This document shows, piece after piece, positions 1 through 64,000 of a DNA stretch of 64,000 bases. A program made the position numbers and the translations under genes. Below the pieces are notes generated by a model. That model made no database searches and had not been told where the DNA came from. It saw nothing but the letters and a program-made list of their open reading frames with translations. The stretch's first letter is position 1; the number at the start of each line of letters is the position of its first letter. This stretch comes from Methanogenium sp. S4BF. GTDB taxonomy: Archaea > Halobacteriota > Methanomicrobia > Methanomicrobiales > Methanomicrobiaceae. The stretch covers positions 1,361,940-1,425,939 of the forward strand of contig NZ_CP091277.1 in assembly GCF_029633965.1 (NCBI RefSeq), in the 5' to 3' direction.

Positions 1-141
1 CAGGGGCCTGGCCTCCCATACAGTATATGGAAATTGCTGGTATATTCAGAACGAATGTGGAGGAGTGTGTGATATAATCTCAGTGAGCTAAATATACGTG
101 GCTATACGTGGCACCGCACGTAACCAATGTGATATGCAACA

Positions 142-465
142 TCAACGCGATGGGCGCACGTTGCACACATCACCTGTCAGCAAACAGTATGCGTCCAAAT
201 CCAGTATCGCCCGGACGACTCCTTTTTTGATCACCTGACCATCCGGACCGTCCCACAACCACCGGCACCAGCGGGATAGGTATCGCCAGAACCTCTCAAA
301 AAAGGCCCCCTGCTCATAAAGCCGGCGGGCACATTCCTTACAGCAGCACCCCTCACAGGTAAGGAAAGGGCAGAAAGCAAGTCCATGGTGCAGTATTGTC
401 AGGCATACTGAACAACTGCACTGTTTTGTTCTTAATGACAAAACATCAAAGAACTCATTTCTCAA
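142..465 (-). CDS. Small Cys-rich protein of unknown function
   Basis: A 107-residue protein that I cannot assign to a family. The N-terminal half is packed with cysteines (CSCSVC near residues 16-21, then CPFLTCEGCCCKEC near 32-45), a spacing compatible with zinc or Fe-S binding. An aromatic and basic stretch rich in Trp, Arg and Phe follows, then a hydrophobic segment near VVRAILDLDAYCLL. The start is a TTG with a good ribosome-binding site (GAGGTGA, nine bases upstream), which argues for a real gene. It stands alone in an otherwise decayed stretch. A conserved methanogen orphan and a chance ORF are both still possible. Confidence 0.5.
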   Translation of the reverse strand: MRNEFFDVLSLRTKQCSCSVCLTILHHGLAFCPFLTCEGCCCKECARRLYEQGAFFERFWRYLSRWCRWLWDGPDGQVIKKGVVRAILDLDAYCLLTGDVCNVRPSR

Positions 466-968
466 TTGTATCTGTCACCTCATCACGTGAATCCTCTTTT
501 GTCTATGCAGAACAAAAACATCGTGAGGTCATTGCAGACTTCTGAATGAACCGGGGACGGAATTTTGGCAAATTATCCCTGAACGTGCGGCACAGGCCAA
601 AATAATTAAACGCATTCACTAAGATATTCACATAAAGAGATGTATTAAGCAATGACCAACAGCTCACGGAACCACGACAAAAAACACTGGAAGACTCCGC
701 AAATGACGATTATCATCAGAAATAACGATGAAAAAGTCCTTTCTGTATGCAAGGATGGACATCAGGCAGGAAACCCTGAATTAACGTACATGACATGCTG
801 GTACAATAACCCCCTATGTGGGGTAATGTGCTCTTTGGTAAGTCCGAGCTAATCTATCAGGCATCCGCGATAACCGATGTAATTTCGGAAAATACCGTAA
901 TTACCGCACATCCGTTGAATCACCATCACCGGCGGAAAAAAACCTGCATCCGCACGTTCCCTTCCCGC
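466..968. other. Mostly empty stretch before the radical SAM relic
   Basis: Apart from the 66-codon ORF at 652-852 described separately, I see no gene here. An AT-rich element (AAAATAATTAAAC, about 599-611) could be a TATA box for that ORF. No repeats or RNA genes were recognised. The stretch looks like decayed intergenic DNA flanking a degraded radical SAM gene copy. Confidence 0.4.
652..852 (+). CDS. Possible small peptide gene with Cys-rich C-terminus
   Basis: A 66-residue ORF with a charged, polar N-terminal half and a C-terminal third carrying three cysteines among Trp, Tyr and Asn (TCWYNNPLCGVMC). This leader-plus-core look is what a radical-SAM-modified precursor peptide could have. 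It lies upstream of a decayed radical SAM gene end and about 0.9 kb before the intact maturation locus. A TATA-like element sits about 45 bases upstream, and the ribosome-binding site (AGAGATG) is only fair. Nothing shows that it is expressed or modified, so chance is a real alternative. Confidence 0.3.
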   Translation: MTNSSRNHDKKHWKTPQMTIIIRNNDEKVLSVCKDGHQAGNPELTYMTCWYNNPLCGVMCSLVSPS

Positions 969-1274
969 ATACCGGGAGTGGCGGGGAACCAGTGTCGACG
1001 GATCCCACAAATTTTTACAAACCAATTCCCACACCCGGACGCCCGACAGCGTAAAGCCTGCTGAAAGGAGCGACCCGTGTTTTATCAAAGATCTCTGCGA
1101 ACATCGCCCAAAAAGGTATAGATGGAGCATAGAACGCTGGATACCCCGGTGGCGTATCTGTGTGAGATTGCCCATGCCCGGACGTATGATCCCGGGCTCA
1201 TGCAGGAGAGAGAACGGGCGTGGGAGATTGGGGACGGGAAGGAGCGGGATGAACAATTCGCAGCCGGTATTTGA
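969..1274 (+). pseudogene. Frameshifted C-terminal relic of a radical SAM/SPASM gene
   Basis: The last 51 codons (1122-1274) read as the C-terminus of the radical SAM protein at 10404-11597: both share MEH-TLDTPV-YLC, then AHA and a YD-GL segment. Just upstream, about 1075-1104 encodes CFIKDLCEH, matching CFIKGLCEQ of the intact gene, but in a different frame. The gap between these blocks is 17 bases here and 18 in the intact gene, so a one-base deletion broke the frame. Weaker similarity (an R-x-x-S-V/L-D/E-x-S...TN pattern) may reach back to about 969. The radical SAM core and CxxxCxxC motif are gone. It appears to be the residue of a fourth paralog beside the maturation locus. Confidence 0.75.
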
Positions 1275-1410
1275 GTGGGGGAACTAACCGGTGAACATGG
1301 CAATCACACACATCACCCGGATGATGGCATGTGAATCACGTTTTCATTGCGTGTCCTGAAAGGTATGACAGCGCAGATGCTCCCTTTAATCAAGCCCTGT
1401 TTTGTCACAC

Positions 1411-1480
1411 TATTTTGAAATAATCGCCCCAAAATCCATTTTACCTTAAATAAATAGCGGCAGGTATTTATTTCAAAATA
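1411..1480. promoter_or_regulatory. Inverted repeats and TATA region before the TPR/ABC genes
   Basis: TATTTTGAAATAA at 1411-1423 is repeated in exact inverted form at 1468-1480. A second perfect 8-base inverted pair (AAATAAAT at 1448-1455, ATTTATTT at 1466-1473) is nested inside. A TATA-like AATTTTAATATAA follows at about 1483-1495. The arrangement suggests a regulator-binding site just upstream of the core promoter for the TPR/exporter transcript; this is inference from position and symmetry. Confidence 0.45.
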
Positions 1481-1550
1481 CAAATTTTAATATAACAGAC
1501 GATTCTGATTGAACATAGCAGAGAACAGGAATCATCATCGGATTCACTTC

Positions 1551-2081
1551 ATGAAACAAGCAGCCATACACCGATTCATCGGAGGATTTCTCATTATTCT
1601 CATGCTCTGCAGCGGAATAGGGAATGCGTCAGATGATATTGAGACAGATCGTTTTATTTCACAACTTCAATCGGCACTGAATGCACATGAGAATGGGAAA
1701 ACTGAGCAGGCCATCTTTATGATAGATAATGCTTCAGAAACCTATCTGCATACGAACTGGAGCTATTACATCTGCGGATACCTGATCTCAGAGATGGGGG
1801 ACGATGAACGGGCTCTCGTGCACTTAAATAAAGCACTGGAAACCGACAGCACCTATGCTCAGGCATGGTATTACAAAGGGAAGGCATTGTCTGGTCTGGG
1901 AAGAGACCGGGAAGCTGCGGAGTGTTTTGCCCGTGCAGAAGAACTTGATGAACGGTATACAGTTCCCTGGACAGAAAAATGGCCGGTCAGCATCATTTTC
2001 AGGAATCTGACATTGATATATCTGGTTCTTGCATTCGGAGGACTGGGCATCTATATCGCAAAACGGGAAGGAAAATTTTGA
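1551..2081 (+). CDS. Membrane-anchored TPR protein
   Basis: A 176-residue protein with an N-terminal hydrophobic segment (about residues 8-24), then two or three tetratricopeptide-like helix pairs (A-Y-KGKAL-GLGR and A-ECF-RA-EL patterns), and a C-terminal transmembrane helix near residues 146-168 followed by a basic tail. TPR repeats serve protein-protein contacts. I chose ATG 1551 because it places the hydrophobic signal at the N-terminus; a TTG 42 bases upstream keeps the frame open. It ends 49 bases before the exporter start and probably shares its transcript. It could organise the peptide-maturation enzymes or the exporter at the membrane, which is inferred from context only. Confidence 0.7.
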   Translation: MKQAAIHRFIGGFLIILMLCSGIGNASDDIETDRFISQLQSALNAHENGKTEQAIFMIDNASETYLHTNWSYYICGYLISEMGDDERALVHLNKALETDSTYAQAWYYKGKALSGLGRDREAAECFARAEELDERYTVPWTEKWPVSIIFRNLTLIYLVLAFGGLGIYIAKREGKF

Positions 2082-2130
2082 TGAAGGTTCTTTCGTACGC
2101 ACTTGTGTCACCGGTGGTCAGAGGAATTCG

Positions 2131-3936
2131 ATGAAGGTACCGGAGAGAATCCGGGCCATATCCGGATTTGTCAGGGGGCTCTTTGTCATCCCCCAACGGG
2201 AGCATATTCGCCTCAACTCCCGCGATCTGACTTTTTTTCTGAAATATCTGCGACCGGTGATGCACCTTGCGGTTCTCTGTATTCTCTTCAATATCCTGCT
2301 CAGTGGCGTAAAGGTGCTTTACCCCCTGACGACAAAGATCCTTATTGACAATATCTTTCTCGGCAATGACCCTGCAGGCATCATTCAGGAGCTAAACACC
2401 CTTCTTCCGGCATGGATGGTCACACAGATCTCATGGATCTTTTATTCCCTGACAGCCCTCATTATCGCGGTTCTCCTGCTCGGAGTGCTCACCGTTGTTC
2501 TTCAGGTTTCCATCAGTTATGTAACCGTCTGTTTCCGGGAAGCCTATACCTTTCATCTCCAGACCGATCTCTTCAGTCATGTGCTGCGGTTTCCCATAGC
2601 GTATTTCCGTTCCCATCAGACCGGCTACATCATGTCGCGCCTGACAGAGGATGTCAGTGTTCTGGAGTATATCTTCTCGCAGTTTCTCCCCCAGATGCTG
2701 TCAAATATTACCTATATCATCATGTCAGTCGGCATTTTATTTGCCCTCAACACCCGGCTGACATCCCTCGTGATTGTGCTGGCCCCCCTCTTTCTGGTCG
2801 GCAATTTCTTTTTTGTCAGGTACATCCGGGCAGTTACGTACGAGGAGCGGGAGCGGCGGGCCGACATCTCAAAGGATCTCCAAGAGATTATTACCGGCAT
2901 CGAGAGTGTCAAGGTTCATACCGCAGAGCGGCGTGAATACCAGCGGCTTTCATCAGCGCTCTCTGCAGCCATTGACACCCGCATCAGAAATACGATGCTG
3001 AACAGTTTTTCCCAGCAGGTGCGGTTCGGCACCCAGTCCCTGATTATGCTCACGGTACTCTGGTTTGGGGGTAATGCTGTTCTTGCAGGCAGTATGACAG
3101 TGGGGGATTTTGTGGCATATACCGCCTATATCGCCACATTTGCCGGAGCGATGAATTCACTGCTGTCTTTTCCCATCCTCCTGCAGCCGGCATTTACCTC
3201 GGCCGAACGGATACAGGAACTCTTCAGGCTTACGCCTGAGGCAGATGAGAATGAAGGCATCATACCTGAAACCACGGAAGGGACCATCACCTTTTCAGAT
3301 GTCTCGTTTTCCTATCAGGAGAATGTACCGGTGCTGTCCCATGTCACCCTCACCCTGAAACGTGGGGAAATATATGGTATTTCCGGGAAAACAGGTGCAG
3401 GAAAGACGACACTTATAAGTTTGATTCTGTCTTTTTACCGCCCGGATACCGGAACTATTCTTTTAGACGGGAGAGATATTGCCACCCTGAACGGTACATG
3501 GCTCAGGGAGCAGATTTCAGTTGTTTCACAAGACCTCTTTCTTTTCAATAAAACGATCAGGGAAAACATCCTCTACAGCAGGCCGGATGCGACCGATGAT
3601 GACGTCATTGCAGCAGCAACCAGGGCACAGATACACGATGAAATTCTGGCACTACCTCACGGATATGATACGGTGGTCGGTGAACGGGGCACCCAGCTAT
3701 CTGTTGGGCAGCGGCAGCGGATTTCTATTGCCCGTGCATTTCTAAAAGACGCCCCGATTCTTATCCTGGACGAGCCAACATCTGCACTGGATGAACGGAC
3801 AGAAGAGGCCCTCATTCCTCTCCTGAAAGCACTCTCTGCAGACCGGACAACGATTCTGATATCCCACCGCCCCTCGGTCCTCAGGATTACAGACATCATT
3901 TACGTGGTGAAGGACGGGACGGTTTATATGAAATAA
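2131..3936 (+). CDS. ABC exporter, fused membrane and ATPase domains
   Basis: A 601-residue half-transporter of the type I exporter family. About six transmembrane helices fill residues 40-320; the nucleotide-binding domain follows with Walker A (GKTGAGKTT), Q-loop region (VVSQDLFLF), signature LSVGQRQR and Walker B (LILDEPTSALD). Two chains should dimerise. There is no N-terminal C39 peptidase domain, so leader removal, if any, must be done elsewhere; the downstream S26-type protease is the obvious candidate. ATG 2131 is preceded by GAGG six bases upstream; an upstream in-frame start overlaps the previous gene. The context (PqqD, radical SAM enzymes, peptide kinase) points to export of a modified peptide, but the cargo is not known from sequence. 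Confidence 0.88.
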   Translation: MKVPERIRAISGFVRGLFVIPQREHIRLNSRDLTFFLKYLRPVMHLAVLCILFNILLSGVKVLYPLTTKILIDNIFLGNDPAGIIQELNTLLPAWMVTQISWIFYSLTALIIAVLLLGVLTVVLQVSISYVTVCFREAYTFHLQTDLFSHVLRFPIAYFRSHQTGYIMSRLTEDVSVLEYIFSQFLPQMLSNITYIIMSVGILFALNTRLTSLVIVLAPLFLVGNFFFVRYIRAVTYEERERRADISKDLQEIITGIESVKVHTAERREYQRLSSALSAAIDTRIRNTMLNSFSQQVRFGTQSLIMLTVLWFGGNAVLAGSMTVGDFVAYTAYIATFAGAMNSLLSFPILLQPAFTSAERIQELFRLTPEADENEGIIPETTEGTITFSDVSFSYQENVPVLSHVTLTLKRGEIYGISGKTGAGKTTLISLILSFYRPDTGTILLDGRDIATLNGTWLREQISVVSQDLFLFNKTIRENILYSRPDATDDDVIAAATRAQIHDEILALPHGYDTVVGERGTQLSVGQRQRISIARAFLKDAPILILDEPTSALDERTEEALIPLLKALSADRTTILISHRPSVLRITDIIYVVKDGTVYMK

Positions 3937-4026
3937 AAATGGAGTTCCCGGATGATAGTGGCAGACACGTACATGCAATTTTTTTGTGGAAAAATCGCTA
4001 TCCTGCCATTTAAGCATTGTTCGGAC

Positions 4027-4070
4027 GAACTCTGGAGAGAGTTCCATATCAGATTCCTTAAATATAAATA
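4027..4070 (+). promoter_or_regulatory. Promoter of the pqqD-like operon with small inverted repeat
   Basis: TTAAATATAAATA at 4058-4070 is a clear archaeal TATA box. The next gene starts at ATG 4095, about 30 bases downstream, with no ribosome-binding site, so the mRNA is probably leaderless. GAACTC at 4027-4032 and GAGTTC at 4039-4044 form an inverted repeat just upstream of the TATA box. The PqqD operon therefore seems to have a promoter separate from the TPR/exporter pair. Confidence 0.6.
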
Positions 4071-4094
4071 TCAACAAAAAAACGATTGATCTAT

Positions 4095-4397
4095 ATGAAT
4101 ACAGAAATAAGTCTCAATTCAGTAATTAAACCGTCGGAAGATGTCGTATCACGGGATGTCATGGGCGAACTTATCATCGTCCCCCTCACCTCCGGAATCG
4201 GCGATATGGAAGACGAGATCTACACCATGAACGACACGGGGCGGGCAGTCTGGGACAGGCTTGACGGAAAGGCCAGTCTTGGTGAGATAGCCAAAGCCCT
4301 TGAAGCCGAATATGACGCTCCCCCCGGTGCAATTGAAACCGACGTGCATGGGATCGCTGCCGAACTGCTCCGGCGGAGAATGGTTGTTGAAGTCTGA
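4095..4397 (+). CDS. PqqD-like peptide-binding protein
   Basis: A 100-residue protein with the PqqD fold pattern: two N-terminal strands, the motif IYTMNDTGRAVWDRLDG, and a helical C-terminal half (LGEIAKALEAEYDAP...AAELLRRRMVVEV). PqqD domains are RiPP recognition elements that hold the leader of a precursor peptide and deliver it to a radical SAM or other modifying enzyme. Start ATG 4095 fits a leaderless transcript from the TATA box at 4058; a TTG three codons upstream is less likely. The end overlaps the start of the peptidase-GNAT gene, so the two are translationally coupled. It is the strongest single sign that this locus modifies a peptide. Confidence 0.88.
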   Translation: MNTEISLNSVIKPSEDVVSRDVMGELIIVPLTSGIGDMEDEIYTMNDTGRAVWDRLDGKASLGEIAKALEAEYDAPPGAIETDVHGIAAELLRRRMVVEV

Positions 4398-5406
4398 ACA
4401 GACCAGCACGATTGAACCGGAGAAAGACAGGAGTGTATATACCAGTAAAATACGGCTTGAACTCCTCAAGGCCGTCACAGAACGGGGAAAACTCTTCCGC
4501 TTCCGTGCACCCGGATTCAGCATGTACCCGTTCATCAGGAACGGTGATATCATCACCGTCGCCCCCCTGCCTGAAAACGGCCCGGAGACCGGCGATGTGG
4601 TGGCATTTGTCCACCCCGGCACCGGCAACCTGATCGTCCACCGGGTGGTTGAAAAGACCGACCGCGGCTACCTGATCCGGGGAGACAACACTGAGGGGCC
4701 GGATGGGACGATTCCTGCATCCAGCCTCATCGGAGTCGTCGTCAGGGTCGAGCATAAGGAAAGGGATGCAGCAGTAGCAGGGATCAGGTATGGGCGAAGA
4801 CCGATAGCCATGCTCAGCAGAACGGGTCACCTCCGTAAGATCACCAGAACTATCAGCCATTTCAAAGGAGCGGGTGCAGCAGGTCTACAGACAGCCCAGA
4901 AATTCGCATTATACCGGCGGGTGGCAGGCTCATTAAAACCCCGGATATCCATCGCGGAAGCGGATGATCAGGACATGAACAACTTCTACAGCGGGTGGAA
5001 TTATCATCCTGACCAGCCGCCATACCGACCCGACCCGCTGGTGACGAATTTCGTTGCAAAAGACGGCAAAGAGATCGTCGGCTTCGTCCAGCTTATGCGT
5101 CACCCTGAATCCCATCATCCCTACGCCGGATATTGGCTTATCGACCTGATGGTCAGGGTACCATACCGCGGCATGGGCATTGGGAGAGACCTCTCAGAAC
5201 AGGTGATCCTGATGGCCGAACAGGAGGGGGCACCGGAATTGTCTCTCATTGTCGGGGAAACGAACAGACCAGCCATATCGCTCTACCGGAAGCTTGGGTT
5301 CGAACCACTCACACAACCGGAGCTGGAGCAGCAAATAAGCGATGAGTATGCATCGACCGGGATTCGGCGGATAGCAATGCACAGGATCTGCGAACGCAGA
5401 ACATAA
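4387..5406 (+). CDS. S26 signal-peptidase-like / GNAT acetyltransferase fusion
   Basis: Two unrelated enzymes in one chain of about 339 residues. Residues 38-125 carry an S26 peptidase of the archaeal/ER type: serine in PGFSMYP (about S45), histidine in LIVHRVV (about H85) and aspartate in RGDN (about D100); bacterial enzymes use lysine instead of this histidine. I see no membrane anchor. Residues 170-335 form a GNAT domain with the acetyl-CoA loop RVPYRGMGIG and the late motif SLYRKLGFE. TTG 4387 (or 4384) is the likely start, with GGAG eight bases upstream inside the pqqD-like gene. By context the protease could remove a leader and the GNAT acetylate the freed peptide, a functional inference. 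Confidence 0.85.
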   Translation: MKSEQTSTIEPEKDRSVYTSKIRLELLKAVTERGKLFRFRAPGFSMYPFIRNGDIITVAPLPENGPETGDVVAFVHPGTGNLIVHRVVEKTDRGYLIRGDNTEGPDGTIPASSLIGVVVRVEHKERDAAVAGIRYGRRPIAMLSRTGHLRKITRTISHFKGAGAAGLQTAQKFALYRRVAGSLKPRISIAEADDQDMNNFYSGWNYHPDQPPYRPDPLVTNFVAKDGKEIVGFVQLMRHPESHHPYAGYWLIDLMVRVPYRGMGIGRDLSEQVILMAEQEGAPELSLIVGETNRPAISLYRKLGFEPLTQPELEQQISDEYASTGIRRIAMHRICERRT

Positions 5407-6570
5407 ATGACGGATAGTATCATGACGGGACAATTTATCACCGAACTAAAAATTCAGGACTTCAAACTCTGGGATGAAATGAAGGAAAAACGGGCATGCT
5501 TCTCCTTCACCCTTGAACTGACCGCACGGTGCAACAACAACTGCACACACTGTTACATCAACCTCCCGCCGAATGATGCAGGCGCACGGGAACGGGAGCT
5601 GAACGCCGACCAGATCATGGATATTGCCGATCAGGCCATCGCTCTCGGAGCGATCTGGTGCAATATTACCGGCGGCGAACCCCTGCTCAGGCCGGACTTC
5701 ACGGAGATCTATCTCGGCCTGAAGAAGAAGGGACTCCTCGTATCGGTCATGACGAATGCGACCCTGATTCACGAAGAGCATGTGGCCTTATTCCGCAGGT
5801 ATCCGCCGCGGGACATCGAGATCACCGTCTATGGCGTGACAAAAGAGACCTATGAAGCGGTCAGCCGCATCCCCGGCTCATATGATGCGTTCATGCAGGG
5901 CCTTACCCTCCTGCAGGATGCGGGTGTGAAGATCCGGCTCAAGTCCATGGCAATCCACTCAAACCTCCATGAAACAGACAAGATTGCTGAATTCTGCCGG
6001 GCACGGACCAAGGATTACTACCGATTCGATCCCCAGCTACACCTGAGAATGGATCATGACCCGATAAGAAATGAAGAAATCAGGAACGAGCGGCTTACCC
6101 CCAAAGAGGTTGTTGCACTGGAGGCAGCAGATCCTGACCGGCGGGAGGCACTTGCAAATGGTTGCGACAGGATGATCATTCCGGAATTCTGCAATATCAG
6201 CTGCAATCATCTCTTCCATTGCGGTGCCGGCATCGGCGATTTCGTCGTCAGCCCTGACGGGATGATGAGATTGTGTATGTCTCTCTGCCACCACGATTGC
6301 ATCTATGACCTGACAACAGGGACGCTTGCAGACGCCTGGTACAATTTCATCCCGAAAGTGAGGGATATGCATTCAGATGATACAACATTTCTGGAGACCT
6401 GCCGGAAATGCCCAATCATCAATCTCTGCCTCTGGTGTCCGGCCCATGCCGATATCGAGACCGGCCTTCTGGACGGATCGGTTGACTACTTCTGTAGTGT
6501 CGCCCATGCACGGGCAGGGTCTCTCGGATATACCGGAACGAAACCGAATTTTACCACAACAGAACCCTGA
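5407..6570 (+). CDS. Radical SAM/SPASM peptide-modifying enzyme
   Basis: A 387-residue radical SAM protein. CNNNCTHC at residues 42-49 binds the 4Fe-4S cluster that cleaves S-adenosylmethionine, and TGGEPLLRPDF is the SAM-binding GGE motif. The C-terminal third has a SPASM-like set of cysteines (CGAG, CMSLCHHDC, CRKCPIINLCLWC, FC) for auxiliary Fe-S clusters, as in enzymes making Cys, Tyr or Lys cross-links in peptides. There is no N-terminal RiPP recognition domain, consistent with the separate PqqD. It begins immediately after the stop of the peptidase-GNAT gene and ends before a T-tract, closing the pqqD operon. It is paralogous to the enzymes at 8404 and 10404. Confidence 0.9.
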   Translation: MTDSIMTGQFITELKIQDFKLWDEMKEKRACFSFTLELTARCNNNCTHCYINLPPNDAGARERELNADQIMDIADQAIALGAIWCNITGGEPLLRPDFTEIYLGLKKKGLLVSVMTNATLIHEEHVALFRRYPPRDIEITVYGVTKETYEAVSRIPGSYDAFMQGLTLLQDAGVKIRLKSMAIHSNLHETDKIAEFCRARTKDYYRFDPQLHLRMDHDPIRNEEIRNERLTPKEVVALEAADPDRREALANGCDRMIIPEFCNISCNHLFHCGAGIGDFVVSPDGMMRLCMSLCHHDCIYDLTTGTLADAWYNFIPKVRDMHSDDTTFLETCRKCPIINLCLWCPAHADIETGLLDGSVDYFCSVAHARAGSLGYTGTKPNFTTTEP

Positions 6571-6582
6571 AATACAAACCCC

Positions 6583-6589
6583 TTTTTTT
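6583..6589 (+). terminator. T-tract after the radical SAM gene
   Basis: Seven consecutive T residues lie 13 bases after the stop codon of the radical SAM gene, as expected of an archaeal intrinsic terminator. It would end the pqqD / peptidase-GNAT / radical SAM transcript before the convergent nucleotidyltransferase gene. Confidence 0.4.
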
Positions 6590-6625
6590 ATCGGACAGGT
6601 CTTTGCTCACCTGAAAGAAAGAACC

Positions 6626-6820
6626 ATGAACGCTCCATCTCATATTCATGCTCAACATGACAGCCATCCATTTTTGGGCGTACCACATTCCTGTCAGACC
6701 ACAAAAACAATCCTGCACCTGACGGCACTATACTGCAAGGGTGAAGCATCCCGCAGTCAGGAACGGATCATCCCCCCGAACTTCTGCCGGAACGGCAAAA
6801 TTAAAGTTTATAATTCCTGA
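6626..6820 (+). CDS. Possible 64-residue peptide gene in the maturation locus
   Basis: A short ORF after the radical SAM gene, overlapping the 3' end of the convergent nucleotidyltransferase gene by 20 bases. The product would have a His-rich start (HIHAQHDSH), two cysteines 14 residues apart (CQTTK...LYC) and a third near the end (NFCRN). Its place among the enzymes makes it a candidate precursor peptide, but the ribosome-binding site is weak (AAAGAAAG), no promoter is visible and it lies after a T-tract. Chance is about as likely as function. Confidence 0.22.
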   Translation: MNAPSHIHAQHDSHPFLGVPHSCQTTKTILHLTALYCKGEASRSQERIIPPNFCRNGKIKVYNS

Positions 6821-8072
6821 TACTCATCCATCTCCGGATATGCGAAAACGGGATATCAAGCGGGGATTCTGATTGTTTGTAGTGATTCATCGATTCCCGA
6901 TGGGGAAGAATGAACCGGTAACAGTAGCGTACTCGCTCATAATGGGAAGGCATGCCCTGCAGGGTAAGATACATTCCGGAGTGGATACAACTTCCACGGT
7001 TTTTTGCATACCTCCACAATCGCTCCTCCCGGTCAGATGCAGCCCCCCAACCGGAAAAATCCGCAAATGCTTCCGGAATGGCAGCTCCTGCCCAGAGAGA
7101 ACCGGCAGTCAGTGCAATCTCAAGAGGAATCCGGATATGATTTTGTACACATGTGGAGCGGAGCGTTTCCCAGTCTTCCGGCACACGGAGAGAATTCATG
7201 AGTGAGGCAATATCATACACCCAGTCAAGGCGAAGAGACTGGTGCTGGAATACATGATGATAGGCAAGAAACGTGAGATGACTGGCAGGGTCCAGCGTAT
7301 AACAGGAGAGATCATCCGCATGGATGGGTATTTTGCGATCAAAGGCATTGTCAAGCCAGTCCGGGGAGAACATTCCATAGCCGGAATCGGTAACCCAGTG
7401 CAATTCGACGGGAATGCCCTTCCCCGGCAGATAATAATTCTGATGGTGGGCAGAGTAGCGGGATGTGTGGAACGTTTTATTCGGACAGGAATAGCCAAGT
7501 TTCTCAAAGATCGGTTCACACCGGATGATATCATCCGGTTTTACGAGAATATCAATGTCTGAAGAATGCCGCAGTGCCGGGTCGGGATAGACCGTGCGTG
7601 CCAGTGCATGGCCTTTGAGAAGAATGGCAGGTATGCCGGCATCTTCCAGTGCGGTGGTAACGGTCCGCACCTGTCTTCCCAGACGAAGGTTCCGTGCACA
7701 CCCTTCCATGAATATCCGCGAGAAAAATGCCATGATTTCTTTGGGCGGAAGGCATTCCTCATCCCATTCTTTCAGATGAAATGCCAGAAGGGGAAAGATT
7801 CCGTGAGGACGCAGGAGTGTCAGCAGGGCATCCCACTCTTCTGTGGAGCAGGCAGGGGGAACGACGGGGGTGTTTCGTATGATACAGAGAAGGTACTCCA
7901 GAAGATCATCCGGGAGTGCAAGGAGCGCATTCGGGGGATCACCCGCCAATGGAACGATTGTGTGGAGGTTCCGGATGGATTTTTGTCCGGCACAATGTTT
8001 AAATCCAATACTCTGAACCGGTGCGGGTGACGCCATAATAAAAAAATATGGTCTCCTGCCAGATATGTCCAT
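6801..8072 (-). CDS. NTP_transf_5-type nucleotidyltransferase
   Basis: About 423 residues, of the uncharacterised nucleotidyltransferase family that travels with lasso-peptide, PqqD and HPr-kinase-like genes. The core is GHALARTVYPDPALRHSSDIDILV in the middle of the chain: a lysine/glycine helix start followed by SDIDIL, the paired acidic residues that bind metal and nucleotide in this superfamily. It would transfer a nucleotide or phosphate group, possibly to a peptide already phosphorylated by the kinase encoded at 8404; this pairing is known from bacterial peptide clusters, while the substrate here is inferred. The gene points the opposite way from its neighbours. Start choice is uncertain; ATG 8036 (MASPAPVQ) is an alternative. 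Confidence 0.8.
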   Translation of the reverse strand: MDISGRRPYFFIMASPAPVQSIGFKHCAGQKSIRNLHTIVPLAGDPPNALLALPDDLLEYLLCIIRNTPVVPPACSTEEWDALLTLLRPHGIFPLLAFHLKEWDEECLPPKEIMAFFSRIFMEGCARNLRLGRQVRTVTTALEDAGIPAILLKGHALARTVYPDPALRHSSDIDILVKPDDIIRCEPIFEKLGYSCPNKTFHTSRYSAHHQNYYLPGKGIPVELHWVTDSGYGMFSPDWLDNAFDRKIPIHADDLSCYTLDPASHLTFLAYHHVFQHQSLRLDWVYDIASLMNSLRVPEDWETLRSTCVQNHIRIPLEIALTAGSLWAGAAIPEAFADFSGWGAASDREERLWRYAKNRGSCIHSGMYLTLQGMPSHYERVRYCYRFILPHRESMNHYKQSESPLDIPFSHIRRWMSIRNYKL

Positions 8073-8403
8073 TGATTGAAAACGGGGCTGCTGTTCAGTG
8101 ATGACATCATACAGGGAGCGATATCACCGGAAAATGGAGACAAACCTCATTCATGCAGCTGAAATTCATACCCTTTTTTCCGCCGGATGGTCCAAAGAAT
8201 CCAAATCTCCCTTAACAATAATTATCAACTATTCTCACCCATTTTTCCTTATTATCGATACAGATTATCAGTCCGATGTCCCTTTGGGATGGAAATTACC
8301 CTCAGAAATGGCATCCGGTTGAAACAGCCAAATGACCAGAAAATAGAATGAAATACTGTGATTTTTGCTCTGTAAATGATATTCAAAACCATTTGGATGC
8401 CTT
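8073..8403. other. Divergent intergenic region between nucleotidyltransferase and kinase fusion
   Basis: This stretch must hold promoters for both flanking genes. AT-rich candidates are TTCCTTATTATCGATA (about 8246-8261) and GTAAATGATATT (about 8371-8382). A 74-codon ORF crosses it (8098-8322) but has no ribosome-binding site or recognisable feature. No repeats were seen. Confidence 0.35.
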
Positions 8404-10407
8404 ATGACCGACTACTTATCCATTAAACAAACCGACCGGATGCCCCGTCTTCCCCTCTCCGGTTCCATCGATCTCACCTATCGGTGCAACAACAACTGCT
8501 GTCACTGCTGGCTGAGAATTCCGCCGGGTGCTCCGGAAAAAAAGCAGGAACTCTCCTTTGATGAGATCTGCCATATCGTCGACGACGCACGTGCTATGGG
8601 ATGCCGGCACTGGTCCATCTCCGGGGGCGAACCGATGCTCCGGCCGGATTTTGCCGAAATATTTGATTACATAACGAGCCGGGCCTCTTCATACTCGATC
8701 AATACGAACGGCACGATGATCACCCCGGAGATCGCTCAACTCATGACGCGGAAAGGGAACAAGATGATTGCGCTCTACGGTGCGACAGAAGCGGTTCATG
8801 ACCGGATCACCCGGAGTCCCGGTTCATTTCAGGCCACGATGCGGGGATTTGAACTCCTGAAAGAGGCGGGAGCCGGTTTCACCGTCCAGCTTATTCCGAT
8901 GAAAGACAGTTATCATGAATATCCTGCAATGATTGAACTGGCACAGTCTCTGACCCCCCACTGGAGAGTAGGTGCCCCCTGGCTGTACCTGTCTGCATGC
9001 GGCTCGGCTGAGAAGAACGCTGAGATCGCAGCCCAGCGACTTTCCCCGGCAGATGTGATAGCCCTGGATACGCCAAACATCTCGTATGAAGAGGAGCACA
9101 GAACAGAGGATTCCTGCAGTCCGAATCCAACAGATGACCGTCTCTTTGCCCGGTGTATAGAGAAAAGGAGGGACTTTCATGTGGATCCGTATGGGATGAT
9201 GTCCTTCTGCTGCTTCATCAAAGATCCCGCAATGAGATATGACCTGCGAACAGGCAGTTTCGAGGAAGCCTGGGAGGTGTTCATCCCCTCCCTCGCAGAT
9301 ACGGTCAGAGGGGGAGAGGAATACCGGGAGAACTGCGGGTCGTGTGAGAAACGGTCAGACTGCCGGTGGTGTCCGGTCTATGGGTACCTGGAAACCGGCA
9401 GGTATTCTGCAAAAGTCCCGTATCTCTGTGAAGTCGCTGATGAAGCAAAGAAATTCAGGGAAGAATGGCAAAAGAAACACCGCCGCTATTTCAGAATTGC
9501 AGGCATCACCGCCCGTTTGGAGAGTGACCTTGACTTTGATGAAACAGGCTTTGCCGAGAAACTGGTGCCCTTCATGGTCGATGGTCCGGGTGATGACAAT
9601 GTCACCATCCGGCATTACTTTGAACTGCCTGACCTTGCAGGAAAGGATCTCGGCAGGGAACTCTACCGGAAGGCGCCGTGGGCAATCTCCCGGAAAGGGG
9701 ATACCTGGTTCTATCAGGGCATCTCACCAAATCCTGAGGACCAGGGTATCCACAGGGTGGCAGTCTTTAGCGGAGATTATACAAAGGCAACTATTTACAG
9801 CCCTCCAGAAGATGGCGAACGAATCCGGACCGAAGGGTGGCAGTCGCTCTCCCTCTTCCCGACGGACCAGATCTGGGTTGCCCCGCTTCTTGCTGAACGG
9901 AATGCTGCCCTGATCCATTCCGGTGCGGTCTCTCTTGACGGGCAGGGCCTGATGTTTGTCGGGCATTCCGAGGCAGGCAAGTCTACCACGATGACGCTTC
10001 TCAGGCAGGCAGCAGAGGAGAGCCTGAACAGTTCACCGTTTGAGGTTGAAATCCTCTGTGATGACAGAAATATTGTCAGGCGCCATGATGACGGCTGGTA
10101 TGTCCACGGGACATGGAGTCATGGGGATGTCCCCGATGTCTCACCGGCATCAGCACCGCTTAGGGGGATACTGTTCCTGAAACAGGACACAGAAAATGCG
10201 ATAAAACCGCTTACGGATAAGAAACAATGTTTCAGGATACTTTTTGACACCCTGATCAGACCAATGGGAACAGCCGAATGGTGGGACAGGGAGATGGAGA
10301 TCCTTGAGAGGATTGTTACCGAGGTCCCCTGCTATGTCATGCATTTTGATAAGAGCGGTGCGATTGTGCCGGAGATTCGCGAGCTTATCAGGAACGATGC
10401 TCTGTGA
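8404..10407 (+). CDS. Radical SAM/SPASM enzyme fused to HPr-kinase-like domain
   Basis: A 667-residue two-enzyme fusion. Residues 20-355 are a radical SAM protein: CNNNCCHC at 28-35, SGGEPMLRPDF, and late SPASM-like cysteines (CGSCEKRSDCRWC, YLC). From about residue 370 the chain becomes an HPr-kinase/phosphorylase-like domain: a strand-rich lead-in, HSGAVSLDG, the P-loop GHSEAGKST at 520-528, then LCDDRN with paired aspartates. HPr-kinase-like proteins in RiPP clusters phosphorylate the precursor peptide. No phosphotransferase-system genes are visible nearby, so a sugar-transport role is unlikely. The stop overlaps the GTG of the next gene by four bases. A fused radical SAM-peptide kinase suggests the two modifications act on the same peptide. 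Confidence 0.9.
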   Translation: MTDYLSIKQTDRMPRLPLSGSIDLTYRCNNNCCHCWLRIPPGAPEKKQELSFDEICHIVDDARAMGCRHWSISGGEPMLRPDFAEIFDYITSRASSYSINTNGTMITPEIAQLMTRKGNKMIALYGATEAVHDRITRSPGSFQATMRGFELLKEAGAGFTVQLIPMKDSYHEYPAMIELAQSLTPHWRVGAPWLYLSACGSAEKNAEIAAQRLSPADVIALDTPNISYEEEHRTEDSCSPNPTDDRLFARCIEKRRDFHVDPYGMMSFCCFIKDPAMRYDLRTGSFEEAWEVFIPSLADTVRGGEEYRENCGSCEKRSDCRWCPVYGYLETGRYSAKVPYLCEVADEAKKFREEWQKKHRRYFRIAGITARLESDLDFDETGFAEKLVPFMVDGPGDDNVTIRHYFELPDLAGKDLGRELYRKAPWAISRKGDTWFYQGISPNPEDQGIHRVAVFSGDYTKATIYSPPEDGERIRTEGWQSLSLFPTDQIWVAPLLAERNAALIHSGAVSLDGQGLMFVGHSEAGKSTTMTLLRQAAEESLNSSPFEVEILCDDRNIVRRHDDGWYVHGTWSHGDVPDVSPASAPLRGILFLKQDTENAIKPLTDKKQCFRILFDTLIRPMGTAEWWDREMEILERIVTEVPCYVMHFDKSGAIVPEIRELIRNDAL

Positions 10408-11597
10408 CAGAAGAGCACTCTTCCCCCTATGCCGTAACAGTCGATGCAACGTCTCATCACTTATGGAAGGATAAAATACCACTCCTTGGCAGGCTGGATA
10501 TGGAGCTAACCGAGCGGTGCAACAACAACTGCATACACTGCTGCATCAACCTGCCCGAGGATGACAAGGATGCCCGCAGGCGTGAGCTGTCAACAGACGA
10601 GATTAAGGGGATCCTTACCGAAGCCGCAGTCCTTGGTGCGATGTCGGTCAGGTTTACCGGAGGGGAACCCCTTATTCGGGATGATTTTACGGAGCTGTAC
10701 CTTTTCGCCCGGAAACTCGGCATGAAGGTCATGCTCTTTACCAACGGACGCCTGATTACTCCTGAAATTGCCGACCTTCTTGCACGTGTCCCTCCGCTTG
10801 AGAAGATAGAGATCACGGTCTACGGAATGACAAAGGAGTCATACGAGGCGGTTGCTCGTGTGCCGGGTTCGTACGATGAGTTCCGGCGGGGTATGCAGCT
10901 TCTCATGGAGAAAGGCATTCCGTTTGTCGTAAAGGGTGCCCTGCTTCCCCCGAACCGGGACGAGATAGATGAATTTGAGGCGTGGGCTGCGACAATTCCG
11001 GCGATGGACACGTCCCCGTCCTATTCAATGTTTTTCGACCTCCGGTGCCGCAGGGACTTTCCGGAGAAGAACCGGCAGATAGCAACACTAAGACTCTCGC
11101 CGGAGGATGGTGTTTCTGTGCTTTCACGGGACCGTGAGCGGTACCTGAAGAGCATGCGGGAGTTTTGCTCAAAGTTTATGCGGCCATCCGGCAAAAAACT
11201 CCTCGCCTGTGGGGCAGGACATGGCGGGTGTGTTGATGCGTACGGCATGTACCAGCCCTGCATGATGCTCAGGCATCCGGACTGTGTGTATGACCTTCGT
11301 TCCGGGTCGCTTGAGGATTCAATGACGAATTATTTCCCAAAACTGCGCGAGATGGAGGCCGAGAATCCCGAATATCTTGCCCGATGCGCCCGATGTTTCA
11401 TCAAAGGCCTCTGCGAGCAGTGCCCGGCAAAGTCGTGGATGGAGCACGGGACGCTCGATACACCGGTGGAATATCTCTGCGGGGTCGCCCATGCACAGGC
11501 ATATGATCTTGGCCTCCTTGAAGAGGATGAGAAGGCATGGGAGGTAGAGGACTGGCAGGAGAGGATTGACCGGTTTGTGAACGAAGAGCACCAATAA
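10404..11597 (+). CDS. Radical SAM/SPASM peptide-modifying enzyme
   Basis: A 397-residue paralog of the enzyme at 5407. The cluster-binding CNNNCIHC is at residues 39-46, FTGGEPLIRDDF follows, and the SPASM-like region has CGAGHGGC, CMMLRHPDC, CARCFIKGLCEQC and YLC. It starts with GTG inside the stop codon of the kinase fusion (GTGA overlap), so the two are co-translated. Its C-terminus is the intact version of the relic at 1122-1274. Three related radical SAM enzymes in one locus imply three separate reactions or three sites on a peptide; which chemistry cannot be read from sequence. Confidence 0.9.
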   Translation: MTEEHSSPYAVTVDATSHHLWKDKIPLLGRLDMELTERCNNNCIHCCINLPEDDKDARRRELSTDEIKGILTEAAVLGAMSVRFTGGEPLIRDDFTELYLFARKLGMKVMLFTNGRLITPEIADLLARVPPLEKIEITVYGMTKESYEAVARVPGSYDEFRRGMQLLMEKGIPFVVKGALLPPNRDEIDEFEAWAATIPAMDTSPSYSMFFDLRCRRDFPEKNRQIATLRLSPEDGVSVLSRDRERYLKSMREFCSKFMRPSGKKLLACGAGHGGCVDAYGMYQPCMMLRHPDCVYDLRSGSLEDSMTNYFPKLREMEAENPEYLARCARCFIKGLCEQCPAKSWMEHGTLDTPVEYLCGVAHAQAYDLGLLEEDEKAWEVEDWQERIDRFVNEEHQ

Positions 11598-12866
11598 ACA
11601 TTTGTCTGTGTGTCTGTCCCCCTACCTCATGGAGGTGGTCAGGCAGTACCTGATTCTATGATTCGACAGGAAAAGAATTTGATAAATGTGTGATGGTGTT
11701 TGAATTCCTGCCATTCATACCATATCATAACATTTTTTCGGGATTTTTTATCTGGCAACGTGTGTTCTTACAGTAACAATGTGAGAATTTCGGAGGCCAT
11801 TGTTAACTTGAGATCGTTGAGGAACAATCGAGTTCACAATATCCGAACTGTTCGATCAGACACCCGAAATAATAGCTACCGGAACCTGTTACCCCCGCTG
11901 TCTTGCAACCCATGATAACGCTCTCTTTACTTTGATGTCTGGTGAGTACGGCCAATGTTGGTGTCTGCCATCCGGCAGTGTTTTTATTCTGTTGTTTTGT
12001 TGACTGGGATTCTATTACATCGGATTGATTACCTGAACGGATATATTTTTGGATTTCAACCGCTGGATTCGCATGCAATCGTCAAAAACAATCCAAATGA
12101 GAATTGCACAGGTTCAATTCCTTGAAATCCCAACAATCTGGTCCGAATCATGCGATGTTCAACCCGTATGTGCCAGCTGAATAATCCCTTTCTTGGTTTT
12201 ATTGGAATTGAGTTCTCCCGGAATTGGACGAAATTGTGATCCATGCAACGACCGGCGAAAGCTTTGAGAAAGCAATCCGTGTTGTTCATGCTGTACTGAG
12301 AAGCCTTCGCCGACAAACCATGAATGTAATTCATGAAGAACAACTGTATCCAGTGTTTATGTGTATCTTCAGCTCGTTGTCACGTCTCGACAAGACGCAA
12401 TACACTCCAGTCCGGTATTAAAGTTGCAGTTATTATGCCCTACATCCGGGGACACAACCGTGTTGTCGCCTTTGCATCCGGCTAAAATTGCTTCCTGAGC
12501 GTGATCTCTTTGATGTACCAGGAGCACCGGGCACTCCCATGACGTCTGTTTCACGATATCTGTTTCCTTTTTACTACCCATAAGGGGCCTTTTTCGCCTC
12601 ACTGCAAAAAGTCTGTCGGTTTGAATACCTGTTTGTGGTATCTGATAGTCGAACGGGGGGAAATGGTACCGGGTGCATACACTTCCTGTCCGGAAAACCA
12701 GCTGTGCCGATAATCCGACAGTTTCGTGAGATCGTTTGTCCACAGACGAGTGAAAATGCGCCTTATTTAATAAAATATTACCACAGGTAATTTTCTACCC
12801 CAAAGGAAATTCTTATGTTGCAATGACTCCACTTTTTAATTATCTATAAGGAGTTCGTGAACATCA
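11598..12866. other. 1.27-kb stretch with no recognisable gene
   Basis: Short ORFs exist on both strands (for example 12369-12743 minus, 124 codons; 12056-12343 minus, 95 codons), but none has a convincing ribosome-binding site or family motif. Frequent frame breaks and AT-rich patches suggest decayed genes, perhaps an old mobile element, but no terminal inverted repeats or transposase motif were identified. The right end carries the mat promoter. A translated search could reveal relics that I cannot name. Confidence 0.4.
12763..12780 (+). promoter_or_regulatory. Probable mat promoter (TATA region)
   Basis: An unbroken A/T run of 18 bases starting TTATTTAATAAAA lies about 90-100 bases before the mat ATG. 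It is the best TATA candidate for the mat-his genes and predicts an untranslated leader of roughly 70 bases ending in AAGGAG. Confidence 0.4.
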
Positions 12867-14075
12867 ATGGGACGCAATATTGCAGTTGAGACACTCAGCG
12901 AAACACCACTCAACAGACAGAAACTGGAACTTGCAGAACGCAAATGCATCGGCCACCCGGACAGTCTTGCAGACGGTATCGCAGAAGCGGTCTCACAGGC
13001 CCTCTCGCGGGCATACCTGGATGAATGCGGCGCTGTGCTGCACCACAACACCGACCAGGGCGAGATTGTGGCAGGAGAGTCCATCCCGCGGTTCGGCGGC
13101 GGCACCATCACCCGGCCCATGTATGTGCTGCTTACCGGGCGTGCCACAAAGACCTTCGACGGCGTGACTGTTCCCACCGACGCGATTGCACTCGAGGCTG
13201 CACGCAACTATCTCTCGAATACGCTGGAATACCTCAACATGAACAAGGATGTCATCGTTGACTGCCGCATGGGGGCAGGTTCGTCTGACCTTCGTGATGT
13301 ATTCCGTGCCTGCAACGGACAGCACCTTCCGCACGCAAACGACACATCCTTCGGCGTGGGGCATGCACCGTTCTCTGATCTTGAGAATGTCATCCTTGCC
13401 GTGAGCAACCACATCGACGGTGTATACCGGCCGAAAAACCCGATCATCGGGACCGATATCAAGATCATGGGTCTGCGCCAGGAAGAGGACATTACCCTCA
13501 CCCTCTGCGTGCCGATGATCGACCGGTTCTGCACGGACATGAACGACTACAAAGAGGCAGTCATCCGTGTCGGCGAAGAGGTGCAGCGGGTCGCATCCGG
13601 CATCACTGACCGCCGTGTGGCAGTGGACATCAACACCGGCGACAACTACGAGGCAGAGGGGGCAATCTTCCTGACGGTGAACGGCACCTCCGCCGAGATG
13701 GGAGACGACGGCTCCGTGGGCCGGGGCAACCGTGCAAACGGGCTTATCACCCCGCACCGCCCGATGAGCATGGAGGCGACCAGCGGAAAGAACCCGATCA
13801 ACCATATCGGAAAGATCTACAACCTCCTCTCCACCGAACTGGCACAGCAGTGTGCACAGGAGCTCGACGGCATCGAGGACCTCTACATCAGGCTCCTCTC
13901 CCAGATCGGACGCCCGATTGACCAGCCGCTCATCGCAGGCGCACAGTATGTGGCAGCAGAGGGAGCGGATACCGCTGTTATCAGCCGCGGCATCGAGGAA
14001 ATAATCGACGCAGGCCTTGCCGACATCACCTCAATCACCGAGCGGGTCATCCGCGGAGAGATGAAGACCTTCTAA
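12867..14075 (+). CDS. mat: Archaeal S-adenosylmethionine synthetase
   Basis: A 402-residue protein of the archaeal methionine adenosyltransferase family, which makes S-adenosylmethionine from methionine and ATP and has a sequence quite distinct from bacterial MetK. Typical segments are [17 protein letters not shown] near the N-terminus, [18 protein letters not shown] in the middle and a C-terminal [20 protein letters not shown]. Length is normal for the family. The start is ATG 12867 with AAGGAG upstream. It is followed after a short gap by hisG, and it lies 1.3 kb from three S-adenosylmethionine-consuming radical SAM genes, probably by coincidence because the enzyme is housekeeping. Confidence 0.96.
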
Positions 14076-14100
14076 AATCCACCGAACGGAGCACAGATAT

Positions 14101-14979
14101 ATGACAGACGAGACACGAGAGCACTTACGGCTGGCAATTCCGAATAAGGGGCGCATTTCAGACCCGATCATAGAGCTTCTGGAGAAAGGCGGACTCCATC
14201 TCCATAGTTCATCCAGCCGTAAGCTCATCGCACCGACATGTGACCCGGCTGTCGAAGTGCTCTTTGCCCGGCCGATTGACATTCCCGAATATGTGGCAAA
14301 CGGCGCCGCAGACCTGGGGATTACCGGGCGCGACATGGTCCGGGAACGCGGCGCATCGGTCACCGAGATCCTCGATTTGAAGATGGGCGGCGCCACGCTG
14401 GTGCTCGCCGTGCCGGAGGAGTCCGGCATCCGGGCCCCGGAAGAGCTGGCAGGCAAACGCATCGCAACCGAATTTCCGCACACGACCGGGGAGTATTTCC
14501 GGGAACGCGGGATAGACGTAAGCCTCTTTCCGGTCAGCGGCGCCTGTGAGGCAACGCCCTATCTCGGGGTGGCGGATGCGATTGTGGATTTGAGCAGTTC
14601 CGGCACGACGCTGAAGACCAATCATTTGATCGTAATCGAGGAGATCCTCCGTTCAACGACCGTCCTCATCGGGAACAATGCGGCGATGCAGGAGCGGCGG
14701 GGGAAAATAGATGAAATAACCCTCGCTCTCGAGAGCGTGATCTCAGCCCGCGGCAAGTGCTACCTGATGATGAATGTGCAGCGTGACTCACTCAGCGAAG
14801 TGAAGGAGGTGCTGCCCGGCCTCGGCGGCCCGACCGTGATGGACGTCGCATCCGACGGCAGCCTCGTCGCCGTCCATGCCGTGGTCGATGAAGAACGAGT
14901 CTACCAGCTGATCACCCGCCTGCGCAATGCCGGGGCACGCGACATCCTCGTGATGCCGATTGACCGGCTCATCCGGTGA
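14101..14979 (+). CDS. hisG: ATP phosphoribosyltransferase, long form
   Basis: HisG catalyses the first step of histidine synthesis, joining ATP and phosphoribosyl pyrophosphate. The phosphate-binding signature DLSSSGTTLKTNHL lies near residues 161-174. At 292 residues it is the long form: residues above about 210 make the C-terminal regulatory domain that binds histidine, so no HisZ partner is needed. Start ATG 14101 has GGAG about ten bases upstream. It is followed seven bases later by hisA, and hisB overlaps hisA, forming a partial his operon; the other his genes are not in this window. Confidence 0.95.
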   Translation: MTDETREHLRLAIPNKGRISDPIIELLEKGGLHLHSSSSRKLIAPTCDPAVEVLFARPIDIPEYVANGAADLGITGRDMVRERGASVTEILDLKMGGATLVLAVPEESGIRAPEELAGKRIATEFPHTTGEYFRERGIDVSLFPVSGACEATPYLGVADAIVDLSSSGTTLKTNHLIVIEEILRSTTVLIGNNAAMQERRGKIDEITLALESVISARGKCYLMMNVQRDSLSEVKEVLPGLGGPTVMDVASDGSLVAVHAVVDEERVYQLITRLRNAGARDILVMPIDRLIR

Positions 14980-14986
14980 GAAGACG

Positions 14987-15700
14987 ATGAAGGTATTTCC
15001 CGCAGTAGACATCCTGGACGGCACCTGTGTGCAGCTGGTGCAGGGCAACCGGAAGAACGCCGTGACCTATGGCGACCCCGTCTCCCGGGCACAGGATTGG
15101 CTGGAGCAGGGTGCAGACGCCCTGCACGTCATCAACCTCGACGGAGCCTTCGGTGCCGCTGAGAAGAATGTCAGCCTCATTAAGGAGATCATCGGCTCCA
15201 CCGGCGCTGAGATACAGCTCGGTGGCGGCATCCGGAGCATAGCGGATGCAGCGGGCTGGCTGGACGCCGGTGTCGCACGGGTCATCATCGGCACACTGGC
15301 AGTCGAGCGCCCGGAGGCGATCACGGAGATCGCCACCGAGTATGGCAGGGAGGCGGTGATGGCAGGCGTGGACGCCCGGGGCGGCTCCGTGGTCGTCCAC
15401 GGGTGGGAAAAGACCGCAGGCGACCTGATCACCATGGCCCGTCTCTTCGAGGAACGGGGTGCGGGATCGCTGCTCTTCACCAATGTGGATGTGGAGGGGC
15501 TCTGCAGCGGCATCGCAGAAGAGCCGGTGCGCCGCCTGCGGGAGGCCGTGAGCATTCCCATAATCGCGTCAGGAGGCATTACAACGCCACAGGACGTGCG
15601 TACGATGCGTGAGATAGGAGTAGAGGGCATCGTACTCGGATCAGCCCTGTACAGGGGCTCTATCACCCTGAAAGAAGCAATCGAGGAGGCAGAGAGATGA
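14987..15700 (+). CDS. hisA: Phosphoribosylformimino-AICAR-P isomerase
   Basis: A 237-residue TIM-barrel enzyme that isomerises ProFAR to PRFAR in histidine synthesis. The N-terminal FPAVDILDG carries the first catalytic aspartate and [10 protein letters not shown] the second; phosphate-binding loops are LGGGIRS and IASGGI. I start it at ATG 14987 (MKVFPAVD) because a longer frame would run back into hisG. The stop overlaps the ATG of hisB by four bases, so the two are coupled. Confidence 0.95.
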
Positions 15701-16278
15701 GACAGGCAGAAATCACCCGGAAAACAACCGAGACCGAAATCTCCGTTACGCTGGACCTGGATACGGAAGGAAACAGTGCCGTCGATACCGGCATCCCGTT
15801 CTTTGACCATATGCTCACATCCTGTGCACGCCACGGCAGGTTCAGCCTGATCGTCACGGCAGCAGGGGACCTTGACATCGACTGCCACCACACCATCGAG
15901 GACACCGCCATCGTCCTCGGGGAGGCGCTCGCACAGGCGCTCGGAGAGAAGCGGGGCATCCGCCGGTTTGCCCACATGGCAGTGCCCATGGATGAGGCCA
16001 TCGCCGTCGTGACACTGGACCTCGGGGGCCGCGGCTATCTCGTGTATGATGCGGCATTTTCACCAAACGGGTTCGGGTGTATCCCACCTGATATCTTTGA
16101 GCACTTCTTCTACACGCTCTGCATCCGTGCAGGCATCACCGCACACATGAAGGCAGAGGGCAGAAACGACCACCACATCTGTGAGGCGCTCTTCAAAACA
16201 TTCGGCGTCGCACTCTCCATGGCAGCGGCAGTGACTCCCGGACGCACCGAGATACCGAGTACAAAAGGAATTATCTGA
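15697..16278 (+). CDS. hisB: Imidazoleglycerol-phosphate dehydratase
   Basis: A 193-residue manganese enzyme of the histidine pathway that dehydrates imidazoleglycerol phosphate. The metal-binding histidine/glutamate clusters are clear: [17 protein letters not shown] near residue 70 and [10 protein letters not shown] near 160, each half of an internal duplication. It lacks the fused histidinol-phosphatase domain of enterobacterial HisB, as normal for archaea. It is the last gene of the set and is followed by a hairpin and T-tract. Confidence 0.95.
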
Positions 16279-16289
16279 ATGAGATAACA

Positions 16290-16314
16290 GTCTGAAATTT
16301 CAGACACTTTTTTT
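16290..16314 (+). terminator. Terminator after hisB
   Basis: GTCTGAAATTTCAGAC at 16290-16305 is a perfect palindrome, followed by a run of seven T at 16308-16314. It would stop the mat/his transcript. A second small inverted repeat, TGAAAC/GTTTCA, lies at 16325-16340 between the convergent hisB and histone genes. Confidence 0.65.
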
Positions 16315-16408
16315 AAAATGTGCATGAAACAGATGTTTCAGGCACAGTTTCATGAAAATGGATTCCAAAAGTGGATGAACCATTTTCCAAATGCAGAGAA
16401 AGGATGTA

Positions 16409-16624
16409 TTATGCGTTCAGTTCGTTGACCGCAAGGTCTACATCTTCTTTCTTGATAGTCTTCCGGCCAGCGTGCTTTGCATACTTGCTTGCTTCTTTTG
16501 TAAGCTCTGCAATGTATTCCTGAGAAGCGTCTGCGATTGCCTGTGCGGCATCGCTGCCGACTCTCTCAGCACCGTTGTTCTTTGCAATCCTTACGACTGC
16601 AGCGATAGGTAGATCATTCGCCAT
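16409..16624 (-). CDS. Archaeal histone
   Basis: A 71-residue HMf-type histone consisting only of the histone fold (three helices, no tails). The pattern LPIAAVVRIAKNNGAERVGSDAA opens helix 1 and loop 1, helix 2 is rich in Ala/Glu/Lys, and GRKTIKKEDVDLAV begins loop 2 and helix 3. It binds and wraps DNA as dimers that stack into larger assemblies. ATG 16624 is preceded by GAGGTGG, and a strong TATA box (TTTATATTAA on the minus strand, about 16657-16667) lies upstream, consistent with an abundant protein transcribed alone. Confidence 0.96.
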   Translation of the reverse strand: MANDLPIAAVVRIAKNNGAERVGSDAAQAIADASQEYIAELTKEASKYAKHAGRKTIKKEDVDLAVNELNA

Positions 16625-16631
16625 TTCTATT

Positions 16632-16668
16632 CCACCTCAGAAAGAAAATCGGCAAATTAATATAAAAA
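16632..16668 (-). promoter_or_regulatory. Histone gene promoter and ribosome-binding site
   Basis: On the minus strand a TATA box (TTTATATTAA) at about 16657-16667 is followed by GAGGTGG at about 16632-16638, seven bases before the ATG. The spacing predicts a very short leader carrying the ribosome-binding site. Confidence 0.55.
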
Positions 16669-16819
16669 CTTTCTGGAAATCCAGAGGAATATGCCTTGTA
16701 AAATCAACAATGAAGAGTATATTCAGGATATTTTGAACACTTGAAGTAAATCGGATTCCGATTGAAAAAAACGAAAAATTATCGATACAACAGTCATTTA
16801 ATTGTGCAACAATCCCCCA

Positions 16820-17563
16820 TTATTTTTTAAACAACGAATTGGCAATGAATACTGAATTCGAATAATCTGACGAGGCGCGCGAAGTATCGACATAAATTCT
16901 GTCGATATTTGCCACCGGTGCACCATGGGCAATCCCCCCTCCAAGGAGACATAATGTGCGAAAAATCAGGTTTCCGGATATGCCATCCGGAGCGATGATA
17001 ATCCCGTGGGAAGAGACAGCGGACTCAATCAGGATCTCTGCATGATCGGCGCCGGTGCGGGCCGCCACTTCCTCTGCATCCGTAATGGTCCTGTCCACCA
17101 CCGGATGGCGCCCCACATCTCCGAGGCGGCCGCCGGAGAGCACGGCAGCACGGTCACTCACCCCGAAGGCAGGGGCCATCCTCTGTGCCCGTGCAATCAG
17201 GGAGACTTTCTCATCGACCGTCCATCCCTCATCCACGCCGACGGGCGCCAGCAGAAACCGGATGCCGTCTGCGGTTTCCAGAAAGGCTATACGCTCCAGA
17301 CAGGGGACACCGGCGACCCGTTTCAGGGCAGAAAGGGTAGAATTCGACGGGAGACTGCCACGGACGGCGGCATCAATCCCGCCGGAGAAGAGCGCCTGCA
17401 CCAGCGCCTCCTCCGGCACGGGGGAGTACACCGCATCGAACCCGGAGAAGAAGTCACGGTTATCAGGATGCGTAAAACAGCGGAGGGGAATTATTCCGGA
17501 GAGGTGCTCCATGGTCGCCCGGACAGATGCCGGGTCAGTCCCGGCGCCAATCCCGATTACCAC
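16820..17563 (-). CDS. mtxX: Methanogenesis marker protein 4 (MtxX)
   Basis: A 247-residue member of the MtxX family, found essentially only in methanogens and distantly related to phosphotransacetylases (glycine-rich VIGIGAGTDP start, SSHGIIIAPDGISGNLIFRTL near the end). An older annotation as a methyltransferase is not well supported; its reaction is unknown. GTG 17563 has GAGGAGG eight bases upstream and lies 13 bases after the stop of mmp2, so the two are an operon. Co-location of two marker genes supports a shared role in making or maintaining the methyl-coenzyme M reductase system, which is an inference from their distribution. Confidence 0.85.
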   Translation of the reverse strand: MVIGIGAGTDPASVRATMEHLSGIIPLRCFTHPDNRDFFSGFDAVYSPVPEEALVQALFSGGIDAAVRGSLPSNSTLSALKRVAGVPCLERIAFLETADGIRFLLAPVGVDEGWTVDEKVSLIARAQRMAPAFGVSDRAAVLSGGRLGDVGRHPVVDRTITDAEEVAARTGADHAEILIESAVSSHGIIIAPDGISGNLIFRTLCLLGGGIAHGAPVANIDRIYVDTSRASSDYSNSVFIANSLFKK

Positions 17564-17576
17564 CGGCCGCCCCTCC

Positions 17577-18593
17577 TCAATCGTTCAGGGGGATCCCCAT
17601 GATCCCCTTCTCTTTCAGGTCAAACACCAGGGACTCTGCGTCACCATGACAGATGACCAGTCTGCGTGAATCCGTCACGACACCGATATCTGCGGCAGCC
17701 ATCCCGACACCGGAAAAGAGGTCGATAACCTGGTCCACTGCACCGGGAGGCACGGAACAGATGAATCCCATACCGGGATACATGCGCACCCAGTGGTCAA
17801 AGGTGATGCCGAGGGCGTCAAGGTCAGGCCGGGGGATGTCGTCAAGGCAGACATCAGCACCCTTCCTGCTGGTCTCAAGCAGCATTCCGAGCGTGCCGAT
17901 GACACCGGGGTTGCTGATATCCTTGCCGGCAGTCACCAGATGCCCTTCGCCGAGGGTGCGCATCACCCGCACCTGCGCACGCACCTCTTCTGCCGTCCTC
18001 AGGGTGGCGGAATCCCAGTTCAGGGCGCAGGAAGGATGAATCCGCCCGTTGAGATCAATCGCTGCCACAATCCGGTCACCCACCTGTGCGGTATGGGAAA
18101 ATATTGCGTCTTCAGGTTTCACCGTGCCAAGGATTGCGACATCAATGACATTCATCTCCGCATCGGGATGCAGATGGCCGCCCACCACCGGAACACAGAA
18201 CTTGGCGGATGCCTCATACATCCCCCGCAGCACCTCATGGCAGACCGCTGCGTCCCTGACGGAGAGAATATCCACCATGGCAAGCGGTGTGCCGCCCATG
18301 GCGGCGATATCATGCACATTAACAAGCACTGCACAGAAACCTGCCCAGTATGGATCCGCATCCAGAAGACGACTCCAGATGCCGTCGGCTGCAAGAAGAA
18401 GGCCGGTATCTCCGTTCTGTATAAGCGCCGCGTCATCCCCGAAGGAGACCGGCACATTTGGTGTTACAAGACGGAGTGAATTAATTATTTCTCCGATTGC
18501 ACGTTTCCGGGTTACGCCATCATAATCGCGTACGGCTTCTGCAATCTCGTCTGTGGAACATTCTACCACAATAACACCATCTTTGATAAACAC
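17577..18593 (-). CDS. Methanogenesis marker protein 2 (AIR-synthase-like)
   Basis: A 338-residue protein of the PurM/SelD/HypE ATP-binding superfamily. Typical landmarks are VSFGDDAALI near residue 50 (metal/ATP aspartates), NVHDIAAMGGTPLAMVD and VVGGHLHPD, and the C-terminal half has the KDISNPGVIGTLGML glycine-rich segment. It matches the methanogen-restricted marker protein 2 rather than purine synthesis PurM. The family activates carbonyl or related groups with ATP, but the substrate of this branch is unknown. It is the first gene of a two-gene unit with mtxX. Confidence 0.85.
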   Translation of the reverse strand: MFIKDGVIVVECSTDEIAEAVRDYDGVTRKRAIGEIINSLRLVTPNVPVSFGDDAALIQNGDTGLLLAADGIWSRLLDADPYWAGFCAVLVNVHDIAAMGGTPLAMVDILSVRDAAVCHEVLRGMYEASAKFCVPVVGGHLHPDAEMNVIDVAILGTVKPEDAIFSHTAQVGDRIVAAIDLNGRIHPSCALNWDSATLRTAEEVRAQVRVMRTLGEGHLVTAGKDISNPGVIGTLGMLLETSRKGADVCLDDIPRPDLDALGITFDHWVRMYPGMGFICSVPPGAVDQVIDLFSGVGMAAADIGVVTDSRRLVICHGDAESLVFDLKEKGIMGIPLND

Positions 18594-18618
18594 ATCAGCG
18601 TCAGTTTAGTTAATGATA

Positions 18619-18690
18619 TGCATATTCCTCCCGGATACCGGTGCGATGGCGAGCCCTGCCGCCCGCTTTCGGACCGTGCATATTCCTCCC
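18619..18690. repeat. Pair of 14-base direct repeats before rfcL
   Basis: TGCATATTCCTCCC occurs exactly at 18619-18632 and again at 18677-18690, 58 bases apart, in the divergent region between mmp2 and rfcL. The spacing suggests paired regulator sites or a small duplication; nothing else ties it to a function. Confidence 0.5.
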
Positions 18691-18790
18691 TGAAACGGGC
18701 AGGACTGATGAGCAGCGCAGACGAATGGTTCAGGCGCCGGTAGACCGGTACCACTGCATTTTTCACCATTCAGCCACAGAGAATATACCC

Positions 18791-20227
18791 ATGGACTGGG
18801 CTGCACAATACCGGCCGCAGCGCCTGCAGGATATCGTCGGCAACGGCCAGGCGATCCGGCAGATCGCAGAGTGGGGCAGGTCCTGGCATACCGGGATGAA
18901 GCCGCTCATCCTCTACGGGAAGCCAGGCATCGGAAAGACAACCGCAGCCCACGCCCTGGCCCGCGATATGGGCTGGGACGTCATCGAACTCAACGCAAGC
19001 GACCAGCGCACCAAGGGGATCATCGAGAGAATCGCCGGTGCGGGCAGCACGACCGCCAGCCTGACCGGCAGCGGGCGCCGCCTCATCATCTTTGATGAAG
19101 CGGACAATATCCACGGCAATGCCGACCGGGGCGGCGCACGTGCAATAGCAGAGGTCATCCGGTCGTCCCGCCAGCCCATCATCCTCATTGCAAACGACCT
19201 GTACGGCCTTGACCAGTCGATCCGGTCCCTCTGTGATGCGGTCCTCTTCAAGGCCATCATGGCACGGAGCATCGCCCCGCATCTGCGCTATATCTGCAAA
19301 TCAGAGGGGGTGGACTGCGACCCGGCGGCCCTCGAGCAGATTGCGGAGAATTCGGGAGGAGATATGCGCTCGGCAATCAACAGCCTCTCCGCTGCTGCCA
19401 TCGGCATGGCGCATGTCAAAAGCGGTGATGTGCACACCTCACAGAAGGATGAACGCACCTCGATATTCGAACTCATCAAAGCCATCCATTACGGTGCAGA
19501 CGATGACACCCTGCTGCGCTATGCACGGGAGGTGGACGATACCCCGGACACCATCGAACAGTGGATCGAGGAGTCGGTGACCTCGATCGAAGGCACAGAG
19601 GAGAAGGCGTATGCCTACCGGACGCTGGCCGCCGCAGACCGCTTCATCGGCCGCACCTACCGCCGCCAGTATTACACGCTCTGGAAATATGCATCCGCCC
19701 TGATGGTCATGGGGCCTGCGGAGGCGGCCGGAGGAAAGGGCATCCATGCACGCATCATGCCGCCGGGGCGCTGGCGCAGGATGGGCACCGGACGAAAACA
19801 GAAGACCCTGAGAAGCGGCATCATGGGAAAACTCGGAGAGAACTACCATATCCCCGGCAACGCGCTGCGCGAGGACTTCTTCACCCCCCTGACAAAACTC
19901 ATCGAGGCCGACCCGGAAGAGTATGCCCGTGCCCTGTATCTCGATAAGGACGAGCTGGAATTCTTTATCGGGGACAAGACAAAGGCAGCGGCCATTATCA
20001 AGGACCTGGCAAAAGAGCGGCGCGAGGAAGAGCTGGGATATACCCGGAAGAAGGTGAAGAAAGGGCAGAAGGCCGCAGCGGAACCACCCGCAGAAATGCC
20101 GCGTTCGCATCCTGAACCGGAGGACCCGCCTGAGGCGCCCCAAACGGTTCAGAGAACACCGGAGCCTGCCCCGGAGCCGGAACCCATCCCCGACCGGTCC
20201 CAGAAGACCCTCTTTGACGGCTTTTAG
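18791..20227 (+). CDS. rfcL: Replication factor C large subunit
   Basis: The 478-residue large subunit of the clamp loader that places PCNA on DNA. It begins WAAQYRPQRLQDIVGN, then Walker A YGKPGIGKTTAAHALA and Walker B LIIFDEADNI; where a small subunit would show the SRC arginine-finger motif it has the divergent sensor region of the large subunit. The C-terminus is a charged Pro/Glu/Lys-rich tail ending in QKTLFDGF, a typical PCNA-binding (PIP) box. I start at ATG 18791 because the conserved N-terminus begins there; a longer frame to 18641 adds unconserved residues. The small subunit gene is not in the window. Confidence 0.95.
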   Translation: MDWAAQYRPQRLQDIVGNGQAIRQIAEWGRSWHTGMKPLILYGKPGIGKTTAAHALARDMGWDVIELNASDQRTKGIIERIAGAGSTTASLTGSGRRLIIFDEADNIHGNADRGGARAIAEVIRSSRQPIILIANDLYGLDQSIRSLCDAVLFKAIMARSIAPHLRYICKSEGVDCDPAALEQIAENSGGDMRSAINSLSAAAIGMAHVKSGDVHTSQKDERTSIFELIKAIHYGADDDTLLRYAREVDDTPDTIEQWIEESVTSIEGTEEKAYAYRTLAAADRFIGRTYRRQYYTLWKYASALMVMGPAEAAGGKGIHARIMPPGRWRRMGTGRKQKTLRSGIMGKLGENYHIPGNALREDFFTPLTKLIEADPEEYARALYLDKDELEFFIGDKTKAAAIIKDLAKERREEELGYTRKKVKKGQKAAAEPPAEMPRSHPEPEDPPEAPQTVQRTPEPAPEPEPIPDRSQKTLFDGF

Positions 20228-20625
20228 ACCCGGGTATGATACTGGTGGAGCACCACACCGCAGTCGATGATGCGGCCGCCCCGTTCATAGATCTCATTGC
20301 CGAGATGGTAGATGATGCAGTCGGCGTTCACCGACCGGGCAAGCGCGATGATGCAGGGCACCATCTCAATCCCCGGCCGGACCGCATAGATGAGTTCGGT
20401 GCCCCGGTACCATGCCGTATCCGGTGCACAGACATCATCCCGGAGAAAGGGAATAGTCTCCGGCGGCTGCTGCGGGAAGACATCGGTGGTCCGGACCGCC
20501 ACACCCGCACGGGCCACCAGCTCTGCAACGGTGAAATTTCTGCCGACACCGATTTCTGCGGCAGAATGGTAATTCCCGATGATATAACGGGAAAAGCGTT
20601 CTTCAATATGCTTATAGTTCCCCAT
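20224..20625 (-). CDS. UPF0146 family protein
   Basis: A 133-residue protein of the archaeal UPF0146 family, related in fold to Rossmann-type methyltransferases: AAEIGVGRNFTVAELVARAG resembles a nucleotide/SAM-binding first strand and loop, TTDVFP the end of strand 2, and GTELIYAVRPGIEM the fourth. Function is unknown. The ATG at 20625 is preferred to a TTG six bases upstream. Its start is only five bases from the possible divergent start of the archaemetzincin gene, and its stop overlaps the end of rfcL by four bases. Confidence 0.8.
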   Translation of the reverse strand: MGNYKHIEERFSRYIIGNYHSAAEIGVGRNFTVAELVARAGVAVRTTDVFPQQPPETIPFLRDDVCAPDTAWYRGTELIYAVRPGIEMVPCIIALARSVNADCIIYHLGNEIYERGGRIIDCGVVLHQYHTRV

Positions 20626-20630
20626 TGACA

Positions 20631-21185
20631 ATGTTATTTCGGATGAGTTTCCTTATCTTTTGGGATTCAACGTCACCGGAGGGTCTTCAGATCCCTGTGG
20701 CACAGGCAATCGGGGCAATTCTGGGTGCAAACGTTGAGCTGCGGGAAAACCCGGTCATGCTGCGTGGTTTTGACGGAGTTCGCGGCCAGTATAACGCATC
20801 AAAAATCCTTGCGGACATGCAGGACATCTATACCCGCCAGCATGGCATCGGGGACTACATTCTTATTGTCACCGGAAAAGACCTCTTTATTCCGGGGCGC
20901 GATTTCGTATTCGGCCTGGCCCGCCCGTCTGTGCGTGCAGGCATCGTCTCGACCGTCCGCCTCGACAACCGCTATTACCAGCGAAAGGGCGACTTCTACG
21001 ATACTATTGACCGGGTGGTGAAGGAGGGCACCCATGAGTTCTGCCATATGCTGGGCCTTGACCACTGCAGAAACAGCGAATGCATCATGTTCTGCCCGAC
21101 AACCCTCGATGAACTGGACCGGAAACGCAAGACCCTCTGCCCGGCATGCCAGAAGAGACTGGAAGCTGCAAAGAAATATTTCTGA
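20631..21185 (+). CDS. amzA: Archaemetzincin zinc metalloprotease
   Basis: A 184-residue peptidase of the archaemetzincin family. The zinc signature is HEFCHMLGLDHC (HExxHxxGxxH followed by Cys), with a second zinc site made by the surrounding cysteines (CRNSECIMFC and LCPACQ). Most of the chain up to residue 130 forms the N-terminal lobe. The protease is cytosolic; its substrate is not established. ATG 20631 or ATG 20643 could start it; the promoter must lie inside the divergent UPF0146 gene because the 5' ends nearly touch. Confidence 0.92.
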   Translation: MLFRMSFLIFWDSTSPEGLQIPVAQAIGAILGANVELRENPVMLRGFDGVRGQYNASKILADMQDIYTRQHGIGDYILIVTGKDLFIPGRDFVFGLARPSVRAGIVSTVRLDNRYYQRKGDFYDTIDRVVKEGTHEFCHMLGLDHCRNSECIMFCPTTLDELDRKRKTLCPACQKRLEAAKKYF

Positions 21186-21195
21186 TTTTTTCAAC

Positions 21196-21219
21196 GTGTT
21201 GTTGCAATTGAAACAACAC
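21196..21219. promoter_or_regulatory. Inverted repeat upstream of Usp/transporter genes
   Basis: GTGTTGTT at 21196-21203 is answered by AACAACAC at 21212-21219, with eight bases between. It sits after the archaemetzincin stop and before an AT-rich ACTTAATAATT and the TATA-like AATATAAC (about 21248). It could be an operator or form a hairpin at the end of the upstream transcript. Confidence 0.4.
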
Positions 21220-21294
21220 ACTTAATAATTCACGGAGAGAATTACCAATATAACCTTTCAGTTCGTCATAGTTGATAAACAGAGGAAAAAATTC

Positions 21295-21840
21295 ATGCGA
21301 TATTACGAGGGCCTCATTAAACGCAAATTCAAGGATCTGGTCGGCTCAAAATACGAGACGATCCAGAGGGAATACAGTGAATATATTCTCACGGAAGAGG
21401 AGATGCGGCCGCACGAAGTCAAAAAGATCCTGCTCCCGCTGGACTTTTCGGTCACCGGCGTGTCAGAATCCGTCTGTGAACTGCTTTCGGTATACGAAAA
21501 CGCGACAGTCACCCTGATCTTTATCACCGATGCACAGATTCATGATATCATCAGGGAATCTCTCGACGATGAGGCAGGCAGAGAGTTCATCCGCAAAAAA
21601 GAGGAGTACGGCAATCACCTGCTCGATGACTATGAAAACTGCCTCACCTCACGCAGCATTCCCTGCAGGCGGCGCATGCTTCTGGGGAACAAACAGCAGG
21701 ATGTCCTGAAACTGGCACCTGACTTTGATCTGGTCGTCCTTCCGAAGTGCTATGCAAGCAATCATCCCGACTCCTGTGAAGTAGGGGGAGAAGCCATCAT
21801 TCTGGCCCAGACACTGGCAAAGCCGGTAATTGTATTCTGA
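21295..21840 (+). CDS. Universal stress protein family, longer variant
   Basis: A 181-residue UspA-type protein with about 45 extra N-terminal residues (basic, then EEEMRPHEVKK) before the fold begins at ILLPLDFS. It lacks the G-x2-G-x9-G-S/T ATP-binding loop that many Usp proteins show, so it may not bind ATP. ATG 21295 is preceded by GAGG. The next gene, a 12-TM transporter, begins 11 bases after its stop, and a second Usp gene follows that, so the three form a unit in which the Usp proteins probably regulate the transporter. Confidence 0.8.
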   Translation: MRYYEGLIKRKFKDLVGSKYETIQREYSEYILTEEEMRPHEVKKILLPLDFSVTGVSESVCELLSVYENATVTLIFITDAQIHDIIRESLDDEAGREFIRKKEEYGNHLLDDYENCLTSRSIPCRRRMLLGNKQQDVLKLAPDFDLVVLPKCYASNHPDSCEVGGEAIILAQTLAKPVIVF

Positions 21841-21851
21841 CGTGATTTACC

Positions 21852-23180
21852 ATGTTAACAATCGTACAGCTCCTCGCACTGGTCGTCTTCATTGCGACGT
21901 ATATCCTCATCATCGATGAGCGTATCCACCGCGCGGTTGCCGCGATGGCAGGTGCCGCGGTGGTCGTCTTCCTCGGGATTGTCCCATGGGAATCGATGCT
22001 TGAGCACGTCGATTTCGGCACCATATTCCTGTTGATGGGCATGATGATCATCATCAACGTAGCCCGGCAGAGCGGCCTTTTTGAGTATATCGCCATCCGT
22101 ACCGCAAAGATGGCCAAAGGCAGCCCCATCATGGTGCTCATCCTGTTCTCGGTGGTAACCGCTGTTGTCAGTGCCTTTCTGGACAACGTCACAACGGTTC
22201 TGCTCCTGACTCCGATGCTGCTCTACATCACCAAACTGATGGACTTAAATCCGATCCCCTTCCTTCTGGCGGAGATCATCTCATCCAATGTGGGCGGCGC
22301 TGCCACCCTCATCGGTGACCCCCCCAACATCATGATCGCCTCCTCTGCAGGCCTCACCTTCAATGAGTTCATCACCACGATGGGGCCGATCGCCGCAGTC
22401 GATATGGTGATAGTGCTCATCATCTTCCTCGCCGTCTACGGCCGGTCAATGAAGGTGACAAAAGAAGAAAAGGACGTCATCACCCGGACCATAAACAGCC
22501 TGGATGAAAAGGGGGCAGTCACTGACCAGAAGCTCTTCCGCAAGTCAGTCACGGTCATTCTCCTCGTGGTATTCCTCTTCTTCATCCACAGTTCAATCGG
22601 GGGATACCTGCACTTCATCTTCCCGTTTGTCGACCCCGCCCTTGCCCTTGAACCGGCAGAAGTCGCCCTCATCGGTGCCGCCATCATCCTGATATGGAGC
22701 CGGGTGCAGCCGGAGGAGATCTTTGAGAAGATTGAGTGGACCGCTCTCTTCTTCTTCGCCGGCCTCTTCGTCATCGTGGGAGCGCTGGTGAACACCGGCA
22801 TCATCGAGATGGTCTCCCAGTTCATGATCAGCATGGTCTCAAACCAGTTTGAGGCAATGTTTGTCATCGCCTGGTTCTCGGCCTTCGCCTCGGCAATCGT
22901 GGACAACATCCCGCTCACCGCGGCACTGATACCCCTCATTCATGATATGAGTGGCACCATGGACGTCTATCCGCTCTGGTGGGCCCTCTCCCTCGGTGCA
23001 TGCATGGGTGGAAACGGCACGGCCATTGCCGCATCAGCAAACGTGGTGGTGCTCGGTGTGGCAGAACGGGAAGGAGTTGCAATCACCTTTATGCAGTTCC
23101 TGAAGATAGGGATGCTCACACTGGTTATCACCGTCGCGGTCGGCCTTGCGATGCTCTATGCCATGTTCGGAATGCTCTAG
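21852..23180 (+). CDS. ArsB/NhaD-type ion transporter
   Basis: A 442-residue membrane protein with about 11-12 helices, of the ion transporter superfamily including ArsB, NhaD and SLC13 carriers. The first half contains FLDNVTTVLLLTPM and GGAATLIGDPPNIMIAS, the second VDNIPLTAALIPL and MGGNGTAIAASANVV, showing the inverted internal duplication of the family with an unwound substrate site in each half. Whether it moves arsenite, sodium or an organic anion cannot be told from sequence; no arsR or arsenate reductase is near. It lies between two Usp genes in the same direction. Confidence 0.82.
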   Translation: MLTIVQLLALVVFIATYILIIDERIHRAVAAMAGAAVVVFLGIVPWESMLEHVDFGTIFLLMGMMIIINVARQSGLFEYIAIRTAKMAKGSPIMVLILFSVVTAVVSAFLDNVTTVLLLTPMLLYITKLMDLNPIPFLLAEIISSNVGGAATLIGDPPNIMIASSAGLTFNEFITTMGPIAAVDMVIVLIIFLAVYGRSMKVTKEEKDVITRTINSLDEKGAVTDQKLFRKSVTVILLVVFLFFIHSSIGGYLHFIFPFVDPALALEPAEVALIGAAIILIWSRVQPEEIFEKIEWTALFFFAGLFVIVGALVNTGIIEMVSQFMISMVSNQFEAMFVIAWFSAFASAIVDNIPLTAALIPLIHDMSGTMDVYPLWWALSLGACMGGNGTAIAASANVVVLGVAEREGVAITFMQFLKIGMLTLVITVAVGLAMLYAMFGML

Positions 23181-23183
23181 GAG

Positions 23184-23642
23184 ATGAAAAATATGAAAAT
23201 AATGGTATTACTGGACGGCTCAATGTGGAGCCACAAGGGAGCGCTCTATGCACTCCGGATTGCAAAGGAGAAGAAGGCAGAGGTTGTCCTCTTCTCGGTG
23301 CTGGACAAACGGGATTCGAAGTCGATGGCATTCAATTTCTGCACCCAGTCAAATATGTGCAGCAGGATTGAGAACTATGAGGCCCAGATCTGGCGTGACC
23401 TGCGCAAAAACATCAATGATGAGATGGCGCAGGTGCTCCTTTTCTTTAACCGGGAAGGCATCCCGACAGAATCAAAGATTGTCGAGGGAACCGCCGCAGA
23501 AGAAATAGTCAAAGAAGTGCAGGACAACGGGTATGGCCTGATTGTCATGGGCGGATACGGACGAAACCCGAAGTCCGGCGGAAGCAGACTCTTCCCCAAA
23601 CTGACAAGCCAGCTTCAGGTGCCGATATTTCTGGCACGCTGA
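23184..23642 (+). CDS. Universal stress protein family
   Basis: A 152-residue UspA-type protein. It opens with IMVLLDGSMWSHKGALYALRIA and ends with GLIVMGGYGRNPKSGG and a final PIFLAR strand; the glycine-rich loop is a near match to the Usp ATP-binding motif, unlike the longer Usp at 21295. It starts three bases after the transporter stop (an ATG nine bases later is also possible) and is followed by an eight-base T-tract. Pairing of one ATP-binding and one non-binding Usp around a transporter suggests a regulatory pair. Confidence 0.85.
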   Translation: MKNMKIMVLLDGSMWSHKGALYALRIAKEKKAEVVLFSVLDKRDSKSMAFNFCTQSNMCSRIENYEAQIWRDLRKNINDEMAQVLLFFNREGIPTESKIVEGTAAEEIVKEVQDNGYGLIVMGGYGRNPKSGGSRLFPKLTSQLQVPIFLAR

Positions 23643-23644
23643 CC

Positions 23645-23652
23645 TTTTTTTT
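23645..23652 (+). terminator. T-tract after the Usp gene
   Basis: Eight T residues begin three bases after the stop of the second Usp gene and probably end the Usp-transporter-Usp transcript. Confidence 0.45.
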
Positions 23653-23817
23653 GCCTGTTTTTCCGCGTGGTGCCGGAGGGTGCACCGGCGCCATCCCGGC
23701 ACACAACCGTCATCCCCTGAGATAATGCGTTCGGCACGGAACGGTGCCGGGCGTATGAAAAACAGGAGCATCACCTGTCTGATCGGATAGGCCACCCCCA
23801 ATACATATATTACCATC

Positions 23818-23837
23818 AATGTACAAATATATACATT
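23818..23837 (+). promoter_or_regulatory. Operator-like inverted repeat over a TATA box
   Basis: AATGTA at 23818-23823 and TACATT at 23832-23837 flank CAAATATA, so the symmetric pair brackets an AT-rich TATA candidate. It lies about 55-75 bases before the ECF transporter coding region, an arrangement expected of a repressor that blocks TBP binding. Confidence 0.45.
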
Positions 23838-23896
23838 AATGATTCTCACATCCTTATTCACCACACCAGCCGGAGCGCATATGGGGGGAGATTGCC

Positions 23897-25930
23897 ATAA
23901 AGTCGCGTGATATCGCCATCGTGGGCATTCTGCTTGCCATCGGCGCCATTCTCCGGTACCTGCTCAATATTATTCCGACAGCCATTGTGTCAAACCCTAT
24001 CATCGCACTCTACTGTCTTGCAATCATCCTCATTCGCCCGAATGTGCGGGACACCATCGGGATCGGCATTGTGGCAGGCATCATCTCCGCTTTGATCAGC
24101 CACTCCATCTTCCCGCCGGCAAACCTCATCTCAGAGCCGCTGGGAGCGCTGGTCTGTATGGCCCTGTATTCAGCGACGCGAAAACACATCCCCGTCGCAC
24201 CCACGGTGGCCACCCTCGGCGCCACCTTAGTGAGCGGGTTCTCCTTCATTACGGTCAGCATCATCGTCATTGCATCGGGCTTCATATCCGCACCCGGTGA
24301 AGGGTTTACGGTGGGCGCCTTCATCGTCGCGGTATCACCCGTCATCGTTCTCACGGCCATTGCAAACGCCGTCATCGCACAGGTGCTCTACATCCCGTCG
24401 TCAAAGATCCTGATGCGGGGGGCAAAGGGAGAGGACGTGCAGGTGCGCCCGGAGATGATGAAAGACGAATCGGACGACCCGGCCACACCGGCATTCCGGT
24501 TCACCGGCTTCTCCTACACCTATCCGCAGGGGACAGCCCCCGCTCTCACGGATGTGAACCTCACGATTCCGCGGGGAGAATGCGTGCTGGTGAACGGCAC
24601 CACCGGCGCGGGAAAAACCACCTTCTGTCTGGCGGCAGCAGGCGTCCTCTGCCACGAATATGAAGGCAAGACGGTCGGCACCCTCTCCCTTTTCGGACGC
24701 GATGTGCAGGGCTATGAGGACATGGGCGACATCGGCAGGAAAGTGGGTGTCGTCTTTGACGATGCCGATGCACAGCTGATATTCACGACCGTTGAGGAGG
24801 AAGTCCTTTCCGGCCTTGAGAACCGTGGCCTTGAATCAGAAGAGGTCAAAACCCGTCTGGAGGAGATGCTGGCGTTCACCAGCCTCACTGACCTCCGCTA
24901 CCGCGAACCCCATTCCCTCTCCGGCGGACAGAAGCAGCGGGTGGCCCTTGCAGCCACCCTTGCGTCCGGCACGGAATGCATTATCCTGGACGAAGCCACA
25001 GCAGAGCTCGACACCGCTGCGACAGAGAGCATCATCGCCATCCTCACCAAACTCAAGGACGCGGGCAGGACCATCATCGTGGTGGAGCAGAAACCGCGTG
25101 AACTCGCCGCCATCGCCGACCGGGTCATTACAATAGAAGGCGGCCGGCTCACCAAAGACGAGACGGCAGAGGCCTTCTTCGCCACCTATACCGATGAACA
25201 GCAGGTCAGCGGGGAACTGGTGGATACCGCATCTGTCGCACGGCCGTGCGAACCCCGGATTGCGGTGCACAATCTGGTGCACGCCTACGGGACGCACAAG
25301 GCCCTCGCAGGTGTCAGCATGGAGATCTGCCCCGGCGAACTGGTGGCCATCATCGGTGAGAACGGCTCGGGGAAGACGACCCTTGTCAAGCACCTCAACG
25401 GGCTTTTACGCCCGACATCCGGCACGGTGACGGTCTGCGGCATGAATGCGGCAGATGAGCGGGTCACCCGCCTCGCAGGGAAGGCGGGGCTGGTCTTCCA
25501 GAACCCCGACACCATGCTCTTTGAAGACACCGTTGAAAAGGAGATGCAGTTCGGGATGAAGAACATCGGCATCGACCCGGCCGCATCACAGGAGCGCATC
25601 GCCGAAGTACTGAAGATGGTGGGGCTGGGCGGCCGCCTCTCCCAGTTCCCCCGTGCGATGAGCAGAGGGGAGCGCCAGCGCCTCGCGATTGCCTGTGTGG
25701 TCGCGATGAAACCGGACGTCATCATCCTTGACGAGCCGACCACCGGCCTTGACCCGGAGGAAGCCGACCGCATCATGCACATTCTCCGGTCGCTCTCTGA
25801 GGCGGGCCACACCGTTCTGATGGTCAGCCACGACATGTCCATGGTCGCACGGCATGCACAGCGCATCATCCGGATGGACAGCGGAACAATCACATCAGAC
25901 AGCACACGCATCGGCGGAGGTGCAGCATAA
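23897..25930 (+). CDS. ECF transporter: S component fused to two ATPases
   Basis: One chain of about 677 residues carrying three parts of an energy-coupling-factor importer. Residues 1-165 are a six-helix substrate-binding S component; about 195-415 is the first ATPase (GTTGAGKTT, LSGGQKQR, IILDEATAELD); about 440-665 the second (GENGSGKTT, MSRGERQR, VIILDEPTTGLD). The separate EcfT gene overlaps the end. The substrate is not recognisable; no riboswitch was seen. Start is odd: the natural N-terminus KSRDIAIVGILLAIG would need ATA at 23897, six bases after GGGGGGAG; the first standard in-frame start is GTG 23921, which would trim the first helix. I annotate from ATA with caution. Confidence 0.85.
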   Translation: MKSRDIAIVGILLAIGAILRYLLNIIPTAIVSNPIIALYCLAIILIRPNVRDTIGIGIVAGIISALISHSIFPPANLISEPLGALVCMALYSATRKHIPVAPTVATLGATLVSGFSFITVSIIVIASGFISAPGEGFTVGAFIVAVSPVIVLTAIANAVIAQVLYIPSSKILMRGAKGEDVQVRPEMMKDESDDPATPAFRFTGFSYTYPQGTAPALTDVNLTIPRGECVLVNGTTGAGKTTFCLAAAGVLCHEYEGKTVGTLSLFGRDVQGYEDMGDIGRKVGVVFDDADAQLIFTTVEEEVLSGLENRGLESEEVKTRLEEMLAFTSLTDLRYREPHSLSGGQKQRVALAATLASGTECIILDEATAELDTAATESIIAILTKLKDAGRTIIVVEQKPRELAAIADRVITIEGGRLTKDETAEAFFATYTDEQQVSGELVDTASVARPCEPRIAVHNLVHAYGTHKALAGVSMEICPGELVAIIGENGSGKTTLVKHLNGLLRPTSGTVTVCGMNAADERVTRLAGKAGLVFQNPDTMLFEDTVEKEMQFGMKNIGIDPAASQERIAEVLKMVGLGGRLSQFPRAMSRGERQRLAIACVVAMKPDVIILDEPTTGLDPEEADRIMHILRSLSEAGHTVLMVSHDMSMVARHAQRIIRMDSGTITSDSTRIGGGAA

Positions 25931-26715
25931 TGGCAGAAATTCTTCAGTATAAACGAATTGACGGGGTATTCCACCGGATGAACGCACTCACGAAGATCTG
26001 CTTTTTGCTGGTGGTCATCGTGCTTGCCATCCTCTCCACCAACCCGGTGGTGCTCGCCAGTATCATCCTTCTGATACTCATGCTTGCCGTGGCCGGACGC
26101 TTTGGCCGTGAACTGCTCGCACAGGTGCCGATGCTCATCTTCCTGAGTGCGGGGCTTCTGCTTTTGACTGTGCTCACCATGCAGAGCGGAGAAGTGATCG
26201 GATACCTGATTCCAACCGCCGTGCCGGTCATCGGCGGCCACATCCCCATCACCACCGGGGCGCTGAACTTCGCCGCCATCCTCTCCCTGCGGTTCTTTGT
26301 GATGCTCTTTGCATTCCAGCTGATGATCATCTCCACCCAGCCGCGTGACCTGATCACCGCCCTGCAGAGGATGCACCTCCCGGTGGACTACTCGCTGATG
26401 CTCCTGATAGCCATCCGGTTCATCCCGAGCCTGCAGCTGGAAGGCAAGCGTATCCAGGAGGCACAGCGGGCACGGGCATACAACCCCGGTGCAGGGGTCA
26501 AAGGCAAAATAAAGGAGCTGACCCCCATCATCATCCCGCTCGTTTCAAACGCCCTCGGCAAGGCCAATGTCCTCGGTCTCACGATTGACCTCCGGGGACT
26601 GCGAACGATGTCCCGCACACCCGGCCTCGACCGCCCCTTCGGCACACCGGATTACCTGCTGGCGGTGCTCACTGTGGTTCTTGTCATTGCCGGGGCTGCG
26701 ATGATTCTGGGGTGA
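25930..26715 (+). CDS. ECF transporter transmembrane coupling protein
   Basis: A 261-residue EcfT/CbiQ-family protein with about five to six helices. The cytosolic coupling region has the family's paired arginine motifs (AQRARAYNP and later TIDLRGLR), which contact the two ATPases. Its ATG shares a base with the TAA of the fused S-ATPase-ATPase gene (TAATG). With that gene it makes a complete four-part ECF importer from only two polypeptides. Confidence 0.88.
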   Translation: MAEILQYKRIDGVFHRMNALTKICFLLVVIVLAILSTNPVVLASIILLILMLAVAGRFGRELLAQVPMLIFLSAGLLLLTVLTMQSGEVIGYLIPTAVPVIGGHIPITTGALNFAAILSLRFFVMLFAFQLMIISTQPRDLITALQRMHLPVDYSLMLLIAIRFIPSLQLEGKRIQEAQRARAYNPGAGVKGKIKELTPIIIPLVSNALGKANVLGLTIDLRGLRTMSRTPGLDRPFGTPDYLLAVLTVVLVIAGAAMILG

Positions 26716-26869
26716 ATATTTCCATTATTTCCAATCACTCCATTTTTCATTCATTCCATTCTTACGCCGCATCAGGCCATACAGAAACTGACGTGGCAGA
26801 CCGGCATCTCTGTTCAGACAGGCACCGGAAACCAAAAGCACTATCCTTTCATCAACCCTGAATCATCAT

Positions 26870-27277
26870 ATGCAGAACAGAACGGCGACACTGTTGGGAT
26901 TCGGCCTCCTCACCTGGCTTGTCCCCTTTGCCATTTCCATCCCGCTCTACTCCCAAACCGACATTTTCCTCTTCAAGAGCATCATGATTGTCGTGGGCGC
27001 AGCCGTCGGGGCAGCCCTGCTTGTTCTCTGGTTCAGGGGAGTGCATGAAAACCACCTCAGGGAGGGTATAACGGTTGGCATCCTCTGGCTCATCATGAAC
27101 TGGGCACTCGATATCGCCATCCTTTTGCCGCTCTCAGGCTCCCCGGCCAGCTCGTGGTTCGCGGAGATCGGGCTCAGATACCTCGTGATACCCATTATGG
27201 CCGTGACGGTGGGATATGCACTCCGGGATGCGGCAGGCGGAGAGAGGAAGGAGGACAGCAAGATGCCGTCATCCTGA
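26870..27277 (+). CDS. Small four-helix membrane protein of unknown function
   Basis: A 135-residue protein with four predicted hydrophobic helices (about residues 8-27, 33-54, 65-88 and 98-119) and a charged C-terminal tail. A His/Glu/Arg-rich loop (RGVHENHLREG) lies between helices 2 and 3. I do not recognise the family. Start ATG 26870 lacks a good ribosome-binding site. It stands alone between the ECF operon and the convergent PEGA surface protein gene. Confidence 0.6.
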   Translation: MQNRTATLLGFGLLTWLVPFAISIPLYSQTDIFLFKSIMIVVGAAVGAALLVLWFRGVHENHLREGITVGILWLIMNWALDIAILLPLSGSPASSWFAEIGLRYLVIPIMAVTVGYALRDAAGGERKEDSKMPSS

Positions 27278-27455
27278 GATATCCCGAAAATACGCAGAAC
27301 AGAAGATACGAACTGACTGTCCCTCCCGTATATGACCCATCACACACGGGGGGTGGGTCTGCAGGGAGGGGGGCACCCCCCCCTTGCTCTGCGTAAATAT
27401 CGATTAAAGGAAGATTCGAATCCTGCTACACACGGTTTGTTCCGGGTGAACTCTT

Positions 27456-27463
27456 AAAAAAAA
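27456..27463 (-). terminator. Terminator of the PEGA protein gene
   Basis: A run of eight A on the plus strand (T in the transcript) begins eight bases past the stop codon of the PEGA gene; another T-rich stretch is inside the last codons. It fits an archaeal T-tract terminator. Confidence 0.4.
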
Positions 27464-27470
27464 GATTTTT

Positions 27471-29378
27471 TTATTCTTTCCTGCCCACGAGGGCAAGGAC
27501 CGCACCGATAATGGCAAAGGCCGCCATTACAGGGAGAACAGGTGCAGGGCCCTGAGTGGTCGGGGGAACGGCCACGAGACCAAGCGCAACCGGCGTGCTC
27601 TGGCCGCCGGTGACAGTCACTGTCTGGGAGGCATCGGTATATCCGGTCTGTTTCACGGTCACGGTATGCGAGCCGGCGGGGATGTCCGGGAGGGTCACCG
27701 GGGTGATGCCCCGGAACGCATTATCAAGGTACACTTCCGCACCGGTCGGAGTTGAGGAGACGATGAGCTGTCCGGTCGTGTCAGGCGTGGGCGACGGCGC
27801 ATTCGGTGTAAGCTGCGCATTCACGGTCATGACAGACCCGCCTTTTACGTACATCGTCTGGCTGTAGTCCTCGAAATCCGGATGCGTAATACGGATGGTG
27901 TGCGAGCCCTGCAACACACTTGTCAGGTCGAAATAGCTGTTGACCGGGGTCTGGCCCATATAGGTCCCGTCAAGGAATACGGCTGAACCACCCGGTGTGG
28001 ACCCCACTTCAACAGACCCCAGGGTCGGATGCTGAGGGGTGAACGTCACGGTGACGGGCGTCTGCTGCCCAGCACTCACGGTGACAGTCGTGACGTACTC
28101 ATTATACCCTCCCTTGTGCAGCCGGAGGGTGTGCAAACCGGGTGCAAGGTTGGTGACGACATTCGGGCTTTCGGCGATGAAGCTCCCGTCCACATAGATA
28201 TCCGCCCCCTGGGGTGCGGTATTGACATTCAGGGAGCCCGTCTGCGGGGGATTGGGCGTCAGGTATGCATTCACCGTGACGGTCTGGCCAGCGGTCACAT
28301 ACACTGACGTCATGTATGACTGGTAGCCGTTCATCGTAATCTGAACGTTATGGCTGGTTCCCGCACGCACGGATGTAAAGGTGGCAGGCGTACGCTGCCA
28401 TGTGCTGCCGTCAATGGTGGCAATCGCGCCGGAGGGGTGGGAGACAACCGTTATGGACCCATACGTCGGTGAGGGGGTCGGGTTCAGGGTTGCATACAGG
28501 TTCACCGTCTGTCCGTTTGCAGGCCACGCCGTCACCGGCCCGGTGAAGGTCGTGTAGCCGGATTTCCGGACGGTAAACGTCTGGTATGGCGTGCCGGTCG
28601 TCACGACCCCGGTATCGGAGAATCCCTGGACAATGGTGCCTCCCGGCATGGATGTGTCAAAGATAACCGCAGCGCCGTTCACGTTGCAGTTCACCCGCAG
28701 CCATCCCTTCTCAGAGCCGACGGGTGCATGAGTCGTGGGCACCGGCGTTGCCTGAGTCGTCGGCACAGGTGTCGGCACTGCTGTTGCCGGCGTGGTCGGG
28801 ACGGTGGTCGGTACTGGCGTTACCGGTATCAGTTTCAGCGTTGCATCGATGGCAGCCTGCTCACCGGCACGGAGATCCTTTTCGGTAGTGTATCGCTCAT
28901 AGCCTGTCATCGTGACCACAATGGTGTGAGAGCCGGATCCCAATTCCCTGCCGTTGATGGGAGTTACTCCGGCCGCTTTCCCGTCAATAGTGACCTCTGC
29001 TCCGGAAGGCGAGGACAGAATCGTCAGCCATCCAACCTGCGGCACCGGTTTTTCTGTTGCGGGTACCGTGGTGGGGACTGTTGTCGCAACGGTTGTGGGC
29101 ACGGTTGTTGGTACCGGAGTGGCTGCCGTTGTCGCTACGGTTGTGGGCACGGTTGTTGGTACCGGAGTGGCTGCCGTTGTCGCTACGGTTGTGGGTACGG
29201 TAGTAGGTACCGGGGTGGCTGCCGTTGTCGCTACGGTTGTGGGTACCGGGGTGGGTGTCAGAGTCACCCCGCCACTGATCGGCTCTTCGGTCGCAACCGG
29301 TTCAGCCCCGGCTGCTGCTGCGGGAATCACCAGCATGGCAACAACGAGGACAGATATAAGTAATGCACCAATTTTCAT
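27471..29378 (-). CDS. Surface protein with six PEGA domains
   Basis: A 635-residue exported protein. Residues 1-23 form a signal peptide ending AAAAG; then a Thr/Pro stalk with TPVPTTVPTTVATTAA repeats, a first PEGA domain (GWLTILSSPSGAEVTIDG), a second short Thr/Pro stalk, and five more PEGA-like domains of about 70 residues, each opening G-x-L/I-x-V and ending in a GY-x-Y/T turn and a TLTP-like linker. A last hydrophobic helix (PVLPVMAAFAIIGAVLAL) and GRKE tail anchor it in the membrane. PEGA domains are found on cell-surface proteins. The start is ATG 29378, where the signal peptide begins; the frame stays open upstream to 29717 without coding character. Confidence 0.9.
   Translation of the reverse strand: MKIGALLISVLVVAMLVIPAAAAGAEPVATEEPISGGVTLTPTPVPTTVATTAATPVPTTVPTTVATTAATPVPTTVPTTVATTAATPVPTTVPTTVATTVPTTVPATEKPVPQVGWLTILSSPSGAEVTIDGKAAGVTPINGRELGSGSHTIVVTMTGYERYTTEKDLRAGEQAAIDATLKLIPVTPVPTTVPTTPATAVPTPVPTTQATPVPTTHAPVGSEKGWLRVNCNVNGAAVIFDTSMPGGTIVQGFSDTGVVTTGTPYQTFTVRKSGYTTFTGPVTAWPANGQTVNLYATLNPTPSPTYGSITVVSHPSGAIATIDGSTWQRTPATFTSVRAGTSHNVQITMNGYQSYMTSVYVTAGQTVTVNAYLTPNPPQTGSLNVNTAPQGADIYVDGSFIAESPNVVTNLAPGLHTLRLHKGGYNEYVTTVTVSAGQQTPVTVTFTPQHPTLGSVEVGSTPGGSAVFLDGTYMGQTPVNSYFDLTSVLQGSHTIRITHPDFEDYSQTMYVKGGSVMTVNAQLTPNAPSPTPDTTGQLIVSSTPTGAEVYLDNAFRGITPVTLPDIPAGSHTVTVKQTGYTDASQTVTVTGGQSTPVALGLVAVPPTTQGPAPVLPVMAAFAIIGAVLALVGRKE
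29079..29245 (-). repeat. 48-base tandem repeat encoding the Thr/Pro stalk
   Basis: About three and a half copies of a 48-base unit (plus-strand start GTTGTCGCTACGGTTGTGGG), nearly identical, encoding the 16-residue TPVPTTVPTTVATTAA repeat of the PEGA protein stalk. High identity suggests recent expansion, and copy number may vary between strains without breaking the frame. Confidence 0.8.
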
Positions 29379-29798
29379 AATTATACTTAATTGTTTTCCA
29401 TTACTGGCGTTTAATAGTCTCGGAAAAGAGATATGGGTCAGGAATGCGGATGGGTTGGGAAGAAAGCCCCCACACTCATTATCAGGCTCGTCCCTGACAT
29501 CAGAGAATACCTCAGTTTTATCCAAAAATGCCCGGCATCTGTGTGAGAGAGACAGGGCATATGAGAGAGTATATGAGAGACCGGAGGGCACCCTCCTGCT
29601 CTGAATAGCTGCGGGTAGTAAGTCCAAAATAGTGAGACAACAGCGAGCAGATACATAAAAAAAAAAACCCGTTTTTGTTGCTTGCCATTGGTGTTTTAAA
29701 GAAGTGCAACATGGCATTTAGCCTTGTTAAGGATAGATTCGGCAAATCCAAATTAAACACGATTAAATATCGATAATCTTAGATCTATTGCATATCAA
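29379..29798. other. Divergent promoter region, PEGA and TPR genes
   Basis: No gene is supported here. The minus-strand TATA for the PEGA gene is probably TTAAGTATAATT just upstream of its ATG, predicting little or no leader. On the right, GATTAAATATCG at about 29761-29772 is a TATA box for the TPR gene. A small GGAGGGcACCCTCC palindrome is at about 29582-29595. Minus-strand ORFs extend the PEGA frame but lack start signals. Confidence 0.5.
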
Positions 29799-30632
29799 AT
29801 GAAGATTAAGACCCTCTTAGGCATAATTTTAATACTAGCAATTGCCGGTGTGATAATTCCGCCCATGATATCAGAAAACACCGAATTACGGTCAGGCATC
29901 GGGAATGGCCTTTCTGAAGTATTTCTTGAACAAAAAAAGTATGACATGGCAGTTGCATCGGCTGAATGGGTTCTGGAGACAAATCCGTCCGACATCGGGG
30001 CACGGGAAAAAAAGGCTGATGCACTGGCCAGCCTTGAACAGTATGAAGAGGCTGCAGCAATTCAGCAGTCCGTTGTGACAGACAAGGGAGCCGGGGCGAC
30101 CCTGGACGACTGGAACAAACTTGCCGGACTGAACGCAAAGGCAGGTAATATCGAATCCTGTGTGGATGCCTATGAGACGGTGCTCTTCATGTATGATACT
30201 CCATACGCCGGAGGCGGAGCCGCATCGGGGGAACCAGACAGTTACCAGAGACTCACCTGTGAAAAAGGGGCGATACTCATTAAACTCCAGCGATATGACG
30301 AAGCCATCGCCTGCTACCAGTCGGCAGTCGATATGAACCCGTCTGATGCCTCGGCATGGATTGGTCTGGGGGATGCATACCTCTTTCAATCCCTCTATGA
30401 TCAGGGCCAGTTAGCAGATCTCTACGCTGACCTGGGAAAAGCACCCCCGGAGAGGGATTCATCCGTGCAGAAGATGACCAGCTCATCGTTCGAGGCTCAC
30501 AGAAAGGCGGTTGATGCATACCAGAAGGCAGTCGAAATTGACCCTCTCGTATATCCGGCAGTTGCAGCCAAGATCATGGGCAGTTATGAAAAGACGGTGA
30601 ACAGTTACCAGGACATCCTGGAGAGTATGTAG
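29799..30632 (+). CDS. Exported TPR protein
   Basis: A 277-residue protein with a hydrophobic N-terminal segment (residues 4-22, a signal anchor) followed by tetratricopeptide repeats across most of the chain: YDMAVASAEWVLETNPSD, YEEAAAIQQSVV, CVDAYETVLFMY, YDEAIACYQSAVDMNPSDASAW and AVDAYQKAVEIDPL. It should be membrane-tethered with the repeats outside, offering a protein-binding surface. ATG 29799 has no ribosome-binding site and lies about 30 bases from a TATA box, so it is probably translated from a leaderless mRNA. Partners are not known; the divergent PEGA protein is a neighbour only. Confidence 0.8.
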   Translation: MKIKTLLGIILILAIAGVIIPPMISENTELRSGIGNGLSEVFLEQKKYDMAVASAEWVLETNPSDIGAREKKADALASLEQYEEAAAIQQSVVTDKGAGATLDDWNKLAGLNAKAGNIESCVDAYETVLFMYDTPYAGGGAASGEPDSYQRLTCEKGAILIKLQRYDEAIACYQSAVDMNPSDASAWIGLGDAYLFQSLYDQGQLADLYADLGKAPPERDSSVQKMTSSSFEAHRKAVDAYQKAVEIDPLVYPAVAAKIMGSYEKTVNSYQDILESM

Positions 30633-30941
30633 GCAGGGGTGATCCACAGAGTATTCCTTAACCATATCTCCTCTTCTCAAAATACCAGCCGGGGTCATCC
30701 GGTACACCTGTGAAATACATGCGCATCATGAAAACTGCAGGACAGACACGGGTTGTACCAAACCGGTGCAAACGGAAGATGACGAAATTACCGGCTGAGA
30801 TTGGCGTTCGAAACCAGCGCCGTTCACCCTGACATTCCGAACCCCTGAATGTAGAGCAGGGCCACCGGTGGCGGGAACAGCAGAATCAAAACAGGGATGC
30901 GGGACCTGCCGCCCCCGCCGGTTTCCCATTCGATGACGGAA
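30633..30941. other. Intergenic stretch, no gene seen
   Basis: This region separates the convergent TPR and YczE-like genes. Short ORFs on both strands lack start signals and family features. No repeat or RNA gene was recognised. Confidence 0.4.
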
Positions 30942-31613
30942 TCAGCGCCCCGGATGGAACAGACTGCCTCCCACATTAAAATACAGAAACAGCGTGCTAA
31001 TTGCCGTTATAATATATCCTACAAGCAAAGCGGAAATGAGGGTCCCCTCTCCCAGACCCTTTATCGTCCCGAATGAGAAAAACGAGATTATACCTGCAGA
31101 ACAGCAGAGTGTCATATCAAATGCCACCTTTACCGTTCCAAATTTTTTTCCGGCTTTGTTTGCAATTATTTTTACCACGGCATCACCGGGATAGACAAAC
31201 GTATTGGATGAAACTTCCAGGTAAACCCCAAAAGCCAGCAGGATGCAGCCCAGTAATAACGTGATGATTTCCGCGGCATAAAAACCCGGATTCACAGAAG
31301 CGAACAGCAGCATACCCAGATCAATAAAAAATCCAAGAATAAGGCCGACAAAAACCTGAAGATACTGGATTCGGGGGAAATTTCTCCCCAGTATCAGAAT
31401 CTCTATACAAAGAAAGAAAACACCCAGCAAAAATGCAAATTCTCCAAAGGTAACCGGAAATACCAGACAGAGAACATAGGGGACACTTGAAATCGGAGAT
31501 GTCCCGAGGTATGATTTGGTGATCAGGCTTATTCCAAGGCCCATGAAAAATAATCCCGTGAGCAGGACTGCATAACGTGTAACGGTAGTTTTGATCGCTG
31601 TAGTGCCAACCAT
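30942..31613 (-). CDS. YczE/YitT-like membrane protein
   Basis: A 223-residue integral membrane protein with about five helices, resembling the YczE/YyaS/YitT group. GLFFMGLGISLITKSYLGTSPISSVPYVL at the N-terminus shows the family's G-x-G and LG-x-SP turns, and NTFVYPGDAVVKIIA lies in the middle. The molecular role of the group is not established. It sits downstream of cmk in the same direction but about 110 bases away, and takes the place where many archaea have rpl14e and cbf5, so it may mark a breakpoint after the ribosomal array. Confidence 0.7.
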   Translation of the reverse strand: MVGTTAIKTTVTRYAVLLTGLFFMGLGISLITKSYLGTSPISSVPYVLCLVFPVTFGEFAFLLGVFFLCIEILILGRNFPRIQYLQVFVGLILGFFIDLGMLLFASVNPGFYAAEIITLLLGCILLAFGVYLEVSSNTFVYPGDAVVKIIANKAGKKFGTVKVAFDMTLCCSAGIISFFSFGTIKGLGEGTLISALLVGYIITAISTLFLYFNVGGSLFHPGR

Positions 31614-31726
31614 TTTCTTTCAGGATACTGCTACCCGTGGGCTTTTGCAGAGGATAAGAATGACCATCAGTGCACACGGGGAACGGATACCACCAAATAC
31701 AAAATCAGAGAAAAAGAGAAGAAGAA

Positions 31727-32254
31727 TTATTTTTTGATGCCCGCAATGGCCGCATCAACAATGGCGCCAATCTCATCGACCCCCCATACCTCAGAATTTA
31801 TAACGAGGTCGTAGGGCGTGAGATCATTGATATCAATATCGTAGTATTTCCGGTATCTGCCAGCCTCGCAGTCCTCACGTTCGATGGTGAGTTCAACTGC
31901 TGTCTGCGGGTCGATCTCTTCCCTGTCAGAGATGCGCACAGATCGGCATTCAACAGACGCCGCCACCCAGATGCGGATATCAGCGTTATCAATCATGTGT
32001 CCTGCAAGTCGTCCCTCAATGATGATATTATCGCGTGCCTCGCCAATCTCCTTCTGGCGGGCATCGATCATCAGGTCCACAGATTCATCTTCCTCTGCCA
32101 GCCGTCCGAAGTCGGCCAGATTCATATTACGTTCTGCAGCAAGGCCGCGGAAAACCTCCCCTGCAGATATCAGACTGAAATTATGTTTATTCACCAAATA
32201 TTTGGCAAGTGACGTTGTTCCGCTTCCCGGCGGGCCGCTCACCGTGATCCGCAT
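31727..32254 (-). CDS. cmk: Cytidylate kinase, archaeal type
   Basis: A 175-residue kinase that phosphorylates CMP (and dCMP) with ATP. The P-loop is GPPGSGTTSLAK at the N-terminus; the CMP-binding and lid segments follow (IIIEGRLAGHM, RISDREEID, then YRKYYDIDIND). The ATG overlaps the stop of the DUF106 gene (TGATG). It is the last gene of the ribosomal array; truB and rpl14e, common next genes in other archaea, are not here. Confidence 0.93.
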   Translation of the reverse strand: MRITVSGPPGSGTTSLAKYLVNKHNFSLISAGEVFRGLAAERNMNLADFGRLAEEDESVDLMIDARQKEIGEARDNIIIEGRLAGHMIDNADIRIWVAASVECRSVRISDREEIDPQTAVELTIEREDCEAGRYRKYYDIDINDLTPYDLVINSEVWGVDEIGAIVDAAIAGIKK

Positions 32255-32931
32255 CAGAGGCCTCCGATATTCAGTGCCTTACGGATCACCTGCGAGAGGC
32301 AGATGGAGCAGATCATATACCAGAGAATCCATGCCGGGAGGAAGAACGCGACATCATTGATCCCGATCTCCCCCAGATACGGGAAGACAATGGTCGGCAT
32401 CTCCGTGATGATTCCGGCATCAAAGGAAGCCTGAACATTTGAAATCGTCCAGAGCATCCAGATAAAGATGGGAACCGTCACCAGCAGAATCCATTTCATC
32501 GGCTTGAACTGCTCCTGAGACATCTGCATCTGTTCTTCCATCATCCGTGCCCGCTTGTCATTGAGCTTTTTGAGTTTCTTCTCATCGCCTGCAAGCTGGG
32601 CTTCACGGTAAATCTTCTGGAATTCCTTCATCTTTGCCTGCACTGCCTGCATCTTCTCATAGTCTATCGTATACTTCTGGAGAAGGGATGAATAACATCC
32701 GGTAATCGATGCAAGAATGAGGATCAAAATAACCCAGAGATTGGGATTTTCAGTAACACCGATGACCGTTGCCATGGGCCCGAAGATAAAGTTCGCACCA
32801 TACCCGATAGCATCACGAACCGGGGGTATGGAATATGCCCCCATCGCGATAAGCATGACAATGAAAAATGATGTCATGCCTCCCATGGCACTTTTTCCTG
32901 CTGATTTGCCGGATGTTGCGATATGCCTCAC
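32254..32931 (-). CDS. EMC3/DUF106-family membrane insertase
   Basis: A 225-residue membrane protein with an N-terminal helix, a second helix, a cytosolic coiled coil rich in Lys/Glu/Gln (about residues 95-145) and two more helices near the C-terminus. This is the layout of archaeal DUF106, the relative of YidC, Oxa1 and eukaryotic EMC3 that helps insert membrane proteins beside the SecY translocon. Its place two genes after secY is typical. The start overlaps the end of the adenylate kinase gene by four bases. Confidence 0.88.
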   Translation of the reverse strand: MRHIATSGKSAGKSAMGGMTSFFIVMLIAMGAYSIPPVRDAIGYGANFIFGPMATVIGVTENPNLWVILILILASITGCYSSLLQKYTIDYEKMQAVQAKMKEFQKIYREAQLAGDEKKLKKLNDKRARMMEEQMQMSQEQFKPMKWILLVTVPIFIWMLWTISNVQASFDAGIITEMPTIVFPYLGEIGINDVAFFLPAWILWYMICSICLSQVIRKALNIGGL

Positions 32932-33497
32932 CTCAGAATCTCTTTGAGCTCTTCCACCGATTTCTCAAGCAGATTGTCAGCATTGACCACAACTTTCACC
33001 GTACATCCGGTCAGCATCGCATATGAGGCTGCCATTGCACGGTTAAACTGCTGGTGCTCACAGAGAGCACGGTAGCCTTCTGCATCACGGATACGGGTTT
33101 CATCGCCCATCCGCCGCATCAGGATCTGATCCTCATCGGTCTCGACAAGGACAACGATATCAGGCATCAGCTCTTTGAGCACCCATTCGGGAAGTCCTGC
33201 AAGATATCCCTTCGGTGTCTTCACCGTACAGTGCGTATCGATGATGACATTGCCTTCTGTCTTAGCGATGAACTGAGCTGCATTGCGCTGCAGTTCACGC
33301 TGTTTTGCCTGTTCGAGTTTCCGCATCTCATCACGGCTCTGCACGAGGCCCTGATTGGATGCGACATCGAACATGCACGATCCAAAATTAATATTCTGAT
33401 ACTCGACACCCTCGGATGCGAGTTCAGAAATTGTCTGATTGATGACGGTTGTCTTGCCGACTCCCGGTACACCGGTAATTACTACTTTTTTACCCAT
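32928..33497 (-). CDS. adkA: Archaeal adenylate kinase
   Basis: A 189-residue kinase of the archaeal AdkA type, converting AMP and ATP to two ADP. KVVITGVPGVGKTTVINQ is the P-loop; DTHCTVKTPKGYLAGLP and VLVETDEDQILMRRMGDETR mark the nucleotide-binding middle. I use ATG 33497 (MGKKVVITG) with GGAGTGA eight bases upstream, rather than the longer frame that overlaps secY. It lies directly after secY, as in most euryarchaea. Confidence 0.93.
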   Translation of the reverse strand: MGKKVVITGVPGVGKTTVINQTISELASEGVEYQNINFGSCMFDVASNQGLVQSRDEMRKLEQAKQRELQRNAAQFIAKTEGNVIIDTHCTVKTPKGYLAGLPEWVLKELMPDIVVLVETDEDQILMRRMGDETRIRDAEGYRALCEHQQFNRAMAASYAMLTGCTVKVVVNADNLLEKSVEELKEILR

Positions 33498-33505
33498 TCT
33501 CCACT

Positions 33506-34939
33506 TCACTCCTTGCCGAAGAACCCGCGCATGAACGGGTACATCTCCATGATCTGTTCACTTGCGACCTCCTCATACAGCCGGTATACAATACTGACTG
33601 TCAGCAGGAGACCCGTTCCTCCAACCATTCCGATGACACCAAAGTAGTTGGCAACCACACTGAGGAGACCCACAAAGACACCACCAATGACGGTGACACG
33701 CGGGATGTAGCGGTCCAGATATTTGACAAGGACCTGCTCTGATCTCCGGTACCCGGGGATCGACATACCGCTCATCTGGATCTGCCGTGCGACATGGGAC
33801 GAGTCAAGGCCCGCTGTCTTCACCCAGAAGAGTGCAAAGATTGCGCCGCCGACCACCATCACGAAGAGGTCGAGACCCATTCTGATGATAATCTCCCAGA
33901 TCGGGTGACCGACATCATATGCCCACCACATCCAGTCGGACGGACCGTTGATAGGTGCAAGGAAGTACATGATGCCGTTTATCGGTGTGTTGCCCTGGAA
34001 CGTTCCCAGGATAGTGATCCCAAGATTGTTCAGGAACAGGCCGAGCATCTGGATGTTGGCCTGCAGGACACGGACAAGAATCATCGGCAGCACACTGGCG
34101 TAGATGAGTTTCACCGGGAAACGCCCGCGTGCACCACGTACAGACGCATGTGCAAGCGGAATTTCAATCCGTGTCGATTCCACATAGACAATCACAAGGA
34201 ATATCGCAACAGTCGTAATCAAAGCGAGCATATCAGTGCCGAAGTACTCAAGGAATGGCGCACCATCCATGATGACCGCAAAGAGCCGCGGGAAGAACCC
34301 GACAGGGTAAGCGTCCTGCACCGCATTCCAGTTAAGGAACCCGTTGACAAGACCCTGGGAAACACCAGCAATGATAAAGAGACCGACGCCGGAGCCGACT
34401 CCCCATTTGGTAACGACCTCATCCATGAAGAAGATCAGTACCCCACCGATACAGATCTGCAGGAAGATAAGAAACGTCACAGCACCGAGATTTCCGCCAA
34501 ATAATGCATTTGCAACGACCGGGTCAGGGGACAGGAATCCACCGATAACGTTCGGCAGTGCCTCAAGTACGATCATGACAAAGATCAGGAGCTTCTGTAA
34601 GCCCATGTACATGACCTGTCCGCGTGCATCACTGGTATCCAAATCCAACAGATCAGCACCCTTGAGGAGCTGAAGCACGATGGATGCAGTGACAATCGGC
34701 CCGATACCCAGATGGGCGATTGAGCCGCTCGCACCGGCTAAGAGGGCACGGTAGAACGAGAAAATATCCTGTGAACTCGGATCAAGCCCAAAAACCGGAA
34801 TATTGGTCAGTACAAAATACAAAATCAGAATAGCAGCAGTCCAGATTAACTTGTTTTTAAAGTGGACATGCCCTTCCGGACTTCTCACTGCAGGCATTGC
34901 TGCCAGCAGCGGTTCTAATCGATCCAGCATCGCTCCCAT
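33506..34939 (-). CDS. secY: Protein translocase subunit SecY
   Basis: The 477-residue pore-forming subunit of the Sec61/SecY channel with ten membrane helices. The plug region (IFSFYRALLAGASGSIAHLGIGP), the cytosolic loop with ESTRIEIPLAHAS and RGARGRFPVKLIY, and the second loop EQVLVKYLDRYIPRVT are all recognisable. ATG 34939 has GGTGA eight bases upstream; a GTG four codons earlier keeps the frame. It follows uL15 by 27 bases. SecE and Sec-beta genes are elsewhere. Confidence 0.96.
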   Translation of the reverse strand: MGAMLDRLEPLLAAMPAVRSPEGHVHFKNKLIWTAAILILYFVLTNIPVFGLDPSSQDIFSFYRALLAGASGSIAHLGIGPIVTASIVLQLLKGADLLDLDTSDARGQVMYMGLQKLLIFVMIVLEALPNVIGGFLSPDPVVANALFGGNLGAVTFLIFLQICIGGVLIFFMDEVVTKWGVGSGVGLFIIAGVSQGLVNGFLNWNAVQDAYPVGFFPRLFAVIMDGAPFLEYFGTDMLALITTVAIFLVIVYVESTRIEIPLAHASVRGARGRFPVKLIYASVLPMILVRVLQANIQMLGLFLNNLGITILGTFQGNTPINGIMYFLAPINGPSDWMWWAYDVGHPIWEIIIRMGLDLFVMVVGGAIFALFWVKTAGLDSSHVARQIQMSGMSIPGYRRSEQVLVKYLDRYIPRVTVIGGVFVGLLSVVANYFGVIGMVGGTGLLLTVSIVYRLYEEVASEQIMEMYPFMRGFFGKE

Positions 34940-34966
34940 AGTACAATTCACCAGAAAAAAAGAGAA

Positions 34967-35401
34967 TCAGGCGTCCAGTGCCTGGCCACCGTTCTCTTCA
35001 ATCTTTTGTCGGGCTCTGTCAGTAAATGACACAGCAGAGATGTTCATCTTCTTGGTAACTTGTCCGCCTCCAAGTATTTTATCAATACCGATTTGGCCTG
35101 CATCAATGACGATGGTATCTCCATCCATCTCTGCGTTTCCTGATGCCACAAGGGCATCTGCCATCTGGTCGATATCCCCGATGTCAACAGCGTCAACAGC
35201 AGACGGGTTCTTGTTCACAAACCCGTGCTTTCCGTTGTGGACATCATTGTTAACGAGGAAATGGGAGAACCGGTGGTCACGGTGACCTGCACGGCCTCTG
35301 CCACCACGGTTTCCGGCGCCACGACGGTTCTTGTGCGTTCCACCGCCGCATGTCCGTGATCCGCGATATTTTGAGCGTTTGTTTACTGGCATCTGACTCA
35401 C
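34967..35401 (-). CDS. rpl15: Ribosomal protein uL15
   Basis: A 144-residue large-subunit protein. The N-terminus is extremely basic and glycine-rich ([29 protein letters not shown]), the extension that threads into 23S rRNA; the globular part ends with [23 protein letters not shown]. Its start overlaps the end of the uL30 gene by four bases. It precedes secY, the usual end of the spc operon. Confidence 0.94.
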
Positions 35402-35859
35402 CGCATCCTGTAGAGAAGTGAATTAATCTCACTTCCGTAGTTTCCGAGTGCACCGCCCTGCTGGAAGGTCCGCTTAATGGACTTGAATCCCTTGCGCGGA
35501 GGGTGGAGCCGGAGTACTGGCTTGAGTTCAGGCACATCAGTCATTGACGCTTCACCTGCACAGAGTGCAGCTGCGAATGCATTGATGTCCCCAAACGTTG
35601 AGTTCTCCTTCACATACTCATCGGTCAGGCGGATGTTTCCGGTCAGCCTGCCGCGGGTGGAGAGGACAGTCCCGAGGATCTCAGGATCAGCCTCGCCGTA
35701 TGCGACGTAATCCTTAACCTTCCGGATCATACCGAGGTATGCCGGGGTGTCCGGAATAAGGACACAGTGGTTGATGTGGTGAAGACGGAGCATCTTCAGG
35801 GTATCTTTAATCTCCCTGCTGCAGTTTACGACACCGCGTACCTGTACTACCACATACAT
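35398..35859 (-). CDS. rpl30: Ribosomal protein uL30
   Basis: A 153-residue archaeal-length L30, longer than the roughly 60-residue bacterial form. The conserved opening is [23 protein letters not shown] and the archaeal C-terminal part contains [24 protein letters not shown]. The first base of its ATG is the last base of the uS5 stop region (one-base overlap), and it overlaps uL15 at the other end. Confidence 0.94.
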
Positions 35860-36476
35860 TACTCCATCACTCCTGTTCTGACGAGGTTTGAATTCTTCAG
35901 TGCATCAAAGGTAGCCTTTGCAAAGTTGATGGTTGTCCGGGTCTGTCCGAATGAGGAGGTCCAGATATCGGTGACGCCTGCAAGTACAAGAACCTTCTTT
36001 CCAATGTCACCGGTCACAAGACCGATACCCTGGGGTGCCGGAATCAGTGTGATGGTCACACTGCCTGCCTTCCCCTGGACACGCATTGGAATGGAGTGTC
36101 CTTCACCGCAGCCACATTCCCAGCTGCCGCATCCGCGCTTTACGCAGATGACATTGATTTTTGCATTTGCAATTGCCTTCTTGATGGCATTGCCGACCTG
36201 TGCGTCCTTTGCCTGTCCGTAGCCGATGTAGCCGTCACGGTTTCCCACAACGACGACAGCACGGAATTTGACACGCCGGCCACTGTCGGTCATTCTCTGA
36301 ACCATGTTGATGTCAAGTACTTCATCCTCAAGGTCAGGGAGGAAATAATCGACAATACCTGGCTCTTTAATAGGTCTGCCGATGTCAAGCACTTCTTTCA
36401 GGCTTGTAAACTCGCCGGCAGCAACCTGTCTTCCGAGGCCTGTGATAGGAACCCATTCTTCCTGTTCATAGGCCAT
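35859..36476 (-). CDS. rps5: Ribosomal protein uS5
   Basis: A 205-residue small-subunit protein. [21 protein letters not shown] begins the double-stranded-RNA-binding-like domain, and [17 protein letters not shown] and the region near [14 protein letters not shown] mark the C-terminal domain. It contributes to decoding accuracy at the mRNA entry site. It sits one base after uL18 and overlaps uL30. Confidence 0.95.
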
Positions 36477-36477
36477 A

Positions 36478-37005
36478 TTACTTCAGCTCCTTCATGATTG
36501 CTTCTGCTGCCTGTTCCACATTTGCAACAAGATCTGCTGCACGCTCAGGTGCATATGCTGCAATGTGTGCGCCCTTCAGCCTGTCCTCATCCGGAAGAAT
36601 CGATTCACCGTGAGGGACATTCAGGCCGCCATCTACAGCGCCTTTCAGTGCCCCAAACACCTTCCCGCCAGGGGTTGAACGAATCAGACCAATGTCGAGG
36701 ATGGCTTCTTCATAGCCTGCATTCTGTGCACGGACTGCAAAGAGCATGCCGGTCAGATATGCTGCAGGTGTGTTTCCGGTAGCACCGGTAAACCCGAATG
36801 CTTCCAAATCGTTTGAGTATGCCGCAACAAGTGTCCGGTCACCCTCAAGGGTAGCTTCTACCAGCTGGATGATGATCTGCCGGTTGGTCTTGCGTACGAC
36901 CATACGCGGTTTCTCGGAGAGGAGAAGCCGCATCCGGGAGTAATAATCGGTCTTGCCCTCGTGTCTCCTTCTGAACGGGACAAAATACCGTGGTCCGGTT
37001 GCCAT
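36478..37005 (-). CDS. rpl18: Ribosomal protein uL18
   Basis: A 175-residue archaeal L18, which binds 5S rRNA in the central protuberance with uL5. The basic N-terminus [22 protein letters not shown] is the typical archaeal/eukaryal opening, and [21 protein letters not shown] follows in the second half. It shares one base with the eL19 gene. Confidence 0.95.
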
Positions 37006-37457
37006 TAGTTCATCCTCCCCTGAATCTGCTCAAGCTGTGCTTTCATATGTGCCACACTGCGGTACTGACCGCCTGCTGCCTTCCGGTATATTCTGCGGTA
37101 CAGCGTAGCATCAATGCTGCCGTCGTCACGCAGTATCCGGAGTTCACGCCGAATTGCACGGATCTTCTTGATCCAGACCCGCTTCGACGGTGTCCGTGCA
37201 TTAGCGGCTCCTTTCCTGCGTCCATGACCCTTACAGTGGCCATATGCACGCTTTGCGGTGAGAAGACGGGCACGGCCACGGCTGACACCTTTTACCGGCT
37301 TTGCACGGATTGCGCCCTCTTCAATAAGACCGCGGATATCCTCACGTGAGATTGCATTTTCAATCTCATCTTCACGCTCGCTGTCCAGCCAGACACGGTT
37401 GACACCGCACTTCAGAACAGCTGCTGCGATACGACGCTGATTTTTGAGATCACTCAT
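37005..37457 (-). CDS. rpl19e: Ribosomal protein eL19
   Basis: A 150-residue protein of the archaeal/eukaryal L19 family, absent from bacteria. [20 protein letters not shown] is the conserved N-terminus and [20 protein letters not shown] the basic linker that lies on rRNA, followed by a long C-terminal helix. ATG 37457 (MSDLKNQR) is chosen; the open frame runs 12 codons further into the eL32 gene, whose 3' end it overlaps by eight bases. Confidence 0.94.
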
Positions 37458-37896
37458 CAGAAGCCACCTCTTCCTCAACGTCCTCTTCCACAACCTCAGG
37501 CTCTTCTGCAGCCTGCATGGATGCGTCCTTCAGGTTGATAACCTTAAGACCAAGTGCAAGCGCCTTGTCCTGAATGACTTCGCGCTTCCGGTTGCCTACG
37601 GTGCCTCCAACACGGACTGCATGCATCTCGGGGCTGAGCCCTTCAAGGTCTGCAGGTGCGAACACGAGAATTTCTTCATATCCGCTGGGGTGAAGTCCAC
37701 GAACAGCGACAGGGCTTCCGAACCCGGGTTTTGGGTGTCTGCCCTTTGCACGCTTATGCATGCGCTGCTTACTCTGAAGACCACGTGGGCGTCTCCATAC
37801 ATCATCCAGCTTCTTCTTTTGGGAAAGACACTGGCGTTTAAATGTTACCCGCTTTCCGGTGCGTGCACGGATAAGTCTCATCTTTTCGTCAGCCAT
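37450..37896 (-). CDS. rpl32e: Ribosomal protein eL32
   Basis: A 148-residue archaeal/eukaryal protein. The core is [29 protein letters not shown] and [11 protein letters not shown]; the C-terminal 20 residues are almost all acidic (repeated Glu/Val), an extension that is not part of the core fold. ATG 37896 is preferred; a GTG nine bases upstream lies in the uL6 stop region. It overlaps the start of eL19. Confidence 0.93.
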
Positions 37897-37901
37897 CCTA
37901 A

Positions 37902-38426
37902 TCACGCCTTCTCAATGATGTATATTCCATCCTGGAACACACGGGGATCACGGTTGCGCACATGCGTAGCCCGCTCAATACGGGCGGCTGTGGTGCCTAC
38001 GAGTTCTTTATCGATGCCTGAGATAGTGAGTTCGTCGTTTCCGGTTGAAACGGTCACTCCCTCTGAAATCCGTGCAACCCGCGGCTGCTTCTCGCCGAGG
38101 AAATTGATAATCTCAAGAGCTGTCTCAGTCTTCTTGAGCTGGATAGGGAAGTGACTGTAAACCACTTTCATCTTATATTCATACCCTTCTGTAACCCCGG
38201 CGCACATATTGCGTGCAAGGGCTGCATAGGTCCCGATCATTGCAAGAATTTTCTTCCGTGTCGATGCAGTTGAAACGGTAAAAACCGTGCCATCGCAGGA
38301 GACATCTATGCCCGGGTAGCGCATATTCCGTGTGAGTTTTCCTTTGGGTCCCTCAACGATGAGGGTCGTCCCATCCATCGTTGCGGTGACACCCGCGGGA
38401 ATCTCAACAGTACGTTCACTCAGCAT
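37902..38426 (-). CDS. rpl6: Ribosomal protein uL6
   Basis: A 174-residue large-subunit protein near the factor-binding site, built of two similar domains. TVEIPAGVTATMDGTTLIVEGPKGKL opens the first, and RIERATHVRNRDPRVFQDGIYI is the conserved end of the second. It lies 11 bases after uS8 in the same transcript. Confidence 0.95.
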   Translation of the reverse strand: MLSERTVEIPAGVTATMDGTTLIVEGPKGKLTRNMRYPGIDVSCDGTVFTVSTASTRKKILAMIGTYAALARNMCAGVTEGYEYKMKVVYSHFPIQLKKTETALEIINFLGEKQPRVARISEGVTVSTGNDELTISGIDKELVGTTAARIERATHVRNRDPRVFQDGIYIIEKA

Positions 38427-38437
38427 TTAACACACCT

Positions 38438-38830
38438 TTAGTATACATACCCGAGCAGTTCCCCGCCGACGCCTGCTTTTCTGGCCTGCTCATGTGACAC
38501 CACGCCCTTTGACGTGGACATCAGCAGAAGACCAAAATTCTTGGCCGGAAGGTACTGTGTCTCCCATTCTTCAAGCTCTGCCAACTTCACGGAGTACCGC
38601 GGTGAGATAACACCGCATTTGTTGATGTTTCCGTTCAGTTTCACATTGAACTGACCGCCACGGCCATCTTCAATGAGTTCAAATTCTGCAATATAGCCCT
38701 TCTCTTTCATGATGCCGAGCATTGAACCGAGAAGCCTGCCTGCCGGTTCAACGATACAGCTCGTCTTGCCGACATCGGAGGCGTTCTTGATGGTGCTCAT
38801 TGCATCTGCAATCGGATTTAATCGTGCCAT
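38438..38830 (-). CDS. rps8: Ribosomal protein uS8
   Basis: A 130-residue primary 16S rRNA binder. The N-terminal [21 protein letters not shown] and the C-terminal [29 protein letters not shown] with the S-T-S-K-G-V loop are diagnostic. It follows uS14 by 13 bases. In bacteria S8 represses its own operon; whether that applies here cannot be seen. Confidence 0.95.
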
Positions 38831-38843
38831 TATCCTCTGCCTC

Positions 38844-39017
38844 CTAGTTCATCTTCTTAAAGCCGATTTTAGCGGCATTGTCCCGGAAGCACTGACGGCA
38901 GAGCATAATATTGTGCCGGCGGACAAGCCCCTGCTTTCTTCCGCACATCTGGCACTCATTTGCACCACGACCGAATTTCTTCGGTGATGCACCGGATTTA
39001 TTCCCCTGTTCTGCCAT
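38844..39017 (-). CDS. rps14: Ribosomal protein uS14, zinc-binding form
   Basis: A 57-residue protein, short enough to be missed by length filters. I translated it directly: the first residues are [18 protein letters not shown], then a zinc site of two pairs, CQMC and CRQC, separated by RRHNIM, and an FKKMN end. This is the archaeal/eukaryal S29-like form. Its ATG overlaps the stop of uL5 by one base (TAATG) and uS8 follows 13 bases after its stop. Confidence 0.95.
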
Positions 39018-39523
39018 TAGATTACCTCTACATTGAATGCTTCATTCATGTACGCCACAGCGTCTGCTTTGGTGACACGCTGTTTTGTCGGGAGCTTTTT
39101 CTTCTGAATTGATCTGCGCACAATGCGAATGCCCTTGCGCTCAAGAACAACGTTGACATCCATTCCATAGATACCGATCATCGGATCGTAGCTCTGGCCC
39201 GGGAAGTCAGTGTGTTCCTCAATACCGAATGAGAAGTTGCCGGTTGCATCGAACTGGGAAGCTGAAAGTGTATTTTCTACAATTTCAAGGGCAGTGCGCA
39301 CAAATTCCTCTGCACGGGCACCACGGAGGGTGACGCGGCATCCAAGCGGCTGTCCCTTCCGGATACCGAATGCAGGCTGGGTCCTCTTCGCATAGGCACG
39401 AATTGGAGTCTGTCCGGTAATAGCGGTGATAATGTTCTCTCCTTTGACGAGTTTGTCACCGGCTTCACCGACACCCATGTGCACGATGACTTTATCGACA
39501 TAGAGTCCCTGCATTGGGTTCAC
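39017..39523 (-). CDS. rpl5: Ribosomal protein uL5
   Basis: A 168-residue 5S rRNA-binding protein. [23 protein letters not shown] is near the N-terminus, [27 protein letters not shown] in the middle, and [25 protein letters not shown] forms the P-site tRNA contact loop region. It overlaps the eS4 stop by four bases. Confidence 0.95.
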
Positions 39524-40248
39524 TGTTCAATCCCCCATTCGCTGATTACAGACTCCTCGCGTCCGATCATAAAGACGTAGTTCTCAATCGTCTCGAATGC
39601 CTCACCGGTGCCGTCCTCTGCAAGAATGACACGGTTTGGAATACTTCCGGGAAGTACGTCAATCTGGGTTATTTTGCCGATCTTTCCGGAGTGGCGTCCA
39701 CCAATGACCATTGCTGTGTTGCCCTCTTTAAAGGCAAAGTGGTCAGTGACTTCGAATTTGTTCTCCGGATTCATGGAGACGACAACAGAGTCTTTTGGTT
39801 TGTAGTCCTGTGTGTCGACGATGATGTTTGCACCGTAGCGGAGATTCAGCTGAATCTTTCCGCCCTTCACGATTGTCTTGTCTGCAATCTTGCAGAGGCG
39901 GCTCTGTGCTGCTTCTGCGGAGATGGGAACGGAGACAATATCGCCGCGCTTTGCACGGAGAATACGGAAGTACTTGTCCACAGACGGAAGAGCGATGATG
40001 TCAAATACACCGATACCCATCTTTGGGTCAGTGCAGACAGCACCGTTCACAAGCACTGCACGGCTCTTGAGGACACGCTTGACCTCGCTCATTGTGAGTG
40101 CGATTCCCATGTGGTCACGCAGCCACACTGCCATTGGCATTGCGCTTGCATTGTGAGGACCGGGTGCGGTCTTTGTCACAAATGTGTTCGTCTTCTTGGC
40201 AATACGCCATGAACCAGGGCTGTTGAGCCTCTTTAAGTGGTTCGACAT
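39520..40248 (-). CDS. rps4e: Ribosomal protein eS4
   Basis: A 242-residue archaeal/eukaryal S4e. Diagnostic segments are the start [20 protein letters not shown], the S4-like RNA-binding part near [21 protein letters not shown], and a KOW-like C-terminal domain ([16 protein letters not shown]). It is unrelated to bacterial S4. It shares one base with uL24. Confidence 0.95.
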
Positions 40249-40613
40249 TACTTCTTCGCCTCCAGCTTCTCCTCACGACGTTTGTCTTTCAGATTCAGTT
40301 TCACGATGCATACATTGGATGCATCTACCGGGCGCGGAACCTCAGTTCCGTCTGCACGGGTTGATGCAACACCGTGGACAATGATCCGCGACGTCTCGAG
40401 ATCAACCATGTCAACAATACCTTCATCGCCGGCAAAGTCTCCACGAATGACACGGACGGTGTCACCGGTTACAACACGCACATTTCTGCGGCTGTACTGT
40501 TCCCGGAGTTCCTTTGAAAGCGGAGCATTCAGGAAACGACCCCTGGCATGAAGGGGTGCATTGTAGCGGTATTTGCGCTGTTTGCGCGGTTGTGTGCTTG
40601 CAATACGTACCAT
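40248..40613 (-). CDS. rpl24: Ribosomal protein uL24
   Basis: A 121-residue protein starting assembly of the large subunit near the exit tunnel. The archaeal-type N-terminus has QPRKQRKYRYNAPLHARGRFL, and the KOW motif is VVTGDTVRVIRGDFAGDEGIVDMVD. It follows uL14 by 12 bases. Confidence 0.95.
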   Translation of the reverse strand: MVRIASTQPRKQRKYRYNAPLHARGRFLNAPLSKELREQYSRRNVRVVTGDTVRVIRGDFAGDEGIVDMVDLETSRIIVHGVASTRADGTEVPRPVDASNVCIVKLNLKDKRREEKLEAKK

Positions 40614-40625
40614 ATTTCCTTCACC

Positions 40626-41024
40626 TCAGACGATAATGGTCGCCATTGAACCGATCTTGGGGAAACGCTCTGCCACTTCACGTGCGACAGGGCCTTTAAT
40701 CTCGGTTCCCTTGGGTTCTCCGCGTTCGTTCACTACTACCATTGCGTTGTCCTCAAACGACAGACGAAGGCCGGAAACTCTCCTGATCTCCTTCTTCTGC
40801 CTGATGACGACTGCCTTCACGAGCTTCTTACGCATGTCGGGAGTGCCTTTTTTGACCGTGACCGTTGCAATATCCCCCAGACCCAGTTTGGGCTGGCGGC
40901 GGCGTACGCCGTGGTACCGGTCTACAGAAACAATCTCTACCTGGCGTGCACCGGTGTTGTCAACGCAGACAAGGCGGCTGCCTGTTGCGAGTGCACGGGG
41001 TGTACGGGATTGTTTTGCTTTCAT
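40626..41024 (-). CDS. rpl14: Ribosomal protein uL14
   Basis: A 132-residue protein at the subunit interface. [20 protein letters not shown] is the strongly conserved opening, [13 protein letters not shown] the central basic loop and [18 protein letters not shown] the end. It overlaps the uS17 stop by four bases. Confidence 0.95.
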
Positions 41025-41347
41025 TCTGTCATCACCTCAACGACGACAAATTTCTTGGTCTTTGAGAGTGGGCGGCATTCGGCAATCTTTACCATGTCGC
41101 CTACTCTGAGATCAATGCAGGGAGAGTGATGGGCATGGATATGTGAACTGCGTTTTTCATAACGCTTGTATTTCTTCACATAATGCAGGTAGTCACGGGA
41201 GACTACTACTGATCCCTGCATCCGGTCACTCACGACCTTACCGGTAATCACCTGGCCGCGCACCGGTAAAGTGCCGTGAAATGGACAGTTCACGTCATTA
41301 CATTCCTTTTCGGGAATGGGGACGTTCAATCCTGTGTTTTTAGCCAT
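41021..41347 (-). CDS. rps17: Ribosomal protein uS17
   Basis: A 108-residue archaeal S17. The N-terminal extension contains [10 protein letters not shown], and the OB-fold follows: [31 protein letters not shown] and [17 protein letters not shown]. It is downstream of the RNase P component gene by eight bases. Confidence 0.95.
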
Positions 41348-41355
41348 TATTTACC

Positions 41356-41631
41356 TCAGTTTCTGATTCGCATGCTGATTCTTCTTTCAGGCCGCATAAC
41401 CAGCACCGACCCATCAACCCGTACGTGGGTATCATCGGGAAGGTGCAGGTCAAAGGTCGCACATTTCTTTGCAACCCGGAGGGTGCGGTCACCGGCACAG
41501 ATCTCAATCATCTGCCTGGACTCGCCGCAGACCACACCGGAAATACCGGTCTGGGTGGGGTTTGATGAAGCATGAACCCGTATCGGAAGCCCGATGAGTT
41601 CATGCCGGCAGACGTTCTGTGCGGTGATCAT
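41356..41631 (-). CDS. rnp1: Ribonuclease P protein component 1
   Basis: A 91-residue homologue of eukaryotic Rpp29/Pop4, one of the proteins supporting the RNase P RNA that cuts the 5' leader of pre-tRNAs. The Sm-like barrel shows in HELIGLPIRVHASSNPTQTGISGVV and LRVAKKCATFDLHLPD. It is normally found between uL29 and uS17, as here. The SUI1/eIF1 gene that often lies between uL29 and this gene is missing; only 31 bases separate them. Confidence 0.9.
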   Translation of the reverse strand: MITAQNVCRHELIGLPIRVHASSNPTQTGISGVVCGESRQMIEICAGDRTLRVAKKCATFDLHLPDDTHVRVDGSVLVMRPERRISMRIRN

Positions 41632-41662
41632 GTGTGTGTTTCCTTATGGCCTGAAGAGAGAA

Positions 41663-41866
41663 TCAGGCGTTGCGGCGCTTGTTCTGCTCAGTGCTGATCC
41701 GGGCGATTGTTCTCCGGATTTCACGGATGCGTCCGGGGTTCTCCGGTGCGCCTCCTGCACTCACTTTTCCGTTATTCTCAACCAGTTCAAGCCTGAGCTT
41801 TGCAAGCTGCTCCTGGAGTTCAACATCACTGAAATCAGCGACTTCTGCTGCACGAAAGATTGCCAT
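41663..41866 (-). CDS. rpl29: Ribosomal protein uL29
   Basis: A 67-residue two-helix protein at the exit tunnel opening. The pattern ELQEQLAKLRLELVENNGK and NPGRIREIRRTIARISTEQN is typical. It follows uS3 by two bases. Confidence 0.93.
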   Translation of the reverse strand: MAIFRAAEVADFSDVELQEQLAKLRLELVENNGKVSAGGAPENPGRIREIRRTIARISTEQNKRRNA

Positions 41867-41868
41867 AA

Positions 41869-42585
41869 TCAGAATTCCTCCTGTACGGGAACATCCTCAG
41901 CTGCTTCGAGTTCAGCGTCAATCTCTGCACCAATGATGTCTTCTTCGATGTCTGCGGCCTCATATACCGGCTCTTCAGGAGCGACGGCCTGGGGCTCGAG
42001 CACCTCAAAGGTATCAGGCAGACGTGCTCCCGGCGGGATGATCTTGACCTGAACACCGATGGTTCCAAGCTTCTTGATTGCAAGGGCAAACCCGTGATCG
42101 ACGATGGTCACAGATGGCTCACCGGAGTGCTTTACATAGCCCTCGGTGAACTTCTGGACACGTGAACGGGCGCCGGTCAGTTTCCCTGAAAGAACGACCT
42201 CACAGCCGAGTGCACCGGAATCCATTACACGGCGGAGAACACTGTTCCCTGCCTTGCGGAAATACCAGCCGCGCTCGAGTGAATTTGCAAGTCTCTCTGC
42301 CATAATCTGGGCGTTGAAACTTGGCTCGTCCACCTGCTGGACTTCAATCTGCGGGGACTCGATACCATAGTCATTCTGGAGGTCGGTGGTCAGCTGACGG
42401 ACAACCTTGCCGCCCTTTCCGATGACAATACCTGGCTTTTCGGCAAAGATGGTGATCTGAGTGCCGAGAGGGGTCCGGACAATCTCCATGCCGCCGTAGC
42501 CTGCACGTTTCAGCTCCTTTTCAAGGTAGTTCTGGACACGTGCTGCGCGGACACCATCCGCTACAAATCTCTTCTCGATTCCCAT
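41869..42585 (-). CDS. rps3: Ribosomal protein uS3
   Basis: A 238-residue protein of the mRNA entry channel. The KH domain contains [14 protein letters not shown], and the second domain [25 protein letters not shown]. After the fold the chain ends in a 40-residue acidic tail rich in Glu, Ala and Asp ([19 protein letters not shown]), a feature also seen on eL32 in this array. Confidence 0.95.
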
Positions 42586-42589
42586 ATTT

Positions 42590-43051
42590 TCAGGCCTCCT
42601 TCACTGCAATCTCGATGTTGACAGACTCTGCGAATTTCGGTGTGGCGCGTCCCATTGCACGGGGGAAGATGCCCCGTGTTCTGCGGCCACGGTTTGCAGA
42701 TATCTGATAAATTACGAGGTTTTCTGTGTCAAGACCAATGTATTCCGCGTTCTTCTCAACTGATCTGATCAGTTTGATGAAGTATGAGGATGCCTTGACG
42801 GGGTACCGGCCGGCATCCCAGCCCTTCAGGCCACGCTTGTGTGCAACATCTCTGTTGAACCGGCGGAATGGTACTGCACGCTTCAGTGCAACAACATCCT
42901 CAAGGTATTCAATTGCGTCTTTGGTCTTCATCCCTCTGACTTCACGGGCAATCTCAATTGAATGCTTCGGGGAAATCGGAAGTTCGTTTGCCTTTGCGCG
43001 GGCAGATTCGCCCTCTGGTTTAATAGAATATGCTGTTCTTGCCATTTCCAT
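42590..43051 (-). CDS. rpl22: Ribosomal protein uL22
   Basis: A 153-residue archaeal-length L22 that lines the exit tunnel. [37 protein letters not shown] is its N-terminal part and [18 protein letters not shown] the tunnel hairpin region. ATG 43051 overlaps the uS19 stop (TGATG); ATG 43045 is an alternative with a better-placed GTGA. Confidence 0.94.
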
Positions 43052-43464
43052 CACTTCAGGGGTACGAATTTACTCGACCGGGTTGCTCCGATACCGGCAC
43101 TGCCGTGGTTCACACGTCCGCGGGTTGGCGCAAACTCTCCCAGATAATGGAAGACAGCCTCGGGCTGAATCTCCACCGGCATGAAATTCTTGCCATTGTG
43201 GATTTCAATAGTTTGTCCAACCATCTCGGGGAGAATGATCATATCACGGAGGTGAGTCCGGATACGTTCCTTGCCACCTCTGATATCATGCAACAGGCTC
43301 TCGTGTCCCGGGGAAAGGCCGCGGTTGATCCGGCGGCGAATCCGTGCAGGCATAATGGGCAGGAGTTCGCTCATGCCCATCTGCTGCAGATCTTCAATTT
43401 TGTAGCCGTGGTAGGTGAATTCCTCTTTCCGCCTCGGCAACCTTCTCTGTGTCTTTTTTGCCAT
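43051..43464 (-). CDS. rps19: Ribosomal protein uS19
   Basis: A 137-residue archaeal S19 of the small-subunit head. [21 protein letters not shown] is the archaeal/eukaryal signature region; the conserved core [11 protein letters not shown] and [16 protein letters not shown] follows. The gene starts 16 bases after the stop of uL2. Confidence 0.95.
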
Positions 43465-43480
43465 ATCTGATCACTCCCGA

Positions 43481-44194
43481 CTATTTCCTTCCGGTCCTCT
43501 TCGAGGCGATATGTCCGACTTTTCGTCCAGGTGATGTGCCACGGGCACTGCTCTTTGGCCTGCCGACATGCTGGTGTCCACCGCCACCGAACGGGTGGTC
43601 AATGACATTCATACAGACAGCCTTGGAACGCGGCCATTTCTGTGCCTGGGATTTCATCTTGTGGAATTTCTTTCCTGCCTTGACAAACGGCTTCTCACTG
43701 CGTCCGCCACCGGCGACAATGCCGATGGTGGCACGACAGTCTGCGTTGAACCATTTGTGCTTGCCGGAGGGCATCTTGATACCGACGCGGCCTTCGTCCT
43801 TGCCGATAACCTGTGCCTGCACACCGGATGCACGAATGAACTTGCCGCCGTCATTTGGCCGTGCCTCGACATTACAGACGTAGGCACCGACAGGGACTGC
43901 AGCAAGGGTGAGTGTGTTTCCGTTCTTCACCGGAGCTTCAGGGCCCCATACGATCTTGTCGCCAATGCCCACACCTTCGGTAATGAGCATGAACATCTTC
44001 TTTTTGCTGCCGTCAAGCTCGACCTTGGCAATGGGCGTGTGCCGGGCAGGGTCGTGCTCGATATCGATCACAACACCGCTGACGGTCTCACCGATCGTAC
44101 CGGGGTGCTTGAGTTCAGCCTTGTATTTGTGTGAAGGTGCACGGTATGTCGGGCCTCCACGACCACGGTTCTGGGATATAATGCGTTTACCCAT
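43481..44194 (-). CDS. rpl2: Ribosomal protein uL2
   Basis: A 237-residue protein needed for subunit joining and peptidyl transfer. Landmarks are GKRIISQNRGRGGPTYRAPSHKYK at the start and, near the end, GVCMNVIDHPFGGGGHQH-like residues (VCMNVIDHPFGGGGH) containing the essential histidine. Ten bases separate it from uL23. Confidence 0.96.
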   Translation of the reverse strand: MGKRIISQNRGRGGPTYRAPSHKYKAELKHPGTIGETVSGVVIDIEHDPARHTPIAKVELDGSKKKMFMLITEGVGIGDKIVWGPEAPVKNGNTLTLAAVPVGAYVCNVEARPNDGGKFIRASGVQAQVIGKDEGRVGIKMPSGKHKWFNADCRATIGIVAGGGRSEKPFVKAGKKFHKMKSQAQKWPRSKAVCMNVIDHPFGGGGHQHVGRPKSSARGTSPGRKVGHIASKRTGRK

Positions 44195-44204
44195 TCAAAC
44201 CACC

Positions 44205-44453
44205 TCAGAGGATTCCCAGCCGTGAAAGTATCTCTTCACCAGCTTTCTTGTCTTCAAATGTGACAATGGCTTTCTTCTGGCCTTTCATTGTCATCAGAGT
44301 CGTAACAGATGCTACTTTGTGAGCAAACATCTCCTCGACTGCACGTGCGATCTTGTTTTTGTCTGCGTCACGGCGGACAATGAACTGAAGTTTGCCGTCA
44401 GTGTCGAGCATCATGGATGCCTTTTCTGAGACATAGGGAGTCTTAATTATCAT
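44205..44453 (-). CDS. rpl23: Ribosomal protein uL23
   Basis: An 82-residue protein at the exit tunnel, docking site for SRP and the translocon. IIKTPYVSEKASMMLDTDGKLQFIV and KNKIARAVEEMFAHKVASVTT are typical. It starts one base after the stop of uL4. Confidence 0.94.
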   Translation of the reverse strand: MIIKTPYVSEKASMMLDTDGKLQFIVRRDADKNKIARAVEEMFAHKVASVTTLMTMKGQKKAIVTFEDKKAGEEILSRLGIL

Positions 44454-44454
44454 C

Positions 44455-45201
44455 TCACATCATCTCCAGTTTCTTCAGTGCACCTGCAGTCCAGACAGTC
44501 AGGCGCCCGGCCTGTGTGCCTGGTGCGAGCAGTTCAGCGTTCAGTTCGCCCACAGCGACAGCATCCACACCTGCAAGGTTGACTGCTGCACGCAGGGGTG
44601 CTTCGCTGGTGACAATCAGCAGGCTCTTGCGCTGCTTGTACCGGCGGCCACGCATCTTGCCACGGCCTGCACGTACCTTTTTGCTTGCTGCAGAGCGCTC
44701 TACATCGGCGTATACGCCTGCGACAGAGAGTGCTGCTACGACATCCTTTGCGGTGGTCAGACCCTCGAATGCATCTTCAAAGATGACGGGGACGGTACCT
44801 TCAAAGAGATGGCCGCGTGCGGAGATCAGCTCCTCGTTCATGGTTGCTGCAATAGCAGACCGAATGGCAAGGCGCTTCTCCTGTTTATTGATCTTACGGA
44901 CCAGCTTCTTCTCCACTTTTGGAGGGTGTGCTGCGCGTCCACCAACTGCCTGCGGGATACGTGCAACACGTGATCCGTTCTTCAGGCGCGGGACCTGTGC
45001 AACACCACGGCCACTGCCCCAGGAGACAGCGGATGTGCGCATCCCTGCCCGTGGATCGGTGCCGTGCGGCTGGTAACGCTCACTCTGAAGTGCCAGAACC
45101 GCGTTTTTGATGAGGTCCGGACGGTAGGTCTCTCCAAAGACTGCAGGGAGCTCAATCTCTCCTGCTGAACCACCGTCAATTGTTGAAATCTGTGCCTTCA
45201 T
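44455..45201 (-). CDS. rpl4: Ribosomal protein uL4
   Basis: A 248-residue archaeal L4. GTDPRAGMRTSAVSWGSGRGVAQVPR is the extended loop entering the tunnel, GGRAAHPPK follows, and RAGRGKMRGRRYKQRKSLL lies near the middle of the globular domain. It lies five bases after uL3. Confidence 0.95.
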   Translation of the reverse strand: MKAQISTIDGGSAGEIELPAVFGETYRPDLIKNAVLALQSERYQPHGTDPRAGMRTSAVSWGSGRGVAQVPRLKNGSRVARIPQAVGGRAAHPPKVEKKLVRKINKQEKRLAIRSAIAATMNEELISARGHLFEGTVPVIFEDAFEGLTTAKDVVAALSVAGVYADVERSAASKKVRAGRGKMRGRRYKQRKSLLIVTSEAPLRAAVNLAGVDAVAVGELNAELLAPGTQAGRLTVWTAGALKKLEMM

Positions 45202-45206
45202 TCAGT

Positions 45207-46163
45207 TCACCCCTGTTTGCTGGCAACACTAATGTACTGGATTGCCGGTATGCGCTCAACATGTTCACTCTGCCTGATTGCAGGCCGCATTCTGATAAGA
45301 CGCTTGCATGGACCGGGGACTGAGCCCTTAATTGCAACATATCTGCCCCTGACGAGACCATAGTTGGTAAATCCGCCTGCGGGGTTGATTTCCTCACCGG
45401 ATTCGCCGATCTTTAAGAGACGCTTGTTGAACTCAGTTCTCTGCTGGTATCCCATCTGACCCATCTGTGGAACCTGCCACCTGACGTGGTGAGGGAACCA
45501 TGGACCAAGGTTACCGATATGACGCTTCTTACCGCCGCGGGAGTGTTTTCCCTTACGGGTCTGAATGCCCCAGCGCTTTACCGGGCCATTTGTTCCCTTT
45601 CCGGTGGTAATTGCAGTTACATCGAGGAACTGGCCTGTTTTGAGAACAGAGTCAAGCTCAATTTCGGTGCCAAAAAGTGATACTGCATATGCAACGCGCT
45701 CTTCAATGCTGCCACCTGCAACACGCATCTCCATGATGTCGCCGGACTTCTTTGGCACACCAGTGAGTACAGCGGGCTGAGTCTTTGTGATAGCAAAGAC
45801 ATCGGTCACCTTACCGGATGCTGCTGCTTCTGTGAGCCCTGCGAGGCCTTCTTCTGACCAGGCTTCAACATATGCACGCTTACCGAAGGTGTCCTTTCTA
45901 TACAGGCGGATGCCAATTACAACCATCGCCGGAATCTCAACGATGGTGACAGGGACCATGATATCCTTGCCCTCTGACGGGCTTTTCTTGTGGTCGTCGA
46001 CCATGACCATATGAGTCATGCCCACCTTGTAACCGGCAAAACCCTGCAACACGGGCTCCCCGTTGTGCTGTGGCCAGGAGTGGTATTTCGGCACCTGGCT
46101 TTTTGCACGCTTGCGGGGACTGTATGCAAGTGAACCTCTGCGAGGTCTGTGTATCTCGGACAT
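45207..46163 (-). CDS. rpl3: Ribosomal protein uL3
   Basis: A 318-residue archaeal L3, the first gene of the leftward ribosomal array. [23 protein letters not shown] is the N-terminal extension, [20 protein letters not shown] and [21 protein letters not shown] surround the loop reaching the peptidyl-transferase centre. The upstream 570 bases hold no gene and must include the array promoter. Confidence 0.96.
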
Positions 46164-46731
46164 TGATGTATCAATCCTAAATCTTGATTTTCAGTTGATG
46201 CTTCATCCTGCACCGGAGAGTCCGGTACAGAACACATTCCGAGAATGAATTGGTCTTCAACTCAGGTCTGAGCTGACGCTGTGGCGGATGGACCGATTAA
46301 AACATGCCTGAACCTGCAGTACGGATTCCTTAAAATCCTCATCGCACGCCTCAGGCATCGGGTCCTTCACATATCTGAAAGATTCTTCCGGCGTGGACCG
46401 GAAAGACTCATTCTCTCAAATTGATCCTGACGGATTCCGTTTCTGCGCGCACCCAATTATGCGCCAGATATGGGCTCGTTCCACAAAACGTCCACCCGTA
46501 CGGTTCCATCAGATCCTACGTCTTTCACCCTGGTGTGTATGAACACAACCATATCCCGGTACCCTTCCCTGCAGCATGCCGCAGGGAAAGTCACCATATA
46601 GTGGTGGTTCTCCGGAAAGGAAGCAGACAAACTGCCAGACCAGTCAGGAGAACCACCATATATGTTTCCTAAATGTTTCTGCGAAGGGGATATAAAAGTA
46701 TTGAAGAAATGAAAAAACCGGACCGAGGAAT
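46164..46731 (-). promoter_or_regulatory. Leader/promoter region of the ribosomal array
   Basis: No gene is supported in these 568 bases between tfx and rpl3. GGTGGTTCTCC at 46603-46613 is matched by its exact reverse complement at 46647-46657, a potential 11-base-pair stem with a 33-base loop. CCCTGC/GCAGGG forms another small hairpin near 46568-46587. A T-tract in the tfx direction (AAAAAA on plus, about 46713-46718) may end tfx. On the minus strand TTTTAATC near 46295 is a possible TATA box for rpl3, leaving a leader of roughly 100 bases. Confidence 0.45.
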
Positions 46732-47136
46732 TTACCCGAAACAGAGCTCTCCGTCGTCGTTGATATAAACATCAACGTCCTCGCGCACAAACCGGCCCTT
46801 GAACTTTCCGGGGTTCGCCTCCTTCAGGCGGTTGATAAGATTAATAGAATCATAGCGAACTTTTATACGCAGTTTCTCTGCCTCCCCGTAGATCTCACCG
46901 ACAGCATCGAACAGATCCGTCCCGGTCTTAATCGTACACAAATGAGTCGCATCAAGCGTATAAAGAAATTCAAGCGTTTCCTTTGCCTTGTCAATATTCT
47001 CATATGCTGCTTTTTCAATGGTACACACATTCGCCTTGGACGTACGGATGATATCGGCAATCTGCTGCTGAGTCAGGCCCTGTTTGCGGTACCTGAGCAC
47101 CTCCTTCTGACGCCCGGTGAGAAGACCTTGTTTCAT
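46732..47136 (-). CDS. Tfx-family DNA-binding regulator
   Basis: A 134-residue archaeal regulator of the Tfx family. The N-terminal helix-turn-helix reads LTGRQKEVLRYRKQGLTQQQIADIIRTSKANVCTIEKAA; the C-terminal domain follows after a TLDATH segment and ends VYINDDGELCFG. Tfx of Methanothermobacter was described as binding the promoter of the molybdenum formylmethanofuran dehydrogenase operon. ATG 47136 (MKQGLLTGRQ) is preferred over the longer frame. It is divergent from mtd across about 138 bases, so it may control mtd or itself. Confidence 0.85.
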   Translation of the reverse strand: MKQGLLTGRQKEVLRYRKQGLTQQQIADIIRTSKANVCTIEKAAYENIDKAKETLEFLYTLDATHLCTIKTGTDLFDAVGEIYGEAEKLRIKVRYDSINLINRLKEANPGKFKGRFVREDVDVYINDDGELCFG

Positions 47137-47217
47137 TAACTTCAATATATAATCCCATAATTTAAACATTTTCCGTTAACAATCGATCAGAGACCAATCC
47201 GGACAAAGGATTTCACA

Positions 47218-47274
47218 ATGTTTATTACTGACCATTCTGATAGTAGAATGTTCTCAAATTTGAGAGGTTTAGTT
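47218..47274 (+). promoter_or_regulatory. mtd promoter with palindrome at the ribosome-binding site
   Basis: AATGTTTATTAC at about 47217-47228 is a TATA candidate. CTCAAATTTGAG at 47253-47264 is a perfect 12-base palindrome whose right half runs into the ribosome-binding site GAGAGG (47262-47267), eight bases before the mtd ATG. A regulator bound there could block initiation; the divergent Tfx is a candidate by position only. Confidence 0.45.
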
Positions 47275-48114
47275 ATGGTAGTTAAAGTTGGAGTTGCAAA
47301 ACTGGGCAACATCGCAAGCGGCGTTATGGTCGAGCTTCTGCTCGACGAGCGTGCAGACCGTCAGGACATGCAGACCTTCATGGCAACGAGCGGAACAAAG
47401 CTCGAAGTCGAGGATGTCGACCGTGTCGTCAGCAACCTGATCGCATACAAGCCAGACTTCGCAATTGTTGTCTCACCAAACGGCGTCCTTCCAGGGCCCA
47501 CCGGTGCACGTGAAGCACTGAAAGCAGCAGGCATCCCTGTTGTCGTCATCACCGACGACGTCACCACCAAGAAAGAATGGGCAGACCTCAAGGAGAGCGA
47601 CTTCGGATACATCATCCAGAAGGCTGACTCCATGATTGGTGCACGCCGTGAATTCCTCGACCCAACCGAGATGTCCGACTACAACGGCAACCTGGTAAAG
47701 GTCCTCACCGTCACCGGAGCATTCCGCAAGATGCAGATCGCTCTCGATGCAGTCATCGACCAGGTCAAGGCAGGCAAGTCCGGCGCAGATCTTGAACTCC
47801 CAAAGATCGTCATGACCGCAGACAAGGCAGTCAAAGACGAGTTCACCAACCCATACGCATATGCAAAGGCACGTGCAGCATTTGAGATTGCAGCAGCAGT
47901 CGCAATGGTCAACGTGAAGGGCTGTTTCATGACCAAGGGATTCGAGAACTACGTCCCAATCGTTGCATCCGCACACGAAATGATGCGCGCTGCAATGATC
48001 CTCTGTGAAGAAGCACGTGAGATTGAGAAGGGCTGTGATGGCGTTGTCCGTATGCCACACAAGAATGACGGCACCATCGTCTCCAAGACCGCACTCATCT
48101 CCAAGCCGGAGTAA
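47275..48114 (+). CDS. mtd: F420-dependent methylene-H4MPT dehydrogenase
   Basis: A 279-residue enzyme of the CO2-reduction pathway that converts methenyl- to methylene-tetrahydromethanopterin with reduced F420. [16 protein letters not shown] and DERADRQDM open the protein; [20 protein letters not shown] and [20 protein letters not shown] are strongly conserved. ATG 47275 matches the conserved N-terminus; the upstream in-frame extension to 47218 is not conserved. Codon use is strongly biased, as expected for an abundant catabolic enzyme. A T-tract follows the stop. Confidence 0.97.
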
Positions 48115-48126
48115 ACCCAAATACCC

Positions 48127-48133
48127 TTTTTTT
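48127..48133 (+). terminator. T-tract terminator after mtd
   Basis: Seven T residues begin 12 bases after the mtd stop, followed by a C-rich stretch. This fits termination of a single-gene mtd transcript. Confidence 0.5.
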
Positions 48134-48435
48134 CCCCGGTTCCCGACAGTTCGTGAATAATTTTCAGTTTGATAGCATCTGCATACGGTCAGGCGTATTC
48201 CGCAGGGCATATTCGGGCAGCAGGCCGGTTCAAAACCATCGACGAAGTGCAGTCACTATAAGCAGCTGACCTTGCACATACAGCACCCAGTACCGTACTT
48301 ACTGCATGCACCACAACACCTCTTCTGCATACGGCAGGGATTCCTGCAGATAAGCGGCCAGAACCCACATAGTCGTCAATACACCAAAAAAAGTGCGCGG
48401 CGCCCGTCAGCACCAACCCCCGGCCGGACAGGACG
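48134..48435. other. Intergenic stretch between convergent mtd and GalT-like genes
   Basis: Apart from the Cys-dense mini-ORF on the minus strand (48256-48330) I see no gene here. Longer overlapping ORFs on both strands are compositionally odd and lack start signals. No repeats or RNA genes were recognised. Confidence 0.4.
48256..48330 (-). CDS. Candidate Cys-dense micropeptide
   Basis: A 24-codon ORF from ATG 48330 encodes seven cysteines in the pattern CC-x2-C-x6-CC-x-C-x3-C with basic and glycine residues between. The frame stays open 15 codons upstream, adding three more cysteines, but has no standard start there. Such density is hard to expect by chance and resembles disulfide-rich or metal-binding micropeptides. 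There is no good ribosome-binding site before the ATG. It lies about 105 bases after the GalT-like gene stop on the same strand. I cannot name a family. Confidence 0.35.
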   Translation of the reverse strand: MQKRCCGACSKYGTGCCMCKVSCL

Positions 48436-49371
48436 TCAGGGCAAAAGACCGGCGAGATCTTCGGGAAGCGTCAGCACAATCGGCTCAAGGTGCATGCGCT
48501 CCATGAACGCAGAGTCGCTCATTCCCGTGGCACCGGGATTTATCCGGGCAATAAGAGAACAGAAGGCACGGAACCCCCCATCAGGCTTCCCGGCCGCATC
48601 ACAGACGAGTGCCATATTATACGCATAATGACCGGCCCCCCGGTAGAGAGACTCAACCCGTTCAATGCCTTCTGCAAGAAGGCCGCACCAGGGTTCGAGC
48701 TCATCAATGCACCGGACCGGAAGATAGGCACGCACCTCTTTTTCCCCCAGCGGGACCGCGTGGGCAAAAAACGGCAGTTCATCACCGAAGAGATGGCGCG
48801 GCCCCCCCATCTCCCGGTCAATGAGAAAATCCCGATACGTTCTGCCGGTCCTGCGGCAGAAGGCCGCCGACTGGTCAATCGCCAATCCGGCATAGTATGT
48901 CGGAGCCTCATCCGCGACTCCCTGCATATGCGGATGGAGCATACTGGCGCCGGCCGACGGCAGATAGTTCCAGTTGCAGGAGACATAGCCGTCATCGGTG
49001 CAAAAGGCAGCAATCTGCCCACGCAGGGCATCTTCGATCTGACCTGCCGTAATCACTGCCGGGTTATGCGCCTCTGTCATAACCGTCACTACATGCCGCT
49101 GTGCAAACGGATAGAGGTTCGGGAACGTGACACTCTCCCCCACAGCGATACGCCTGCCGTCGGGAAACACCGGCGTTTCTGAATGAATCCGTTCCGGACA
49201 GAATACACAGGGAACCTCATCCTCCGGAGCGTCAGGTCTGTGCGCGACATTAATACTGCGGCGAACCCTGTCCGGTGCAATCCGGCACTGCAGACCGGTT
49301 AAGTGATCCCTGCGGTACTGCACCCGCCTGTTTTTTGGGCCGCATTCCGTAACCAGAAATAATTCATTCAT
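48436..49371 (-). CDS. GalT-like nucleotidyltransferase (HIT superfamily)
   Basis: A 311-residue protein resembling galactose-1-phosphate uridylyltransferases. Two HIT-like halves are seen: CVFCPERI with a metal-binding CxxC in the first and the catalytic HPHMQ motif near residue 145; a second NMALVCDAAGK...ARINPGATG part follows. GalT enzymes swap UMP between hexose-1-phosphates through a nucleotidyl-histidine. The classic order is HPH-x-Q and it is intact, so activity is likely, but the sugar is uncertain because no galactose pathway genes are near and archaeal relatives may be general NMP transferases. Confidence 0.8.
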   Translation of the reverse strand: MNELFLVTECGPKNRRVQYRRDHLTGLQCRIAPDRVRRSINVAHRPDAPEDEVPCVFCPERIHSETPVFPDGRRIAVGESVTFPNLYPFAQRHVVTVMTEAHNPAVITAGQIEDALRGQIAAFCTDDGYVSCNWNYLPSAGASMLHPHMQGVADEAPTYYAGLAIDQSAAFCRRTGRTYRDFLIDREMGGPRHLFGDELPFFAHAVPLGEKEVRAYLPVRCIDELEPWCGLLAEGIERVESLYRGAGHYAYNMALVCDAAGKPDGGFRAFCSLIARINPGATGMSDSAFMERMHLEPIVLTLPEDLAGLLP

Positions 49372-49480
49372 TTACTCCACCCTGTAGCACCTGCTGACAG
49401 CCGTTCGGGCGCACACTCATCACCAGAACACCAAAATGTGACACCGCCACCGCTAATCAGGGATTAATCGATAGAACGTC

Positions 49481-49497
49481 AAAGGAAAAGAAAAATT
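49481..49497 (-). terminator. T-rich terminator after mer
   Basis: In the direction of mer the 38 bases after the stop contain two T-rich tracts (TTTTT then CTTTTCCTTT) preceded by A-rich sequence. This fits a T-tract terminator for a single-gene transcript. Confidence 0.4.
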
Positions 49498-49518
49498 TTT
49501 GGATATTGGTCCGCAGCC

Positions 49519-50520
49519 TCAGATAATGTATTTGCCGAGGAGGCGGATGGAGTTGGTCATGTCTGGACCAAGTGGAGATCCGAAGATGATCTGGGTAACA
49601 CCAGATGCGGTCAGGTCTTCACACTTCTCCTTAACCATTTCAGGGGTACCTGCAATGGTGAATGCATCGATCTCTGCGTCGCCGACAAGACCGCCGACTG
49701 CACCGAAGTCAAAGCGGGCAAGTGCTTCTTTGATCTTGCCGACATTGGCGAGGTCAAGGCCGTGGCGCTCAAGAAGTGCAGGCGGTGAACCTGCTGCGAT
49801 GAATGCTGCAACGATCTTTGCTGCGTTGCGTGCCTTCTTCTCGTTCTGGTCGATGGACATAGCAGTGTATGCACCAACATCGAACTTCTTGAACTTCTTC
49901 TCGTCAACTGCATCACATGCTGATTTAATCAGTGGAATTGCAATTGCAAAGTCCTTGGGGTTGGATGCGTTGATCAGTGCACCCTCACCGATTTCACCGG
50001 CAAGAGCGAGCATCTTGGGGCCCTGTGCACCAATGTAGGTTGGGATCTGCTTCTTCTTTGCAGGCAGGGTAACGCCGGTAAGCTTTGCACCGTCGTAGTC
50101 GAAGAATTCCATGTTGCCGGTCTTCTTGACTTCCTCTCCTGCACAGAGAGCTTTAATCTGCTGGACACCCTCTGCAAGACGTGCAACAGGCTTTGTTGCC
50201 TCAATTGCAAGCTTTGGGAGTGTGGAAAGGTCGCCAGGTCCGATACCAAGGACTGCACGGCCTTCAGAGATCTCATTTAAGGTACACATGAAGGAAGCAA
50301 TTGCTGCCGGTGTGTCAGTAAATGTGTTCATGATACCCGGGCCCATCTTGATGGAGTCCGTTGCCTCTGCGATAGCGGCAAGGGTTGGGTAGCAGTGACG
50401 GTTGTTGTAGTGATTAGTAATCCAGGCAAAGTCAATATCTTTCTGTTCTGCAAGTTTACAGTAGTTTACCACCTGTTTCACAGTGATATTTCCTGGCACA
50501 AATTCGATACCATAACTCAT
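49519..50520 (-). CDS. mer: F420-dependent methylene-H4MPT reductase
   Basis: A 333-residue enzyme of the luciferase-like F420 family that reduces methylene- to methyl-tetrahydromethanopterin. It starts MSYGIEFVPGNITVKQVVNY and has the TNHYNNRHCYPTLAAIA segment of the F420 site, then GPGIMNTFTDTPAAIAS; the C-terminal half has LVGDAEIDAFTIAGTPEMV. ATG 50520 has TCACCTC-complementary GAGGTGA seven bases upstream and a TATA candidate (TATATTAAT on minus) about 40 bases upstream. The strong signals fit a highly expressed core enzyme; mtd and mer catalyse consecutive steps. Confidence 0.97.
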   Translation of the reverse strand: MSYGIEFVPGNITVKQVVNYCKLAEQKDIDFAWITNHYNNRHCYPTLAAIAEATDSIKMGPGIMNTFTDTPAAIASFMCTLNEISEGRAVLGIGPGDLSTLPKLAIEATKPVARLAEGVQQIKALCAGEEVKKTGNMEFFDYDGAKLTGVTLPAKKKQIPTYIGAQGPKMLALAGEIGEGALINASNPKDFAIAIPLIKSACDAVDEKKFKKFDVGAYTAMSIDQNEKKARNAAKIVAAFIAAGSPPALLERHGLDLANVGKIKEALARFDFGAVGGLVGDAEIDAFTIAGTPEMVKEKCEDLTASGVTQIIFGSPLGPDMTNSIRLLGKYII

Positions 50521-50527
50521 AGGTCTT

Positions 50528-50566
50528 TCACCTCAACTTCATATACCACACCGAGATTAATATACG
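50528..50566 (-). promoter_or_regulatory. mer promoter and ribosome-binding site
   Basis: On the minus strand a TATA box (TATATTAATC, about 50553-50564) is followed by GAGGTGA at 50528-50534, the best match in this region to the end of archaeal 16S rRNA, spaced seven bases from the mer ATG. Confidence 0.5.
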
Positions 50567-50799
50567 TTATCATTTAACTGGGAATATATCAGGTATTTTC
50601 CGGTATTCATCCGGCAAAACCCGAAATATCGGTTTAAATTTCAGCCTGACCGCCGGATTCCGGCCTATTTGAAAAGATCATCAAGAGATTTTATTATTTA
50701 CAGGAACGGATCATACATCAAAAGGAGTGTACACAAAGACCAGTGGGCCTCCACGATAACCCACAGAGGTCCGGTCCGGGTACAAAATATGGAGAAATA

Positions 50800-53088
50800 A
50801 TGAGAATACTTGCAATCGGGCTCGGGGGGGCAGGTACACGGATTGTCGACCTGCTCTATAGCCACGACATGAAAAGCAGAGTGGGATGCGTTTCAGCGAT
50901 TGCTGTGGATATGGACGGGAACAGCCTGCGCCAGCTCTCTCATGTCCCGGATAATGCGCGAATGCACTTCCCTGCCATCGATCCCGAGATCCATTTTGAT
51001 GTAGCATCCACCATCAATATCGAGGAGGTGATCACCCTCATCCAGAAGATGGATCACTTTGAGATTGACTCCATTATGATCTTTGCCGGTCTGGGAGGGA
51101 GTGTAATTGATGCAATACCTCAGCTCACAGAAGAACTGCGCAAGTCCTACATAGAACCGATATTCGGCGTCTGTGTGCTTCCGATGAGGAATGAAGGAAA
51201 ACGCCGCTCATCAAAAGCCGCTGACGACATTGAACGGATACAAAGCGTCCTTGATGCAATAATTCTCTTTGATAACGAGACATGGCATGAACGCCTGAAG
51301 GCCGAGTACAGCGAGTATAGCGTGGACAGGGACACCACCGGCATCAGCGGATACCGGCGCAAGGCGTTCCCGGACAATCCACGTGACATCTATGCCATCC
51401 TGAATGAGAAGATTGCACGCCAGATGGGCCTTCTTCTCCGCGCGGGTGAATTCAGCGAAACGGGAGTGGAGGCAGCAGAGATTGTCCTTGATGCAGGTGA
51501 GGTCCTAAACACCCTGAAAGGGAACGACCTTGTTGCAATCGGGTATGCCACAGAACCTCTCCAGAATTCATTTATCGACCGGTTCAACCAGTGGCGATCA
51601 GACACCTACTTCTCAGAGACATCCCATAAACGGGCGACGCGAATCGTCACCCTCGCCAAGCGTGCAGTCTATGAGGAGATATCCATCCCCTGTGATATCA
51701 CGAGTGCAGAGAAGGCACTCGTCCTTATCGCAGGCCCGTCACAGGAGCTTTCGATGAAAGGGTTTCAGACGGTGCGCAAATGGATTGACCGGAGCATCTC
51801 GGGTCTTGAGATGCGGTCAGGCGACTATCCGGTGATGAATACCCGGTTTGTGGGTATCATTATCGTCCTCGCCGGGATTACCAATATCCCCCGGGTGACA
51901 GAACTCATTGAAATCCGGCGTGAATATCTGGATGATCAGGAGCACGCTGTTGAAGAAGAGCGTTTCAAAAAGCAGCTGGAAGAGCAGTTCACCCTGCAGG
52001 AGAAAGAGACCGCCAGCTGGAAAGAGGCAGAGGCTGCATTAAGCCCGGTGCCCGTTCAGCCCGAGGGCGGTACGGGAGATGAAGGGGAGACGGACCTCGA
52101 CATCACCGACCTCTTCGAGGATGAAACGGCAGACGACCATACATTCATCCGGGACCGGGAAGCCGAACCGGAATGGAAAGACAATACTACCCCCGCCTGG
52201 CAGGAGGAAGAGCAGCCCCACACCTGGCAGGAGGAGGAGGAATACCCATCAGAACCCTCTTCTGAAAGAGGAGAGTATCTGCAGGCGCAAACAGGCCGGG
52301 AGATGACCATGGCAGCAGAAGACGGCAGACAGGTGCTGAATGACGGAATGATCACCCTTGGTGGTGTCGCACGCAGTGAAAAACGAAAAGGGCAGGGCAA
52401 GGACGATCAGATCTCCCTTGGGATGAAGTCGGAAAAAAAAGGTATTGATACGAAAGTCCCCATGCCTGCCCGGCAGGAGCGAACGGTCGCCGACATGACG
52501 CGTATGACAAGCGGGGGAGAGAACCAGGCGCCAAAAGACACCATATTCGGCCTCAAAGACATCCCGTCATCCAGTAGCAAAGGGCCCCGCGATACCGCAC
52601 TTGTCGGTGAGACAATCAGTATCGGCAAACAGGATAAACGCCCGAATGACACCTCATTTGGCGGGAAAGAGATCAGCGTCTCCTTTGTCAAAGGCCCGAA
52701 CGATTCGGCCTATATGGGGCGTTCAGTTTCGGTCTCTTCTTCACCAAAGGCGAATGACAGTGCGCTCATGGGAAAATCGATCTCGGTCAGGTCATCCGGC
52801 ATACGCCCCAATGATAGTACATTCACCGGAGATTCCGTGCGCCTGTCCCGCGGCGCTCCCAGGACAAAGGAGATTCTCAACGGGGATGTAAAGATGTCTG
52901 CACGGACGCCTGCCCCCAAAGATGACCTGCTGACCCGTGCGGAGCGCCGGATGAGCAGGACACAGGAAGCAGCAAAAGAGCCTGAAAAAGAGCCTTCTTA
53001 CAAAAAAGGGACAATTTCAGGCGCCTACGAGAAGAAGACGGAGCCGGAAGAGGACGACACGGGTGACGACCTCTTCTGGATTAAATAA
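50800..53088 (+). CDS. Divergent FtsZ/tubulin-family protein with repeat tail
   Basis: A 762-residue protein. The first 380 residues resemble the FtsZ/tubulin superfamily: ILAIGLGGAGTRIVDLLYS is a nucleotide-binding first loop, FAGLGGSVIDAIPQL stands where FtsZ has the tubulin signature GGGTGTG, and an NDLVAIGYA segment follows. The signature is altered, so GTP hydrolysis is not assured. Residues 400-540 are acidic and low-complexity; about 600-710 hold five degenerate copies of a roughly 19-residue repeat with the core PNDS/T-x3-G-x-S-x-S-V. ATG 50800 has GGAG five bases upstream. It stands alone, not beside cell-division genes. A cytoskeletal or membrane-remodelling role is inferred from the fold. 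Confidence 0.75.
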   Translation: MRILAIGLGGAGTRIVDLLYSHDMKSRVGCVSAIAVDMDGNSLRQLSHVPDNARMHFPAIDPEIHFDVASTINIEEVITLIQKMDHFEIDSIMIFAGLGGSVIDAIPQLTEELRKSYIEPIFGVCVLPMRNEGKRRSSKAADDIERIQSVLDAIILFDNETWHERLKAEYSEYSVDRDTTGISGYRRKAFPDNPRDIYAILNEKIARQMGLLLRAGEFSETGVEAAEIVLDAGEVLNTLKGNDLVAIGYATEPLQNSFIDRFNQWRSDTYFSETSHKRATRIVTLAKRAVYEEISIPCDITSAEKALVLIAGPSQELSMKGFQTVRKWIDRSISGLEMRSGDYPVMNTRFVGIIIVLAGITNIPRVTELIEIRREYLDDQEHAVEEERFKKQLEEQFTLQEKETASWKEAEAALSPVPVQPEGGTGDEGETDLDITDLFEDETADDHTFIRDREAEPEWKDNTTPAWQEEEQPHTWQEEEEYPSEPSSERGEYLQAQTGREMTMAAEDGRQVLNDGMITLGGVARSEKRKGQGKDDQISLGMKSEKKGIDTKVPMPARQERTVADMTRMTSGGENQAPKDTIFGLKDIPSSSSKGPRDTALVGETISIGKQDKRPNDTSFGGKEISVSFVKGPNDSAYMGRSVSVSSSPKANDSALMGKSISVRSSGIRPNDSTFTGDSVRLSRGAPRTKEILNGDVKMSARTPAPKDDLLTRAERRMSRTQEAAKEPEKEPSYKKGTISGAYEKKTEPEEDDTGDDLFWIK

Positions 53089-53089
53089 A

Positions 53090-53518
53090 TTACCGGCATG
53101 AAACGGCGCCATTGCTGTCCTGGTACCGTCCTTCATACTCCCTTTTTCCTGCTTTTACTTCATGCATGATGATCTGGACCACCCGCTCACCCGCAGAGAG
53201 GGTGATATCCTCCGGGCCGGTGTTTACGAGGCAGAGCGTCAGCTGTCCCCGGAAACCGGGGTCCACGAACCCGCCGCCGATGAGCACGCCGCGCCTGCCG
53301 AATGACGAACGGCACATGAGAGTTGCTGCAACGTCAGCAGGGAGCTCCACCCGTTCGAGGGAGGCAACAAGGGTGCATTCCCCCCGCCGGAGGAGATACT
53401 CTTCTGCGGAGCGCAGGTCGTAGGACGCCGGCTGCTGCGATTCTTCGCTGTATGGCGTAATCACCAGACTGCCCGACGCTATTTTTTCACCGATATCTGA
53501 CTCTGAGAGAATCATCAT
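53090..53518 (-). CDS. dCTP deaminase-like protein with altered catalytic residue
   Basis: A 142-residue protein of the dCTP deaminase/dUTPase family, shorter than usual deaminases (about 170-200). It has LMCRSSFGRRGVL (the RSS-x2-R motif with catalytic Ser and Arg) and GGFVDPGFRGQLTLCLVNTG. At the position of the essential deaminase glutamate (LE in the LEFYN segment of the E. coli enzyme) this protein has Cys (LCLVN). Without that glutamate ordinary dCTP deamination is doubtful. It may act as a phosphatase-type member or bind nucleotides. It ends one base from the end of the convergent FtsZ-like gene. Confidence 0.75.
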   Translation of the reverse strand: MMILSESDIGEKIASGSLVITPYSEESQQPASYDLRSAEEYLLRRGECTLVASLERVELPADVAATLMCRSSFGRRGVLIGGGFVDPGFRGQLTLCLVNTGPEDITLSAGERVVQIIMHEVKAGKREYEGRYQDSNGAVSCR

Positions 53519-53638
53519 AGGAAGGTTATCTTTCAGAGGGGAAAACTGCTGTTGCCGGTGAAGGACAGGGAATGGAAAGCAGGGAGATAAGGTCCTAATC
53601 CAGAATGATTATCTTCCTGTATCGCGAATAAGATGGGT

Positions 53639-53710
53639 GGATCCATAGGGTAGAGGATATCCTCTTGGGCTTCGAACCCAAGGACGCGGGTTCGATTCCC
53701 GCTGGATCCG
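53639..53710 (+). tRNA. tRNA-Arg (anticodon TCG)
   Basis: A complete cloverleaf of 72 bases. The acceptor stem pairs GGATCCA with TGGATCC; the D arm is GGGT/ATCC; the anticodon stem TTGGG/CCCAA encloses CTTCGAA, giving anticodon TCG (reads CGA arginine codons); the T arm is GCGGG-TTCGATT-CCCGC. The final CCA is not encoded and there is no intron. It is followed 33 bases later by the stop codon of the convergent surface-protein gene. Confidence 0.96.
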
Positions 53711-53742
53711 TGGACTTTTTTGAGAGAGTCATTCTGACCGGT

Positions 53743-56700
53743 TTATTCAAGGCGGATGTAGTTACGTACACCCATGCCAATTACTATCGCGGGCGTCTCA
53801 ACGACTGAGTCCGCCGCATCGGCAGCCATGGCATGGACCCTGAGTTTATACTCACCCGGCGGGAAGTCGCCAACGTAGAGCTTTTTGGTATAGGATGGAT
53901 CGGGAATGTCACTCAATGGCCCGGCCACATCAAACATGCAGAATTTGGTCCAGAAACCGTCGTCTACATTCTGATAATACAGACACTGGGTTACCGTGTC
54001 GATACCGGAATAATTCAGGTTCCAGTCCATCGTCAGATAGGTATCAATCACGGCACCACTCCCTGCCTCAGCACACTCCAGATCATAGACCCGAAGGCGG
54101 CCAAAGTTGATGCCGGTGGCATTGAGGTCAGGTTCTGCGGTGATGTAGGTCTTCGGCAGGTTCAGAGAATCCGCGCCATCGTTGAAGAAAATGGATGATC
54201 CTTCACCGAAAATGTTGATATTGCCCGGCTTCATTGGAATCAGCCTGAATACTGCCTGCCAGGTCTGCCCCAGCTGAATGGTGCCGATTTGAGTTGAATC
54301 AAAATTCAGGCATCGTTTCGTATCCCAGCCGTCAGTCTGGTTAAGCGTCCGTTCAGGTCCAATATTGGGCGAGCCTTCTGAGCCGATCCAGCTCTTTATT
54401 AGAGTGGATGCGCCTTCCACATATTCATATTCCAGTATCGGATCAGATTTGCTATTCGGCTGTGAGACATTGTTTAACTCAATGTTCGACAGATTCAAGT
54501 CCATCTTTGTGTTGACTCCCGCCGCAGTCTTCAGTTCACCGGCGATACTTGTATAAATCCCCACAAGCTGATCCCCGGTTGGTGCATAATAGTAAGTTCC
54601 ACCAGTATATTTTGCAAGTTTCTTGAGGGTATCATTTCCCCCTTTCGTTAGCTTATTTCCAAGCGCAATTGAATAGACGGGAATATTTTTAGTGGCGGCA
54701 TAATAGCTCAGATTCTGATTACTATCGTCATCACCTTCTGAAAGGCCGTCAAACCAGTAATAGTCTTCAGTCAATTTATTATAAATATTAAAGGGAGAAC
54801 CTTCCGGATCGGTAGTATGTTTGTTTCCGCGGGCAAGGGGATCCCCATAATAGTTATAATCCCCATCTGAGAGAAGAATTACTGCCTGAAGCACACCAGC
54901 ACTACCATGTTTAATATTTTCCCCTAATGCCAGATAGAGTCCTTGTCGCATCGACGTCCATCCATCCGCATGAAGTTTATCAATTGCGCTTTTCACCTCA
55001 TTCCTGTCCGTTGTGAAATTTAGATCCCATGTGGCATTGCTCCCAAACGAGATCATCCCAACCCTGTTCGTGTCATCTGTCATATTTTCATTAAAGGCAT
55101 TCAGGGCAACCTTTAGTTTATCCATCTTCCCGGATTCGTTCATACTTCCGGATCGGTCCGCACAGAGCATCACATCAATCGGCTTGGAGGAGAGCTTCCA
55201 GCCATCCCCAATCAGACGAACGGTCACATTCACCGGCTCTCCCACTTCGACAGTTTCCCGGTCGACCTCTGTTTCCACCCGGAGATAGGGATAGTTCTTC
55301 CATTCGAGATCAATGGATCCCGTCTTTTTGGTTGGGGCGCCCCACCTTGCCACAACCGTACAGGACTCCGATGCATTCGCATAGTAATCTACATCACTCA
55401 CATTCGTTTCAAAGGCGCCAGGGGTAAAGTGCACCGTGGCAATCCCATCCTCATCAGTAAGTGCATATTCAGGGTCAAGAATGGGATCCTTCACATGCGC
55501 ACCATCCCATGAAACATAACAGATACTGAACTCTACCTTTTCATCCGGGACGCCATTTCCGCACTCATCTGTTACCTTCGCATAGATATCCGCACCCGTT
55601 GCATTTGCCACATCAGCAGACGGCATGGACTGAGGACTTGCCGTCAGAAGCATATCATCAGGAGAGGTGCTTGCGAAACGGATTTCCTGATTAATAGAAA
55701 CAGAGGTATTCGCCACCGCTGTAGCACTGATATTAAATGTGGCAACATCATCAAAAGGACCGAAGGTAAACTTAACCTGACCGTCACTGTTCGTCCGCCA
55801 GGTAAAATCATCACCACTGGGTTTACTCGTGAAGTTAATTGCCTGATTTCCGGACGGATTCCCATACCGGTCAGACAGAGTATACATCAGGTGGAATTTT
55901 GATGCACCATCTGCCGGGATGGAGGGCGGAGTGCCCACATCCGGAACAACAGAAACCCGTATCGCATACGGTTCAGCATCCGCAAGAGCGGTGATGGTCA
56001 GCCATTTATCATCCACGGCTTCAGGCGGCACGATATGTATCAGGTACTTCGGGCCCGCATCGGTGCCCACCATAAATCCGGCATTCACCGAGCCGTCTGC
56101 ACCGACCGGCACCCGCACCGATTGTGCCCCGGATACGGTGACATTTGAGAGGCCCGAACCGGCATACCGGGTGGTTTCGAATGTTACGGTCTCTGGCATG
56201 CCATCACCGGTTGCATCCTCATATAGGCTGTTTACCGTATTGCCACAGGCATCCACCATCACCATGGTGATGTCCATCCCCTCGCCAATACTGACTTCAC
56301 TCTCAAACACGATGCTCTGCATAGTCATGGGAGTAGCATGGTCAATCGGCTGATACTCCTTCCGGTTATAGCTGTACTCCGTCCCGTCTACCGAGTAATT
56401 GATCTGCACCAGAATCGATGCATTCCCCGCACGATTCTTCGATGCGGAGAAGACCGTCTCACAGGGCAGACTGGTCGCATACTCCCCCGCGACATCGCCA
56501 TATATATCCTTTTCAACCGAGACAAACCGTACATAACTGATATCCAGCGGGATGCTGCCGGTATAACCGACCCGGATAACAGAGGAGACGCCGCTGCCTG
56601 CGATAAGCCACCCGTTTTCATCATGCAAATCTGCAGGATTGCCGTCATTGATGATGAGATCGATTGTGATATCATCATCCGTAATTGGATCTGCCGATAC

Positions 56701-56763
56701 CGTGCCCGGAAGTACACCCAACAGTACCCCCAACACGAACAGAATCCATAAAGAATTCCTCAT
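53743..56763 (-). CDS. Secreted von Willebrand A surface protein, paralog 1
   Basis: A 1006-residue exported protein. A signal peptide (residues 1-24, ending TVSA) is followed by several Ig-like beta domains of the invasin/Big type (about 30-500), then a von Willebrand A domain (about 515-750) with the metal-ion site DRSGSM, a later Thr in DGWTSMR and LLSDGDY; a C-terminal beta region ends in GEYKLRVHAMA and IRLE. There is no C-terminal membrane helix or sortase-like signal. Many N-x-S/T sites suggest glycosylation. VWA domains bind protein ligands through a metal ion, so adhesion is plausible. ATG 56763 is preceded by GGGGG. Confidence 0.88.
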   Translation of the reverse strand: MRNSLWILFVLGVLLGVLPGTVSADPITDDDITIDLIINDGNPADLHDENGWLIAGSGVSSVIRVGYTGSIPLDISYVRFVSVEKDIYGDVAGEYATSLPCETVFSASKNRAGNASILVQINYSVDGTEYSYNRKEYQPIDHATPMTMQSIVFESEVSIGEGMDITMVMVDACGNTVNSLYEDATGDGMPETVTFETTRYAGSGLSNVTVSGAQSVRVPVGADGSVNAGFMVGTDAGPKYLIHIVPPEAVDDKWLTITALADAEPYAIRVSVVPDVGTPPSIPADGASKFHLMYTLSDRYGNPSGNQAINFTSKPSGDDFTWRTNSDGQVKFTFGPFDDVATFNISATAVANTSVSINQEIRFASTSPDDMLLTASPQSMPSADVANATGADIYAKVTDECGNGVPDEKVEFSICYVSWDGAHVKDPILDPEYALTDEDGIATVHFTPGAFETNVSDVDYYANASESCTVVARWGAPTKKTGSIDLEWKNYPYLRVETEVDRETVEVGEPVNVTVRLIGDGWKLSSKPIDVMLCADRSGSMNESGKMDKLKVALNAFNENMTDDTNRVGMISFGSNATWDLNFTTDRNEVKSAIDKLHADGWTSMRQGLYLALGENIKHGSAGVLQAVILLSDGDYNYYGDPLARGNKHTTDPEGSPFNIYNKLTEDYYWFDGLSEGDDDSNQNLSYYAATKNIPVYSIALGNKLTKGGNDTLKKLAKYTGGTYYYAPTGDQLVGIYTSIAGELKTAAGVNTKMDLNLSNIELNNVSQPNSKSDPILEYEYVEGASTLIKSWIGSEGSPNIGPERTLNQTDGWDTKRCLNFDSTQIGTIQLGQTWQAVFRLIPMKPGNINIFGEGSSIFFNDGADSLNLPKTYITAEPDLNATGINFGRLRVYDLECAEAGSGAVIDTYLTMDWNLNYSGIDTVTQCLYYQNVDDGFWTKFCMFDVAGPLSDIPDPSYTKKLYVGDFPPGEYKLRVHAMAADAADSVVETPAIVIGMGVRNYIRLE

Positions 56764-56824
56764 GTATTATTCCCCCAACATACCGTTTCACAAACGACAA
56801 CCGGCCCCCCAGCCGGTCATCAGA

Positions 56825-56866
56825 TTTATAGGCCCCTATATCAATCCGAAATATTTAATAATTTGT
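56825..56866 (-). promoter_or_regulatory. Promoter of VWA paralog 1
   Basis: On the minus strand TTATTAAATATTTCGG is followed about 20 bases later by TATAGG and TATAAATC, the same order as at about 60981-61022 before paralog 2 (TAAATATTCCG, TATAGAC, TATAAATGG). The conservation between copies supports a real promoter and shows that upstream DNA was duplicated too. Confidence 0.5.
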
Positions 56867-57590
56867 ACCAGGGGATTCAAAACAAAAATTTAGACATCAA
56901 ATAGTGAGACATCAGATTTTTGGATACTATTCGCTCAACAGTTCTCAGAAAAACATGCCCTATTTCAGACATAATTCCGCATCAGCAAGAAGGACACGAA
57001 AAATTGTAAATTCACATTTGGGATTTATAGTTCCATTAAGCCGATATTATGCATTTATTCCAGATATTCACAGATATATTTCAGGGATGAGAAAAACATG
57101 CGCAGAACCATCCGTCCGAATGAAAATAATACACCCCCCTTGTTCTGCAAAGTGGATCCACATCCCCAACCCGTTTTGGGAAAACATAAAGGTTATATAT
57201 TTAATTCCGAAACGCCCACCCGGAAAAAAGGCACCACAAACCCATTACCATGAACGCACCACGCCCGATAAATGATGAACACCACATGTAAGGAGTGCCA
57301 CACCATCAGCGAGGAGTTCAGCCCGTTCACAGGATGGGCAGCACATGTGCACCCTTCACACGTACTGAAGAGTTAAGCATCTGATAAACGCAAGGTCAAA
57401 AGACAAACGATGAGGGGCGATTCACTGCGGTATACGGAAATCCTGCCAATGATCTGAAACTATTTTTTTCCAGCAGGGTTTTCCGCCACACATGCTTAAT
57501 TCCATCACACCTTGATGACTCCATGAGGGCTATCACATTAAAGGTACCTTTCGTATCACCAAAACAGCGATTCACTGCTAGAGAGATTGA

Positions 57591-57720
57591 GGGAAGCGGA
57601 AGGATGGAGGAATACGTAGGGAGAGAGGACATTGTAGGGGGACGGAGGAGGGTCGTAGGGAGAAGGATATTGTGGGGAGGTGGGGAATCCCAGAGGGGAA
57701 AGAGGACATTCCCAGGGGAT
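57591..57720 (+). repeat. Purine-rich G-run tract
   Basis: About 130 bases with strong strand asymmetry: repeated runs of three to five G separated by A-rich spacers, containing loose repeats such as GTAGGGAGA and GGGGAGGTGGGG. Several G-runs are spaced closely enough for a four-stranded structure on the plus strand; the paralog 2 transcript would carry the C/T-rich complement just after its stop. Confidence 0.6.
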
Positions 57721-57750
57721 CTGCACCCACGGGGGTTCGATTCGCACGGA
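57716..57750 (+). pseudogene. Degraded tRNA-3'-end-like fragment
   Basis: GGGGGTTCGATTCGC at 57731-57745 resembles the T arm of tRNA-Arg. It ends 42 bases before the end of the paralog 2 stop codon, the same distance as the tRNA from paralog 1 (43). Only the T-arm region is clear, so the match alone would be weak; the conserved position gives it weight. Confidence 0.5.
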
Positions 57751-57786
57751 AACCGTCCAATTTTACCTTATTGTATCTCAATGGGA

Positions 57787-60700
57787 TTATTCAAGCCGGA
57801 TGAAATAATTTCCACCCTGGCCGATTACTATCGCTGATGTCTCAATCACAGAGTCCGGCGCATCATCAGCCACCGCACGCACCCTGAGCCTATACTCACC
57901 CGGCGGGAAATCAGCAACATAGAGCTGGCGGGTATGGGCAAGAGCACTCACAGGCCCTGTCACCGGCACATAACCAAAGTTGAACCAGACACCATCATCT
58001 ATCCGCTGGTAATACAGGCACTGGGTGGCTGTTAGGTTACCGGAATAATCCAGATTCCAGTCCATCGTCAGGTAATTTTCAATCACACCATCTGCCTCAG
58101 CACAGACCAGACCATAGACCTGCAGGCCGGTGAAGTTAATGCCGGTGGCATTCAGGTCCGGCACTGCCGTGACATAGGTCTTCGGAAGAGTCAGAGAATC
58201 GGTGCCATTGTTGAAGAATATGATTGAACTGTCTCCGAAGATGTTGATATTGCCCGGCTTCGACACATTCAGCCTGAATTCCGCCTGCCAGGTCTGTCCC
58301 AGCTGAATCGTGCCGATTTCATCAGACTCAAAATTCAGACTCCGGTTCGCCGCCCAGTCATCACGCTGGTCAAGCGGAAGGGGACCCCTGATATTGGGCA
58401 GCCCTTCTGACCCCGAGGCATTCCAGCTCTTCACAAGAGTTGATACGCCATCTTCATATTCATATTCCAGTATCGGGTCAAAGGGGTCGTTCGGCAGTGT
58501 TTCATTGTTCACTTCAGTGGAAGTAAATAGTACATCCATCTCTGTGTTGACCCCGGCTTCTGTCTTCAGCACACCTGCGATATCAATATAGATCCCCGCA
58601 AGGTCATCGCCGGTCGGTGCATAGAAAAATGTTCCCCCGGTACTCTCAGCAAGAGTACGAAGAGTCCCGATTCCGTTAAGTGAAAGCCCGTCACCAAGTG
58701 CAATTGAGTAGATGGTGATATTATTATTGTTGGCATACACGCTCAGATTCTGTTCTGCAGGCGAAAGATCGCCTATCGGGTAGTAGTATTCAGTGGTAAA
58801 ACCAAAATAGCTCATGTCCGTCGGATCTGAATAACACTCAGCCCCACGGGCAAGCGGGTCTCCAAAAGAATTATAATCCCCATCCGAAAGAAGAATCACT
58901 GCCTTCACCGCATCTTCACGCCCATTTTCAATGATCTCCTTTATCGCAAGATACAACCCGGGACGCATCGGCGTATACCCAAACGGGACCAGCTGTTCAA
59001 TCGCATCTTCCACCACACTCCTGTTCCGGGAGAGGGAAAGGTCCAGCGTGGCATAGTCTGAATACGTTCTCTTGTTGCCAGGATAATGATCCAGTATATA
59101 GTTGCTGAAATCCGTCGAATCACCGTCCACACCCGGATTGAACTTTATCGATAAAGGAGACACATCAAGATCCGCTTTGCCGCTGTTCCCAAACGACGTC
59201 AGACCGACTCCGTCCCAGCCATCTGTCATCAGTGCATTAAAGGTTGTGAGGGCATCCATCAGTGAGACCATCCGGTCAGGATAATCAGAGAGCATACTCC
59301 ATGACCGGTCCGCTGAAATCATCACATCAATCGGTTCGGAATAAAGCGCCCAGCCATCCCCAATCAGCCGGATGGTCACATCAACCGGCTCCCCGACTTT
59401 AACTGTTTCCGGGTTGACATCAGTCTCCACCCGGAGATATGGATAATTTTTCCACTCGAGATCGATCGTCCGTGTCTTTGCACCCCATGTGGCCAGTACG
59501 GTACATGATTCTGTTGCAGTCGCATTGTAATCTGCATCCGTATCATTCGTTATAAAAGATCCAGGCGTAAAGTGCGCCCTCGCAATACCATCCACATCAG
59601 TAAGCGCTGTAGCAACGATGGAAGGATCCGTTTTCTGTTCTGCGCAATACCCCCCAACCGGAGACACAACGAAAAAACTGACAACTTCAAGCGGAACCCC
59701 GTTTCCATGCTCATCCATCACCTTTGCAAGAACATCCGCACCCCCTGCGTTTGGCACATCAGCAGATGGCATCGACTGAGGATTTGCTGTCAGAATCATA
59801 TCTTCAGGAGAGGTATTGGTGAAACGCACCACCTGATCAACAGTAACAGAGGCATTCTCCGCGGCTTCCGCACTGATGGTAAATGTTGTGGCAGTATCAA
59901 AAGGGCCGAAGGTGAACATGATCTGGCCGTCACTGTTCGTCCGTTGACTGAACACATCCCCGATGGCATCATCATATGTGAAATTCACAATCTGATCTGC
60001 GGACGGATTTCCATACTTGTCAGTCAGATCGTACGTCAGGTAAAATTTGGATTCGCCATCTGCCGGAATGTAGGGCGGAGTGTCCACATTCGGAGCGACA
60101 GACACCGCAATAAAATATGGCACCCCATTTGCAAGGGCCGTGACAGTCAGCCATTTGTCATGGATATTCATATCCGGTTTGATATGAATCAGGTAATTCG
60201 GCCCTGCCTCGATGCCTGCCTTAAAGGTCGCAACCACTGAACCTTCTGCATTGACCGGTATGATCACCACCTCTGCGTCATATCCTATGCCATCATAGAA
60301 TCCGGAACCCGCATACGATGTGGTTTCGAATGTTACACATTCCTGTGCGCCGCCGGCTACATCCTCATAGAGGCTTGTTACCGTATTGCCATACGCATCC
60401 TCCATCATCATTGTGATATTCACCAGCCTGTCAAGAGTGACTTCACTTTCAAAGACGATGTTCTGGATGTTTTTCGGGACATTATGGTCAATCGGCTGAT
60501 ACACAGTCCGGTAATAGTCATATCCGACACCATCTGCAGAGTAATTGATATGCACCTGTATCGGTGCATATCCGGCCGTCTTCTTCGATGCAGGGAAGAC
60601 AATCTCGCAGGGCAGACCGGTGGCATCCCCCCCCTTAACCTTGCCATACGTATCCTCATCAAGCGAGGTAACCCTCACAAAATGGATATCCGGCGGCATC

Positions 60701-60924
60701 GCGCCGATATATTCGCCAACATTGTCCACCCGGATCGTTGAAGAGACGCCGCTGCCTGCAACGAGCCACCCGTTTTCATCATGCAAATCTGCAGGATCCC
60801 CGTCGTCAATGATGAAATCGATGGAGACATCAGCATCTGTAATCAATTCTGCCGATACTGCGATGGGAAGCACACCCACAACCCCCAACACCAGCAGAAT
60901 CCATAAAGAATTCCTCAAATACAT
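57787..60924 (-). CDS. Secreted von Willebrand A surface protein, paralog 2
   Basis: A 1045-residue paralog of the protein at 53743, alignable from end to end. Signal peptide at residues 1-27 (RNSLWILLVLGV...AVSA), Ig-like domains, then the VWA domain with DRSWSM as metal-site motif (the first Gly is replaced by Trp, DxSxS kept) and LLSDGDYNSFGDP. The insert between metal-site motifs is about 40 residues longer than in paralog 1. The C-terminus is again GEYRLRVRA and FIRLE without an anchor. ATG 60924 has GGGGGG five bases upstream. Confidence 0.88.
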   Translation of the reverse strand: MYLRNSLWILLVLGVVGVLPIAVSAELITDADVSIDFIIDDGDPADLHDENGWLVAGSGVSSTIRVDNVGEYIGAMPPDIHFVRVTSLDEDTYGKVKGGDATGLPCEIVFPASKKTAGYAPIQVHINYSADGVGYDYYRTVYQPIDHNVPKNIQNIVFESEVTLDRLVNITMMMEDAYGNTVTSLYEDVAGGAQECVTFETTSYAGSGFYDGIGYDAEVVIIPVNAEGSVVATFKAGIEAGPNYLIHIKPDMNIHDKWLTVTALANGVPYFIAVSVAPNVDTPPYIPADGESKFYLTYDLTDKYGNPSADQIVNFTYDDAIGDVFSQRTNSDGQIMFTFGPFDTATTFTISAEAAENASVTVDQVVRFTNTSPEDMILTANPQSMPSADVPNAGGADVLAKVMDEHGNGVPLEVVSFFVVSPVGGYCAEQKTDPSIVATALTDVDGIARAHFTPGSFITNDTDADYNATATESCTVLATWGAKTRTIDLEWKNYPYLRVETDVNPETVKVGEPVDVTIRLIGDGWALYSEPIDVMISADRSWSMLSDYPDRMVSLMDALTTFNALMTDGWDGVGLTSFGNSGKADLDVSPLSIKFNPGVDGDSTDFSNYILDHYPGNKRTYSDYATLDLSLSRNRSVVEDAIEQLVPFGYTPMRPGLYLAIKEIIENGREDAVKAVILLSDGDYNSFGDPLARGAECYSDPTDMSYFGFTTEYYYPIGDLSPAEQNLSVYANNNNITIYSIALGDGLSLNGIGTLRTLAESTGGTFFYAPTGDDLAGIYIDIAGVLKTEAGVNTEMDVLFTSTEVNNETLPNDPFDPILEYEYEDGVSTLVKSWNASGSEGLPNIRGPLPLDQRDDWAANRSLNFESDEIGTIQLGQTWQAEFRLNVSKPGNINIFGDSSIIFFNNGTDSLTLPKTYVTAVPDLNATGINFTGLQVYGLVCAEADGVIENYLTMDWNLDYSGNLTATQCLYYQRIDDGVWFNFGYVPVTGPVSALAHTRQLYVADFPPGEYRLRVRAVADDAPDSVIETSAIVIGQGGNYFIRLE

Positions 60925-61528
60925 TTATACCCCCCAGTATATTTTTCACAGAAACCACCAGGCACACCGGCCAATCATACCATTTATACTTGTCTATAAC
61001 ACTACGGAATATTTAACTATTATTACAATATGACAATAGGAAAGAAAATGATGAACCAAAGATTTGAATCCCGGATTCTTGCGATCAATGACCCCCCTTT
61101 TTTCAGATAATCAGAGCACTGTTTTCCGGAAAAATACAGTAATCTGAAAAAATACCCTCACAAAATTAAACGAAAATATCAGAATCCATCATAATTCATC
61201 CCAAAATACCCCAAAATACTCATTTCACAAAATGGCTATCCACGGGTGAGGCACCATGACACCCACCCCACATATCCGGATGGAAATAATGTTCACCCTA
61301 TTGCCATGCAATAGTTGTCCATATATACACCCCGGTTTTGCCGGACAATATCGCATACCACCACATATGACATCCGGGAGAAGGGAGGCCCCGAATGATT
61401 AATCCCCATGTATCCCGTGAAACGGGTGGAGCATACAGAAAAGATGACATCCCCACATTCAAAACCCGGGATGCTGATTCGATTCCCCTTAAAAACCGTG
61501 CACGATAAAAAAAACAGAGGGTGAAAAA
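60925..61528. other. Spacer between VWA paralogs 2 and 3
   Basis: No gene is supported in these 604 bases. Paralog 2's promoter lies at the left (minus-strand TAAATATTCCG near 61008-61018 and TATAAAT near 60985), and a tRNA-like remnant at the right (61458-61487). The rest is AT-rich with short ORFs only. Confidence 0.5.
61458..61487 (+). pseudogene. Degraded tRNA-Arg 3'-half
   Basis: Thirty bases aligned without gaps to 53671-53700 of the tRNA-Arg gene match at 23 positions by eye, covering the anticodon stem 3' side, variable loop and T arm, and ending with the same TTCGATTCCC. The 3' acceptor strand is not recognisable. It ends 42 bases before the end of the paralog 3 stop codon, matching the other two copies. 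Confidence 0.65.
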
Positions 61529-64000
61529 TTATCCAATGCGGATGAAGTAATGTCCACCCTGGCCGATCACAATGGCATCTGTGGTCTCACTGACCGAGTC
61601 AGGCGCATCATCTGCCGTAGCACGCACCCTGATTTTATACTCGCCCGGCGGGAAATCAGCCACATAGAGCTGACCCGCCTGGAGACTGTCAGCCACCGGC
61701 CCGGGCACAGTCAATTCATTAAATGTCGTCCATATGCCGTCATCCACATTCTGGTAATACAAATACTGGGTGACCGTATTTGTACCGGAATAACTCAGGT
61801 TCCATTCCAAAGTCAGATAATTGCTGATCACATCACCATTCAGGGCCTCAACACAGACAAGATCAGATACCTGCAGTCCGGTGAAGTTTAGACCAGTAGC
61901 ATTCATCACGGCAGTGACATATGTCTTTGGAAGGGGCAGAGTCTCTTCACCATTGTTGAAGGTGACAAGTGACCCTGCTCCGAAGATGTTGATATTACCC
62001 GGCTTCGAGACATTCAGCCGGAATTTTGTCTGCCAGACCTGCCCCAGATGGATGGTGCCGATTTCAGCGGCATCAAATGTCAGTTTCTGATTATCATCAA
62101 CCCAGTCACCAGTCTGGTCAATAAGCGTCAGGGGACGCACCACATTGTCTGAATCTTCGGACCAGTGAGGAGACAACGCGGTCCTCCAGCTTTTTATCAG
62201 GGTCGATAAATTTTCCGCATATGTATACTCGAGTATGCGATTATCCGGGCCATTCACCTGTGTCACATTGTTCAGTTCAATATCGGTGAACATCAGATCC
62301 ATAGTCGTATTCACACCGGCCTCAATTCTCAGTTCACCTGCAATAGCGAGATAAATGGCCGTGAGGTTATCACCCGTGGGTGCATGATAGTACAATCCAC
62401 CAGTACTTGCAGCAAGGGTCTCGAGGGTGTCAATGCCATCTTCTGTAAGTCCATCCCCAAACGCAATTGAGTAGATGGCGATGTCATGATCGTTGGCATA
62501 CACACTCAGGTTCTGCTGTTCGGGTGAAAGATCATCGTAGTAGTAATAATCATATGGATATTCACTGCCGCACGACCACCCGTAACAGTTACCGTTGCAA
62601 TTGCCATTACGATGGCGATAACGATTACCATCGGAAAACAGGAGACCACGGGCAAGCGGATCACCACCCGTGTTGTAATCCCCGTCAGATAAGAGAATGA
62701 CCGCCTGAACCGCATCTGAATCCCCATTTTCAATGAGTTCGGTTATCGCAAGGTACAGCCCGTGTCTCATCGGTGTGCCGTCCATCGGAACCAACTGACC
62801 AACCATCCGGGTCACCGTATCGATTTCTTCGGTAAGGCCGCTATCCAGTGTGGCATAGTCTGCATAGGATTTCCCGTTGCCCGGGTAATGGGCATTGATG
62901 TAGGCAGTATCTTCGGATGAATTATAACACGCATCATATTCATAACCCGGACCATACCCCGGGCCATACCCATAACTATAGTTGTAGCCGTAGCCGTAGC
63001 CGTACGTGTAGCCATAGCCATAACCGTAGCCATAACTCTGACCATGATGACCATGGCCATATTCTGACTCATCCAGCACATAATACGTATAATTCTCCTT
63101 GCTGTCATCCCCCGGCCAGTAATAAGCCCAGTAATCATAGATATCTGCACAGCCCTTTGCTCCAAAGGATGCCAGCCCGACCCGGTCCGTGCCCTTTGCC
63201 ATCTTCCCGTTAAAAGCATTCATGGCATCCATCGCTGAAACCATCCTGTCAGGATTATCCTCGAGCATACTTCCCGAACGGTCCGCACAGAGCATCACAT
63301 CAATTGGAGCAGGATAGAGCCCCCACCCATCTCCTGTCAGCCGGATGGTCGCATCAACCGTATCCCCCACCTCAACGATTGATGGACTGACCTCAGTTTC
63401 CACGCGGAGATAAGGATAGTTTCTCCATGTGAGAGCGATCGTTTGCGACTTCGTGTCCCACATTGCCAGAACATCACATGATTCTGATGCAGTCGCGCTG
63501 TAAGTTTCATCACCACTGCACGCAAAGGCACCAGGGGTAAAGTTTACCATAGCAATACCGCCCTCATTTGTCGTGACCGTTGCATCAGCAACACCGATGG
63601 TATCGTCAAGATAGGGATCTGACAGATGCGCATCATGCCACAGGCCCGGCGGGATGATAAAGAACCGGACAGTCTCTCCCGGCACCCCGTTCCCGCTTTC
63701 ATCCGTCACCTTCACAAGAATCTGCGCATTCATTTCAGGTGCCACATCAGCAGACGGCATAGACTGGGGATTTGCCGTCAGATACATCCCTTCAGGAGCG
63801 GTACTGATGAAACGGAGCTTCTGATCAACAGAAACAAAGGGATTTGCAACCGCTTCGGCATGAATCGTGTATGTGGCGGCGGAATCAAAGGGACCGAAGG
63901 AGATCTTCACGTCGCCGTCACTGTCTGTCCACCGGGTGAATACATCACCGGTGACATCATCACTAAAGGACAGGGCCTGGTTGCCGGACGGATTGCCATA
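61529..64000 (-). CDS. Secreted von Willebrand A surface protein, paralog 3 (partial)
   Basis: The 3' 823 codons of a third paralog; the frame is open to the window edge (YGNPSGNQALSFSDD at the edge matches the other copies), so the N-terminus with its signal peptide is outside. The VWA metal site is DRSGSM. Its VWA domain carries a large insert with a Gly-Tyr/His low-complexity run (HGHHGQSYGYGYGYGY and further) and a second Asn/Cys-rich insert (NGNCNGNCYGWSC), both absent from paralogs 1 and 2. The end GEYKIRVRATADDAPDS...FIRIG matches the family. Confidence 0.88.
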   Translation of the reverse strand, partial: YGNPSGNQALSFSDDVTGDVFTRWTDSDGDVKISFGPFDSAATYTIHAEAVANPFVSVDQKLRFISTAPEGMYLTANPQSMPSADVAPEMNAQILVKVTDESGNGVPGETVRFFIIPPGLWHDAHLSDPYLDDTIGVADATVTTNEGGIAMVNFTPGAFACSGDETYSATASESCDVLAMWDTKSQTIALTWRNYPYLRVETEVSPSIVEVGDTVDATIRLTGDGWGLYPAPIDVMLCADRSGSMLEDNPDRMVSAMDAMNAFNGKMAKGTDRVGLASFGAKGCADIYDYWAYYWPGDDSKENYTYYVLDESEYGHGHHGQSYGYGYGYGYTYGYGYGYNYSYGYGPGYGPGYEYDACYNSSEDTAYINAHYPGNGKSYADYATLDSGLTEEIDTVTRMVGQLVPMDGTPMRHGLYLAITELIENGDSDAVQAVILLSDGDYNTGGDPLARGLLFSDGNRYRHRNGNCNGNCYGWSCGSEYPYDYYYYDDLSPEQQNLSVYANDHDIAIYSIAFGDGLTEDGIDTLETLAASTGGLYYHAPTGDNLTAIYLAIAGELRIEAGVNTTMDLMFTDIELNNVTQVNGPDNRILEYTYAENLSTLIKSWRTALSPHWSEDSDNVVRPLTLIDQTGDWVDDNQKLTFDAAEIGTIHLGQVWQTKFRLNVSKPGNINIFGAGSLVTFNNGEETLPLPKTYVTAVMNATGLNFTGLQVSDLVCVEALNGDVISNYLTLEWNLSYSGTNTVTQYLYYQNVDDGIWTTFNELTVPGPVADSLQAGQLYVADFPPGEYKIRVRATADDAPDSVSETTDAIVIGQGGHYFIRIG
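62941..63055 (-). repeat. Hexanucleotide repeat encoding Gly-Tyr run
   Basis: Imperfect tandem copies of a six-base unit (TAGCCG/TAGCCA on plus, i.e. GGCTAC or GGCTAT in the gene) encode alternating Gly and Tyr in paralog 3. Such units can gain or lose copies by slippage without shifting the frame, so length may vary between cells. Confidence 0.75.

Follow-up and report, generated by a model that had tools for sequence, protein, structure and literature searches.

The window, i.e., the whole 64,000-nucleotide stretch of Methanogenium sp. S4BF DNA that was analysed, harbors at positions 4387..5406 of the forward strand a single uninterrupted open reading frame, which begins with TTG, ends with TAA, and encodes a protein of 339 aa. 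It comprises an S26/S24-type protease (residues ~17-126), a linker (127-183), and a GNAT acetyltransferase (184-339). The original prediction had placed an S26-type protease and a complete GNAT domain in this one frame, and the Pfam searches of both halves bear it out: Peptidase_S24 matches residues 24-119 with 35.9 bits (cut-off 23.3) and Acetyltransf_1 matches residues 203-305 with 60.2 bits (cut-off 20.7). The TTG overlaps the end of the preceding pqqD gene; this start is credible, since GGAG is situated 8 nt upstream of it and an overlapping TTG recurs in G151, a genome from another family of the same order. The presence in G151 of a full-length homolog (query residues 1-335, 57% identity) argues that the fusion is neither a product of chance nor an assembly slip. 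Comparison of the two fusions revealed that both halves are under purifying selection (dN/dS about 0.09 in the S26 half; pN 0.26 at saturated pS in the GNAT half), with a relaxed linker between them (dN/dS about 0.5).

The fusion gene sits in a cassette for the biosynthesis of a ribosomally synthesized peptide (RiPP). This assignment is based on the precursor genes, featuring a conserved leader and a variable core, together with the adjoining genes of PqqD and three radical-SAM proteins. The pqqD gene (4086..4397, +; PF05402, 56.3 bits) encodes a peptide-binding protein of the RRE type and overlaps the start of the fusion. Downstream of the fusion lie radical-SAM protein 1 (5407..6570, +; PF04055, 82.1 bits), with a weakly matching SPASM-like C-terminus (14.7 bits, below the cut-off), an NTP_transf_5 nucleotidyltransferase (6801..8072, -; PF14907, 164.8 bits), radical-SAM protein 2 (8404..10407, +; PF04055), which includes an HprK-like domain (~9460-10404) related to ScmC at a score below the cut-off, and radical-SAM protein 3 (10404..11597, +; PF04055, 83.0 bits). 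Upstream of pqqD there is an ABC exporter comprising permease and ATPase (2029..3936, +; PF00664, PF00005), preceded by a protein with TPR matches (1509..2081, +) whose membership in the pathway is uncertain. In the intact cassettes, the S26 gene directly follows pqqD and directly precedes that of radical-SAM protein 1. No protease other than the S26 was found among the eight cassette genes scanned against NCBIfam and Pfam. In L052, from a sister species of the same genus, positions 8052-13419 harbor a SynChlorMet-type cassette with a true ScmC (246 bits); it includes S26 and nucleotidyltransferase genes and adjoins a pair of TPR and ABC genes resembling that of the window.

A motif scan of short open reading frames returned four precursor genes in the window: 652..852 (+); 11803..12078 (-), with an uncertain start codon; 12369..12581 (-); and 1..91 (+), where the edge of the window cuts the gene and leaves its 3' end only. 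They share the motif WxxPxL…R…E-x-[V/I]L-xx-CK and, behind it, two or three Cys in the core; across 18 aligned precursors, no variation occurs in the W, the P, the CK pair, or two of the Cys columns of the core. The WxxPxL motif is presumably akin to YxxP, a motif of lasso leaders, a likeness we take as a lead only. None of the five precursors tested matched NCBIfam and Pfam gave isolated weak matches only; with no prior description found, the family appears to be undescribed. Its profile matches 11 of the 232 genomes of the order, including all eight that possess a close S26 (a match to the query at E 1e-26 or better). The survey of the neighbors gave the "leader" of the original prediction a concrete identity, namely that of RiPP precursors accompanied by a PqqD-type protein and radical-SAM modifiers.

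The protease half belongs to the S24/S26 serine protease superfamily. Its catalytic residues, Ser45, His85, and Asp100/Asp106, are all unchanged in 15 of 15 aligned S26 proteins (from this order, an Actinomycetota assembly, and Bacilli), so the loss of Ser or His, named earlier as evidence against the proposal, was not encountered among these relatives. In a divergent S26-like protein encoded at the same position, directly after pqqD, in G131 (L103:543-1574, +), the His is kept but Cys replaces the catalytic Ser. That protein, followed directly by a methyltransferase gene (L103:1571-2299, +), was considered as a second S26-GNAT fusion and is not counted as one, since its C-terminal region, to which no domain is assigned, resembles the GNAT profile only weakly (hhalign probability 4.7%) and gave no Pfam GNAT match.

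In the AlphaFold model of the whole chain, most of the S26 part reaches a pLDDT above 90, and its structural neighbors include E. coli signal peptidase (3s04; Z 11.0, rmsd 2.1 A over 97 residues) and LexA/UmuD; Foldseek returned chains of the human signal peptidase complex as the best matches. The Ser-His catalytic type and the fold are common to this domain and the archaeal/ER-type signal peptidase I (S26B). Unlike the archaeal enzyme, to which it is closest, the domain scores just below the equivalog cut-off (TIGR02228, 50.9 bits vs. 51.85), resides in a RiPP cassette, is fused to a GNAT, and lacks an anchor. The latter had been claimed from the letters and stands: no transmembrane stretch was found in the fusion protein, whose top 19-mer hydropathy is 0.9 vs. 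2.3 in a membrane signal peptidase of the order. Another small S26-like protease, that of NiSOD maturation, removes an N-terminal leader; the domain of the window does not reach its cut-off (TIGR02754, 36.1 bits vs. 63.25) and differs from it in context and in the predicted substrate.

The membership of the C-terminal half in the GNAT superfamily and its fold are secure, and this half is RimI/Ard1-like, its substrate class being less secure. The acetyl-CoA loop R261-x-x-G264-x-G266 is present, and Asn293, Tyr300, and Tyr321 are retained. Modelled alone with its relatives, the domain attains a pLDDT of 91.4; in the whole chain, for which few sequences were available, it is modelled poorly. RimI is the top structural match (Z 16.0) with Ard1 and NatC close behind, so that RimI, PaiA, Ard1, and NatC are tied as neighbors at Z about 16; polyamine and phosphinothricin acetyltransferases are level with the RimI-like ones, and the RimI equivalog (TIGR01575) gives 37.5 bits, far under its cut-off of 86.4. 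Within the order, close relatives of the domain are confined to G151 and G132, in both cases inside this cassette.

The full fusion is found in two of the 232 genomes of the order (G000 and G151), and a sample of 392 genomes of the phylum yielded full-length matches only in the same two. Of the eight genomes whose S26 is a close match, two carry the intact fusion, one (G132) a separate broken GNAT, and five no GNAT beside the S26. G132 has, between pqqD and a stand-alone S26 gene, a GNAT fragment with 42% identity that contains two in-frame TAG codons; readthrough of these codons was set aside, since the upstream frame is broken as well. In G193, the tail of the S26 protein resembles the linker of the fusion and ends before the GNAT, and in G190 the protein is truncated in the same region; G174, G222, and G134 have no GNAT beside the S26. 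Separate, unlinked halves had been anticipated as a counterargument: no such case with both halves intact was found. The S26 is thus nearly always present in the cassette, with the GNAT as an optional addition; on the simplest reading of this distribution, the accessory came and went. A scan of 84,980 species genomes with short exact peptide patterns, which misses distant cases, yielded four relatives of the S26 and added no intact fusion, and no relatives were found in plasmid records and viral contigs.

Other arrangements of the S26 were also encountered. In L004:466-2076, L031:1468-3240, and L033:547-2103, open frames of 519-591 aa display an HprK-like domain fused ahead of an S26 carrying another C-terminal extension, which indicates that the S26 of such cassettes has been fused in several ways. 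Radical-SAM genes, an S26, and a precursor are present in L039:5518-14776 on a contig titled Actinomycetota (a metagenome-assembled genome), representing either an inter-domain transfer or a binning error.

Known RiPP systems resemble the cassette in part. The SynChlorMet systems (ScmC-F), a name not found in the literature searched, have PqqD, HprK-like, and radical-SAM proteins in common with the window but differ in the precursor; the scores in the window fall far short of their cut-offs (23.6 of 125 bits for ScmC, 22 of 100 for ScmD, at most 81 of 400 for ScmE and ScmF). The lasso clusters of paeninodin and pseudomycoidin share with it the PqqD-type B1 protein, the HPr-kinase homolog, the nucleotidyltransferase, and the C-terminal Ser (PMC8498205). 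Unlike these clusters, the cassette of the window includes radical-SAM proteins; neither the asparagine-synthetase-like lasso cyclase nor the transglutaminase-like B2 protease was found among the eight scanned cassette genes.

The C-terminal Ser deserves attention: it is the last residue in 26 of the 29 precursors across genomes (Thr in one), and Ser accounts for 11% at other core positions of the 29 related sequences. In paeninodin, this residue is phosphorylated by the HPr-kinase homolog, and in pseudomycoidin the nucleotidyltransferase adds hexoses to the phosphate (PMC8498205). Taken with the HprK-like domain, the prevalence of Ser endings suggests, by analogy with paeninodin, that the precursors may be phosphorylated at their C-terminal Ser. 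In G190, the HprK-like half (G190:C10:8722-9636) is broken by two stop codons and two of the three precursors are no longer Ser-terminated, which, coming from one genome, is a hint.

The reading we prefer is that the protein serves an archaeal radical-SAM RiPP cassette by removing the leader with its protease half, to which a GNAT of the N-terminal-acetyltransferase-like type is fused; the probability of this reading is, in our estimate, evenly balanced. The sequence itself shows the fusion, the cassette with its precursor family, the intact catalytic motifs, and the missing anchor. PqqD-type proteins bind leaders, and here PqqD would hold the precursor via the WxxPxL leader motif while the core with its Cys residues is modified by the radical-SAM proteins. 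Next, the leader would be cut off in the cytoplasm by the soluble S26 domain, with Ser45 and His85 as the catalytic residues; the GNAT attached to this domain would acetylate the new alpha-amine with acetyl-CoA, thereby capping the product against aminopeptidases, and the ABC exporter would release it. That the precursor is the substrate of the protease is our inference, and so are the site of cleavage, the atom acetylated, and the succession of the steps. The designation of the S26 as the leader protease stems mainly from its co-occurrence with the precursors in eight of eight genomes, which is an association and not a proof.

Cleavage followed by acetylation has precedents in other RiPP classes. 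In goadsporin (GodH; PMC5303826) and microviridin (MvdB; PMC13039773) biosynthesis, leader removal exposes an N-terminus, which a GNAT then acetylates. In those unrelated classes the two steps are carried out by separate proteins; in the window, both domains reside in one polypeptide. The logic of the original prediction, protease action and acetylation in one chain, stands and is partly supported, gaining strength from the gene context, except that the GNAT proved to be only an optional accessory. Since it was lost or is absent in most relatives, acetylation would not be essential; that just two intact fusions are known is a point against the cut-then-acetylate reading, and so are the tie of the RimI-like matches with other acetyltransferases, the low RimI equivalog score, and the failure to recognize a cleavage site.

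The scarcity of the GNAT is also what one would expect if it served self-protection or tailoring, with the finished peptide or a small molecule as its substrate, and were merely tethered to the protease, and the small-molecule acetyltransferases among its structural neighbors (PaiA, phosphinothricin acetyltransferase) fit this alternative as well. At the same time, a leader protease would be an odd fusion partner for immunity, and the window possesses an ABC exporter, though none was seen near the fusion of G151. This explanation, unlikely as we consider it, fares marginally better than the other alternatives.

Another possibility is that the S26 removes the leader as proposed, but the GNAT acetylates a Lys side chain, that of the invariant CK pair, before cleavage. 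Such a modification is known from albusnodin, where AlbT, a GNAT encoded in the RiPP cluster, acetylates a core Lys before folding (PMC8498205), and the CK Lys is indeed invariant in the 18 aligned precursors. However, it is equally invariant where the GNAT is absent, and eight of the nine cores of the two GNAT-bearing genomes lack any Lys after the CK pair. With almost no other core Lys available in these genomes, side-chain acetylation is disfavored, and we regard it as improbable. Lysine avoidance as a trait tied to the GNAT was also considered and dropped as non-discriminating, since the cores of the GNAT-negative G134 are mostly Lys-free too.

To a similarly low degree of probability, the S26 may not be a leader protease at all, processing instead another protein of the cassette or playing a LexA-like regulatory role. 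The structural closeness of the LexA/UmuD folds and the lack of a recognizable protease cleavage site in the precursors are compatible with this, whereas the linkage of the S26 with PqqD and the precursors, the absence of a DNA-binding domain from the protein, and the lack of a rival protease in the scanned part of the cassette speak for leader removal. It is scarcely credible that the fusion arose by accident in a single lineage and carries a GNAT without function: the intact full-length cases are only two and the GNAT of G132 has decayed, but the GNAT motifs are conserved and purifying selection operates on this domain between two families of the order.

Returning to the leader-removing protease with an attached N-terminal acetyltransferase, the original prediction knew of no described enzyme of this form, and our literature search, which left most subscription journals outside its reach, likewise found no description of an S26-GNAT or any other peptidase-GNAT fusion from a RiPP pathway. 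The protease and acetyltransferase families and the biosynthetic logic are known, and it is the S26-GNAT architecture and the precursor family that we could not find described. More tentatively, and with a probability below even, the fusion could represent a single "cut and cap" polypeptide from an as yet undescribed family of archaeal radical-SAM RiPPs; the product would then carry a cap at either end, an N-terminal acetyl and a C-terminal Ser phosphate, the latter possibly glycosylated.

Among the steps of RiPP biosynthesis, leader removal is in many cases the one understood least, and the RiPPs of archaea have received little exploration. The soluble S26 kept across the cassette family represents a concrete candidate for the leader peptidase of archaeal radical-SAM RiPPs. 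From the GNAT fusion one can predict the fate of the new N-terminus, and from the Ser ending that of the other end of the peptide; both predictions are checkable by mass spectrometry.

Follow-up and report, generated by a model that had tools for sequence, protein, structure and literature searches.

Does a gene that joins a radical SAM enzyme to a kinase in one reading frame bring two activities to bear on a common substrate, and which substrate could that be? The question arises from a 64,000-nucleotide stretch of DNA (hereafter the window) of a methanogen whose genome consists of a single contig of 2.51 Mb, in which the original prediction had described a 667-residue frame uniting an intact radical SAM/SPASM module with an HPr-kinase-like domain, and had taken the fusion as strong evidence that radical modification and phosphorylation act on a shared substrate. 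The frame itself is real and directly observed: the ORF at 8404-10407 (forward strand) starts with ATG, encodes 667 aa without internal stops, and is a radical SAM/SPASM enzyme joined to an HprK/PEPCK-fold kinase, as had been noticed. The features of this gene and of its neighbors are as follows, where rSAM stands for radical SAM enzyme.

1-91, forward strand: precursor 1 (60 aa), 3' part, with its start upstream of the window; ends ...CDIISVS (profile E 9e-13)
652-852, forward strand: precursor 2 (66 aa); ends ...CSLVSPS
2029-3936, forward strand: ABC exporter with membrane and ATPase domains (domain scan)
4095-4397, forward strand: PqqD-type leader-binding protein (RRE; Pfam PqqD 4e-15)
4390-5406, forward strand: archaeal-type S26 signal-peptidase-like protease carrying a fused GNAT acetyltransferase; probably the leader peptidase
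5407-6570, forward strand: rSAM1, stand-alone radical SAM/SPASM enzyme and sole rSAM of minimal clusters
6801-8072, reverse strand: NTP_transf_5 nucleotidyltransferase (Pfam 3e-48)
8404-10407, forward strand: rSAM2-kinase fusion, 667-aa open frame; fused architecture kept in about 55 kinase copies
8404-9480, forward strand: rSAM2 radical SAM/SPASM module, residues 1-359 (Pfam, fold matches, own clade)
8485-8508, forward strand: CNNNCCHC radical SAM [4Fe-4S] motif (C28, C32, C35), invariant in 51 fused sequences
9334-9372, forward strand: SPASM-type CX2CX5CX2C (C311-C323), invariant in the alignment; pattern present in 52/55 fused frames scanned
9481-10404, forward strand: HprK/PEPCK-fold kinase domain, residues 360-667 (NCBIfam and Pfam matches of homologues; model and Foldseek)
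9916-9918, forward strand: His505, at the place of the HprK His that precedes the P-loop (1jb1 alignment; >90% conserved)
9961-9987, forward strand: P-loop GHSEAGKST, residues 520-528, intact in 72/75 homologues
10057-10068, forward strand: CDDR motif, residues 552-555, HprK-like catalytic acidic pair (homologue conservation, 1jb1 alignment)
10404-11597, forward strand: rSAM3, stand-alone radical SAM/SPASM enzyme, with a 4-base overlap with the fusion gene
11803-12078, reverse strand: precursor 3; ends ...CSSTISS; start uncertain, with only a distant TTG in frame
12369-12581, reverse strand: precursor 4 (70 aa, ATG at 12581); ends ...CRDVTTS

The N-terminal half of the fusion (rSAM2) meets the test for the radical SAM superfamily, with a Pfam Radical_SAM match over residues 24-179 (3e-22), a PF04055 score of 79.9 bits against a cut-off of 29.5, and the CX3CX2C motif in place. 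In an alignment of 51 fused proteins C251, C269, C311, C314, C320, C323 and C342 are invariant, and the best fold matches of the full-length model include the RiPP maturases SkfB, SuiB and PqqE; C-terminal Cys pattern and fold together satisfy the criterion for a SPASM auxiliary cluster. The Pfam SPASM model PF13186, on the other hand, gave no match above threshold for the fusion and only 14.7 bits for rSAM1. The intact CNNNCCHC/SPASM module that had been claimed is therefore borne out as far as motif and invariant cysteines are concerned, while its putative SPASM part rests on the Cys pattern and the fold matches and not on the Pfam model.

The C-terminal half was more difficult to place. A Pfam scan of the 308 C-terminal residues alone returned no match, which is a sensitivity limit resolved by homologues, profiles and structure. 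A phmmer search of the domain against the PDB retrieved only a spurious dehydrogenase, which was rejected. When ten kinase homologues were scanned against NCBIfam, ScmC was matched by 10/10, as the best match of each, HprK-related B by 9/10 and HprK by 8/10, and six of the ten also matched Pfam Hpr_kinase_C. L. casei HprK (1jb1, E 0.006) and S. xylosus HprK (1ko7) both align with a profile built from 75 homologues, through the His, the P-loop and the Asp-Asp pair. The AlphaFold model of the domain is confident (pLDDT 94.6, pTM 0.90), and the top 50 Foldseek matches of this model in the PDB are all PEPCK or HprK/P (E 1e-6 to 1e-3). By its fold, and by the His, P-loop (GxxxxGKS/T) and Asp-Asp in HprK order, the kinase meets the criteria of the HprK/PEPCK superfamily; the C-terminal half belongs to it, with a similarity to characterised HprK that is marginal (E 0.006). 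The full active site (H, GHSxAGKS/T, CDDR) is intact in 72/75 kinases. A match to a different P-loop family would have refuted the HPr-kinase-like domain with P-loop GHSEAGKST: none emerged, and the assignment is upheld by fold, profile and homologue matches, with catalysis not shown. Curated cut-offs led us to reject membership in ScmC, ScmE, ScmF, HprK and HprK-related A/B, the kinase domain scoring 10.6 bits against 240 for TIGR00679 (HPr(Ser) kinase/phosphatase equivalog) and 23.7 against 125 for TIGR04249 (ScmC); divergent stand-alone kinases of other loci also remain below the latter cut-off, with 30-38 bits.

The fusion is just one of three radical SAM enzymes in the cluster. In the tree, rSAM1, rSAM2 and rSAM3 each fall into an orthologous clade of their own (SH-aLRT 96, 100, and 99, respectively). 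Gene conservation was observed in 39 well-flanked loci by means of a similarity cut-off, so that the lower figures are minima. PqqD, rSAM1, rSAM3 and the S26-type gene co-occur: rSAM1 and PqqD were found in 37/39 loci each, rSAM3 in 36/39, precursor peptides in 34/39 and the S26-type gene in 31/39, followed by the exporter (19/39) and the nucleotidyltransferase (17/39). With these frequencies of precursors and PqqD, the criterion for a RiPP cluster is met. The nucleotidyltransferase gene is the only PF14907 member of the host genome, and no peptidase domain was found in the ABC exporter (2029-3936). The S26-GNAT protein (4390-5406) aligns over both domains with a Methanolinea protein (locus L027, 6612-7784) and represents the second fusion of the cluster, by which leader removal is perhaps coupled to N-acetylation. 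The next gene downstream (window 12867-14075) resembles, by eye and without a family search, an archaeal S-adenosylmethionine synthetase, which would supply the rSAM co-substrate; his genes follow, and the proximity may be due to chance.

Comparison of small unassigned ORFs between loci revealed a multi-copy peptide family with the pattern W..P..R..E..CK...C...C..C-x5-S. Its members align as W..P......R...E.....CK, followed by a core of variable sequence containing C...C and by Ser as the last residue, and share the leader motif W..P.L.VL.R..PEE.VL.. in their N-terminal part. The family has no model in Pfam or NCBIfam and appears to be new and undescribed; the parts of the cluster are of known kinds, and their combination appears to be new as well. 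An iterated profile collected 114 members in 67 loci, four of them in the host genome and all of these within or at the edge of the window. Precursor 3 has no ATG, GTG, or TTG at the expected leader start, and either uses a non-standard start, carries a long TTG-started leader, or is a damaged gene. Among the 91 distinct members, counted as those with an intact leader motif, 89 were observed to end in Ser or Thr (82 Ser, 7 Thr), and the other two look truncated or damaged. At positions -2 to -6 the frequency of Ser/Thr is 14-31%, and the C-terminal residue is the only near-invariant hydroxyl residue of the precursors; the last Cys lies at -7 in 80% of the 91. Lone precursor genes also occur near short rSAM3 fragments (L142, L144 and L145, in genomes G128 and G125), which suggests that in both genomes precursor genes and parts of the enzymes have been dispersed or reshuffled.

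The kinase domain was found in 10/232 genomes of the order, none of the others belonging to the genus or family of the window, and given so patchy an occurrence, horizontal movement of the system is probable. When about 85,000 species genomes were scanned, 79 loci came to light, distributed over Methanobacteriota (NCBI sense), Omnitrophota, Thermodesulfobacteriota, Myxococcota, Chlorobiota, Acidobacteriota, Chloroflexota, Planctomycetota, Aminicenantes, WOR-3 and others, i.e., in archaea and more than 12 bacterial phyla in all. With the window counted, the kinase shares a frame with the rSAM2 module in 55 copies, is a lone protein in 23 and is truncated at a contig end in 4; the fusion is far from restricted to the window, and in about 30% of the relatives the kinase is a separate protein. 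In the kinase tree the window copy groups with those of Methanolinea, Chloroflexi and Planctomycetota, and fused and lone forms interchange several times, with at least 5-6 changes forced by strong branches. In two genomes with a lone kinase, G191 (98% complete) and G220 (75%), rSAM2 was absent elsewhere in the genome. Since precursors of this family are also found with lone kinases, the pathway does not require the fusion, which is a convenience. A Saganbacteria contig (L068, 8894-19502) carries two tandem cassettes, each with its own rSAM-kinase fusion and rSAM3, while rSAM1 turned up solely with the second cassette, where the locus ends. A plasmid search gave remote rSAM matches only, and no fusion.

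A correlation between rSAM content and the number of core cysteines was also observed. Loci with rSAM1 only (L091, L095, L098 and L102) have 2-Cys cores in 4/4 cases, those with rSAM1 and rSAM3 have three Cys in 13/16, and those with all three enzymes have four Cys in 51/60. A Cys near -7 occurs in every locus with rSAM3 and in 1/4 without it, and a Cys 2-4 residues ahead of the last one in 51/60 with rSAM2 and 4/16 without. The raw association between rSAM2 and at least four Cys has a Fisher p of 5e-6 and ignores phylogeny; a phylogeny-aware pair test found four supported independent pairs, about two concordant and none discordant, too few to reach significance. Exceptions are the 4-5 Cys of L075 and L092, which have no rSAM2, part of L065, and six 3-Cys precursors in loci with three rSAMs. 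The rule therefore rests on few independent events, and the action of rSAM2 on the extra Cys by the C-terminus remains a hypothesis drawn from sequence comparison and the weakest step of our proposal, to which we give a little less than even credence.

We consider it probable that the cluster encodes the pathway to a RiPP with radical crosslinks and a phosphate, and that the fusion serves there as a bifunctional maturase working at the C-terminal end of the peptide; the chemistry is inferred, as are all catalytic steps and site assignments, for which there is no biochemistry. The PqqD-type protein would bind the leader of the small precursor peptides, and three paralogous radical SAM/SPASM enzymes would act on the core Cys, the CK...C part being the site of rSAM1, the Cys seven residues from the end that of rSAM3, and the extra Cys about 3-4 residues before the latter that of the fused rSAM2. 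The products are most likely thioethers or other links centred on Cys. With ATP, the fused HprK-like kinase would place a phosphate on the hydroxyl of the C-terminal Ser/Thr, to which the nucleotidyltransferase, an optional component, may add a sugar or nucleotide, as in pseudomycoidin. The S26-type protease probably cuts off the leader, and the ABC transporter would export the product. On this proposal rSAM2 and the kinase are fused because both would act at the same peptide end.

The phosphorylation of the C-terminal Ser/Thr by the HprK-like kinase is inferred by analogy and not shown; the substrate is assigned in this way because a terminal Ser/Thr is the signature of HprK-like lasso-peptide kinases, which add a phosphate to the C-terminal Ser of precursors with little else in common (review PMC8498205). 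Loss of the kinase offers a partial control. The kinase site is degenerate in 3/75 copies (L064, L099 and G188). In L064 and L099 a degenerate fused copy (8273-10252 and 1303-3351, respectively) is accompanied by an intact lone kinase in the same locus, and the precursors still end in Ser. G188 has a degenerate P-loop (GLLKADKN) and no second kinase, and its three tandem precursors end in Ala, Asp and Ser, with the core Cys retained; G175 has an orphan precursor ending in Glu, and no kinase. A Ser/Thr end is thus found in 1/4 precursors where the kinase is degenerate or absent, vs. 89/91 elsewhere (Fisher p 3e-4), in a small and non-independent sample of four precursors from two genomes, one of which (G188) has a cluster decaying in general. 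A search for kinase-free precursors covered 232 genomes at the level of the order and 393 at that of the phylum, and only G175 was clean: G172 and G138 were excluded as incomplete, G172 having a fusion cut by a contig end, and the control is weak. In the Methanoregula MAG G188 (L023/L076, L138) the decaying copy has lost the P-loop of the fused kinase and its rSAM3 is split into fragments. L064, L065 and L099 have lone kinases that group together in a single clade (SH-aLRT 99). As for the shared substrate inferred from the fusion, the idea finds support in a co-localised precursor family that nearly always ends in Ser/Thr and in a Cys count that tracks rSAM content, with the qualifications that the fusion is one of three rSAMs, that some 30% of the kinases are separate and that neither activity is shown biochemically.

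Other readings of the same data deserve consideration. From the relatives in which the kinase stands alone one might suspect that an error of assembly or frame, or the accidental read-through of two genes, lies behind the fusion; this can be dismissed with near certainty, because the genome is a single contig and the in-frame fusion with its HRRYF junction is shared by about 55 kinase copies in numerous assemblies and phyla, and because the full-length structure prediction is a confident two-domain model (pLDDT 89.2, pTM 0.82). An assembly artefact, which would have undone the original prediction, is thereby excluded. The HprK-like half could instead be a pseudo-kinase that binds ATP and peptide in a positioning or regulatory role without phosphate transfer: the copies of L064, L099, and G188 retain the domain without a working P-loop, so a non-catalytic role is possible. 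We find this very improbable in view of the 72/75 kinases with a full active site and of the intact lone kinase that accompanies two of the three degenerate ones, an arrangement to be expected where phosphorylation continues to be required. An unlikely alternative that nonetheless has to be kept in mind is that the conserved terminal Ser is recognized by a different component of the pathway (the nucleotidyltransferase, an rSAM, the leader peptidase, or the exporter), and that the kinase acts on a different target, for instance a residue of the leader, a partner protein, or a small molecule. C-terminal conservation by itself names no reader, the nucleotidyltransferase could use Ser directly, and kinase activity is inferred only from motifs. 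However, of these enzyme types only the kinase has a precedent for acting on precisely the terminal Ser (PMC8498205), no second Ser/Thr is conserved in the precursors, the tolerance of Thr at the end (82 Ser, 7 Thr) fits a hydroxyl acceptor, and the terminal Ser persists although many loci have neither nucleotidyltransferase nor exporter.

The system might also be regarded as the SynChlorMet (SCM) cassette already defined in TIGRFAMs, with kinase ScmC (TIGR04249), PqqD homologue ScmD (TIGR04248) and the rSAMs ScmE (TIGR04250) and ScmF (TIGR04251). ScmC, the top NCBIfam match of all ten kinase homologues, is the nearest named family to the kinase domain, and both cassettes combine an HprK-like protein with a PqqD homologue and at least two rSAM/SPASM proteins. 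Even so, the scores stay far below the cut-offs (kinase about 24 vs. 125 bits, rSAMs about 53-81 vs. 400, PqqD 22 vs. 100), none of the window rSAM1, 2, and 3, with about 62-81 bits, reaching the 400 bits of TIGR04250/04251, and rSAM1, rSAM2, and rSAM3 each form a clade of their own. In the Aminicenantes locus L079, moreover, near-cut-off ScmE (396) and ScmF (346) and an ScmC-like kinase lie beside the full present cassette (2376-6215 and 8912-14069); the two occur side by side and are therefore separate systems. Cut-offs and this case led us to reject the filing as SynChlorMet, which we hold to be very improbable.

If the preferred reading of a bifunctional maturase in a phosphorylated, radical-crosslinked RiPP pathway is correct, one polypeptide unites radical Cys modification and C-terminal phosphorylation, a pairing not known here on one ribosomal peptide. 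The precursor family supplies the missing candidate substrate and makes the system testable at once, and the relation between enzyme number and Cys number predicts which enzyme modifies which Cys. More tentatively, and with somewhat less than even confidence, we could be dealing with a new RiPP class, spread horizontally among archaea and many little-studied bacterial phyla, with radical-made Cys crosslinks and a C-terminal phospho-(or phosphoglyco-)Ser, in which the number of rSAM enzymes present determines that of the crosslinks (n enzymes going with n+1 cysteines) and the fusion both carries out the last crosslink and phosphorylates the terminus of the peptide.

Several known systems share single traits with the cluster. 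A literature search found no paper on an rSAM-kinase fusion and none on SynChlorMet, most subscription journals being outside its scope. Phospeptin is a ribosomal peptide reported to be (poly)phosphorylated (PMC9259500), for which the accessible part of the source describes no radical SAM-kinase fusion; the present kinase, for its part, belongs to the HprK type. HprK/P (PDB 1jb1, 1kkl, 2qmh) has the same fold and His ... P-loop ... DD order, whereas the present kinase adds an N-terminal beta-rich region of about 120 aa that links it to the rSAM domain, and sits in a RiPP cluster and not in the PTS. The maturases PqqE, SkfB, SuiB and CteB share CX3CX2C and SPASM-type Cys, a PqqD partner and Cys-containing peptide substrates; they differ from the present enzyme in its C-terminal kinase and in the three orthologous rSAMs serving one peptide family, and no known peptide maturase family was matched above cut-off. 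The lasso-peptide kinases (PadeK of paeninodin, ThcoK; PMC8498205) resemble the present one in HprK-type fold and motifs and in the C-terminal Ser of the precursor, and there too a nucleotidyltransferase may follow, as in pseudomycoidin, where it adds hexoses to the phosphate on the C-terminal Ser (PMC8498205). In contrast, the substrate here is no lasso precursor but has a core rich in Cys, and a radical SAM enzyme is fused to the present kinase; of the PadeK-type criteria the C-terminal Ser is met (89/91 Ser/Thr), and the lasso cyclase and B1/B2 are not, no lasso cyclase family being found among the eight window cluster proteins scanned (not a systematic search of all loci). Compared with SynChlorMet, the present system has the rSAM-kinase fusion, up to three rSAMs, an S26 protease and an identified precursor family. 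Judged by family scores and gene content, it is kin to the SynChlorMet families (ScmC/E/F) and outside them, and it offers a working hypothesis for the uncharacterised ScmC as a kinase for a peptide C-terminal Ser.
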